34,572 bases of DNA, from positions 1-34,572 of IMG/VR virus record IMGVR_UViG_3300031631_000011. One strand, given 5' to 3'. The notes under the pieces were generated by a model, which worked only from the letters and a program-made list of their open reading frames with translations, was not told where the DNA came from and did not search any database. Origin of the DNA: a virus. The translations under genes and the position numbers were made by a program. Positions within the stretch are counted from its first letter, which is position 1; every line of letters begins with the position of its first letter. Shown in pieces: positions 1-34,572 of the stretch.

Positions 1-207
1 AGTGTTGGCACCTTGAAGGCTTGAATATCCTTTCATATTGTTCTCTGAAATCTTTTCAACAGCCTTCGCTTCGTCCGTACTGACAAGTTTTGAGTCTTTA
101 ATTTGTTTCACATAACGCTTTAATTGCCCCTTGCCTTCAATAGCAATCTCTAAACAAGAGAACTTTAATTCCTCGATAACGTCCATTATAGTCCCGTCCT
201 GTTCGAT
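1..207. repeat. Left copy of 207-bp terminal direct repeat
   Basis: Bases 1-207 match 34366-34572 except at one site: position 127 is C and its partner 34492 is A. The difference is a silent Gly codon change (GGG/GGT) inside the terminase small-subunit gene. The repeat lies wholly within that coding sequence, so it is best read as an assembly overlap of a circular or circularly permuted genome. A physical terminal repeat is less likely because it would split the gene. Confidence 0.93.
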
Positions 208-345
208 ACCTTTGTAATACCACCTCCAAGCAGTATTCTTTGTGGTACCCATAATCTTTGCGATTTCGTCAAAAGATTTGCCTTGTGATTTTAGAACCAC
301 AGCTTCAATGTATTTCTTTCCGAGATCTTCTTTATTTACTCCCAT
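1..345 (-). CDS. Terminase small subunit, N-terminal part (gene crosses the contig junction)
   Basis: Reading minus from the ATG at 345, the frame stays open to base 1 and continues through the repeat at the right end to the stop at 34294. The joined protein is 138 residues. Residues about 23-48 form a helix-turn-helix: the sequence FDEIAKIMGTTKNTAWRWYY is typical of the DNA-recognition domain of phage terminase small subunits. The rest is charged and helical, as expected for oligomerisation. The large subunit follows in the same direction. ATG 345 is chosen because a promoter (377-405) ends 31 bp before it, the same spacing as at other promoters here. The role is inferred: recognition of the packaging site and regulation of the large subunit. 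Confidence 0.8.
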   Translation of the reverse strand, partial: MGVNKEDLGKKYIEAVVLKSQGKSFDEIAKIMGTTKNTAWRWYYKGIEQDGTIMDVIEELKFSCLEIAIEGKGQLKRYVKQIKDSKLVSTDEAKAVEKISENNMKGYSSLQGANT

Positions 346-376
346 CTGGCGTAGTCTTGTTAGGCGAGACAGAGGT

Positions 377-405
377 ATAATAGTCCGCACTTTGTATTTC
401 GTCAA
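377..405 (-). promoter_or_regulatory. Sigma70-type promoter for the packaging/structural operon
   Basis: On the minus strand TTGACG (405-400), a 17-nt spacer and TATTAT (382-377) form a near-consensus promoter. It gives a leader of about 25 nt before the ATG at 345. The spacer has AAAG where seven other promoters in this window have AAAC, so it carries at best a degenerate form of their shared element. It is the only good promoter seen upstream of the terminase and head genes. Confidence 0.7.
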
Positions 406-487
406 CTATCAATTCTCTCGTCCTCCAACACCAACTGCTCCGGGGCATTGAGAATGAACTCTGCTGGTGTGGGGAGATAAAAGAACT

Positions 488-522
488 AAAAAGATGGTGT
501 TTTTATATTAAAAATCATCATC
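488..522 (-). terminator. Possible weak terminator after the small-membrane-protein operon
   Basis: Directly after the stop at 508 the minus strand can form an A/U-rich hairpin, GATG plus a TTTTTA arm pairing with TAAAAA and CATC with a small bulge. Five T residues follow (plus-strand A run 488-492). It lies between the accessory operon and the terminase promoter, where a terminator would make sense. The stem is weak, so the call is tentative. Confidence 0.35.
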
Positions 523-714
523 AAAATAAATACCGATCCCAAAAGGGACTGCTATTAAAAACGATACACCAAAATAAAATCGAGCAAATTCCCAACTTAT
601 CTCTATCCATCTCAAAGTTCCAAAACTCAGTAATAGATAAAAGATTCCAAAGATAGCAAGCTCTCCGATTAGAACGAATAAGAATCCCCCGATAACAAAT
701 AATGTTTTTTTCAT
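508..714 (-). CDS. Small two-helix membrane protein
   Basis: The 68-residue protein starts MKKTLFVIGGF and has two hydrophobic stretches, about residues 4-32 and 46-62, separated by a short Trp/Arg-containing turn. It ends in an acidic DDDF tail. A small integral inner-membrane protein is the best description. The start is fixed by an ATGA overlap with the upstream gene (711-1040). It is the last gene of the operon from the promoter at 2706. The family is not recognised. Holin-like or superinfection-exclusion-like roles are possible but unsupported. Confidence 0.65.
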   Translation of the reverse strand: MKKTLFVIGGFLFVLIGELAIFGIFYLLLSFGTLRWIEISWEFARFYFGVSFLIAVPFGIGIYFDDDF

Positions 715-1040
715 TTTAAATTAAGTGATTTAATAAATTGTAGTAATGCTTCTACTTCTGGTTTAAGGACTTTGATGAATTGTTGCGTACAAGTGCTTCC
801 ATCAAGATTTACTAAAGGTGTTTTTACTTCTTTCCACCCCTCTGCTACGATTTCTTGGAGGGATTTAGATATACCGCACTTTTCCCATGGAAGTTCTAAT
901 GACCGCCATTTGTTTGAATCTGGAAACTTCTCCAACACATCTCCAAGCCTCGTCTGTTTTATGTTCGCTTCGCCAGAGATTATTTCTCCGCCCAACGAAT
1001 TGATAAGTTCTTTTGCCGATTCTGGTGTAATTGTTTTCAT
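711..1040 (-). CDS. Hypothetical soluble protein, 109 aa
   Basis: A 109-residue, mixed-charge protein without membrane segments or recognisable motifs; the start is MKTITPESAKEL. The C-terminal 30 residues (KVLKPEVEALLQFIKSLNLK) look like an amphipathic helix. Translation is probably coupled to the next gene by the ATGA overlap at 711-714. An 18-nt gap separates it from the gene upstream. It belongs to the run of small accessory genes between 2681 and 508. Function unknown. Confidence 0.65.
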   Translation of the reverse strand: MKTITPESAKELINSLGGEIISGEANIKQTRLGDVLEKFPDSNKWRSLELPWEKCGISKSLQEIVAEGWKEVKTPLVNLDGSTCTQQFIKVLKPEVEALLQFIKSLNLK

Positions 1041-1058
1041 GTTATTTCTGAGGGGTGT

Positions 1059-1250
1059 TTAGGAGCGTTCTTTAAGTGCTTTAAGTAAGTAGTCTGCAAG
1101 CTCGTATTGTTCCATAACTTCTGACTTATACCTACCCTCTTGCCCGATATATTTTGTGATACTTACAAAAAAGAATAAGAAACCGTTTTCGTCCCTAATT
1201 CCATAGGGCTTGTTGTTTTTGTGTATAATTTGTAATTCTTTGTGTGCCAT
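1059..1250 (-). CDS. Hypothetical protein, 63 aa
   Basis: The 63-residue ORF starts MAHKELQIIHKNNKPYG and has a beta-rich first half (YGIRDENGFLFFFVS) and a helical, acidic C-terminus (ELADYLLKALKERS). Its leader contains GAGAGGGAATACAAT just before the ATG, one of the few places in the window with a purine-rich stretch resembling a Shine-Dalgarno sequence. No family is recognised. It is read with its neighbours from the 2706 promoter. Confidence 0.6.
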   Translation of the reverse strand: MAHKELQIIHKNNKPYGIRDENGFLFFFVSITKYIGQEGRYKSEVMEQYELADYLLKALKERS

Positions 1251-1275
1251 ATTGTATTCCCTCTCTCAAAGGGTT

Positions 1276-1428
1276 TTAGTCATTTAGTTTAATTTTCTTA
1301 ATAACGAGTTTGTGGTCTTTCTGCTTAAAACAGACAGTACATTCTTTGTAAAGAACATGACCAGCACTCTCTACCTTCCATCTGTGTCTGTGAAATATGA
1401 GCTTGAAGAGGGGTTTTAGGGTTTTCAT
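1276..1428 (-). CDS. Short Cys-pair protein, 50 aa
   Basis: A 50-residue basic protein, starting MKTLKPLFKLIFHRHRWKVE, with one CxxC pair (YKECTVCFK, about residues 31-34). With the upstream HRHRW histidines this could be a half zinc site. It is short, but the ATG (1428-1426) overlaps the upstream stop (TGA 1427-1425) as ATGA, the same coupling used by many genes here. This arrangement is the main reason for calling it real. Function unknown. Confidence 0.55.
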   Translation of the reverse strand: MKTLKPLFKLIFHRHRWKVESAGHVLYKECTVCFKQKDHKLVIKKIKLND

Positions 1429-1676
1429 AGTATTTTTAAAATATTAAAGAATGCTCCAGACATTTCCGCTTTCAATCCAGATCCATTGTCCCAAGTGTAA
1501 ACCCATTCCTTTCCAAGAAGCACTGCCGCAACACACCTCCACTGTTCAATCCTTCCTTCAGTCTCCGCAACAACGACATCTCCGATTTTGTATCCAGAGA
1601 GAGGAAGATCGTCAATCAAGGCTCTCTTCTCTTTCTGAAGAACTGCTTCAAGCTGTGCTGGTGTAAATTTTTTCAT
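1425..1676 (-). CDS. Hypothetical protein, 83 aa
   Basis: Read from the ATG at 1676, which overlaps the upstream stop as ATGA, the protein starts MKKFTPAQLEAVLQKEKRAL. An in-frame ATG seven codons earlier is less likely because it would lie deeper inside the upstream gene. A helical N-terminus is followed by a beta-rich part (GYKIGDVVVAETEGRIEQW, then KEWVYTWDNGSG) that could be a small SH3-like barrel. No family is recognised. It is coupled at its end to the 50-residue Cys-pair ORF. Confidence 0.6.
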   Translation of the reverse strand: MKKFTPAQLEAVLQKEKRALIDDLPLSGYKIGDVVVAETEGRIEQWRCVAAVLLGKEWVYTWDNGSGLKAEMSGAFFNILKIL

Positions 1677-1861
1677 TTGTCTTCTGGGTAAAGCCATAAG
1701 TGGTGCTTGATTGCCGCTCTTACCGAGGTAATTGGAGTGTCAAACTCTTTCGCCAACACTATTTCGTTTTTCTCAGTACGCCAAGCAGTTCCGATCCGGG
1801 AATACAAGACTTCAATATCTTCTGTGTCCGGGAGGTGCATATTGTATTCAAAATCTGCCAT
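1673..1861 (-). CDS. Hypothetical protein, 62 aa
   Basis: The start at 1861 (MADFEYNMHLPDTEDIE) is preferred to the longer frame from 1978. The longer version would overlap the upstream gene by 64 bp, while 1861 sits behind an A/T-rich leader ending AAAAAATAAA like many starts here. The protein is helical, and the segment IVLAKEFDTPITSVRAAIKH resembles a helix-turn-helix but is not a clear match. It is coupled by ATGA to the next gene. Function unknown. Confidence 0.55.
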   Translation of the reverse strand: MADFEYNMHLPDTEDIEVLYSRIGTAWRTEKNEIVLAKEFDTPITSVRAAIKHHLWLYPEDK

Positions 1862-1914
1862 TTTATTTTTTAAATTATTGGAGGGCCAGAATCCACCCCA
1901 GCCCTCCCACTGTG

Positions 1915-2355
1915 TTAATATCTGTTTATTGGTCGAGTCCGACGCAAAATTTGCTCTTGGCAAAAGTGAAGTTTGCAATATTCCTCACTTGTTTCTCTTG
2001 TACCGCTGTACATCAATGCTTCTTGAACAGCCTGTACCCTGCCTTCAATGATTCCGTTTTGGAAATCCATAGTGCAATCGCACTCAACTTGTTCGTCGCA
2101 TTTCTTCCATTGTCCTTTTCTGATTTCTGTGACCTCTTGGCACTTTCCCTCCAATTCAGTACGAACTGCGAGAGTTTCAGTAGAACAGTCTTTTTCTTCT
2201 TCAACTTCTTCAATATCAAAATGAGAACCAAGTTCAATGTAATCCTCAAGTGAGATTGTGGTTTGTTTCAGGTAGTAACCTCCAGCGAATCCAATAATGA
2301 ACATCACTACTGCTACTACTGCGATTGCTCTGATAACGAGTTCTGAGTTTTTCAT
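1915..2355 (-). CDS. Membrane-anchored Cys-rich protein, 146 aa
   Basis: An N-terminal hydrophobic helix at about residues 8-29 (IRAIAVVAVVMFIIGFAGGY) is followed by an acidic segment (IEEVEEEKD). A helical domain with six or so cysteines comes next (KDCS, GKCQ, KKCDE, ECDC, EYCK, HFCQ). The topology suggests one transmembrane anchor with the body outside the cytoplasm, where cysteines could form disulfides. The layout recalls an inner-membrane spanin, but no partner lipoprotein is seen and it is far from the lysis-like genes. Function unresolved. Confidence 0.65.
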   Translation of the reverse strand: MKNSELVIRAIAVVAVVMFIIGFAGGYYLKQTTISLEDYIELGSHFDIEEVEEEKDCSTETLAVRTELEGKCQEVTEIRKGQWKKCDEQVECDCTMDFQNGIIEGRVQAVQEALMYSGTRETSEEYCKLHFCQEQILRRTRPINRY

Positions 2356-2364
2356 GTTTTAAAA

Positions 2365-2538
2365 TTATCCAACTACCCCCTCAACAAACCCTGCTAAAAA
2401 AGTAAGACTCATGGCTGCTATAAGAACCCAAGTCAAAACCTTTTCATAAGAACTTCTTTCTTCGTAATTTCTGTGATGTGAAGCAATCATAAAATGTACA
2501 ACTGCATAAGTGAAACCGATTGAAAATAAAAATTCCAT
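2365..2538 (-). CDS. Small two-helix membrane protein, 57 aa
   Basis: Started at ATG 2538 (MEFLFSIGFTYAVVHFMIAS), which overlaps the preceding stop as TAATG. The longer frame to 2598 lies inside the upstream ORF and is not preferred. There are two hydrophobic helices, about residues 2-20 and 33-54, joined by a polar loop HHRNYEERSSYEK. This is a small holin-like hairpin membrane protein by shape only. It is the second gene after the 2706 promoter. Confidence 0.6.
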   Translation of the reverse strand: MEFLFSIGFTYAVVHFMIASHHRNYEERSSYEKVLTWVLIAAMSLTFLAGFVEGVVG

Positions 2539-2681
2539 TATAGATATTGTGCTATGTAAAAACAACCATGAGTCAGTACGACACCAGCAGTAATACAAGT
2601 TAAAGAATAGAAAATGAATCCCCAGCGAGTAATTTTGGCACCGTTTCTGCCTGTGGCTATGATCGATGAATTTTTCATCAT
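2538..2681 (-). CDS. Small single-helix membrane protein, 47 aa, first gene of its operon
   Basis: The 47-residue ORF starts with two in-frame ATGs (2681 and 2678). It reads MMKNSSIIATGRNGAKITRW, then a hydrophobic segment GFIFYSLTCITAGVVLT, and ends FYIAQYL. It lies 25 bp after the -10 box of the promoter at 2706. Its stop overlaps the next start as TAATG. Position and coupling support it despite the length. Function unknown. Confidence 0.55.
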   Translation of the reverse strand: MMKNSSIIATGRNGAKITRWGFIFYSLTCITAGVVLTHGCFYIAQYL

Positions 2682-2705
2682 GTATGGGTTAAAAAATACT
2701 TTTTG

Positions 2706-2734
2706 ATTGTAATGGACTGTTTTTATATTGTCAA
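2706..2734 (-). promoter_or_regulatory. Early promoter with shared operator-like element
   Basis: Minus strand: TTGACA (2734-2729), 17-nt spacer, TACAAT (2711-2706). The base before the -35 is G and the spacer carries AAAC at positions 7-10. It therefore matches the GTTGAC-N7-AAAC element found at six other promoters here. It drives the small-gene operon 2681 to 508. Confidence 0.82.
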
Positions 2735-2773
2735 CTGTTTTTGAGGGAAAATTTAAAACGGTTGCTTTCGCTC

Positions 2774-3268
2774 TTAATCCAAAGAGTTTTGTGGCTTCCC
2801 CCCACTGCTACCACTTCCAGAATGCTCCTGTGCTTCCTTCTCCAGTGTTATTGAGAGTTGTGAGGGAAACAACAAGCCGAAATGAAATTCCTTCGCTAGA
2901 AGGTCAATTATTGGCTTCGCTATCTTGTCGATTTCAACGGTTGTAAGTTTCGTTGAACTTTTCTTCCCTGTGGCTCCAAATTGTACCGGGTTCCAGATAT
3001 TCATTTTTACCAAGTCTTCGTCCCATTCAAATTCCACAATCCTTCCATCAAGGATCGAGAGGGTTTTGTGTTTGGCACCAACTCCGTTCAATTCCGCTGC
3101 AATCTGTCTGCAAAATTTCCACATCGCATTGTTTTGCTTTACCGTTCGTTTTGGCTTTCGTGCTACCAATTCCCACTTACCGGGGGCAAGCCCGTCTACT
3201 GAAAGAAAGAATTTTTCCTTTGCAATAAGGGCTTCTCCGTTTGTGGTATCAAATAGTTGTGAAATCAT
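2774..3268 (-). CDS. NinB/Orf-like recombination-associated protein (tentative)
   Basis: A 164-residue protein with the segment KRTVKQNNAMWKFCRQIAAE (about residues 39-58), then FEWDEDLVKMNIWNPVQF and a Thr-rich stretch KLTTVEIDKI. The RT..QN...W start and the W-D...K..IW.P pattern recall a widespread phage family sometimes annotated as NinB/lambda Orf-like recombination protein. I am relying on memory of the pattern, not an alignment. It ends in a Gly/Ser-rich tail. It closes the recombination operon, whose other members are a YqaJ exonuclease and an annealing protein, which fits a recombination-mediator role. Its start overlaps the zinc-ribbon gene by ATGA. Confidence 0.55.
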   Translation of the reverse strand: MISQLFDTTNGEALIAKEKFFLSVDGLAPGKWELVARKPKRTVKQNNAMWKFCRQIAAELNGVGAKHKTLSILDGRIVEFEWDEDLVKMNIWNPVQFGATGKKSSTKLTTVEIDKIAKPIIDLLAKEFHFGLLFPSQLSITLEKEAQEHSGSGSSGGKPQNSLD

Positions 3269-3462
3269 TTTTGGTCTTCGTTTACGAGTCTTGAGACAAA
3301 GTGTCGTGAGTTTTTATCAACACTGGTGTAATGGTATCCTTCGCAATTTTTGCACCTGTACACATATCCTTGTGGTGCGATTCCGTGCAACTTCGCTTCT
3401 TTGTGGTACGCCTTTGCGTCTTTTCTGTTTCTGAATCTGATTTTATGACAGCATTCGTACAT
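3265..3462 (-). CDS. Small zinc-ribbon protein, 65 aa
   Basis: The protein begins MYECCHKIRFRNRKDAKAYH and has a second Cys pair in YRCKNCEGYHYTS, so Cys4/Cys5 and Cys37/Cys40 could bind one zinc. Such short zinc-ribbon proteins are common near phage recombination genes; their role is generally unknown. Its coding region is overlapped in another frame by the last 60 codons of the HNH gene (3282-4157). It is the more likely ancestral gene, because its ATGA coupling to 3268 is intact. Confidence 0.65.
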   Translation of the reverse strand: MYECCHKIRFRNRKDAKAYHKEAKLHGIAPQGYVYRCKNCEGYHYTSVDKNSRHFVSRLVNEDQK

Positions 3463-4157
3463 TTTGTTTTGTTTAAATTTTTAAAAAGATTCTTCGCTTT
3501 CCTGATTTTCAATAAACTATCTCGCTCCTTCTTTCTTTTGTGTAGCTCGTTGTGGCAAGTTATACAACAAAACAGAAAGTTGTCTTCGTGGTGTATGTTT
3601 TCATGCTTCGGAGCTTCACTTCTAAAAACAATATGATGAACTTCGTATTTCACAGAATTAGTACAACCACATCTTTCGCATTGATTATATCCGACAATCT
3701 CCATTCTTTTTTTTGAGTACTTTGCACATTGTCTATATCCAGTATTCTTTTTTCCTTGTTTTATTCCACAATAAAAGCCGCCTCTGTATGATGGATTCCC
3801 CTTCCCAATTCTTTTTTTTGATATGTAATTATAGAAGCACTTTCGACAACAAAACTTTTCATGCTGTCCGATAAAACTCTTTTTGCAGTTGATACACTTA
3901 ATTTCCTTTTTACACCTCTCTATTGACTCTAGTTTTAATTGCTTGAGTCGCTTCTTTTGGCAATCATAACACCTAACCTGTTGACCAGCCTTTCTCTCGA
4001 ACTCAATAGAGCAATCTTTACATTTTTTAATAACAACTCCTGTGAAGCCATTTCTAATGAATTGTTTATAGTGCCTTGGACACATACCCCTACCGCCAGA
4101 TCTTCCTATGTTTCTGTCACATCTCGCTACCGAACACGGTTTTTCATAATTATTCAT
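3282..4157 (-). CDS. HNH homing-type endonuclease with multiple zinc-finger-like Cys pairs
   Basis: A 291-residue basic protein. Residues 1-110 contain several CxxC-type pairs (PCSVARC, CPRH, CKDC, CYDC, CINC, CCRKC), probably zinc-binding DNA-recognition modules. The HNH core is at about 160-206: CERCGC, YEVHHIVF, an Asn in EDNFLFCC and TCHNELH, giving the two Cys pairs and catalytic His. Free-standing HNH genes of this kind spread by cutting intron-less or gene-less alleles. The last 60 residues run through the zinc-ribbon gene in another frame, so the native C-terminus was probably lost on insertion. Base composition is more A/T-rich than its neighbours. Confidence 0.8.
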   Translation of the reverse strand: MNNYEKPCSVARCDRNIGRSGGRGMCPRHYKQFIRNGFTGVVIKKCKDCSIEFERKAGQQVRCYDCQKKRLKQLKLESIERCKKEIKCINCKKSFIGQHEKFCCRKCFYNYISKKRIGKGNPSYRGGFYCGIKQGKKNTGYRQCAKYSKKRMEIVGYNQCERCGCTNSVKYEVHHIVFRSEAPKHENIHHEDNFLFCCITCHNELHKRKKERDSLLKIRKAKNLFKNLNKTKCTNAVIKSDSETEKTQRRTTKKRSCTESHHKDMCTGAKIAKDTITPVLIKTHDTLSQDS

Positions 4158-4250
4158 TCACTTACATTCTAATGGGTTGTATTGTGGATTACAAGTTCCA
4201 TATTGTGATAATCCCATCGCTTTCAGGTAAACTTTTGTATGTTTTTTCAT
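4158..4250 (-). pseudogene. 30-residue ORF, possible truncated remnant interrupted by the HNH gene
   Basis: Reading from ATG 4250, MKKHTKVYLKAMGLSQYGTC then about ten residues to a TGA at 4160-4158. The opening MKKHTKVYL is familiar from a short phage HNH-like zinc protein family whose members continue with CxxC and VDIHHI motifs; here that body is missing. It is in the same frame as the HNH gene that starts at the very next codon. The simplest reading is an N-terminal fragment left after the HNH gene inserted. It starts one base after the upstream stop, so it is probably still translated. Confidence 0.4.
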
Positions 4251-4251
4251 T

Positions 4252-4521
4252 TTAGCAGATTGTTGCTTGTTTGAGGGTAATCAACGGAGGGAATGGTTCT
4301 TCTGTTTCCTCATCCTTTGGCAATGTGAATATTACGAATTTTCCTTTTAAATTAGAAACAAGATCTCCGGCTTCTCTCAGCTCGCAACATCTTCTTTTGA
4401 CTTCGCTACCGATAAATCCGTCCGGACGATTTCTCTCTGCGTCTTTCATGTGTGAAGGGTTTATTTCTCCACGCTCTTTTACAAACTGCATAATGAGTTC
4501 TTTTTGTGTTGTTTTTTTCAT
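4252..4521 (-). CDS. Small winged-helix-like protein, 89 aa
   Basis: The protein starts MKKTTQKELIMQFVKERGEI and continues with SEVKRRCCELREAGDLVSN and KGKFVIFTLPK. This helix, helix, beta-hairpin order is the usual winged-helix arrangement. Small proteins like this are common in phage recombination operons and may bind DNA. The leader contains a short inverted repeat (GTATC-N4-GATAC, 4525-4538) directly before the start, a possible autoregulatory site. The function is inferred from fold pattern only. Confidence 0.6.
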   Translation of the reverse strand: MKKTTQKELIMQFVKERGEINPSHMKDAERNRPDGFIGSEVKRRCCELREAGDLVSNLKGKFVIFTLPKDEETEEPFPPLITLKQATIC

Positions 4522-4549
4522 ATTGTATCCCGTGATACGGGGTTAGGAA

Positions 4550-4795
4550 TTAAACTTTTTCGTAAGTCTTTTTAAATATATTTGGTTTTACTGGATAGAA
4601 TTCTCCCTCAATCCCTCTTATAATCCAATCTCCAGGCTTTGCAAGATGATTCCCCTCAAGTGTAGCTATTTCTAAAATCTCAAGAGAATGTTCCCATATC
4701 AATTCTTCGCTCTTTACAAAGTCTTGCACATCTTCCCAGTTCGCACCCGTCCATTGTATCGCTTCCACTGTAACTGGTTTTTTTCTGAATTTCAT
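4550..4795 (-). CDS. PGDYG-type small phage protein, 81 aa
   Basis: The start MKFRKKPVTVEAIQWTG and the end PGDWIIRGIEGEFYPVKP then NIFKKTYEKV match the pattern of a very common phage protein family: RKKPV.VEA.QWTG at the start, PGDYII.G..GEFYP.KPDIF..TYE at the end. The family is widespread in phages and prophages but its biochemical role is not established. The length is usual for the family. It is read in the recombination operon from the promoter at 7204. Confidence 0.75.
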   Translation of the reverse strand: MKFRKKPVTVEAIQWTGANWEDVQDFVKSEELIWEHSLEILEIATLEGNHLAKPGDWIIRGIEGEFYPVKPNIFKKTYEKV

Positions 4796-4831
4796 TTTAT
4801 TTTCCCATTTAACCCATGAGTGGGGGTCTTA

Positions 4832-5830
4832 TTAAATAGTAATTGAATCAACTCTTTTACAGAGTGTGAAAGTGTTTCCGTTTGTGATAATGAAGAAATC
4901 TTTTCCTTCTCCAACATCACTTGGCTTCAAGTCATGCTTCGCAAGCCAGTCAATGTATTTTTGATTTGCTTTTGCCACGGACTCCTTGACTGCTTTTTCT
5001 TTTATCTCTTCTGACTTCTGGAAAGCAAGAGCTTCTGCTTCTTTGTCAGCTTTCTCTCGTGCTTCTCGTTCCATTCTTGCGTTCTTTTCGATTGCGTCTT
5101 TTTCTTTCTGAAGTTTCTCACGATCTTTTTGAGATTTTTCTTCAAGAGCCAATCTTTTCTTTTCAGCAAGCTCTCGCTCTTTCTGTAATTTTTCATTCTC
5201 TTTTTTGATCCGTTCGTTTTCAATTTCGTCTTCCTTTCGTTTTACTTCAGCAAGTCGCAGTGCTTCTTTCTCATCTGCTTCACGCTTTTTTTCTTCAGCA
5301 ATCTTATTGTCATGGGACGCTTTTTGTCCACCAAAGAAAATATCCCACGCCTCGTCACTCATTTCTCCCACATCAATTCCAGCGAACTCACTGAGTCCAA
5401 TCTTGTTCAACTGTGCGGTTCTTTTTTCTCTTACTTTTTCGATCCGTTCTCTCTCAATGTTTTCAAAGTGTTTCTCCACTTCCATCAATGGAGCCTCTTT
5501 CTCTGACAGTTGCAAAAGAAATAAGTTCTTGGCACCGTCGATTGCTTTTGAACGGAGAAGAACATCTGCCTTGATTGTTTTGTGAATCTTGTCAGCTCCA
5601 GTACGGATCTTCACATACTTCAGACGAAGTTCTTTTGCTTTTTTACTTACTCCCTCCGTCACTTCTTTTTGTGATTCTATTGCGATTTTTTTGAAATCAG
5701 CGTCAAGCTCCGCAATTCTCTGTGCCGTTGCACTGAACGATCCAAGAATTATCTCAGCGTCAGTGGCTTTTATGTTGAACTGTTCAACCAATTTGGTTGA
5801 AAGTGTTGTTGCCAGTGGTTGTTTTGTCAT
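4832..5830 (-). CDS. Long coiled-coil protein of the recombination operon (DUF1351-like)
   Basis: A 332-residue protein. The N-terminal part (to about 185) contains LRLKYVKIRTGADKIHKTIK and AIDGAKNLFLLQLSEKEAPL. Then comes an extended Lys/Glu-rich coiled coil from about 185 to 280. A small C-terminal domain begins near WLAKHDLKPSDVGEGKDFFI. Proteins of this design sit beside phage annealing and exonuclease genes and are often annotated DUF1351; their role in recombination is inferred from context. The leader carries the TTAATTCTTAA motif seen before several starts. It follows the YqaJ gene by 12 bp. Confidence 0.65.
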   Translation of the reverse strand: MTKQPLATTLSTKLVEQFNIKATDAEIILGSFSATAQRIAELDADFKKIAIESQKEVTEGVSKKAKELRLKYVKIRTGADKIHKTIKADVLLRSKAIDGAKNLFLLQLSEKEAPLMEVEKHFENIERERIEKVREKRTAQLNKIGLSEFAGIDVGEMSDEAWDIFFGGQKASHDNKIAEEKKREADEKEALRLAEVKRKEDEIENERIKKENEKLQKERELAEKKRLALEEKSQKDREKLQKEKDAIEKNARMEREAREKADKEAEALAFQKSEEIKEKAVKESVAKANQKYIDWLAKHDLKPSDVGEGKDFFIITNGNTFTLCKRVDSITI

Positions 5831-5842
5831 AGGGTTTAAGAA

Positions 5843-6448
5843 TTAAAAGGCTATTTGTTTTACCATTGCGTCAATCTCAGCGAGAACTGCGAGCTGGTAA
5901 TTGTGAAACTTCTCGATCTCTTCAGCAATATCTTCACGCTTTATCGTAATGTAATGAAGTTGTTTTGAAGGTATCCGTGGATCATAGAACGCAAACACAA
6001 GTGATTCAAGCTCTTCGTCCACAATGAAATATTGCATTGCTTGATCTTCGTAATCAGCAGGGATTTTTTGTTCAAAATATGCCATCAAGTGTTTCGCACT
6101 TGCCAAACATTTCACTTCAAACGCAATCTTCTTGGCACCTTGTCGTCCGTCCATTGAAACAGCGATATTCTCGTTGTCGTCACGAACACAGAATCCGGGT
6201 CGTTCAATTTCTCCGAACTCTTTTTCCAATTCCTCAATCGCTTCGTCTTCAAGTCTGGTCCCACGAGCCATTGGATTCTCTTCGTCTTTTGGTATCCCGA
6301 TCCGTTCTGCAAGTAATTCGTAATACCCGATTTTCTTATTGTTTCCTCGTCGCACAATTATTCCGTGCAACTTGGATCCAGTAATTTTTCCTTTTCTGAG
6401 GTCTTGCCATTCCTCTGTGTTCTGTTCTACGTCTTGAAAGATTTTCAT
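5843..6448 (-). CDS. YqaJ/lambda-Exo-like 5'-3' exonuclease
   Basis: 201 residues, the usual length for phage YqaJ-type nucleases. The opening QNTEEWQDLRKGKITGSKLH is the typical W..R.G.iTgS start. Residues 61-70 read ARGTRLEDEA, supplying the family Glu. D100 in VSMDG and E111-V-K113 in AFEVKCL form the PD-(D/E)xK active site with spacing like lambda exonuclease. It resects double-stranded ends to give single strands for the annealing protein encoded immediately upstream (ATGA overlap at 6445-6448). Together they form a Red-like two-component recombination system. Confidence 0.88.
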   Translation of the reverse strand: MKIFQDVEQNTEEWQDLRKGKITGSKLHGIIVRRGNNKKIGYYELLAERIGIPKDEENPMARGTRLEDEAIEELEKEFGEIERPGFCVRDDNENIAVSMDGRQGAKKIAFEVKCLASAKHLMAYFEQKIPADYEDQAMQYFIVDEELESLVFAFYDPRIPSKQLHYITIKREDIAEEIEKFHNYQLAVLAEIDAMVKQIAF

Positions 6449-6939
6449 GATAATTTGGTTTTAAGAGTATCTTTGATTGCAATGAGTTGAGGGTCTGCCA
6501 TCAATCCCCTTCCAAGTCCTGTAAAGACTGTTCTGAGTTTGTCAAGTGTCTCACACTGATTGAGAGCAACTTCAGCGTCTTCAAGTACCTGTTCTTGTTT
6601 TTGTTTCTGGTCAGCGATAAACTCTTCCATTTCTTCAGAAGAAGCGATTTCTCCACTGGCCAAGTATCCAAGGAATGCCAAAGCTCTTCCAACTGCGATA
6701 GTTTCCAGTTTTTCAAACGCTTTTTCTTTTTCGAGTGGCCCCATAGCTTGCCCAGTTGCGATTGATCCGTCTTCCTTCGTGATCTCTGCCTTCAGTACCA
6801 TTTGGCCATCTGGAAGCTGAGTAAAAGAAGTGTCTACTTTTCCTTTCGGATTTGCTTCACGAAATTCTTTCATTCGATCCGCAACTTTTGCATATTCTGC
6901 CCCACCTGCGACCTTCATTGTTTTTGTTGTATTGTTCAT
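6445..6939 (-). CDS. ERF/Rad52-like single-strand annealing protein
   Basis: A 164-residue protein with VDTSFTQLPDGQMVLKAEIT (about residues 36-55) and TIAVGRALAFLGYLASGEIA (about 99-118). The D-x-SF..LPDG...KAEI strand and the ETkAiGRALa.LGY..sGeiAS helix are the conserved signature of ERF/Sak-type annealing proteins in phages. The C-terminal 45 residues are probably the partner- or multimer-binding tail. It pairs functionally with the YqaJ exonuclease downstream, with which it is translationally coupled. No SD is seen; the leader ends CTCTAAAA. Confidence 0.78.
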   Translation of the reverse strand: MNNTTKTMKVAGGAEYAKVADRMKEFREANPKGKVDTSFTQLPDGQMVLKAEITKEDGSIATGQAMGPLEKEKAFEKLETIAVGRALAFLGYLASGEIASSEEMEEFIADQKQKQEQVLEDAEVALNQCETLDKLRTVFTGLGRGLMADPQLIAIKDTLKTKLS

Positions 6940-6941
6940 TT

Positions 6942-7172
6942 TTAGAGGGGTAATGGAGTTACAGAGTGTTGAACTCCTGTGAGTTCTGTGAGTAATTTTG
7001 CTGCGGACTCTTTGAGTCGTTGCATTATTTTTGGAGTGTCACACGGTGTGAAACCACCAGCGTCGTACATTGCCCAGAAAAAGGCTGGAAGAGGCTCTTC
7101 CATACAACGTTCAAGAATAATCTCAGCGTCTTCATGCTGAGGTTGAAACGGAACCGAAACTTCTATTGCCAT
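6942..7172 (-). CDS. Hypothetical protein, 76 aa, first gene of recombination operon
   Basis: A 76-residue acidic protein starting MAIEVSVPFQPQHEDAEIIL with the central sequence PAFFWAMYDAGGFTPCDTPK. No motif is recognised. It is the first gene after the promoter at 7204-7232. The leader is about 25 nt and includes the 18-bp element also present before 16321. Its stop lies 2 bp before the annealing-protein start, so it belongs to the recombination operon. Confidence 0.6.
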   Translation of the reverse strand: MAIEVSVPFQPQHEDAEIILERCMEEPLPAFFWAMYDAGGFTPCDTPKIMQRLKESAAKLLTELTGVQHSVTPLPL

Positions 7173-7179
7173 CAGTAAT

Positions 7180-7197
7180 GATTAAGAATAAGAAAGC
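7180..7197 (-). promoter_or_regulatory. 18-bp leader element, copy 1
   Basis: The minus-strand sequence GCTTTCTTATTCTTAATC lies between the -10 box at 7204 and the ATG at 7172. It recurs exactly at 16330-16347 in the equivalent place, and in looser form at 8396-8415. It falls in the 5' untranslated region, so it may act in translation or as an RNA-binding or anti-termination site. Confidence 0.6.
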
Positions 7198-7766
7198 TAC
7201 TTTATTATATAGAATGGTTTACAGCCTGTCAACTCTTTTCTATACTTTTTTATTTCATTCAAAAATGCGAACTCACCGTATCTCCTTTTTGCCTCTAAGT
7301 TATACGCCCTTGCCGCATCTAACTCACAATCAAATACCCCAATGTATTTAGCACATATTATTACCCTCCATTTTTTGCCAGACGAATTACGAGAAACACC
7401 CCTAAAATTAGATACTCCTTTTGAATATGAGGAATTTGATCCGTTTTCTTTTTTTGTTGCATGTCTAAGGTTCTCCAGGCGATTATCTAGCGGGTTTCTA
7501 TTTATGTGATCCACAATTTTACCTTTCTCTTTTTTTAAAAATGTATCTACCACAATCTTATGCACCCTTGTGTTTTTACAGCTTCCTTTTTTACAGAGAG
7601 ACACCATTTTGTATCTCCCAGAAACAAATTGTTTTATTGTTTTTGATTTTAATTTTTTCTTCCCTCCAAAATTATGATCTACAAGTCTATCCTCTGATCT
7701 AATTTCCCCATCCGAAGAAACTGAATACACACCCTCATATCCTGAAACCGACCTCCATTCAACCAT
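7197..7766 (-). CDS. NUMOD4-HNH-AP2 homing-type endonuclease
   Basis: 189 residues with three recognisable modules. Residues 3-24 (EWRSVSGYEGVYSVSSDGEI) are a NUMOD4 motif. HNH_3-type residues are at about 68-110 (VHKIVVDTF, VDHINRNPLDNRLENLRHAT). An AP2 DNA-binding domain follows at about 122-168 (FRGVSRNSSGKKW, IGVFDCELDAARAYN). Such proteins are free-standing or intron-encoded homing endonucleases. The start overlaps the lysozyme-like gene by 8 bp. The last codons pass through the -35 and -10 boxes of the 7204 promoter and end in the leader element, so the gene appears dropped in just before that promoter. Confidence 0.88.
   Translation of the reverse strand: MVEWRSVSGYEGVYSVSSDGEIRSEDRLVDHNFGGKKKLKSKTIKQFVSGRYKMVSLCKKGSCKNTRVHKIVVDTFLKKEKGKIVDHINRNPLDNRLENLRHATKKENGSNSSYSKGVSNFRGVSRNSSGKKWRVIICAKYIGVFDCELDAARAYNLEAKRRYGEFAFLNEIKKYRKELTGCKPFYIIK
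7204..7232 (-). promoter_or_regulatory. Early promoter for the recombination operon, with shared operator-like element
   Basis: Minus strand: TTGACA (7232-7227), 17 nt, TATAAT (7209-7204), a perfect consensus. It is preceded by G and carries AAAC at spacer positions 7-10. The left and right arms GTTGACA and TGTAAAC form an imperfect inverted repeat around GGC. The promoter lies inside the last codons of the HNH gene 7197-7766. Confidence 0.88.
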
Positions 7767-8097
7767 TGTGTAAAAATATTAAAACATTTCTGTGCCATAT
7801 TTCAGCTCTATCATCCCCACTATATCTCTTTGCATCAGCAAGTGTTGGAATGTCTCTTCCTCCATATAAACGAATCCATATGTCCTTAAAATCATCATAA
7901 CTCTCTTTTTTTGTTGCATAACGAGCCGGAACTAAATTTTTTCCATCCCACTTGCGGATTCCGTGGCAATTATTAACGGCCGTGAAATTTGTTTTATCCT
8001 TACAACCATGTGTCTCTTGCATAGCAACCGCTTTTGCGAGTTTATCGAGTGAAGTTGTTTCGGCAGTTACTTCGCTGCCCGGTATAAACCCAAACAC
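7759..8097 (-). CDS. Lysozyme/transglycosylase-like protein
   Basis: The core is LDKLAKAVAMQETHGC, then NCHGIRKWDGKN, DIWIRLYGGRDIPTLADAKR and DDRAEIWHRNV. The LA.AVA..ET..C opening with a candidate catalytic Glu and the later NC.GI segment resemble single-domain lysozyme or glucosaminidase-like proteins, recalled from uncultured-bacterial genomes. The start is uncertain. The frame is open to an ATG at 8175, overlapping the upstream gene by 109 bp. A GTG at 8097 gives less overlap and is used here. A -1 slip at the A6 run (8125-8120) would instead fuse it to the membrane-anchored ORF 8387-8067. Probable substrate: peptidoglycan. Confidence 0.6.
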   Translation of the reverse strand: MFGFIPGSEVTAETTSLDKLAKAVAMQETHGCKDKTNFTAVNNCHGIRKWDGKNLVPARYATKKESYDDFKDIWIRLYGGRDIPTLADAKRYSGDDRAEIWHRNVLIFLHNG

Positions 8098-8387
8098 TCC
8101 GCTTTGTAACGGGGCATTGTTTTTTCGGATTTGATTGGTATTCCGTCTGCAATTTTTATCGCAACGAGGGTACAAAATTTTTCTTCTTCTCGTGCAATCA
8201 GAATATCCTCTTGTTTTTCAAGAGAACCAATCTGGCCCCGAATAAAAGAAAGATCTTCTGTTACCTCTGAATACGCCCTATCCGCAAGATAGACACGATC
8301 TGGAAGTAATTTTTGAGCTGCGAATGTTATTCCCGCACCGAGAGTAAGAAGTAAAACGATTATGAAAGCCGACTTGTATTTTTGCAT
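8067..8387 (-). CDS. Membrane-anchored coiled-coil protein upstream of the lysozyme-like gene
   Basis: 106 residues. A basic start and hydrophobic helix (MQKYKSAFIIVLLLTLGAGI, residues 1-22) form a signal anchor or uncleaved signal peptide. A helical, charged region follows (EVTEDLSFIRGQIGSLEKQE) that is likely coiled coil. The end, KSEKTMPRYKAECLGLYRAA, overlaps the lysozyme-like ORF in another frame. It lies 35 bp after the -10 box of the 8422 promoter. It could be a separate spanin-like protein or the N-terminal half of a fused, exported lysozyme. Confidence 0.6.
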   Translation of the reverse strand: MQKYKSAFIIVLLLTLGAGITFAAQKLLPDRVYLADRAYSEVTEDLSFIRGQIGSLEKQEDILIAREEEKFCTLVAIKIADGIPIKSEKTMPRYKAECLGLYRAAK

Positions 8388-8421
8388 TTGTTTATGAATT
8401 AAGAATTACAAAAGCAAAATC

Positions 8422-8450
8422 AGTATACTCCGCTGTTTATCGCTTGTCAA
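8422..8450 (-). promoter_or_regulatory. Early promoter downstream of the HTH gene, with shared operator-like element
   Basis: Minus strand: TTGACA (8450-8445), 17 nt, TATACT (8427-8422), preceded by G and with AAAC at spacer positions 7-10. It overlaps the last codons of the HTH regulator and fires into the membrane-anchor/lysozyme-like pair. The leader holds a variant of the ATTCTTAAT element (8396-8415). Confidence 0.82.
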
Positions 8451-8673
8451 CAATATTGTAGAAAATCTTTTCTGCCTGTCGTGCCGAACACCGCTCGTCA
8501 AACGAAATTTGCTTGAAAATTTTTCTTGCATTTTCGATTATTGGAAGAGATCTTCCATTGACCCAATGTAAGACAGATTGACCACTTACACCAACCTTGG
8601 CTCCGAAAGCTCGGTATGTGTATCTGTGGTTTTGAAGAAACTCTTTGAGGTTTTTACTTTTTGGGGATTCCAT
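8437..8673 (-). CDS. Cro/CI-type helix-turn-helix regulator, 78 aa
   Basis: A 78-residue protein with a classical HTH at about residues 19-45: TYRAFGAKVGVSGQSVLHWV followed by NGRSLP. The pattern (helix, G-V-S turn, recognition helix, W.NGR..P) is that of HTH_3/Cro-like phage repressors. There is no cleavage or multimerisation domain, so it resembles Cro more than CI. It is flanked by two promoters of the same family (8696 upstream, 8422 downstream). Seven such promoters carry the 17-bp GTTGAC-N7-AAAC element, so I infer that this protein binds them and represses its own gene. No integrase is present, which argues against classical lysogeny. Confidence 0.82.
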   Translation of the reverse strand: MESPKSKNLKEFLQNHRYTYRAFGAKVGVSGQSVLHWVNGRSLPIIENARKIFKQISFDERCSARQAEKIFYNIVDKR

Positions 8674-8695
8674 GTTTTTTATTTAAGTCGGTTTG

Positions 8696-8724
8696 ATTGT
8701 AATTCACTGTTTTTGTTTTGTCAA
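8696..8724 (-). promoter_or_regulatory. Promoter of the HTH regulator gene, with shared operator-like element
   Basis: Minus strand: TTGACA (8724-8719), 17 nt, TACAAT (8701-8696), preceded by G, with AAAC at spacer positions 7-10. The -10 box ends 22 nt before the HTH start at 8673, giving a leader of about 16 nt. The site suggests autoregulation. Confidence 0.85.
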
Positions 8725-8730
8725 CATTTA

Positions 8731-8958
8731 TCAATCAATGTATCGAAACCGCTTTATGACTTCGATATTTAACCCCTTCATTATCATACAAGACCTGTTT
8801 TTGTCTTTCTTATTCGGAATGGGAACTGGCTCTTTTGCTTTCCAAGCGAGCGTTGCTGTCGTCGCCTCCTGTTGTGTTACTTTCACGGATTCATATTTCC
8901 CACCCATTTTGTAATGAATTTCGTGTGTTTTTATTTCTGTTGAAAGTTCTGTTGTCAT
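8731..8958 (-). CDS. Hypothetical protein, 75 aa, after the replication gene
   Basis: A 75-residue protein starting MTTELSTEIKTHEIHYKMGG. The first half is predicted to be beta-rich and the end basic (KGLNIEVIKRFRYID). The start follows the stop of the replication-initiator-like gene with no gap (TAAATG), so the two are co-transcribed from the 9789 promoter. No family is recognised. A replication-accessory role is suggested only by position. Confidence 0.6.
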   Translation of the reverse strand: MTTELSTEIKTHEIHYKMGGKYESVKVTQQEATTATLAWKAKEPVPIPNKKDKNRSCMIMKGLNIEVIKRFRYID

Positions 8959-9612
8959 TTAAAAATTAAAATTAAAAGGTTTGTCGAATCTTATGTCTGG
9001 CACTTCTTCATCAAGCCACCGTTGCTCGTTTATCCATTTTTGCGGATAAGGTATAAATTTCCCTCCGTCTTTTTGCCAATCCTCAGAACTCATTTGAGTT
9101 TGAAGTGATCCAATAATCAATCGGAGGAGTTCTTCGTTGATTTTTAATTTTTTCCAATAATCAAATGCTTTTGGCTTTGCTTTCTTTTTTGGATACATTT
9201 TCCAGAAAAATTCAAAAGTTTCTTTGTTTACGTTTTTTTTAGTTTTTATTATATCTGTATCATTATCTGTATCTGTATCATTATCATTATCATTATCTGT
9301 ATCGGGTTCTTTGGGTATTTTTGGGTTACCAGATAACCCAGTGGGTTTATTTGGGTTCTTTGGTCTTCCTCCCTTTGAACCGTTTTTTTTGTTTCTATCA
9401 CAGATGTTATTGTATTTTTGCAAATCTCTTTTGAGCTGTTGCTTTATTGATTCAAACCCAATCTGAATAATTAAATCGTCAGTTTTTGGGTCTTCATCGT
9501 TCACATATGAGAGAATATGTTTGATAAGTTCTCCCGCTTTTTCGTTCGGAAGTTTATCAAATATTCCTTTTTGATCTGCATAAAGCATGAAGGCTTTTTT
9601 ACCTGTTGCCAT
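8959..9612 (-). CDS. Phage replication-initiator-like protein (DUF6291-like)
   Basis: 217 residues from ATG 9612 (MATGKKAFMLYADQKGIFDK); an upstream ATG at 9642 is less likely. The N-terminal part, with LSYVNDEDPKTDDLIIQIGF and LKRDLQKYNNICDRNKKNGS then KGGRP, matches the pattern of DUF6291-type phage replication proteins. A low-complexity Asp/Asn/Thr linker follows. The C-terminal domain has FFWKMYPKKKAKPKAFDYWK, FIPYPQKWINEQRW and DEE, a common tail of lambda-O/replisome-organiser proteins. It probably binds the origin and recruits host helicase. The linker DNA itself contains an iteron-like tract (9246-9362), so the origin may lie inside the gene, as in lambda O. Confidence 0.72.
   Translation of the reverse strand: MATGKKAFMLYADQKGIFDKLPNEKAGELIKHILSYVNDEDPKTDDLIIQIGFESIKQQLKRDLQKYNNICDRNKKNGSKGGRPKNPNKPTGLSGNPKIPKEPDTDNDNDNDTDTDNDTDIIKTKKNVNKETFEFFWKMYPKKKAKPKAFDYWKKLKINEELLRLIIGSLQTQMSSEDWQKDGGKFIPYPQKWINEQRWLDEEVPDIRFDKPFNFNF
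9246..9362. repeat. Iteron-like tract inside the replication gene, candidate origin
   Basis: Bases 9250-9304 are a period-6 array of TATCTG and TATCAT units. Bases 9304-9362 hold GGGT cores at 9304, 9313, 9323, 9343 and 9353, spaced about 10 or 20 bp, plus an inverted copy at 9335-9339 that makes a GGGTTA/TAACCC hairpin. An A/T-rich repeat beside helically phased G-rich iterons is origin-like. The protein linker (Asp/Asn/Thr repeats and Asn-Pro/Lys-Pro motifs) could also produce the pattern. Confidence 0.5.
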
Positions 9613-9760
9613 GATTAAGAGTGTTAGTTTTGCGTTCCTCATTCTTGAGAAACACTTTTTGTGAGTAAGTGATATTATTTACCTTTTCAATGAAATCTAA
9701 ATCGTCAAAATACCACGCAGTAATCGCAGTAAGTATTTGCTCCTTTGAAATCTTTTCCAT
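9599..9760 (-). CDS. Small protein, 53 aa, first gene of the replication operon
   Basis: From ATG 9760 the protein starts MEKISKEQILTAITAWYFDD and ends with a basic tail KNEERKTNTLNHGNR. A longer frame from 9820 would start upstream of the promoter and is rejected. The start lies 29 bp after the -10 box at 9789. It overlaps the replication-initiator start by 14 bp. The helical, Trp-containing body has no recognised family. Confidence 0.55.
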   Translation of the reverse strand: MEKISKEQILTAITAWYFDDLDFIEKVNNITYSQKVFLKNEERKTNTLNHGNR

Positions 9761-9788
9761 GAGTAAGTGAAGTAAGTAATCGAAAAGA

Positions 9789-9817
9789 AATATATCACAC
9801 TGTTTTAATCTGGTCAA
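9789..9817 (-). promoter_or_regulatory. Early promoter for the replication operon, with shared operator-like element
   Basis: Minus strand: TTGACC (9817-9812), 17 nt, TATATT (9794-9789), preceded by G, with AAAC at spacer positions 7-10. It overlaps the last codons of the endonuclease gene 9814-10131. It drives 9760, the replication-initiator-like gene and 8958. Confidence 0.78.
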
Positions 9818-10131
9818 CACTTTTTTAATAAATCTTCTACAAACTCAATAGCCTCGTTCCTCATTACCATTCCAGTAGTAAATCGAAACACCTTCCAGCC
9901 AAGTGCTGTTGCCGTGTTATATTTATCACAATCCTTTTCAAAACCAGATCCCCTAGTGTGTCTTCCTCCAGAATAAACACCCCCCTCTATCTCAATCAAA
10001 ATCTTATGCTCTGTGAGTGCGAAATCAGCCCTCCACTGTCTTTTTTCGCAAAACTTGTACTCAGGTACATATTTAATATTTGCACACTGTAGATGGGCAG
10101 AGAAGACGATTTCTCCTTCGGATTGTTTCAT
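9814..10131 (-). CDS. PD-(D/E)xK endonuclease-domain protein (DUF559/Vsr-like)
   Basis: 105 residues, a single-domain nuclease. The core reads WRADFALTEHKILIEIEGGV: Asp in RADF and Glu residues in IEIEGG form the PD-(D/E)xK-type site. GGRHTRGSGFEKDCDKYNTA and GWKVFRFTTG follow, as in DUF559/very-short-patch-repair-like proteins. Phages often encode this family near replication or lysis genes. A Holliday-junction or nicking role is possible but unproved. The start overlaps the upstream peptidase-like gene by ATGA. Confidence 0.72.
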   Translation of the reverse strand: MKQSEGEIVFSAHLQCANIKYVPEYKFCEKRQWRADFALTEHKILIEIEGGVYSGGRHTRGSGFEKDCDKYNTATALGWKVFRFTTGMVMRNEAIEFVEDLLKKC

Positions 10132-10931
10132 TCTTTGCTGATTGCGTCCCGTGAGACATATTTCGAGAACACGTTTTGTATTTGACTGAAAGGAAGCCAG
10201 AAGACACCAGGTTGATTATCTCCCCATTTTATGAGTTCTGAGTCTCTCATTTTAAACGCCCCCTTTGATCCGTCTGGACAAACCATGTTTTTATTCCACC
10301 CTGAGAAATAAACAGCGTGTCCTCCAAGACGTTTTCCGGTTCCAACAGTAAAGAACCCACTTACCATCATAGAACCACTATTTGTATTCCGTTCTTCGTC
10401 TATCCATTTCCAGTACACCCCGCTCCTAATCGTTTCATTTCGGAGCAACCAGAGTTGGATACCTCTAACCGTATCTTCGCCTCTCCTGAGTCTCCTGTAC
10501 TGCGTCTGTGGGAATCCTTGTGGGTGATTGTGGAATTGTTCTTCTGCGTTTTGTACAGAGTCTCCCCATGCTTTATCCCCTCCTGTTTTTTCTTGGTGTC
10601 CCCATAAAACTTCTTCGTCGATCTCTACGGGCTTTTGATGCCAAATAGTGTTCGTGATACCAACGCTTCCCCCTTTCGAGTAAGAGGTGCATTTATTCTT
10701 CGTTTGCTTCTTTGCCTTCCATCCAAGTTTTTCTGCTTTTACATCAAGGTAAAACTCATCCGAGATCTTTACCACTCCGGCAAAGAAGTGTTGCTCTGCG
10801 TTCAAGTCTCTTGGGTCTGGCCGGTCGTAAGCCCCAGACATCTTCGGAACCGGGTCAAATAAGTAGTGATATGCTTCAACCCATCTACTCGGATGGAGTA
10901 GGACAAACAGCCAAGAAGTATTTTTAATCAT
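10128..10931 (-). CDS. Papain-like (C1-type) cysteine peptidase, candidate lysis enzyme
   Basis: 267 residues. A Gln-then-Cys arrangement, KKQTKNKCTSYSKGGSVGIT (about residues 74-93), resembles the oxyanion Gln and nucleophile Cys of papain-type peptidases. GGHAVYFSGWNKN (about 203-215) supplies the expected His with typical flanks. GVFWLPFSQI near the end matches a late strand. The usual Asn-Ser-Trp is not clear. The N-terminus is hydrophobic (SWLFVLLHP) but not an obvious signal. It directly follows a holin-like gene, so peptidoglycan or surface-protein cleavage during lysis is inferred. A capsid or polyprotein protease role is less likely from position. Confidence 0.55.
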   Translation of the reverse strand: MIKNTSWLFVLLHPSRWVEAYHYLFDPVPKMSGAYDRPDPRDLNAEQHFFAGVVKISDEFYLDVKAEKLGWKAKKQTKNKCTSYSKGGSVGITNTIWHQKPVEIDEEVLWGHQEKTGGDKAWGDSVQNAEEQFHNHPQGFPQTQYRRLRRGEDTVRGIQLWLLRNETIRSGVYWKWIDEERNTNSGSMMVSGFFTVGTGKRLGGHAVYFSGWNKNMVCPDGSKGAFKMRDSELIKWGDNQPGVFWLPFSQIQNVFSKYVSRDAISKE

Positions 10932-10933
10932 TT

Positions 10934-11188
10934 TTATTTTTTAAAGATTCCAGAAGCAACCGCTGGCATAGGCAAAGAGTTCAACACTTCGTACAAATAT
11001 TTGATCAAGGCTCGAAGCCCCGCTGTGAAGGCACCTGAAGCAAGCGAAAAGAAAAGAACCGAGTTCATTGCGGTTCCTGCGTCAATAGCTCCCAGCATTG
11101 CTGAAAGGAATGTTAAAAGGGCTGCGGAAAGAAATGTAATACCAGAACTGACCAAGTATCGTACGATCTTGTTTTTACGAGTTTCCAT
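10934..11188 (-). CDS. Holin-like protein with two transmembrane helices
   Basis: 84 residues: a basic start (METRKNKIVRYLV), a hydrophobic helix about 11-34 (SGITFLSAALLTFLSAML), a short turn with Asp/Gly, and a second helix about 40-60 (MNSVLFFSLASGAFTAGL). A polar tail ends FKK. Size and topology fit small phage holins. It sits first after the 11213 promoter and directly before the papain-like peptidase, so a lysis pair is likely. Confidence 0.68.
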   Translation of the reverse strand: METRKNKIVRYLVSSGITFLSAALLTFLSAMLGAIDAGTAMNSVLFFSLASGAFTAGLRALIKYLYEVLNSLPMPAVASGIFKK

Positions 11189-11212
11189 ATTTGGAGGTTA
11201 AAAAGTACTTTG

Positions 11213-11240
11213 ATTTTATACCTCACGCCTTTCTGGTCAA
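11213..11240 (-). promoter_or_regulatory. Promoter for the lysis-like genes
   Basis: Minus strand: TTGACC (11240-11235), 16-nt spacer, TAAAAT (11218-11213). It ends 24 nt before the holin-like start at 11188. It is preceded by C and lacks AAAC in the spacer, so it belongs to a different class from the seven early promoters. The -35 overlaps the stop of the upstream gene. Confidence 0.6.
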
Positions 11241-11434
11241 GCCACGGGCTTTTGTACCTCAAAAGTACGATTGCAAACATATCTCGTGTATTCGTCTATT
11301 GCAATCAGAGCTTCTGCTATTGGTATATTTTTGACAATCTCTTTCGCAAATTCTTTATCGTCAGGAAGATCTTGGAATGCGATTGGATCCATTTCCTCTT
11401 CTATTGATTTGTAGACGGCTTTATTTTCAATCAT
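11237..11434 (-). CDS. Hypothetical acidic protein, 65 aa
   Basis: A 65-residue acidic helical protein: MIENKAVYKSIEEEMDPIAF, DLPDDKEFAKEIVKNIPIAE. Its start overlaps the upstream gene by ATGA, so the two are translated together. It ends within the -35 of the lysis promoter. No family is recognised. Confidence 0.6.
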   Translation of the reverse strand: MIENKAVYKSIEEEMDPIAFQDLPDDKEFAKEIVKNIPIAEALIAIDEYTRYVCNRTFEVQKPVA

Positions 11435-11643
11435 CGTATTGGTTCGATTATTCCACGAATAAGTAATCCCTCATATATTGCTGTAACTTTTGGCACGAGC
11501 TCTTCAATACGCTCTTTGTTGTCCAGAATATCCCTTTGTGTATTTGCCCACGCTACCGCCACCGTGAAGAAGAGTCCAACAATTGAGATAAGAAGTCCCA
11601 TCGAGAAAGATTTACTCAGGTGCCATTCGTTTGTGTTGGGCAT
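11431..11643 (-). CDS. Single-helix membrane protein with coiled-coil tail, 70 aa
   Basis: A polar start (MPNTNEWHLSKSFS) leads into a hydrophobic helix about residues 15-33 (MGLLISIVGLFFTVAVAWAN). Then comes a charged helical tail (TQRDILDNKERIEELVPKVT). The design is like haemolysin/XhlA-type or accessory holin proteins that sit beside phage lysis genes, but here the helix is near the N-terminus. It precedes the lysis-like pair by one gene. Assignment as a lysis accessory is inferred. Confidence 0.6.
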   Translation of the reverse strand: MPNTNEWHLSKSFSMGLLISIVGLFFTVAVAWANTQRDILDNKERIEELVPKVTAIYEGLLIRGIIEPIR

Positions 11644-11657
11644 TTTTGTTTTTGTCT

Positions 11658-11831
11658 TTAAGACTGTTTTGGAACCAATGCGATATTTGCGAACGCTTTG
11701 AGTTCGTAGCCATGTTTGGCAAGAACTTCATTAACTTCCTTTGAGCAAGCCTCCTGCTTGGTCTGTTCTTCTGCTTGAAGAAGTTTTTTTGCTTCTGCTA
11801 CTGGATCGATAACGGGTGTTTTTTCTGTCAT
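11658..11831 (-). CDS. Hypothetical protein, 57 aa
   Basis: A 57-residue ORF starting MTEKTPVIDPVAEAKKLLQA, with the C-terminal half EVNEVLAKHGYELKAFANIA then LVPK. The helix plus short strand pattern EVN..L.KHG..L recalls small proteins common after tail-fibre genes in phages of uncultured bacteria (memory-based). It fills the gap between 11643 and 11855 in the same direction, with 14- and 23-nt spacers. Confidence 0.55.
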   Translation of the reverse strand: MTEKTPVIDPVAEAKKLLQAEEQTKQEACSKEVNEVLAKHGYELKAFANIALVPKQS

Positions 11832-11854
11832 GGTGTAAGTTTACAGAAAGAAAA

Positions 11855-12100
11855 CTACGCTGTCAATTCGTCGATGTCAGCCAAGATAGCAACGTTCTTT
11901 GCTTTTTGCTCTTGAATAGATTTAATTTGATTGTCGGACTGTTCTATTTCTCGGACAATATCATCCCGACGAACTGTGCGAGTTGTTGAAAGAACGCTGA
12001 CAGTTTTCCCATCCGCTCCTTCCATGTCTTTGAATTCTTTGAGAGTGTAAGTATCTGTTGACTCTACTGCTTTTGAAACCGTTTTTTCTACTGTAATCAT
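11855..12100 (-). CDS. Coiled-coil protein, 81 aa, probably leaderless
   Basis: An 81-residue protein starting MITVEKTVSKAVESTDTYTL. Residues 45-78 are a predicted coiled coil (DDIVREIEQSDNQIKSIQEQ). The -10 box TATAAT ends only 7 nt before the ATG, so transcription should start at or next to the start codon and the mRNA should be leaderless. It follows the tail-fibre gene, and a fibre-assembly chaperone is one possibility, but no family is recognised. Confidence 0.65.
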   Translation of the reverse strand: MITVEKTVSKAVESTDTYTLKEFKDMEGADGKTVSVLSTTRTVRRDDIVREIEQSDNQIKSIQEQKAKNVAILADIDELTA

Positions 12101-12107
12101 TGTGTGT

Positions 12108-12136
12108 ATTATACTTTAAAAATTAGAAAATGTGAA
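12108..12136 (-). promoter_or_regulatory. Promoter giving a leaderless transcript of 12100-11855
   Basis: Minus strand: TTCACA (12136-12131), 17 nt, TATAAT (12113-12108). The ATG begins 8 nt past the last base of the -10, so the start point coincides with the start codon. It lies immediately after the tail-fibre stop and lacks the AAAC spacer element. Confidence 0.65.
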
Positions 12137-12138
12137 AC

Positions 12139-14874
12139 TTAGTTCTTGTATTCCGTGTAACCCTGATAAAGACTGATTGTGTTGTCTGTTTCAGCACTAG
12201 CCCATTGAGCTGTAATCTTTATATCCATATTCGCCGTTGTGTCGATTGTCGCTATTCCTGCCATCGAAGTAATATCTCCTCGAGCAGTAGCGTCTCCAAC
12301 TTCTAGATGAATATGAACTGCTCTTTGTCCTGACGCTCCGATAGTTCTCTGAGTAGCATTAGCACTCATATGCCAGTCTTGGTCTGTTAACTGTCTTGTG
12401 TTTGTTTCTAAGGTAGCAACTGGTGTTTCACTTGCTCCAACATATATTCTTAAAGTAACTTCATCTCCAGCAGTTCCACTATCGTTAGTAACTATTCCAT
12501 CACAATGAACTTTAAAGACATTTCCAGCTTCTAAACTATTCGCTGCGATTGGAGCTGTATAAAGAGTTGTTTCAGTTGTTGTGTCTGCAACTGTTACTGT
12601 TGATAATTGAACATCTCCTGTCCTGTCTATCGCTTTTTGCTTAGCGTTATTAGTTATATAGATTTTGCCATTATAATATTCAATACTACCAGCTTCAGGA
12701 GTTGAGAGTTTTACTCCTGCTGTTAATTTCAAAGGAGGATTCGTTGCTGTTCCTGCTGCTAAGTGTAAGAGGGCTGTCGGACTCGCCGTCCCGATGCCGA
12801 CGTTTCCGTCGCTGTCTATCCTGACCTTTTCTGTTGTTCCAATACCAAATCTATAATCTGCAAAATCTCCTCTAAAGGAAGTATAAGTTCCTCCAACACG
12901 ATTATAACCCTGTAATAATTCAACATTAGTAGTAATTCCAGGTATAATTTCAATCCCTTCAGCTCCAGCATTTGAAACAACTAAATTAGCATTCGGACTC
13001 GTCGTCCCGATACCGACGTTGCCAGAGGATTTTATTATCATCTTCGCATCCGCGTAAGAAGCGTCCGATGAATCGGCGGTATTGTTATTCGCAAAATATA
13101 AATCTCCGACAGCAAATGCGCCTGTTTCTTTAAAGGCTACCAAACCTTTTGAAGTGGTGGCTCCATTTGCAGAAGAAAAAAGTATTCCAGCTTCATCACC
13201 AGTAGTACTCCTCTCATCCTGAACTTTTATATAGGTATTCCCAGATGCCCCCCGAACGTGCAATTTTTGTTCGGGACTCGCCGTCCCGATGCCGACGTTG
13301 CCTGAGTTATCTATACTTATCCCCTCTGCTCCTCCATCTCCACTTATCCAACTATTGTGCGTATTAATTATTTTATTCGTTCCATCACTTTGAAATGTGA
13401 TATATTCTGTCGGATTACCATAACCAGTTAAACCTGGACCCAATAAATCAACTTTCGCAGTATTCCATCCTGAAGCAGTAAATTGTGACCTTATTCCACC
13501 TATATTTATAATATTAGGCACTCCTCCTCCTACACCATCCTTTGATACAGAAACATATAAGTTAGCTATGCTATTTGCTCCCACATTATTAAAAACTCGT
13601 GCAGAAGTTATTACATCTAACTTCGCCCCAGGACTCGCCGTCCCGATGCCGACGTTGCCTGATGTTCCATCAATCCTCATTCTTTCGGTAGCGTTTGTTC
13701 CCAAAACCAACGTTTTAGTTCCTTGAGTATAAATTTCAAAAATTCCAGGACCAGTTCCACTAAATAATTGGAGTGGATAGTTTGTTCCTGAAATACCTGC
13801 ATAATTCCCTTTTTGTCTTGAATAAAGATTATATAGGTTTGCACTAAAACCAGTCACAACATTATTATCATCTGCAACGTTACTTCCAGACACATCAAGT
13901 TTTCCCCCTGGACTCGTAGTGCCGATGCCGACGTTGCCTCCAGTGGGGTTAAGCGCTAAATTCTGGTCTGTTCCATCAGAAAGTTTATACCCTTGAATTG
14001 CTCCAATAGTAGCAATAGCCCCAATCTTTACACCTCGGTTTATGTAACTACTTCCTATTTGAGATAAGTAAGTAACTGACGATAGACCAGAAGTTACTTC
14101 CAACTTCGCCCCCGGACTCGCCGTCCCGATGCCGACGTTGCCTGATGTTCTATCAATCGTCATTCTAGTATTAACTGTTGCACTTGTACCAGATTTAATA
14201 AATAATTTATTCTCCCCTCCATCATGAACAATTTGAAAACCACTACCCGTTGTTCCAAATTTAGATACACCAAGGGTAGCAGTTGGAGCTTCCATAAAAT
14301 CAATACCTGAATCCCCTCCATTGTCGGTTTCTACTAATATATTAGGGTCTGAGAGACTAGCTATATGAAGTATTTCTTGAGGACTCGTCGTCCCGATGCC
14401 GAAATTCCCAGAGTTTACATATCCCCCGACACCACTTAACGGTTCGGAAAACAAAGCTACTGTTGAAGAAGCTGCAGCATTTAACATATAAAATCTTCCC
14501 TCTGCTCCCCCTGATGATTGACTAAATAAAAATCTATCAGCACCAGTCGCCCTATCGGTAAAGACTACTTTCTCTCCTGCGTTCAATGCGACATCTAATT
14601 TCTCAGAAGGTGTGATAGTACCTATTCCAACATTGTTGTCCAAATAAACCGCGTCAAGAGGGTCTGTACCGTCTACGAATTTACCGCCAGAGCTTCCACT
14701 GTCAAACCAACCTGTTGTGTCTGTATCCCATACCCAAATTGTGTCAGTTGTTCCGACCGTAGCAAACCAGCCATCTTCTCCGACTGGATATGCAGCATTT
14801 AGGGCCGCTTCGGTTAAGAAGTATCCTTTGTCGTTTCCTGTGCCACCGATCCCGCCTTCTCCGAGAATAATCAT
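12139..14874 (-). CDS. Tail fibre with eight GIGT-type repeats
   Basis: 911 residues. The start (MIILGEGGIGGTGNDKGYFL, then AYPVGEDGWFATVGTTDTIW) is a small domain common at the N-terminus of phage fibres. Eight copies of a motif like SGNVGIGTASPGAKLDV punctuate the shaft; intervening segments differ in sequence and length. The motif is typical of trimeric fibre shafts in phages and bacterial surface proteins. The C-terminal 170 residues (from about LSTVTVADTTTETTLYTAPI) lack repeats and form the probable receptor-binding head; no S74 chaperone motif is evident. The start overlaps the upstream virion gene by ATGA. Confidence 0.85.
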   Translation of the reverse strand: MIILGEGGIGGTGNDKGYFLTEAALNAAYPVGEDGWFATVGTTDTIWVWDTDTTGWFDSGSSGGKFVDGTDPLDAVYLDNNVGIGTITPSEKLDVALNAGEKVVFTDRATGADRFLFSQSSGGAEGRFYMLNAAASSTVALFSEPLSGVGGYVNSGNFGIGTTSPQEILHIASLSDPNILVETDNGGDSGIDFMEAPTATLGVSKFGTTGSGFQIVHDGGENKLFIKSGTSATVNTRMTIDRTSGNVGIGTASPGAKLEVTSGLSSVTYLSQIGSSYINRGVKIGAIATIGAIQGYKLSDGTDQNLALNPTGGNVGIGTTSPGGKLDVSGSNVADDNNVVTGFSANLYNLYSRQKGNYAGISGTNYPLQLFSGTGPGIFEIYTQGTKTLVLGTNATERMRIDGTSGNVGIGTASPGAKLDVITSARVFNNVGANSIANLYVSVSKDGVGGGVPNIINIGGIRSQFTASGWNTAKVDLLGPGLTGYGNPTEYITFQSDGTNKIINTHNSWISGDGGAEGISIDNSGNVGIGTASPEQKLHVRGASGNTYIKVQDERSTTGDEAGILFSSANGATTSKGLVAFKETGAFAVGDLYFANNNTADSSDASYADAKMIIKSSGNVGIGTTSPNANLVVSNAGAEGIEIIPGITTNVELLQGYNRVGGTYTSFRGDFADYRFGIGTTEKVRIDSDGNVGIGTASPTALLHLAAGTATNPPLKLTAGVKLSTPEAGSIEYYNGKIYITNNAKQKAIDRTGDVQLSTVTVADTTTETTLYTAPIAANSLEAGNVFKVHCDGIVTNDSGTAGDEVTLRIYVGASETPVATLETNTRQLTDQDWHMSANATQRTIGASGQRAVHIHLEVGDATARGDITSMAGIATIDTTANMDIKITAQWASAETDNTISLYQGYTEYKN

Positions 14875-15629
14875 TTTCTTAATTTATTGAAAAAGTCTGT
14901 CATAGTTTTTACCACTTGTACGTCTGGCTTCATTTCTTTCCTGAATGCTGAAATAAGTTTTGCGAATTCTGTCGATTCCTTTTTTTGTTCTTTTCGGAAA
15001 GACGAAATCAACAATGAAATGTTTTTGTAGTTTTTATCTTGCCCCGAAACTCCCTTTGAAAGTTCTTTTATGATTTCTTCCTTCATTGATCCGGATATAT
15101 CTCCCTGAGAATCAATTATCTTGTCGAATTTCTTTGACAATTCTTTATTGCCAGAGTCTTCACGATTTTTCACAGAGTCTGTTAGTTCTTGCATTGCCCG
15201 TTCTCCTGTCTTTTTTAATTCTAAAATAGCAGAAGCAATCTCTGGCTCCCCCAGTCCGTCCGGAAGAGAAATTTCTACTTGTGACAGGCTTTCTTTTATT
15301 AAATCTCCCATTTCTTCCACAATCCGATCCAATTCAGCTTTTGACATTTTATAACTTCCACCACCACCACCATTTCTTCCCGCTTGTGCAAAGATAGAAC
15401 TGAAAATACCATTATAAACACCATTTCGGGTTTCATCGCCAAGAGTCATTCGTGCTGAATAATCTAAAAGCTCCTTCAGCTCTTTGAAGTGATAGGAATA
15501 CTTCCCTGTTTCTGCCGTGGCGACCATGTTGTCAGTCTTTACGAGAGTATATTTCCCAGCAACCACATTGTAAATATTTATCGTCGGGGTTCCTGTACCC
15601 TCAAAATTTGCTTCAAAATTATTGCTCAT
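14871..15629 (-). CDS. Tail-associated protein with Gly-rich hinge and helical rod, 252 aa
   Basis: Residues 1-85 form a beta-rich domain (NFEANFEGTGTPTINIYNVV, LVKTDNMVATAETGKYSYHF). A Gly hinge (RNGGGGGSY, about 85-93) separates it from a long charged helical region running to the end, including RKEQKKESTEFAKLISAFRK. The N-terminal pattern resembles baseplate or fibre-attachment domains of phage fibres. It precedes the 911-residue fibre and is coupled to it. An adaptor linking the fibre to the tail is the likely role, by inference. Confidence 0.62.
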   Translation of the reverse strand: MSNNFEANFEGTGTPTINIYNVVAGKYTLVKTDNMVATAETGKYSYHFKELKELLDYSARMTLGDETRNGVYNGIFSSIFAQAGRNGGGGGSYKMSKAELDRIVEEMGDLIKESLSQVEISLPDGLGEPEIASAILELKKTGERAMQELTDSVKNREDSGNKELSKKFDKIIDSQGDISGSMKEEIIKELSKGVSGQDKNYKNISLLISSFRKEQKKESTEFAKLISAFRKEMKPDVQVVKTMTDFFNKLRK

Positions 15630-15655
15630 TGCGTCTGGTATGAATAAACACCTTC

Positions 15656-15684
15656 AGTGTAGCTATCCAAACCAAAAAAATCAA
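15656..15684 (-). promoter_or_regulatory. Candidate promoter for tail-fibre genes
   Basis: Minus strand: TTGATT (15684-15679), 17 nt, TACACT (15661-15656), 27 nt before the start at 15629. It is weaker than the others but sits directly after the terminator at 15690-15714, where a new promoter is needed for the fibre genes. Confidence 0.45.
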
Positions 15685-15689
15685 AGTAC

Positions 15690-15714
15690 AAAAAAAAGCG
15701 AGATTTCTCCCGCT
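15690..15714 (-). terminator. Rho-independent terminator
   Basis: On the minus strand AGCGGGA pairs with TCTCGCT (one G-U pair) around a GAAA tetraloop. A T-run from the plus-strand A's at 15690-15697 follows at once. The 7-bp stem with GAAA loop is a strong terminator. It ends the three-gene operon from the 16354 promoter. Confidence 0.85.
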
Positions 15715-15744
15715 CTTGTAGCCATTTTTTTTAGAATTTAAGAA

Positions 15745-16044
15745 TTAAGAAATTTTCCAGCCAATCACACCTTCTGCGATTGCTTTCGCTGCGAAGTATC
15801 TCTGCTTCTCTTTGTCGTAAGAAAGGAAGTCTTTGAGATTTTTCGGACCGAGATTTTCTTTGAGAATCGCAACCCCTCTGTCCAGAGTTGAATCCACACG
15901 AGTCTCTGCTTCCCCCTGACAGCTCTGACAGATCCCGTACCCTTGATCTTGGTCTTGGTCTTCATACCCTTCCCACACCTTGAAATATTGACCGCAACAC
16001 CCGCAGTCAAGACTTTTGCCGATTCTGATTGCCTGTTTTTTCAT
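15745..16044 (-). CDS. Zinc-ribbon protein, 99 aa
   Basis: From ATG 16044 (MKKQAIRIGKSLDCGCCGQY), chosen because it overlaps the upstream stop as ATGA; the ATG at 16053 is three codons earlier. Four conserved-looking Cys (DCGCCGQYF, about residues 14-17, and GICQSCQG, about 39-42) with a DQDQDQ linker form one zinc site. The C-terminal half is helical (KDFLSYDKEKQRYFAAKAIA). Zinc ribbons of this type may act in transcription or DNA binding. The gene is the last in its operon before the terminator. Confidence 0.7.
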   Translation of the reverse strand: MKKQAIRIGKSLDCGCCGQYFKVWEGYEDQDQDQGYGICQSCQGEAETRVDSTLDRGVAILKENLGPKNLKDFLSYDKEKQRYFAAKAIAEGVIGWKIS

Positions 16045-16142
16045 GCTAAACATATAAAAGTTATAAAACCGAAAATGAATGATCCAATCGCTGCAACCTG
16101 AATGAAGCGTGGATAATCTCGAAACCGTGGATAATCGTTCAT
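16041..16142 (-). CDS. Very small membrane protein, 33 aa
   Basis: The ORF starts MNDYPRFRDYPRFIQVAAIG and ends in a hydrophobic segment SFIFGFITFICLA. A short direct repeat DYPRF occurs twice. Both ends overlap neighbours as ATGA (start with the stop at 16139, stop with the start at 16044). That doubled coupling is the evidence for translation. A single-span membrane peptide; function unknown. Confidence 0.55.
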   Translation of the reverse strand: MNDYPRFRDYPRFIQVAAIGSFIFGFITFICLA

Positions 16143-16321
16143 AGTCCGAAAGTTAATGCCATATTGTCGAGGACAACGATTTTCTTCATCGCTGGAAGTT
16201 TCTGGTACATTTTCCAATCTTCAGGTTTTACCATTTTCTGAAGAGCTTTTTCCAGTGGTTGATACTGGAAGGCGAGCATTTTTAACAATGCCACCGCTGG
16301 ATCCGCTACTTGTTTTGCCAT
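16139..16321 (-). CDS. Hypothetical protein, 60 aa, first gene of the 16354 operon
   Basis: A 60-residue basic helical protein: MAKQVADPAVALLKMLAFQY, KALQKMVKPEDWKMYQKLPA, then IVVLDNMALTFGL. It starts 33 bp after the -10 box of the 16354 promoter, behind the 18-bp leader element. No family is recognised. Its promoter belongs to the early class, so it may be a host-takeover or regulatory peptide. Confidence 0.6.
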   Translation of the reverse strand: MAKQVADPAVALLKMLAFQYQPLEKALQKMVKPEDWKMYQKLPAMKKIVVLDNMALTFGL

Positions 16322-16329
16322 CTGTTGTG

Positions 16330-16347
16330 GATTAAGAATAAGAAAGC
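16330..16347 (-). promoter_or_regulatory. 18-bp leader element, copy 2
   Basis: Exact match to 7180-7197 (minus strand GCTTTCTTATTCTTAATC), again between an early promoter and the first ATG. Two identical copies over 9 kb apart in the same position relative to promoter and start suggest selection on the leader RNA or DNA. Confidence 0.6.
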
Positions 16348-16353
16348 AAATTC

Positions 16354-16382
16354 ATTGTACAGGACGGTTTACATCTTGTCAA
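16354..16382 (-). promoter_or_regulatory. Early promoter with shared operator-like element (minus strand)
   Basis: Minus strand: TTGACA (16382-16377), 17 nt, TACAAT (16359-16354), preceded by G, with AAAC at spacer positions 7-10. Arms GTTGACA and TGTAAAC flank AGA, the clearest inverted repeat of the set together with 7204. It faces away from the plus-strand promoter at 16456. Confidence 0.88.
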
Positions 16383-16455
16383 CACTTTTGTAGACTTTTT
16401 TACACTTTTTTTATTTATACCGTATATAGTGGGTGGAATTTCTTTTACAAAATGG

Positions 16456-16484
16456 TTGACAGGGGAAAAACATAGGAGTACAAT
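16456..16484 (+). promoter_or_regulatory. Promoter of the plus-strand HD hydrolase operon, with shared operator-like element
   Basis: Plus strand: TTGACA (16456-16461), 17 nt, TACAAT (16479-16484), preceded by G, with AAAC at spacer positions 7-10. It is the only plus-strand member of the family. The -10 ends 9 nt before the ATG at 16494, so the transcript is nearly leaderless. The 73 bp between the two divergent promoters hold no gene; A/T-rich sequence and a partial inverted repeat (TATACCGTATATA) are visible. Confidence 0.85.
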
Positions 16485-16493
16485 CAGGTCGAT

Positions 16494-16913
16494 ATGGAAA
16501 AAATAAAAACCCAACGAACAGATAAGGCACAAAGTACTTCGTTCTCTGCCCATTTCAGGCAAGTAGACAAGTCAGGCAAGTCATACTTCCTACATCCCCT
16601 CGAAATCGCCTTAAAAATGACCTCAGAGTCCGCCGTGATAGTTGCATTCCTCCATGACGTATTCGAGGATACTGACCTTCAAATTCGAGAAGTGGAATAT
16701 CTCAGAGAATCAGAAAGGGTTGCCCTCAAACTTCTTACAAAAAGAAGGGAGCAGTACTATGAAGATTACATTGCTGGAATAAAGGAAAACAAACTCGCAA
16801 CAGAAGTAAAAATTGAAGATCTCAAGCACAATCTGAAAGACAGAGGGTGGACACCGCCACCAGAACGAATTGCAAAATACAAAAAAGCCCTTAAACTTTT
16901 AAGTGATGAATAA
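16494..16913 (+). CDS. RelA/SpoT-type HD hydrolase (small alarmone hydrolase-like)
   Basis: 139 residues containing only an HD domain. H20 in SAHF, H34 in SYFLHPLEIA, H54-D55 in AFLHDVFEDT (with E58-D59) and D109/N113 in KIEDLKHNL match the order of metal and catalytic residues in the hydrolase domain of RelA/SpoT and Mesh1 proteins. The expected reaction is removal of pyrophosphate from (p)ppGpp. There is no synthetase domain. It is the first gene of the only plus-strand unit, under its own early-type promoter and almost leaderless. Phage enzymes of this kind could lower host alarmone levels during infection; that role is inferred. Another nucleotide substrate is possible. Confidence 0.82.
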   Translation: MEKIKTQRTDKAQSTSFSAHFRQVDKSGKSYFLHPLEIALKMTSESAVIVAFLHDVFEDTDLQIREVEYLRESERVALKLLTKRREQYYEDYIAGIKENKLATEVKIEDLKHNLKDRGWTPPPERIAKYKKALKLLSDE

Positions 16914-17070
16914 AATTGACAAAGGAGTAATAAGCTATCCAGAAGGAGAACCAACTGGAAAAGAAGAAAAACCATTCTTGATTACTTACAAAAACGGTAA
17001 GACGCTTCGAGGTATGGCTTCAGGGCTTGACAACAGCGAATGGGAAAATGGTGTCAAAGGTTCTTCGTAG
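16906..17070 (+). CDS. Small ORF coupled to the HD hydrolase, 54 aa
   Basis: The 54-residue ORF starts MNKIDKGVISYPEGEPTGKE and ends in SGLDNSEWENGVKGSS. Its ATG lies within the last codons of the HD gene (8-bp overlap), indicating translational coupling. It resembles a small beta-rich, charged protein (FLITYKNGKTLRG). The 3' end overlaps the converging virion gene by 17 bp. No family is recognised. It might partner or modulate the hydrolase, by position only. Confidence 0.5.
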   Translation: MNKIDKGVISYPEGEPTGKEEKPFLITYKNGKTLRGMASGLDNSEWENGVKGSS

Positions 17071-20000
17071 GAAGCGAACCGTGTTTTTCCATTTCTCTCA
17101 TAAAATCAAGGGCTTCTCCACGAGTCTTGAATTTTAGTCGTTTCCCTCCCATTCCAGTACCAATCGAATTCACGCTGATCACTGGTACGATTTCGTCACG
17201 AGCTTCCATTGCTTTCAGGACAGAGGTTCTGAAGTCTTTATGCTTTTCCTCGAATATTTCCCTTGGCACCTTTCTTCCACGGAATTCAACGAATCTCCAC
17301 GCTTGATCTTTGTCTGCATAAACCATATTCAGTCGTGGTGTTTTCCCTGCTTCAATGACTTGATCAACATTTCTGAGAAGTTTTTTGAAGTTGGCTCCAG
17401 TTCCGTCAAGAATAAGCTCCGCACTTCCATTGATACCATTGACACCATTGATAAGAACTTCCGTCTTTCCGCTTCCTGATCCTCCAGAAGTAAGGTCAAC
17501 AAATTTCCCCCTAACCTTTGGCAGTCCTTCAGCAAACGCTTCTTGAGCGAGTCTTGAGCTTTCAGCGTGGTAAAGTGGAGCGTTGTCTGGAGTGGACCCA
17601 AGAATTGTTTTGATATTATCAGCGTCAATTATTGCGGTACCTTTTTTATTTGGAGTGAGTACTTTCTTGATAACTTCTTTATCTGATACACCAGTCGAAC
17701 CGGGAAACCCAGAGCTTCCAGTTTTTTTTGAATCATCAAAGAATTTCGCAATCGTCATATCTTTACCGAACTTTTGTTTCAATCCAGCAGTAAGACCCCT
17801 TGGTGTGGTGTATTCAATACCCAGTTTCTTGAGTTCTGCCTTGAGAAATTTGTCTTCGTCCAATGCTTTCACGAAATCTCCGAGCGTATCGTATTTACTC
17901 GCTTTATCAGCAAGCGTATCAATGTTCGCTTTCTTCACAATCTTTTGAGCTGGCTTTTTTACCGTAACTTTAGGTTTTTTTTTTGGAACAATCTTGATTG
18001 GTTTTGCGTTTTTCTCTTTGATCAATGAAGTCTTGAGATTATCGAATTTCTTTTTTCCGAGACTCTTCAGCAATTTCTGTCCCATTTCTCCACCAAAGAA
18101 CTTCGCCAAAATGTACTCAGCAACCAATGAGGTTCCACCAGAGAATACTCCTACACCACCTCTCAAAAGATTTATGTTCTGTAAGATTGCTGTCTGACTT
18201 CCCTGTCCGATTGAAACGGATTTGGCAAGAGCCGCATTCAGAGTGTCCAAGTTCTGCAATAGTTTTACTTGGTCAGGTGTGAAAACAGCGGAAAGTTTTT
18301 CTTGTCCGATTGATTTTAACTGTTTGGAGAATCCAGAAGGTGTAAAGCCTTCCCCTCCAGCCCTTCGAGACTTCTTTATGATATTTGCCAAGAATCTCTT
18401 TTGTAACTGCCTCTCAATATCTTTTCCGAGGGTTTGATACATTATTTTGATTTCATTCGCTGAAACGCTTGTTTTTGTCAGCATTTCGGAAATCGTGTCG
18501 AAATCTCCCTTCTCAGTGAGTTTTTTTATCTTCTGTACGAATGGTCGGGCCTTGACCTTCTCGAACCCACGGAACATCTTATTTGCCTTGTCCAGTGGTG
18601 CTTTCATCTGTGGCAATACTTCGCCAAGAGATTGATCAAAGTCCTTTCTCATCGAGTGGTACATTTTTCGCCAAATTTTCTCTTCCGTGGAAGGTGCAAA
18701 AGATTTGAAGTTTGCTTTGTCTCCAATCTCTCGAAGAACCGCTCTTCGTTGTACAACTGTCTGAGTTTCATCAAACCCTTTTCGCAAATTTCTGAGGAAT
18801 GGAAGCTCCGGGGAAGGTACCCCAACTTCTTCTGCAAGTCCTTTCTGTTCGATAAGGTCGTCCAAAAGTTTCATTGTTGGAGAGTCTTTTTTGAATACCA
18901 TCGTGACACCCTTCGTGTCAGCAAGCTCTTCAGCAGAAGCGTAAAGGTCGTCGATTGTTTTTCGATACGCCTTTTCAACCTGTGAAAATTTATTTGCAAT
19001 ATTTTCTCCAAGCTCTCCCGCAGACGGAGCAGATTTTTCAATTCCTGTCACAACATCGTCGAATTTCGCCAGAGACTTATTGGCTCGTTTACTGATAGCT
19101 CCTCCGAACAATCCCTGTCCGAGTATCTGTTCAGTTTTTGAAGCCAGTGGAATCGAAGTTGCTGACGCTGAAAGTTCAATACCAAGTGCCTTTGCTATCG
19201 CTTCAGCTTCATTTTCTGCTACCTCTCCAGCTTTCATTGCTTTTTTCAATACCGCTGGCTTTTCTGCCTTTGGCACTCCTTCAAACATTTTTTTGAACTT
19301 TGAAAGATTTGGTACTTCTATTTTTGAAACAACTTCGGCTCCAGCTTCAAGTCCAGCTTTCAATCCAGCCTTTGCTTCTTGTATTCCAACATCGACACCT
19401 TTTCCAACAACTTTTTTACCAGCACCGCCAGTCAATACATCAATGGCAAATTGTCCAAGATTCCCAGCGAGTCGGTAAGATCTTGCTCCTTCTGGATCTC
19501 GTGCTTCGTATTCGTCCCATGCTTTCCCAACTTCGACCACTGCGTCCGCAACAGTTTTTCCACCTGTCCCATGTATAGGAGAATCAGCAACCCCTTTGCC
19601 AGCGTCTTTCATTATTCCAGCAATCTTGTCTTCCGTTTTTTGTGTAAAAGGAAGTTTCATTGCGGTCATAAAGATTGCACCAACATAATCTCCAGCGGTT
19701 CCGAGCAACTGACCGGCAGTTTCCTTTGCCAGTTCTTGTGTTTGTTTTGTATCCGTCATATCCGTTTTTACAGCAAGGTCGGAAAGAATATCTCCCCTTT
19801 CTTCTGCTCTTTCAGCAATGCCTTCTCCAGCTTCTCGAATATCATTCGGAGCGTCTGCAACTGCTCTTGGAAGAGCTGTGAGTCCTTCAACAAAAGGATT
19901 GTCTACCAAGTTTTTTCCAAAACGCTTCATAAAGCTATCTCCAGTGACTTCCGGCTGTTGAATTCCTGATCGTTCCAAGTCCCTACTCATTGAATTTTCT

Positions 20001-20251
20001 GCCCGAAGTTCTTTGTCTTCGATTAACCTTTGCTTTCTTGCCTCAATTCTATCGAATACAGACTCTTTTGGCTCTTCGATGGTTGGTTGTACCACTTCTG
20101 GTGTTAAGTCCTCCACAACTGGTTGTGTGACCTCTGGTGTTGCCATTCGTCTGGCACCAGCAAAAATCTCTCGCATTTCTTCAGCAGAAGGTTTGCGATT
20201 TTTAGGGGTTTGTACCCCCATTCCAGCCATGATTTCATCAAATTCAGCCAT
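17054..20251 (-). CDS. Large virion (ejection/polyvalent) protein with C-terminal zeta-toxin-like P-loop kinase domain
   Basis: 1,065 residues. The N-terminal 300 residues are acidic and Ala/Gly-rich with helical stretches (ETAGQLLGTAGDYVGAIFMT). The middle is a long helical region and a Lys/Pro-rich linker follows (about 750-775). The C-terminal domain, about 890-1065, has a Walker A motif GGSGSGKTE (K929) after DLTSG. ELILDGTGANFKKLL and RLNMVYADKDQAWRFVEFRG come next, with VPREIFEEKHKDF, an arrangement like zeta toxins (UDP-GlcNAc kinases). Next to a gene of similar size with a transglycosylase domain, it looks like a protein carried in the virion and injected with DNA. Kinase activity and delivery are inferences. 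Confidence 0.72.
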   Translation of the reverse strand: MAEFDEIMAGMGVQTPKNRKPSAEEMREIFAGARRMATPEVTQPVVEDLTPEVVQPTIEEPKESVFDRIEARKQRLIEDKELRAENSMSRDLERSGIQQPEVTGDSFMKRFGKNLVDNPFVEGLTALPRAVADAPNDIREAGEGIAERAEERGDILSDLAVKTDMTDTKQTQELAKETAGQLLGTAGDYVGAIFMTAMKLPFTQKTEDKIAGIMKDAGKGVADSPIHGTGGKTVADAVVEVGKAWDEYEARDPEGARSYRLAGNLGQFAIDVLTGGAGKKVVGKGVDVGIQEAKAGLKAGLEAGAEVVSKIEVPNLSKFKKMFEGVPKAEKPAVLKKAMKAGEVAENEAEAIAKALGIELSASATSIPLASKTEQILGQGLFGGAISKRANKSLAKFDDVVTGIEKSAPSAGELGENIANKFSQVEKAYRKTIDDLYASAEELADTKGVTMVFKKDSPTMKLLDDLIEQKGLAEEVGVPSPELPFLRNLRKGFDETQTVVQRRAVLREIGDKANFKSFAPSTEEKIWRKMYHSMRKDFDQSLGEVLPQMKAPLDKANKMFRGFEKVKARPFVQKIKKLTEKGDFDTISEMLTKTSVSANEIKIMYQTLGKDIERQLQKRFLANIIKKSRRAGGEGFTPSGFSKQLKSIGQEKLSAVFTPDQVKLLQNLDTLNAALAKSVSIGQGSQTAILQNINLLRGGVGVFSGGTSLVAEYILAKFFGGEMGQKLLKSLGKKKFDNLKTSLIKEKNAKPIKIVPKKKPKVTVKKPAQKIVKKANIDTLADKASKYDTLGDFVKALDEDKFLKAELKKLGIEYTTPRGLTAGLKQKFGKDMTIAKFFDDSKKTGSSGFPGSTGVSDKEVIKKVLTPNKKGTAIIDADNIKTILGSTPDNAPLYHAESSRLAQEAFAEGLPKVRGKFVDLTSGGSGSGKTEVLINGVNGINGSAELILDGTGANFKKLLRNVDQVIEAGKTPRLNMVYADKDQAWRFVEFRGRKVPREIFEEKHKDFRTSVLKAMEARDEIVPVISVNSIGTGMGGKRLKFKTRGEALDFMREMEKHGSLPTKNL

Positions 20252-23200
20252 TTTGAGTTATTGTTTTACGAAGTGTGTTGCTACTTACTGACGCTTTATT
20301 CAGTCCGTCCCCTTGATAATAACTTTTATCTGACGAGTCCGTCGGAAGAGAAGCCCACTCCTGAGAGAGTCTACGCTGTAATTCTTCCATATCAATTTTT
20401 CCTTCTAAAAACTCATTCCAACCTCTTCGTTCCAGAAGTTTCTCTGCCATCTGGTCTTGAAGCTCTGGAGTGAATTTCTCGTCCCCAGTCAGTCCCATTT
20501 CTTTTTGAAGTCCTGTAAGAGTCTTTTGAAGAAATTGGTATTTTCCAACAGCACTTGAAGGGGATCCTCCGAAAACCTGCTCCGTCTGATACTGACTGAC
20601 TTCTTTCAAAGTCTTACCAGAGAAATCAATTTCCGTTTGGTTTGCGTCCCCAAATACAGCGTTGTACTGTCCTTCCGCTTCAGCGTCCCCAATCAAGTCA
20701 AGAAGTTCTCCCTTTCCAGAAGAAGCTCCGGGACCACCCAAATATTCGTCAATCTCGTCACGAGTCACATCTGTATACCCGCCTCGAACCGCTGTACCCA
20801 TTTCATTGCTGTTCTCAAACCCAAAGGTTGTTGTTTTTTCGTCAATAGCGTCTTGAATATCCTCAAGGTAACGATCCATCTGGTCTTCAAACTGAGTACT
20901 GTTTTGACCAATATTCGGTTTGTTCTTTGAAAGTCGTTGTGCTTCTGCTTCTGAGACAGCCGCTCCTGACATTCTCTTTATGTAATCTGCCAAGATTTCT
21001 CCAGAAAGTGCTTCCAGTTCGTTGTAAATTTTAAGCTCTTTTGACGGTTTTCCTCCGAGTCCTTGCCATACTCTTGACGCTTGCCTTGATCCTTTGTCCA
21101 ACGCTCCTTCAAACGGTCTTGGACCAGCCTCCGCAACCAATTCTGCATATTTCGCCAGCATTGCTTTTGCGTTTCTTTCTTCGTCCAAAAGAGAAGTAAG
21201 ATTTTCAGGAATTTTCACATCTGCTTGATATTTTTTGTTTCCACCACCCTTTGATTGTCGAATTGCAATTACAGCGTCAAGCTCTCCTTCCGTTGTAGTT
21301 TCTGGCAATCCGAATGCTTGTGCTTGTTTATCACTGATTTTCGTTCCCAGTTTGATTGCTTCAGCAAATTTGTCTCCCCAACCTTCTTTGAAGGCTCGTT
21401 CTTCCATTGCTTCCATGTTTCGGTTTGTGATCCGTCCAGTTTTTACTCGTAAGAGAGCAGATTCCATTCGTCCACTGACAACATCGCCACCAGCACTTAC
21501 TCCGTCTTCAAGTAATGCTTTATTCTTCAGGTATTGAGTTGCTTCTTTTGGCTCCATATCTCCAGCCAAGAATCGTGCGTCAAGTTCTGCTTCCGTCGCT
21601 GGTTTGTCTTCCCCACCGTCGAAATCTTCTTTCAACAAGGCTCTTGCTTCGTCTTTGACACCCTCACTGAGTGTCGGACTGATAATCATTGCACCAAGTT
21701 GTTTTTTCTTGAAGTCGTCTGAATACCCCATATCGTCAAGTTGCTCCATGAATTTACCAACTTCATCTGGATCCGTAACTTCTCCAGCCCAGAAATCAGC
21801 GATTGTTGACTTCACATCTTTTCGTGCGATTTGTTCTTCGCTCCAGTTATTTTTCGCAAGGAATTCATCACGAAGTGCTTTCGCTTGAAATTCTCCGTAT
21901 CGAACCTTCATTGCGTTGTACGCTTTATCTGAGTTCTTTCCAGCCGCTTGATAAACCTTCTCGAATTGGTTTTCCATAGCAATTCCGCTTTCATCAAGGC
22001 CACTGATAAAGTTGTTCAATTTTAATTTATCCGGGTCGCTCTTCATCATTGAGTATTCTCGCTCCACTTGAGCAAGTGCAACCATCGGAGTAAGACCTTC
22101 TTTCTTGAGTTGATTCAATCGATCAACTTTTGCTTTTGAAATTTCTTCAGAAAAAGAAAGTGTTTTCTTTGCTCCGAGTGCGTCGAATTGTGTCTGGACA
22201 TCAATCTGTCTGCTCTTCTCGCTTGTAATAGCTGCGTCGAGCATATCATCAACGGTGTCCGTCATTTCTTCGTCGTCCGTGTTGTACTGAATCTGGAGTT
22301 TTTGTAATTCAGCTTTCCCCTGTTCAGTGATTCCTCCGTCTGGAGTTCGGTGTTGATTTTTTACACGGTCTGAGTTGATCCGAAAATTCTCGTCCATGAT
22401 TTCACGAGCTTTCTCTTCTTTCTTACGAACCTTGTCTTCAGCTCGTTTTATTGGGTCAACATCTTCCCCTGTCTCGTCCTTGAGGTAATAAGAACCGTCC
22501 TCACGCATTTCTACACGATCCCCAGCCTCAGCTCCCATAAATTGTTTTACTTTGAACATGTGGTCAGCTACATCTCCAGATTTAACTTTTCCAGTAGCAG
22601 GGTCAATAAAACTTGTTGCAACCGCACTATCAACAACACCTTCTCTTTGTTCGTCAGTAATACGAACATTGATACCCTTTGCTCGTGCCGCTTTCTGATC
22701 CGCTGAAAGGTCTGATTCTGAAAACTCAATCGTTTCTTTTACTCGTTCTGCTTCTGGAAGATTTGCATTGAATCTTTTTTCTTCCTCTGACATTGCTGTA
22801 AAGGCTGGATTTATTTTTTCTCCAAGCCCTCCAATATTTCCGAGTTCAGATTCTTTACCCTTTCTTTTGAAAGTTTCCTCTCTGTTCGTTCTTTTGTCGC
22901 TTTCTTGTTGGCTTCTGATATTTACAGTTTCCGCTGCAATAGCGTTTGCCTGTTTAGTAGCTTGGTCACGCTCCCAGTTTGAAACACGAAGTTGATAATC
23001 TTTCCCACTTTCCGTTGCACCCAGTCTTGGAGCAGAGGCTTCAAGGTAACTATAATCTTGTGCTGTCGTAACTTTTGGAAGTTTCGCAACTTGATTTTGA
23101 GCGTATTGATTCACACTGGTTGTCTTGTTCGCAGTAGAACCACCAGAAGAAATGTATTTATCCTTTATCAATTTTTCTGTTCCAGATAATTCTCCATCGA

Positions 23201-23387
23201 GCTTGTCCCCTCGTTTTATAGAGTTTGCTCCATACAATTCAGAAGCCAAGTCTGGATTGTCTTTTGAAACGATTGGTACACCGTCTTGTGTAAACCCAGC
23301 ACCAGTATTCGGTGCTGAAGAAATTGGCTTCACTCTTATACAGCGATTCCCAACAAGTGTGTATCCAGTTCGACAGGTTTTAGCCAT
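20244..23387 (-). CDS. Large internal virion protein with C-terminal lambda-R-like (GH104) transglycosylase
   Basis: 1,047 residues. The start MAKTCRTGYTLVGNRCIRVK has two Cys. A very long charged helical body follows. The C-terminal domain (about 895-1040) has Glu905 in AEAEGQYNAVFGD, then SSAVGKYQFLQKTLTGLQKE, FTPELQDQMAEKLLERRGWN and LSQEWASLP. This order matches lambda endolysin R: a Glu, then S.asGrYQ.L...w...k...gL, then spnlQD..A...i.erG, then a WASLP end. A virion-associated lysin that opens peptidoglycan at DNA entry, analogous to T7 gp16, is inferred. The stop overlaps the next large virion gene by 8 bp. Confidence 0.8.
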   Translation of the reverse strand: MAKTCRTGYTLVGNRCIRVKPISSAPNTGAGFTQDGVPIVSKDNPDLASELYGANSIKRGDKLDGELSGTEKLIKDKYISSGGSTANKTTSVNQYAQNQVAKLPKVTTAQDYSYLEASAPRLGATESGKDYQLRVSNWERDQATKQANAIAAETVNIRSQQESDKRTNREETFKRKGKESELGNIGGLGEKINPAFTAMSEEEKRFNANLPEAERVKETIEFSESDLSADQKAARAKGINVRITDEQREGVVDSAVATSFIDPATGKVKSGDVADHMFKVKQFMGAEAGDRVEMREDGSYYLKDETGEDVDPIKRAEDKVRKKEEKAREIMDENFRINSDRVKNQHRTPDGGITEQGKAELQKLQIQYNTDDEEMTDTVDDMLDAAITSEKSRQIDVQTQFDALGAKKTLSFSEEISKAKVDRLNQLKKEGLTPMVALAQVEREYSMMKSDPDKLKLNNFISGLDESGIAMENQFEKVYQAAGKNSDKAYNAMKVRYGEFQAKALRDEFLAKNNWSEEQIARKDVKSTIADFWAGEVTDPDEVGKFMEQLDDMGYSDDFKKKQLGAMIISPTLSEGVKDEARALLKEDFDGGEDKPATEAELDARFLAGDMEPKEATQYLKNKALLEDGVSAGGDVVSGRMESALLRVKTGRITNRNMEAMEERAFKEGWGDKFAEAIKLGTKISDKQAQAFGLPETTTEGELDAVIAIRQSKGGGNKKYQADVKIPENLTSLLDEERNAKAMLAKYAELVAEAGPRPFEGALDKGSRQASRVWQGLGGKPSKELKIYNELEALSGEILADYIKRMSGAAVSEAEAQRLSKNKPNIGQNSTQFEDQMDRYLEDIQDAIDEKTTTFGFENSNEMGTAVRGGYTDVTRDEIDEYLGGPGASSGKGELLDLIGDAEAEGQYNAVFGDANQTEIDFSGKTLKEVSQYQTEQVFGGSPSSAVGKYQFLQKTLTGLQKEMGLTGDEKFTPELQDQMAEKLLERRGWNEFLEGKIDMEELQRRLSQEWASLPTDSSDKSYYQGDGLNKASVSSNTLRKTITQNG

Positions 23388-23418
23388 TTTTTTTATTTCG
23401 TTAAGTTACAGAATTTTT

Positions 23419-23757
23419 TTAAGTAGTTCGTCCAACTTTTCCGTACAAATTTATTTTACTTGCCGCAGAAGCGAACGCTCGAATAGTCTTTGCTCCGTCC
23501 AAATATGATCCTTCAAAGACAAACTTTGTCGTTTTCGCAGGGATTGTTCTCTTTATGATATTTGTCTGAGCTACCCCAGCAACCTCAAGAGTAATATCTA
23601 CATCTGAAGTGCCAGTATTATTTGCGAAGATTTTAACTTCGTCGAACCCAGCAACAGGGGCTGTGTGTACCAATATAGAGGTTCCAGTAACAATTCCTGT
23701 TACTTCAAGAGGTTCTCCATTTGTAGAAGCCGAAAGCGGAAGTGTAGTGTATGTCAT
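23419..23757 (-). CDS. Small beta-sandwich virion protein, 112 aa
   Basis: 112 residues, nearly all beta-strand pattern: LEVTGIVTGTSILVHTAPVA, GFDEVKIFANNTGTSDVDIT, and FEGSYLDGAKTIRAFASAAS. It lacks Cys and charged clusters, as do small head-decoration or tail-accessory proteins. It lies between the fibre-like 611-residue protein and the large internal proteins and is read with them. A decoration or tail-tip role is inferred from composition and position. Confidence 0.62.
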   Translation of the reverse strand: MTYTTLPLSASTNGEPLEVTGIVTGTSILVHTAPVAGFDEVKIFANNTGTSDVDITLEVAGVAQTNIIKRTIPAKTTKFVFEGSYLDGAKTIRAFASAASKINLYGKVGRTT

Positions 23758-23773
23758 TTTTTTAAAAAATTAT

Positions 23774-25609
23774 TTAGTAAGTCCAGTCGTCGTCGATAAG
23801 ATAACCAAGAATCATCGTGAAGCTGGATGGCATTGAGATAACAGTCCCGGCTCCAAAGATAAGAGGTTGTTGCAAATATCTACCATTGTTTCCATAATCC
23901 CCTGCCATAATGTAATTCCCGTCTGCATAAAGAATCCCTGTATTGTCTTTCCGAACATTTGTCACTACCAAAATCTTTCCTACTGGGACTGTGTAACTCC
24001 CTCCACTTTGCACCTTGTGTACAACTGGATCGATCCCACCGAGGTCAGCCGTGTCCACAAGAATCCCATTCACTGTCGTTGCAGCATGATCACTACTGAG
24101 TTGTTTCGTTCCATTCCCCTCTAAATAAATTGGAGAGTTTAGCCCACCGAAAGATGATGTACTAGAAAATTGTCCAGTGTACCCATAACAGATCCAGTTG
24201 CTATCCCAGATTAGTTCATTTGAGGCTGCGTCAACGAACACACCTGTGATTATCAAAGTTTTCCCACTCGGAATCACATACGAAGATGCTAATAAATTAT
24301 CAAGATTTATCAATGTTTTTGTAATCCCCTCGTCAGAGAAAATGTTTACCGGAAATTGCAAAGAGTTGAAAGAAGATCCTCCACCCCCTCCTGATGGAGT
24401 GTAGCTTGATACCACTTCCAAGTTTGTCCCATTCGATTCTAACGTGGCAGACTGGTACTGTGTAGCGAGTATCATTGTCGCAGACTCGTCAACTGTCTCC
24501 GCACCATTTGGATCAATCGTGACAGCATTCGTCGTTCCAACATTCTTGATGAGAAATTTTTGACCTGCACGACCAACAGCAGTTGGGAGATTCACAGTAA
24601 TTGCTCCGAGAGTAGTATCACAAAGTATCGTATGCTCTCCATTTGTTACTGTGTATGGAGAATCTGTGTTGTCAATTTCTGTGACAACATTATTGTCTTT
24701 TACAGAATAAGCAGGACCATAGTTCAAAATACTTGTTACTTCCCCGTCTGAATCAGTGACAATCTTTGCGATTGGATAATTACCATAATTGAATCCAACC
24801 TCATTGCTTGCCAGTACACCAGTCCCAGTGACGAGTTCGTAATACAATGTTTTATTGTCTGCCGGGTCGTGACTCGCAACTCCAGCGTAAACTCGAAGTG
24901 TTTGTTTATCGATCCATTGACCAGAAGAAAAATCAACAAGTTTCGTATCTCCTGTGTTCACAATAGCAGTTATTTCTCTTTGACTTGCTGTAAAATTGTC
25001 AAACTCTGATTCTATATGAGTTTCAAAAGTGTCTTGCTGAAGTGTAATTGCGGTTTCGTAAGCATCTTGCTCCACGGTTTGACGCTCGTTCGCTGCTTTT
25101 TGTTCTCCCTCAAGAGAAGCACCGAGAAGGTTTGACTCATCGTTAATTTCTTCAAGAGCGGTATCAACTTTTGTTTCCAATTCTGCAAATTCCCCAGTTC
25201 CAACAACCAAATTTGCCGGAGACTCTTTACTGAAACTGTCGATTTCAAGTGCTGTAAGATTGTTTGCAATAATATTGTCGTTGTTGTCGGTACCGTCGTC
25301 GTCATTCGCAAGACCAAGCATAAGATTTCCAGCACCAGATTTTCGTATGTTCAAAATATATTGAATTTTTCCATCAACCGTAGAAGAACTTGCAACATCT
25401 TCAATACCAACACGGAATTGTTTTGTTGTGTCCGTTTTCTCCACGAGAGTAAGACGAAACTTTGTGAGAGTCCCACCCTGTCTTTGAAGAGTTAAATTAT
25501 AAATCGCACTGGTGGCGACAACAGTAATTGTTTCATCTGGAGTAGCACCTGCTGGTGTATATTTAGCAGCGAGTTTGAACCGTGTGAAATCGAGCGTTTT
25601 TTGCGTCAT
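23774..25609 (-). CDS. Fibre or receptor-binding protein with coiled-coil shaft, 611 aa
   Basis: The N-terminal 130 residues are beta-rich (FTRFKLAAKYTPAGATPDET). Residues about 145-215 form a helical coiled coil (EQKAANERQTVEQDAYETAI). A domain with HTILCDTTLGAITVNLPTAV and NAVTIDPNGAETV, common in phage fibres, is followed by a GGGGGSS hinge. Two related C-terminal domains then start SYVIPSGKTLIITGVFVD and SYTVPVGKILVVTNVRKD, an internal duplication. Position after the nozzle-like gene suggests tail attachment. The duplicated tips are the candidate binding heads. Confidence 0.68.
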   Translation of the reverse strand: MTQKTLDFTRFKLAAKYTPAGATPDETITVVATSAIYNLTLQRQGGTLTKFRLTLVEKTDTTKQFRVGIEDVASSSTVDGKIQYILNIRKSGAGNLMLGLANDDDGTDNNDNIIANNLTALEIDSFSKESPANLVVGTGEFAELETKVDTALEEINDESNLLGASLEGEQKAANERQTVEQDAYETAITLQQDTFETHIESEFDNFTASQREITAIVNTGDTKLVDFSSGQWIDKQTLRVYAGVASHDPADNKTLYYELVTGTGVLASNEVGFNYGNYPIAKIVTDSDGEVTSILNYGPAYSVKDNNVVTEIDNTDSPYTVTNGEHTILCDTTLGAITVNLPTAVGRAGQKFLIKNVGTTNAVTIDPNGAETVDESATMILATQYQSATLESNGTNLEVVSSYTPSGGGGGSSFNSLQFPVNIFSDEGITKTLINLDNLLASSYVIPSGKTLIITGVFVDAASNELIWDSNWICYGYTGQFSSTSSFGGLNSPIYLEGNGTKQLSSDHAATTVNGILVDTADLGGIDPVVHKVQSGGSYTVPVGKILVVTNVRKDNTGILYADGNYIMAGDYGNNGRYLQQPLIFGAGTVISMPSSFTMILGYLIDDDWTY

Positions 25610-25610
25610 T

Positions 25611-27404
25611 TTAGAAAAGGTTATGCTTTAATGATACCGATTTGTCCAACCTGTTACTTGATTTGTACTCTACGAGTATATCATAGATTTTGAAATTTGC
25701 GTTGGACTCTTCCCAAATTTCTACTGCGATTGTGTTGAACCGCATTCCAAATTTATACCGCTCTCCACGGATAACATTCTCTTCAATAAGGTCACTTGCT
25801 CCGAGAGCAAATACATATTCTCCATAAACTGCTCCAGAATCCCTTGTAGTAAGGTCTGCAACAGAAATTGTCTTCTCAAGTATTGGAGATTCTGTTTCGT
25901 TGTTGAAGTATGCTTTCAGTTTCAATATTGCGTCCGGGGAAGCCTCAGCAATAACATTTATTGATTGAAGGTTTTTTGCACTTTGCGGAGATCCGAGTCC
26001 GTCAAATTCAGTAATGTATTTTGATTTGTTTGGAGTACCTTCTGCAACCAAGTAATTGTCAGCGAGAGTATTCACAATCCCTCCAGAGTTTGCCCCTCCG
26101 ATAACTTTTCCATCGACAATGCTGGCGTGTCCAAGATATTTGTTGTTGATAAAATAAGGTGGCTTCCCTTTCTCCCTTCTATCAAAAGCAATGAACACAT
26201 TATTCGTTGGATTGTCCAAAGCAACTTGAGCAAGAATCCTGTCGTTTTCTTGGTCATAGACTACAAACCCGTTTGAATGGTCAATCTTTTCGTTCCAATA
26301 TCGCTCTATCTTTCCCCCAATAATAAGGTTCGTATAATTTCCAGAGTAAGGATCAATCTCAATAATTCCTGAAGAATTCATAATCACGATTGAATTCCCT
26401 GTTGAACAAACGAATCTTTCGTTTTCAACACCTTCTCCGTTGTATCGGAATGATTCAATCTTTGTGAAACTTGAAACAGCGTCCGTGGCGTTGCTTTCTT
26501 CCGCCCAGTGTGCTTCTGCGTCCCTCTTTCCAAGAAAGATAACTCCGGTTCCACCCTCAACAACCGCTGTACAAACAGGAATTCCGCAGTTATAATTCCC
26601 TGCTGCGTTTGCTCCAGTTCCTCCAGTGAATCCGCTTGTTGGATCATTGTCTGTAAATTTCGCCTTTCCGTCGGTATCAACATACGATTTTCTGGCTCCA
26701 TCATTCGCCATTGAAATCAAACCAGCTCCAGAAAGAACCGTAATTCCATATCCGTTCCACATTTTTGAATCTCCACCGTGTCCAATAATTGAGAATTTTC
26801 CTGATTGTCTACAAACCAGAGTTCCAAAAAACACTGCGTCCCCAGTACCACCATAATTTGTATAAACTTTTAAGGTTGATCCTGAAATGGTTGTTCCAAG
26901 ATATTCTCTGTCAATAGTTGCTACTGTATCACTCGCAATGGCTGTAATCTGGTAAACTCTTCCATCTCCGGGGTCAACAATCACATAATCTCCAATAGTA
27001 AGGTCTGTGAGAAACGCAGAACCAGCACCAGTGAGCGTAGCAGATCCAAGCGTCCCTGTGACGGTTCCTGTGGCAGAATCTACTGTTTGTGTCGCTGGAG
27101 TAAGAATTGTACCGTCAGCGTCAATTACACGCAGTTTTAGCACACTACTTATAAACCCAAAGACGAGCGTCTGACTTGTTCCTGTTTCTGTAATATGTTC
27201 TCTGACATATTCGATTGAATCAAAATCAGTAATATCTGCCAATAATTCGTCCTGTTTTGTTTTTTCGAGAATTCCACGGCTGTTCGACATATTCATTTGA
27301 TAGTTTGCACCAGAAGAAATATCGTCGCCACGCATTCCACTGACAAACGGAGCGTAGTTTTCCAATTCTTTCTTCCGAGCATTTGTTTTTGTGTCGCCTT
27401 TCAT
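25611..27404 (-). CDS. Tail nozzle/stabilisation-like protein, 597 aa
   Basis: 597 residues rich in beta-strands with repeated blade-like segments (GVIFLGKRDAEAHWAEESNA, RFVCSTGNSIVIMNSSGIIE, YDQENDRILAQVALDNPTNN), a pattern typical of propeller-containing podovirus nozzle proteins (T7 gp12/P22 gp10). An inserted Thr/Ala-rich part is at about 100-180. It follows the connector-like gene with an ATGA overlap, the same gene order as in podoviruses. Assigned by order and composition rather than a diagnostic motif. Confidence 0.6.
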   Translation of the reverse strand: MKGDTKTNARKKELENYAPFVSGMRGDDISSGANYQMNMSNSRGILEKTKQDELLADITDFDSIEYVREHITETGTSQTLVFGFISSVLKLRVIDADGTILTPATQTVDSATGTVTGTLGSATLTGAGSAFLTDLTIGDYVIVDPGDGRVYQITAIASDTVATIDREYLGTTISGSTLKVYTNYGGTGDAVFFGTLVCRQSGKFSIIGHGGDSKMWNGYGITVLSGAGLISMANDGARKSYVDTDGKAKFTDNDPTSGFTGGTGANAAGNYNCGIPVCTAVVEGGTGVIFLGKRDAEAHWAEESNATDAVSSFTKIESFRYNGEGVENERFVCSTGNSIVIMNSSGIIEIDPYSGNYTNLIIGGKIERYWNEKIDHSNGFVVYDQENDRILAQVALDNPTNNVFIAFDRREKGKPPYFINNKYLGHASIVDGKVIGGANSGGIVNTLADNYLVAEGTPNKSKYITEFDGLGSPQSAKNLQSINVIAEASPDAILKLKAYFNNETESPILEKTISVADLTTRDSGAVYGEYVFALGASDLIEENVIRGERYKFGMRFNTIAVEIWEESNANFKIYDILVEYKSSNRLDKSVSLKHNLF

Positions 27405-27907
27405 TGAATACGGTTTGATTGAGAAATTGCGTTTGTGACTGTTGAAACAGCCTCGTTTTCTTCAATAGTTAAGTTGATTAAAGCCATCATTTCTGAAATC
27501 AATATTTCTTGTGCCTTTTCTGTTTTGAATGGGAAGTCTTCCTTAAGTTCTGTTGCTCTTGCAATATCTTTTGGATATTTGATATTGAAGTTCAGGTATG
27601 AATCCACATACCATTTTCCGTTCCGGGGTTTAATGAATTGAATCCCGATCGGTTCGTCAAAATTCCCTTCTGGATAAAAGAGTGTCGTTTTGTCTTGGAC
27701 CAGATCATCAGGAAAAGATACTGGAGAAGTTTGATCTTCCAGCCATTCCTCGAACGCACTTGGTTCAAACCCTCGCAATTCGTTTGAAACATTCACAATC
27801 GCCCGTTTGAACAGAGAGAAAAACACAGCGTCAGAAGATACATCTGGAAGCTGTACATCTCGTGAGTACACATCTGATTTGAAAGTGGTAAAAGTAATAG
27901 CTGACAT
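27401..27907 (-). CDS. Head-tail connector (adaptor-like) protein, 168 aa
   Basis: 168 residues, start MSAITFTTFKSDVYSRDVQL. There is a helical N-terminal part with DAVFFSLFKRAIVNVSNELR, a beta-rich middle including PIGIQFIKPRNGKWYVDSYL, and a C-terminal helix EILISEMMALINLTIEENEA. Size and place, directly after the capsid gene and before the nozzle-like gene, match podovirus adaptor proteins (T7 gp11-like). No sequence motif is decisive. Confidence 0.55.
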   Translation of the reverse strand: MSAITFTTFKSDVYSRDVQLPDVSSDAVFFSLFKRAIVNVSNELRGFEPSAFEEWLEDQTSPVSFPDDLVQDKTTLFYPEGNFDEPIGIQFIKPRNGKWYVDSYLNFNIKYPKDIARATELKEDFPFKTEKAQEILISEMMALINLTIEENEAVSTVTNAISQSNRIQ

Positions 27908-27924
27908 TGTTTTGGTTTAGTTCT

Positions 27925-27950
27925 TAATAAAGCCCCCCAGTAGAGGGACT
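27925..27950 (-). terminator. Terminator after the major capsid gene
   Basis: On the minus strand AGTCCCTC pairs with GGGGGGCT (8 bp, two G-U pairs) around a TACT loop, followed by TTATTAAG. It lies 10 bp after the capsid stop. A partial terminator here would raise capsid mRNA relative to tail genes, as after T7 gene 10. Confidence 0.72.
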
Positions 27951-27959
27951 CTATAAAAA

Positions 27960-29165
27960 CTATGTTGCAATCACAATTTTTCCGAATTTCTTTCGATTTT
28001 CGGTTGGAACTTCAACTCCCCACGCTGCTTCTGTGAGATGATTCACATCACTTGAGTTCTCTCGAAGACGAGTGAATGATTTGACTGGGATTGGGTTTGC
28101 CAATTCAATCAAACCAGAGGCTCCCAAGTAGCAGTGTGCTTCTTGAGTACCGAACGCAACATTATCTGCTGCGTCTGTGTAAGCAATCTTACCGAATTTT
28201 GAGTTGAAAGTCTGCTTTGTAGCAGAAGTATCAACCGCAGACAACTGTACAAGATTTGCAACTTCGTCTGAATCCGCTGCCCCAACTGCAACCCCTGTCA
28301 CTGTTGTAACTGACGGTGCGTTGATCAAAGTGGTCAATGCTGTCATTGTTGCCGCTGCTGTACCACCAATCAAGACATTACCTGCTGCCGTACCAATCGC
28401 TGCAACAAACGTGAAAGGTTGTCCTTTGATTGTGATTGTATCTCCCGCTGTTGGAAGTCCGGACCAAGTAGCAACGATTTGGTGTGTAACTTGATTTGAG
28501 ACATAGAATCCCACTCCAAGCATATCCATTCCCAAGAATCCGTTTTTCATAACAGCGTCAGCATAATTAAATCCTGAGCTTGCTCCTTCAGTCTCGAAGT
28601 CAGCAAGTACATCTGGTGTTGCCACCAATGACATATCTGCGTATTCTCCAGCACTATTCGCAACTTTTGCTTTAGCTTGTGAAAGAACTTTCTTTGCTGT
28701 ATAGGTTGCTCCAATAGCAATCGCTGTACCAGCAGATCCACCAACATCTCCTTCATCAACTGTCACACCTGCTTTAGAAACTTCCCCAAGGAAATCTCCG
28801 TCCATAAGTGCTACGAGTTGTTTTCGAGCTGCTTTAAACTGTTTGAGCAAGAAGTCACCAGCATTTTGGTAAAGTTTTGAGTCAAATTCGTTCTGAGTGA
28901 ATGAATATTCAAAGTCTCGATTGATAACCAACTGAGTTTGTGTATTCGTGAAAGTCTGAATCTTATTATCAGATCCACGAGTATTTACACGAGCTTTTCC
29001 CTCAGGTGTATTATCGTAATTGTAGGTTTTACCCGCTCCACCTTTTGAAAGGGCGTTGTGAGCAATTTTTCCACGGAGTTTTTCGTACACTGACATCAAT
29101 TTGACGTGTACCTCAAGTTTTCCAAATACTTGAGCGTAGACCGCACTGAATGAGTTTGTGGCCAT
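27960..29165 (-). CDS. Major capsid protein with inserted domain
   Basis: 401 residues. Position after a scaffold-like gene, the lack of Cys clusters and a segment such as RGSDNKIQTFTNTQTQLVIN near residue 63 fit an HK97-fold capsid protein. An inserted stretch at about 238-310 (GDTITIKGQPFTFVAAIGTA, GGTAAATMTALTTLINAP) matches a domain repeatedly found in phage head and tail proteins, often as a surface-exposed insertion. The C-terminus (FTRLRENSSDVNHLTEAAWG) is beta-rich. It is preceded by a 16-bp palindrome and followed by a terminator. Assignment rests on order and composition. Confidence 0.8.
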   Translation of the reverse strand: MATNSFSAVYAQVFGKLEVHVKLMSVYEKLRGKIAHNALSKGGAGKTYNYDNTPEGKARVNTRGSDNKIQTFTNTQTQLVINRDFEYSFTQNEFDSKLYQNAGDFLLKQFKAARKQLVALMDGDFLGEVSKAGVTVDEGDVGGSAGTAIAIGATYTAKKVLSQAKAKVANSAGEYADMSLVATPDVLADFETEGASSGFNYADAVMKNGFLGMDMLGVGFYVSNQVTHQIVATWSGLPTAGDTITIKGQPFTFVAAIGTAAGNVLIGGTAAATMTALTTLINAPSVTTVTGVAVGAADSDEVANLVQLSAVDTSATKQTFNSKFGKIAYTDAADNVAFGTQEAHCYLGASGLIELANPIPVKSFTRLRENSSDVNHLTEAAWGVEVPTENRKKFGKIVIAT

Positions 29166-29181
29166 TTGTAGTAATAAATAA

Positions 29182-29197
29182 AGGAATAATTATTCCT
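29182..29197. repeat. Perfect 16-bp palindrome before the capsid gene
   Basis: AGGAATAATTATTCCT is its own reverse complement. It lies between the scaffold-like stop (29204) and the capsid ATG (29165), followed on the minus strand by TTATTTATT. It could form a short mRNA hairpin or RNase site, or bind a dimeric protein. Confidence 0.55.
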
Positions 29198-29203
29198 CCA
29201 CTT

Positions 29204-29968
29204 TTACAACTGGGATAAATCAATCTGTTCGAGTGATTTTCCGTCCAACAGTTTTTCAATATTGACTTCGCCTTTCTTCTTTGGCTTGTCAGTAGAATTT
29301 CCTGTCGTTGACAATTTAAGTGTTGCCGCTTTTTTCGAGCCAGAGATAGGGTTTTTTTCAAGATACACTTTGAGAGCATTTGCTGATCTCGCAGGTATCG
29401 TACCTTCCTCTTTATGGTATGCTTTTATGAACTCCTTGTTTTTGAGAACGGTGTTTGAGTCGATACCCAGTCGTTCTGCCCAAGATTCAACTGCTTCTTT
29501 CCGAGTTCTAGTTTCTTTCGATTGTCGAAATTCTTTCAACTCTTCTGCTGTTGGATTAAGTTCCTTTAAAGCTACCGCTTCTGGTGAGTCGTCGATTGGA
29601 TCCGCTTCTTCGATTTCCAAGTCGAGGGCTTCCATAAGCATTTTGGCTTGTTTTCCACGACCGCTTGATAACATATTCGTTAGCTTCTCATTTCTGAGTG
29701 CTTCCGGCATAGTGCTATACTTGTCGATCAATGAAAGGTCAGCGTCACTTAAAGCGTCTGTATCTGCGTTTTCTTCAGGTTTGTCTTCTCCGTCTTTAGG
29801 CGTTTCCTTTGGATCATCTTTAGGATCATCTTTAGGTTCGTCTTCAGGCGTAGCAGGGTCTTCTTTGGGATCCGCAGTTACATCTGCGACATCTTTTTGA
29901 GGGGATTCTGCCAAGGCGGCCAGTTCTTCAACTGTGGCGTTTGCATTTGTTCCGTCTTCGGAGGTCAT
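29204..29968 (-). CDS. Scaffold-like acidic protein, 254 aa
   Basis: 254 residues, strongly acidic, with a disordered N-terminal region built from short repeats (EDEPKDDPKDDPKETPKDGE, about residues 42-61). Helical segments (NEKLTNMLSSGRGKQAKMLM) follow and the C-terminus is basic to mixed (KKGEVNIEKLLDGKSLEQID). Size, charge and place between portal and capsid fit phage scaffolding proteins, whose C-terminus binds the capsid. No protease is seen nearby, so it may leave intact, as in P22 and T7. Confidence 0.72.
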   Translation of the reverse strand: MTSEDGTNANATVEELAALAESPQKDVADVTADPKEDPATPEDEPKDDPKDDPKETPKDGEDKPEENADTDALSDADLSLIDKYSTMPEALRNEKLTNMLSSGRGKQAKMLMEALDLEIEEADPIDDSPEAVALKELNPTAEELKEFRQSKETRTRKEAVESWAERLGIDSNTVLKNKEFIKAYHKEEGTIPARSANALKVYLEKNPISGSKKAATLKLSTTGNSTDKPKKKGEVNIEKLLDGKSLEQIDLSQL

Positions 29969-30043
29969 GTTTTTAAAGTTAGTAATAGTGAAAGAGCAGT
30001 CGTATAATAAACTGCTCTCAGAATGTTTGCAAATAGTTTTTGT

Positions 30044-30340
30044 TTACTCCTTCTTGACAGCTGGCTTCTCAATAGACTTCTGTTGATATTCTGCGTAGAA
30101 GTCAGTAGTGAATGCTTCAAAGCAATTTATCCCCGTACTGAGGGCTTGAACAACATTTAATGTGTCAAATTCTGGTTCTCCCAACGCTTGAATCTTTTTT
30201 ACGAGTAATCCGTACTTGATAAACTCTCCATACTTCGACATGAATTCAAAGAAATCTGTAGGATCGAGTTTCGCTTCAACCATTGCGTCAATGATTCCTT
30301 GCGATATTTTAAACGATTTCATTTCAGGTGTTTTAGGCAT
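30044..30340 (-). CDS. Small head-associated protein, 98 aa
   Basis: From ATG 30340 (MPKTPEMKSFKISQGIIDAM), one base after the portal stop; the longer frame to 30400 would overlap the portal and is rejected. The protein is helical with PTDFFEFMSKYGEFIKYGLL in the middle and a basic end (EKPAVKKE). No family is recognised. Its place between portal and scaffold suggests a head-completion or virion-assembly role. Confidence 0.58.
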   Translation of the reverse strand: MPKTPEMKSFKISQGIIDAMVEAKLDPTDFFEFMSKYGEFIKYGLLVKKIQALGEPEFDTLNVVQALSTGINCFEAFTTDFYAEYQQKSIEKPAVKKE

Positions 30341-30341
30341 T

Positions 30342-32036
30342 TTATTGAGGTAAAGGTGCTCCGGGTAATGCTTCTTGAACTTCTGGCTGTGGCAGTCCAA
30401 AGTCTTCTCGATTGAATCGAACCTTTCCGTATTTGTTCGTGAAGTAGAAGTCTTTGAGTTTCACACTTGCTTCTGAGGCTGGATCCAATAATCCAATATC
30501 ATTCCGTGCGTCTTGCATTTCAAAGAATGATTGGTCGTCCAGTATTCCATCAAGTCGTGGGTTCAATGAGAACTCTGTTTCTTTATTTGCTTCCAAGAAC
30601 TCGCTGATTTTTACCGGGACCGGAGAATATTGACCGTTTGCGTCTTTCATAAGGTCTTTGTCCTCTTGGCTCTTCTTTGCATAGAAGTAATCGCCAACCT
30701 TTGTGTACAATGTTTTCTTGTGGAATTCCGAATCCCCACGCTTCAACATATAGATTGTCTCCATTGCAAACGCCTTGTCTTCATCTGAATTCGCTGCAAG
30801 AACGAATCGGTTGGTTTTATCTGTTTCGTATTTACGAGATTTCTGTTGTCCGTCAGTCGGAGCGTAATCAAGCAAGATTCTGTAATCAATTCGAGTCCTG
30901 ATTGTGGCTTGATCCGTACAAAACTTCTCCCAAGTCTCGAAAATGTTAATATCTGGTTGAAACGCCAACTGGTCAGTCTTGATTGGATTTGATCGATTCT
31001 GGTTTATAAAGAATGGACTCTGACTTCCTGCTCGTTTTGTTGCAAGATATTGGTTCCATTTGTTTTTAATATCGTCGATTTCGTCAGCGTAGAACACCAA
31101 CAATGGGTCTGAAGCCAACACCGCTGCGTGTGACGAGGAATTAACAATAACTGTCTCCAAGTACGCCAGTGGATACAATTTATCCAATACACCGTATCCG
31201 TGGTATCCACGAGCGGGCTTTTGGTAAACTCGTTTCTTTACAGGACAAAATCCGTCCCCGTCGTCGTCTTCCCAGAAGTAATTTGTCTCGTCCATCTGCA
31301 TTTCTTTTGGTTGGTATGATCCACCACCAATCAATACATTGTGTTTTTTCAAAGCATAATCCCAATATTTTATCACTCCGAACATTCGATCCCTGTCTTG
31401 AAGATTCTCCAAGTCAACAGAAGTTTCCTCGAAATCAATCTTTACCTCGAATGGAAATCCGTATTGAACTTTCTTCAGAATTTCGGGACCGTAATTTTCA
31501 ACGAGTTGACCCATCGTAAGATTTTCAATGGTAACAAGGTCGGTATCTCCGTAGAATCCACGGACATTCTCCCATTTCAGGTGTTTCTGCTGAATCTTGA
31601 TTGCTTTTCCGTCTTTCTTTTGATATTCCTGAAAAACCCAAGTTTGACCCATTGCCATATCGTGACCAGAATCAGATACCATTTTGTCATATCCTCCCTT
31701 TGTATTCACATAAGAAACAAGCGAAGAATAATTCTCCGCAGTGTCTTTTAGCTTCTCTGGGGCGTTTTCTTGGGTTGGAGAGAACTCTGTACTATCTGGA
31801 AAGAGTTTCGCGGTAGTGACGAACTCATAACCTCCCAACATCAGGTTGGAAGTGAAGAGTCCTTTCGTTTGCTCTTCCCCTTCCGAACCCAACAGTTTTT
31901 GCATATATTTTGACAAATACTCCCTGACAATCCTCCGCTTCTCGAACTCAAGGTCTTTATCTTCGTAGCGTTTTTTTATGAATGCTACAACTTTTGGATC
32001 GCCTTGGTTGTTTTTGCCGGAGGGTTCAGTCTGCAT
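30342..32036 (-). CDS. Portal protein
   Basis: 564 residues, the expected length for podovirus-type portals, located directly downstream of the terminase genes. Helical N-terminal (RRIVREYLSKYMQKLLGSEG), a mixed central domain (KHLKWENVRGFYGDTDLVTI) and a long helical crown-like end support this. The C-terminus is Pro-rich (LPQPEVQEALPGAPLPQ). It forms the DNA passage and terminase docking ring at one capsid vertex. Its ATG overlaps the previous stop as TAATG. Assigned by length and order; no short motif is diagnostic for portals. Confidence 0.75.
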   Translation of the reverse strand: MQTEPSGKNNQGDPKVVAFIKKRYEDKDLEFEKRRIVREYLSKYMQKLLGSEGEEQTKGLFTSNLMLGGYEFVTTAKLFPDSTEFSPTQENAPEKLKDTAENYSSLVSYVNTKGGYDKMVSDSGHDMAMGQTWVFQEYQKKDGKAIKIQQKHLKWENVRGFYGDTDLVTIENLTMGQLVENYGPEILKKVQYGFPFEVKIDFEETSVDLENLQDRDRMFGVIKYWDYALKKHNVLIGGGSYQPKEMQMDETNYFWEDDDGDGFCPVKKRVYQKPARGYHGYGVLDKLYPLAYLETVIVNSSSHAAVLASDPLLVFYADEIDDIKNKWNQYLATKRAGSQSPFFINQNRSNPIKTDQLAFQPDINIFETWEKFCTDQATIRTRIDYRILLDYAPTDGQQKSRKYETDKTNRFVLAANSDEDKAFAMETIYMLKRGDSEFHKKTLYTKVGDYFYAKKSQEDKDLMKDANGQYSPVPVKISEFLEANKETEFSLNPRLDGILDDQSFFEMQDARNDIGLLDPASEASVKLKDFYFTNKYGKVRFNREDFGLPQPEVQEALPGAPLPQ

Positions 32037-32320
32037 TAGAATAATTTGTTAAATTCTATAATTTGTTTCTGACATTCTACAATAAAGATTTCCATTCTCT
32101 TCACTGCGGATTTGGCTGCTTCTGCTTCAGAACCCCAGTATCCACCAGCTTCTCGCTGATAATCTGCTCGTTTGAATGGCACAGGCACTTCGCCTTCTGG
32201 CTCCCAACAAACAAGGGTTCCGTCTTTTTTCGTTTCTTTTAGTACTTCAAGATTCTTGATACCGTCCTTGGTATCAAAATAAATCCGTTCGAGTCCGAGT
32301 GGTTTAATTTTTTTGCCCAT
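32036..32320 (-). CDS. Hypothetical protein between terminase and portal, 94 aa
   Basis: From ATG 32320 (MGKKIKPLGLERIYFDTKDG), which follows the previous stop by one base (TAAGATG); the frame to 32359 overlaps the previous gene. A beta-rich start, then VPVPFKRADYQREAGGYWGS and a helical C-terminal region with many Ala/Lys (EAEAAKSAVKRMEIFIVECQ). No family recognised. Conserved placement suggests an assembly role. Confidence 0.58.
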   Translation of the reverse strand: MGKKIKPLGLERIYFDTKDGIKNLEVLKETKKDGTLVCWEPEGEVPVPFKRADYQREAGGYWGSEAEAAKSAVKRMEIFIVECQKQIIEFNKLF

Positions 32321-32321
32321 C

Positions 32322-32726
32322 TTATTTAAGTTTTTTAATAGATAATCCGTCTTTATCAATCAACATTTCCCAGTTTCCTCCTTCTCCGTCCCCACTGTAA
32401 AACTTTCCTATCAGTCCTTGTGCAAGAAGGTCGTCCCCTGTTTCTTGAACTTTCGCTGGTATCTTACCACCTTTCAAAGATTCTTCACGCTTTTCTTGAG
32501 AAGCTGACTTTGGTGGGTCTGTTTCTGCTGGTGCTGGCGTTGGTACTGGTTCGGGTGCTTCAACATCATCATTGTTTGTTTCAATGATTGGTGCTTCTGG
32601 CGGTACTCCCAAAGTTTCGTCAATCTTATTCATCAACCAAATTCCGTCGTTTTTCTTGTTGTTTGGTGCGTCTGCTCCGATCACTTCTTTGTACTTGGCC
32701 TGTAACATGGCAATATCTTCTGACAT
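32322..32726 (-). CDS. Protein with DUF2924-like N-terminal motif and Pro-rich linker, 134 aa
   Basis: 134 residues. The start, MSEDIAMLQAKYKEVIGADA then NNKKNDGIWLMNKIDE, resembles a short helix-extended-helix motif (L...Y.e..G..ap..kn..wL..ki) seen in small phage and bacterial proteins; the link to DUF2924 is tentative. A Pro/Ala/Glu linker (EAPEPVPTPAPAETDPPKSA) separates it from a C-terminal beta-rich part (GKFYSGDGEGGNWEMLIDKD). The leader carries the TTAATTCTTAA motif before a run of A. It directly follows the large terminase gene. Confidence 0.55.
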   Translation of the reverse strand: MSEDIAMLQAKYKEVIGADAPNNKKNDGIWLMNKIDETLGVPPEAPIIETNNDDVEAPEPVPTPAPAETDPPKSASQEKREESLKGGKIPAKVQETGDDLLAQGLIGKFYSGDGEGGNWEMLIDKDGLSIKKLK

Positions 32727-32744
32727 TTTTTTTAAAATTAAGAA

Positions 32745-34220
32745 TTAAAGATTTACTCCAAACCGAGTATAGTTATCCTCCACTGGAGCGTCAAACTGTT
32801 CTCGTGCATGGGGCTTTTCTGCTACTTGTGATTGGTACGCTGCTGAATCTGAAGCGTCGTCGTTTTGACTACTTGGGAAGCGTAACAGCTCTCCCTCAAG
32901 GTCTTTGCATTCTCCCTCAATATGAAATATTGATCCAGAGGTGTATCTTGGAATGAGGCCACGAATTCGAGTCTCTTTTTTAGTTCCCCCATGTTTCAGA
33001 GGTACCATTTTAATAAATGTATTTCTCTTTCGCATTTCCTCTTCCAAGAACGGTAAAATTGCAATAGTGAATGTTGTCTCTTCCAGCCCTATACACTCAA
33101 GCCCTTTCGGACTCCAGTGGTTCCAAAGCTCGAAAAACTTGTCGAACAGTTCGCCGCTGTTCAAGTGTTCTCTCCAAGATTTGAAGTGCCACTTGTTCTG
33201 ATCGTCAACCCAATTCATCGTGAAACCGCAGAAATCTGCTCCTTCGTCTTTCTTTACTGCTGAATCGACGGTTAAAAAGAGTCTTGTTGTCTTCTCCATT
33301 ACACGAGACATTTTGATAGGTAAGAAATATTCTGACTTGAACTCCCTATTTGCTCCCGTAACTGGATCACACATATATTCTCCATACCAATCCTCTGCGT
33401 CGAGTCTGATTGCTGTACATTTCTCCTCAGTGAAGTAATCCCAAGTCGGGACTCCGCATTCATCGAGAAGAGGTACAATAATCTCTTCAACATTTTTGGA
33501 TCGCATATTTTGTATCACTCCAATATCAGTAATGTAATTTGCGGTACACATATAGCTCCCATCAACTGAAAGCCCCTGTATCGCTTCATCAACCTTGCTG
33601 ATAATGTTTTGAGTAATCGTATCTGAGTCCGCAGAATCCCTGTCTTCAATATCGTCGAACCATATCAGGTCTGGACGAAAAGCGTCTTGAACATGACCAC
33701 GCTGAGTTTGACCAACTGTTCCAGCCGCTAATTTGACACCGTTCCGCATTGTGAAGGATCCCATTGTTTCCTCCCTTTTTTTATTTGAATCGTTCAAGAA
33801 CATATCTCCGTAAATATGACGAACCTCAATCATAAGATTGTAAATATCCGTCACAACCTGTTTTGAATTCTTCCCATCTTTTGTAAGGACCTTCAAATAT
33901 TTTCTGGAAGCGTCTTCATCGTTCAACAATGCAAACGAATAAAAGAGCTTCGCAAGAGTTGTTTTGGCACAACCACGAAAAGCAATGTTCAGAAAGTTCT
34001 TCTCTCCACGGTATGCACGAATGTATCCGAGAATCATTCGCTTGTGGAATGGTGCCGGGGTATGTGCAAAATATCGTGGGTAATTCGTCGTGAAAAGCTG
34101 ATACTTCTTGAATACGGCCTCTTCAGAGTCTTTTGAACTGAATCCGAACAACGCTTTCTTCTGAACAGCAGTTCCAGAAAAGAGTATTTTTTTGATTCCT
34201 TGTTTATCCCCCTCTGTCAT
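32745..34220 (-). CDS. terL: Terminase large subunit
   Basis: 491 residues. Walker A FRGCAKTTLAK (about 81-91) and Walker B DLIWFDDIED (about 184-193) with the catalytic acidic pair form the packaging ATPase. TAN in YMCTANYIT (about 223-231) is the coupling motif. The nuclease half has Asp319 in LTVDSAVKKDEGAD, Glu in IGLEETTF (about 380), and an acidic cluster QNDDASDS near 455, as in RNase H-fold terminase nucleases. It cuts and translocates phage DNA into the prohead through the portal. The RG.AKTT Walker A is of the T4/T7-like type. It is separated from the small subunit by 73 bp. Confidence 0.95.
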   Translation of the reverse strand: MTEGDKQGIKKILFSGTAVQKKALFGFSSKDSEEAVFKKYQLFTTNYPRYFAHTPAPFHKRMILGYIRAYRGEKNFLNIAFRGCAKTTLAKLFYSFALLNDEDASRKYLKVLTKDGKNSKQVVTDIYNLMIEVRHIYGDMFLNDSNKKREETMGSFTMRNGVKLAAGTVGQTQRGHVQDAFRPDLIWFDDIEDRDSADSDTITQNIISKVDEAIQGLSVDGSYMCTANYITDIGVIQNMRSKNVEEIIVPLLDECGVPTWDYFTEEKCTAIRLDAEDWYGEYMCDPVTGANREFKSEYFLPIKMSRVMEKTTRLFLTVDSAVKKDEGADFCGFTMNWVDDQNKWHFKSWREHLNSGELFDKFFELWNHWSPKGLECIGLEETTFTIAILPFLEEEMRKRNTFIKMVPLKHGGTKKETRIRGLIPRYTSGSIFHIEGECKDLEGELLRFPSSQNDDASDSAAYQSQVAEKPHAREQFDAPVEDNYTRFGVNL

Positions 34221-34293
34221 TTTGTCAAGTTGTAGTTATAGATTGCCTGACCCCCGTAAATATTTTACCTTAAAAAACAGTGAATGTGTTATT

Positions 34294-34572
34294 TTATAAT
34301 ATCCGATCAAGCAATTTATTCATTGCTGTCTTCGTTTCGAGTGGCATTTCTCCACCGTTCTTATCAGTGTTGGCACCTTGAAGGCTTGAATATCCTTTCA
34401 TATTGTTCTCTGAAATCTTTTCAACAGCCTTCGCTTCGTCCGTACTGACAAGTTTTGAGTCTTTAATTTGTTTCACATAACGCTTTAATTGACCCTTGCC
34501 TTCAATAGCAATCTCTAAACAAGAGAACTTTAATTCCTCGATAACGTCCATTATAGTCCCGTCCTGTTCGAT
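34294..34572 (-). CDS. Terminase small subunit, C-terminal part (right copy)
   Basis: The frame is open from the right edge (34572) to the stop at 34294. Its first 207 bases are the terminal repeat, so it is the continuation of the gene whose start is at 345. It includes LKRYVKQIKDSKLVSTDEAK and ends MPLETKTAMNKLLDRIL, a charged helical tail that may contact the large subunit. A reading of the last 85 codons as a separate gene from ATG 34551 would miss the N-terminal HTH. Confidence 0.8.
   Translation of the reverse strand: MEQDGTIMDVIEELKFSCLEIAIEGKGQLKRYVKQIKDSKLVSTDEAKAVEKISENNMKGYSSLQGANTDKNGGEMPLETKTAMNKLLDRIL
34366..34572. repeat. Right copy of 207-bp terminal direct repeat
   Basis: Matches 1-207 with one difference at 34492 (A versus C at 127). 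The mismatch is silent in the terminase small-subunit gene, so it looks like a real variant in the sampled population or a base-call error, not a damaged gene. Confidence 0.93.

What the first reader, a model, noticed from the sequence alone, without database searches (positions are those of the whole stretch)
17054..20251. Virion protein of 1,065 residues ending in a zeta-toxin-like kinase domain
The C-terminal 175 residues carry a Walker A GGSGSGKTE and an order of motifs like zeta toxins, which phosphorylate UDP-N-acetylglucosamine. Being the tail of a long structural-looking protein, beside a transglycosylase-bearing virion protein, it fits the polyvalent-protein idea: effector domains injected with DNA. 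Attacking cell-wall precursor supply or competing phages at entry are possible roles. No epsilon-like antitoxin gene is recognisable.
Basis: partly seen in the sequence, partly recalled or inferred. Interest (0 to 1): 0.74.

Follow-up and report, generated by a model that had tools for sequence, protein, structure and literature searches.

The report
Virion-borne rewired zeta kinase domain
A large phage protein, probably injected into the bacterium together with the viral DNA, ends in a kinase of the zeta-toxin type whose sequence blocks are swapped, as in one known toxin that poisons cell-wall precursors; known parts in a little-noticed combination.

Summary
The open reading frame is real: 1,065 codons at 17054-20251, on the minus strand. 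The kinase call is right, but the stated motif order is wrong. In ordinary zeta toxins the catalytic-Asp block follows the Walker A. Here it precedes it (IIDADNIK...HAESSRLA, then GGSGSGKT, then LILDGTG). This is the 'topologically rewired' order of ng_zeta1, a 4'-OH UDP-sugar kinase with a solved structure. A profile of ten phage domains matches ng_zeta1 at E 9e-17 over its length, and the predicted structure matches it at Z 17, against Z 11 for classical zeta. Asp878, Lys881, Lys929 and Arg993 are kept; the arginine loop is shortened. About 80 IMG/VR contigs carry the rewired domain: at C-termini of large proteins, in polyvalent proteins, fused to a minor capsid protein, or alone. In the nearest relative of this phage the syntenic gene has a related N-terminus and no kinase, so the kinase looks like removable cargo. 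The slot resembles that of podoviral ejection proteins. Most likely it enters with the DNA and phosphorylates UDP-sugars; substrate and delivery are inferred. Zeta-like kinases in polyvalent proteins (2017) and the rewired fold (2018) are known; this member links them.

The parts
17054..20251 (-). 1,065-aa protein (P0001) carrying the kinase at its C-terminus
   Evidence: Open frame, ATG at 20251, stop at 17054-17056; start overlaps the stop of the upstream gene by 8 bases
19457..20098 (-). N-terminal region (res. 52-265) related to the syntenic 577-aa protein of the closest relative, which has no kinase
   Evidence: 29% identity, pairwise E 2e-4; synteny in L049
17057..17650 (-). rewired zeta-type kinase domain, about res. 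868-1065
   Evidence: Profile of relatives without the window E 3e-18, res. 867-1019 aligned; AlphaFold2 model pLDDT 85.7, pTM 0.83; Z 17.1 to 6eph
17516..17638 (-). displaced block (res. 872-912): beta strand with catalytic Asp878 and Lys881, then HAESSRLA helix; lies after the Walker A in classical zeta toxins
   Evidence: Alignment A5 and PDB profile alignment, Asp878 = ng_zeta1 Asp56, Lys881 = Lys59; the same block of relative L042 alone matches Zeta_toxin profile 49-93, E 0.0022
17462..17485 (-). Walker A GGSGSGKT (res. 923-930), Lys929
   Evidence: Sequence; aligned with Lys115 of ng_zeta1
17201..17422 (-). third block (res. 944-1017): LILDGTG strand to arginine loop and GR motif (Arg993); arginine loop shortened
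   Evidence: Pfam Zeta_toxin profile 96-172; 72-sequence alignment
20244..23387 (-). upstream 1,047-aa probable ejection protein with C-terminal transglycosylase (res. about 903-1041, 20265-20681)
   Evidence: 1am7 lambda lysozyme E 3.3e-4, PHROG 430 E 8e-7; 50% identity to relative only to res. 587
12139..14874 (-). downstream tail-fibre protein
   Evidence: PHROG 18345 tail fiber, E 2.5e-31

Best explanation
The C-terminal ~200 residues are an active zeta-family P-loop kinase of the topologically rewired ng_zeta1 class, carried as cargo at the end of a podovirus-type ejection protein. The protein is packaged in the head and passes into the cell with or ahead of the DNA, where the neighbouring protein's transglycosylase opens the wall. 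In the cytoplasm the kinase uses ATP to phosphorylate UDP-activated sugars (probably UDP-MurNAc/UDP-GlcNAc, at the 4'-OH), removing cell-wall precursors at the start of infection. Shown here: fold class, block order, conserved catalytic residues, cargo-like presence and absence, gene slot. Inferred: packaging, entry, substrate and benefit to the phage.
For: Rewired order in the window and in 69 of 72 distinct domains, the other three being truncated fragments. A phage-only profile (which includes the window domain) hits ng_zeta1 (6eph) at E 9.4e-17 over positions 10-233, with no classical zeta toxin listed at E <= 0.1. Model best matches 6eph/6epg/6epi: Z 17.1, 189-191 residues, 2.7-2.9 A, from model residue 1 to 206, against Z 11.0 for 1gvn/3q8x and 10.6 for PezT. 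ng_zeta1's rewired topology, 4'-OH activity and residues Asp56, Lys59, Lys115, Arg175, Arg181 are described in PMC5923241. In the relatives Asp56 is kept in 69/69, Lys115 in 71/71, Arg181 in 72/72, a basic residue at 59 in 69/69. Cargo logic: the closest syntenic relative lacks the domain. Gene slot: in contig L104 the order tail protein, endolysin-domain protein, zeta polyvalent protein, tail fibre recurs. T7 gp16, in the comparable slot, is ejected and is modelled to reach the cytoplasm (PMC8954989).
Against: No virion proteomics; the N-terminal 740 residues match no known ejection protein. The arginine loop is shorter than in the relatives, so the Arg175 equivalent (Arg986 or Arg991) is uncertain, and Asn75, which binds the carboxyethyl group of UDP-MurNAc, is not conserved by alignment. 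Only one clear enzymatic domain is present. Host unknown, so wall type is unknown.
Confidence: 0.6

Rival explanations
1. Same rewired zeta fold and same delivery, but the substrate is not a cell-wall precursor: for example NAD, as for the zeta-related effector AvrRxo1, or another nucleotide, serving counter-defence or nucleotide metabolism.
For: AvrRxo1 structures score Z 8.8-9.0 and AvrRxo1 is reported to phosphorylate NAD (PMC5491322, PMC5087710). The residue that favours UDP-MurNAc (Asn75) is not conserved and the arginine loop is shortened.
Against: The model is far closer to ng_zeta1 (Z 17) than to AvrRxo1 (Z 9); Lys881 sits where ng_zeta1 Lys59 holds UDP-MurNAc.
Confidence: 0.22
2. The protein is a structural or ejection protein in which the kinase is degenerate or only structural, using ATP binding for assembly.
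For: Shortest arginine loop of the sequences aligned, divergent VYADKD motif, absence of the domain from the closest relative.
Against: The core catalytic residues and the complete Walker A are kept, and the model is confident over most of the domain.
Confidence: 0.1
3. A toxin of a toxin-antitoxin pair or an early protein made after infection, not packaged.
For: Stand-alone ~300-aa rewired kinases exist in many viral contigs, and ng_zeta1 itself is a TA toxin.
Against: Fused to ~860 other residues, overlapping a virion-type gene and followed by the tail fibre; downstream small ORFs match no antitoxin; a fusion to a minor capsid protein exists (L041).
Confidence: 0.06
4. Unrelated P-loop family, such as polynucleotide or nucleotide kinase.
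For: Polynucleotide kinases score Z about 10.
Against: Zeta_1 toxin is the top solved match by sequence profile (E 9e-17) and by fold (Z 17), and it shares the block order.
Confidence: 0.02

Closest known systems
ng_zeta1 (Zeta_1 toxin of Neisseria gonorrhoeae, PDB 6EPG/6EPH/6EPI; PMC5923241)
   Same: Swapped block order, fold over the whole domain, catalytic Asp, P-loop Lys, Lys59 and Arg181 equivalents
   Different: ng_zeta1 is a plasmid TA toxin with an extended antitoxin and an OB domain; here the kinase ends a 1,065-aa phage protein, with no recognised antitoxin, no room for an OB domain, a shortened arginine loop, and Asn75 not conserved
Classical epsilon/zeta and PezT (1GVN, 3Q8X, 2P5T; Pfam Zeta_toxin PF06414)
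   Same: Superfamily, P-loop kinase fold, third block matches the Pfam model
   Different: Block order; lower structural score (Z 11); classical members phosphorylate the 3'-OH of UDP-GlcNAc (PMC5923241)
Zeta-like kinases in polyvalent proteins and MuF fusions (Iyer et al. 2017, PMC5512222)
   Same: Zeta-type kinase as part of a large protein thought to be injected by phages or conjugative elements
   Different: That paper's main text has no word beginning 'permut'; this protein shows no second recognisable enzymatic domain or LPD domain
T7 gp16 / podoviral ejection proteins (PMC8954989)
   Same: Gene slot before the tail fibre, similar size, beside or bearing a transglycosylase
   Different: No detectable sequence similarity; the transglycosylase lies in the neighbouring protein; no kinase is mentioned in that review

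Membership tests
Zeta_toxin superfamily (PF06414) | Match above the curated Pfam cut-off | tested here: met
   26.7 bits whole protein, 34.5 bits domain; cut-off 22.3
Classical zeta/PezT (3'-OH UDP-GlcNAc kinases) | Walker A first, catalytic-Asp block after it | tested here: not met
   Asp block at res. 872-912 precedes Walker A at 923; Pfam best stretch covers only 96-172
ng_zeta1 rewired subclass | Asp block before Walker A, third block directly after it | tested here: met
   Profile alignment to 6eph in sequential order, E 9.4e-17; fold Z 17.1 over model residues 1-206
ng_zeta1 rewired subclass | Catalytic Asp56, P-loop Lys115, Lys59 | tested here: met
   Asp878, Lys929, Lys881
ng_zeta1 rewired subclass | Arg175 and Arg181 phosphate patch | tested here: inconclusive
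   Arg993 = Arg181; the Arg175 equivalent is Arg986 or Arg991 in a shortened loop
ng_zeta1 rewired subclass | Asn75 contacting UDP-MurNAc | tested here: inconclusive
   No Asn in the aligned position; Asn890 lies next to it
ng_zeta1 rewired subclass | 4'-OH UDP-sugar kinase activity | not testable with these tools
   Needs an enzyme assay
epsilon/zeta TA systems | Cognate antitoxin encoded alongside | tested here: inconclusive
   Two small same-strand ORFs downstream have no Pfam, PADLOC or credible PDB match; antitoxins diverge fast
Polyvalent proteins | Several disparate effector domains in one virion-delivered protein | tested here: inconclusive
   Only the kinase is recognisable in P0001; relatives L015, L104, L106 carry further polyvalent-type domains
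Podoviral ejection proteins | Present in the virion and ejected | not testable with these tools
   Only position and size were tested

The most novel reading that the evidence does not exclude
The rewired zeta kinases are mainly a phage and mobile-element weapon delivered with DNA, of which the gonococcal TA toxin is a domesticated branch; in this phage group the kinase disarms the cell wall or a nucleotide-based defence at the moment of entry, with no antitoxin needed because the dose is limited to the few injected copies.
Probability: 0.25. Interest if true: 0.75.

Novelty: new member of a known kind. Interest (0 to 1): 0.5.

Why it matters
It ties together two separate literatures: the rewired 4'-OH zeta kinases (2018 paper; 'phage' does not occur in its main text) and the zeta-like kinases of phage polyvalent proteins (2017 paper; no 'permut' in its main text). 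If the kinase is ejected and active, a phage would be draining cell-wall precursors at entry, and an existing biochemical assay with a solved template makes that testable. It also shows that reading by the usual motif order misplaces the catalytic residue: a construct starting at residue 880 would lack it.

Tried and rejected
Single-sequence search of PDB with the domain gave only noise; profiles were needed. Single-protein scans of IMG/VR with the domain and with the whole protein found no relatives, and genome-contig scans found nothing, so the host stays unknown; terminase against named phages gave only a 31% partial hit in an Alcaligenes phage. I first took the block swap for a new circular permutation; the fold search and PMC5923241 showed that it is known. 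Polynucleotide, adenylate and other P-loop kinases were considered and rejected on score and block order. Foldseek alone gave poor TM alignments to classical zeta, as expected for swapped blocks. PADLOC found nothing. The N-terminal 740 residues have no credible match in Pfam, PHROGs or PDB. The second structure-prediction job was not used, since the N-terminus lacked an alignment deep enough to give a reliable model.

Full report
What is there. The ORF at 17054-20251 is on the minus strand and encodes 1,065 residues. Its start overlaps the stop of the preceding 1,047-aa gene by eight bases. The window is a virus record: terminase large subunit at 32745-34220 and a tail-fibre protein at 12139-14874 frame the block of virion-type genes, all on the minus strand.

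The domain is a zeta-family kinase with swapped blocks. Pfam finds Zeta_toxin (E 4.4e-6), but its best stretch covers only profile positions 96-172. Reading the sequence shows why: IIDADNIK...HAESSRLAQEAF, the strand with the catalytic aspartate and the following helix, stands before GGSGSGKT, and LILDGTG follows the Walker A almost at once. In classical proteins such as L039 and L047 the Asp block follows the Walker A. Relatives make the swap plain. In several viral contigs PF06414 matches in pieces that jump from about profile position 35-51 (Walker A part) to 93-100 with few residues between, and the block before the Walker A of relative L042, scanned alone, matches profile positions 49-93 (E 0.0022). 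A profile of the relatives without the window aligns to window residues 867-1019 in one piece at E 3e-18, while none of 200 shuffles is reported.

The swap is known. AlphaFold2 on ten window and IMG/VR sequences gave a confident model (pLDDT 85.7, pTM 0.83). Its best solved match is the gonococcal epsilon_1/zeta_1 complex: Z 17.1, 189-191 residues at 2.7-2.9 A, against Z 11.0 for classical zeta, 10.6 for PezT, about 10 for polynucleotide kinase and 9 for AvrRxo1. By sequence profile, ten phage domains alone reach 6eph at E 9.4e-17, and 15 phage plus plasmid domains reach it at 1e-43. The paper on ng_zeta1 (PMC5923241) describes two sequence blocks that exchanged places, phosphorylation of the 4'-OH of UDP-MurNAc, UDP-GlcNAc and UDP-glucose, lysis of E. 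coli on expression, and the residues involved. In the window Asp878 aligns with Asp56, Lys881 with Lys59, Lys929 with Lys115 and Arg993 with Arg181. The loop carrying the Arg175 equivalent is shorter than in the relatives, so that residue is Arg986 or Arg991, and Asn75 is not conserved by alignment. Activity is therefore likely, but the exact substrate is open.

Distribution. Scans with alignments brought in about 80 viral contigs, a few of them seen in more than one scan, and 22 plasmid records matched one phage member. Of the plasmid proteins read, those from Burkholderia, Sphingobium and Methylomonas have the rewired order, while those from Enterobacter, Kosakonia and Shewanella are classical. 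Among 72 distinct domains (69 from phage sequences, 3 from plasmids) 69 show the rewired order; the other three are truncated fragments (one sequence missed by the pattern rule was checked by its printed positions). The domain occurs alone (~300 aa, in L061 near terminase and portal genes), at C-termini of 800-1,400-aa proteins, fused to a minor capsid protein (L041), and inside larger proteins with GNAT plus LPD38 (L015), an LPD22-like region just under its cut-off (L104) or ddrB-ParB (L106). Zeta-like kinases in polyvalent proteins and MuF fusions were already noted by Iyer et al. (PMC5512222), who proposed a weakened cell wall as the benefit; a search of that main text for 'permut' found nothing.

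Cargo and slot. The closest relative found (G001; terminase 70%, the 401-aa protein taken to be the major capsid protein 74% identical) has the same gene order, and in the slot of P0001 a 577-aa protein related to the N-terminal part (29%, pairwise E 2e-4) that stops before the kinase. The preceding protein is 50% identical up to residue 587 and then carries a different C-terminus in place of the lambda-lysozyme-like transglycosylase of the window. Both neighbours thus seem to exchange C-terminal modules. In contig L104 the order tail protein, endolysin-domain protein, zeta-bearing protein, tail fibre recurs. In T7 the gene before the tail fibre encodes gp16, an ejected protein modelled to reach the cytoplasm (PMC8954989; the gene position is general knowledge). 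This is why I take P0001 to be an ejected protein; it has not been seen in virions.

Mechanism. Shown: fold class, order, residues, presence/absence, slot. Inferred: packaging, passage into the cytoplasm, phosphorylation of UDP-sugars, and a benefit such as easier wall passage, growth arrest or exclusion of rivals. No antitoxin is recognisable, which is not surprising for a protein delivered in few copies. The main rival is another substrate, above all NAD, because the zeta-related AvrRxo1 phosphorylates NAD (PMC5491322).

Verdict. Real, correctly spotted as zeta-like, wrongly described as having the classical motif order, and known in its parts. It is a new member of the rewired zeta kinases in a setting (a podovirus-like ejection slot) that makes entry-time attack on cell-wall precursors testable.

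Noticed in passing
window 16494-16913 (+ strand): 139-aa ORF on the opposite strand, matching a (p)ppApp hydrolase (7smg, E 2e-14) and RelA/SpoT hydrolase domains, with a promoter-like site just upstream (11 of 12); in the closest relative only about 100 bases separate the flanking genes.
   Followed up: partly
window 20244-23387 and L049 12745-15882: The neighbouring virion-type protein keeps its first ~587 residues at 50% identity but has a different C-terminal module in the relative.
   Followed up: partly
L041 1040-2788: Phage minor capsid protein 2-like region (just under the Pfam cut-off) fused to a rewired zeta kinase; its Walker A reads GGAGSCKT.
   Followed up: no
L056-L092: Many IMG/VR contigs carry a stand-alone ~300-aa rewired kinase, in the one contig tested (L061) upstream of terminase and portal genes.
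   Followed up: partly
L045 3884-5116: On a Burkholderia conjugative plasmid a rewired zeta kinase gene lies beside conjugation genes.
   Followed up: no
window 5843-6448: YqaJ-like viral recombinase (Pfam E 6.8e-13).
   Followed up: no
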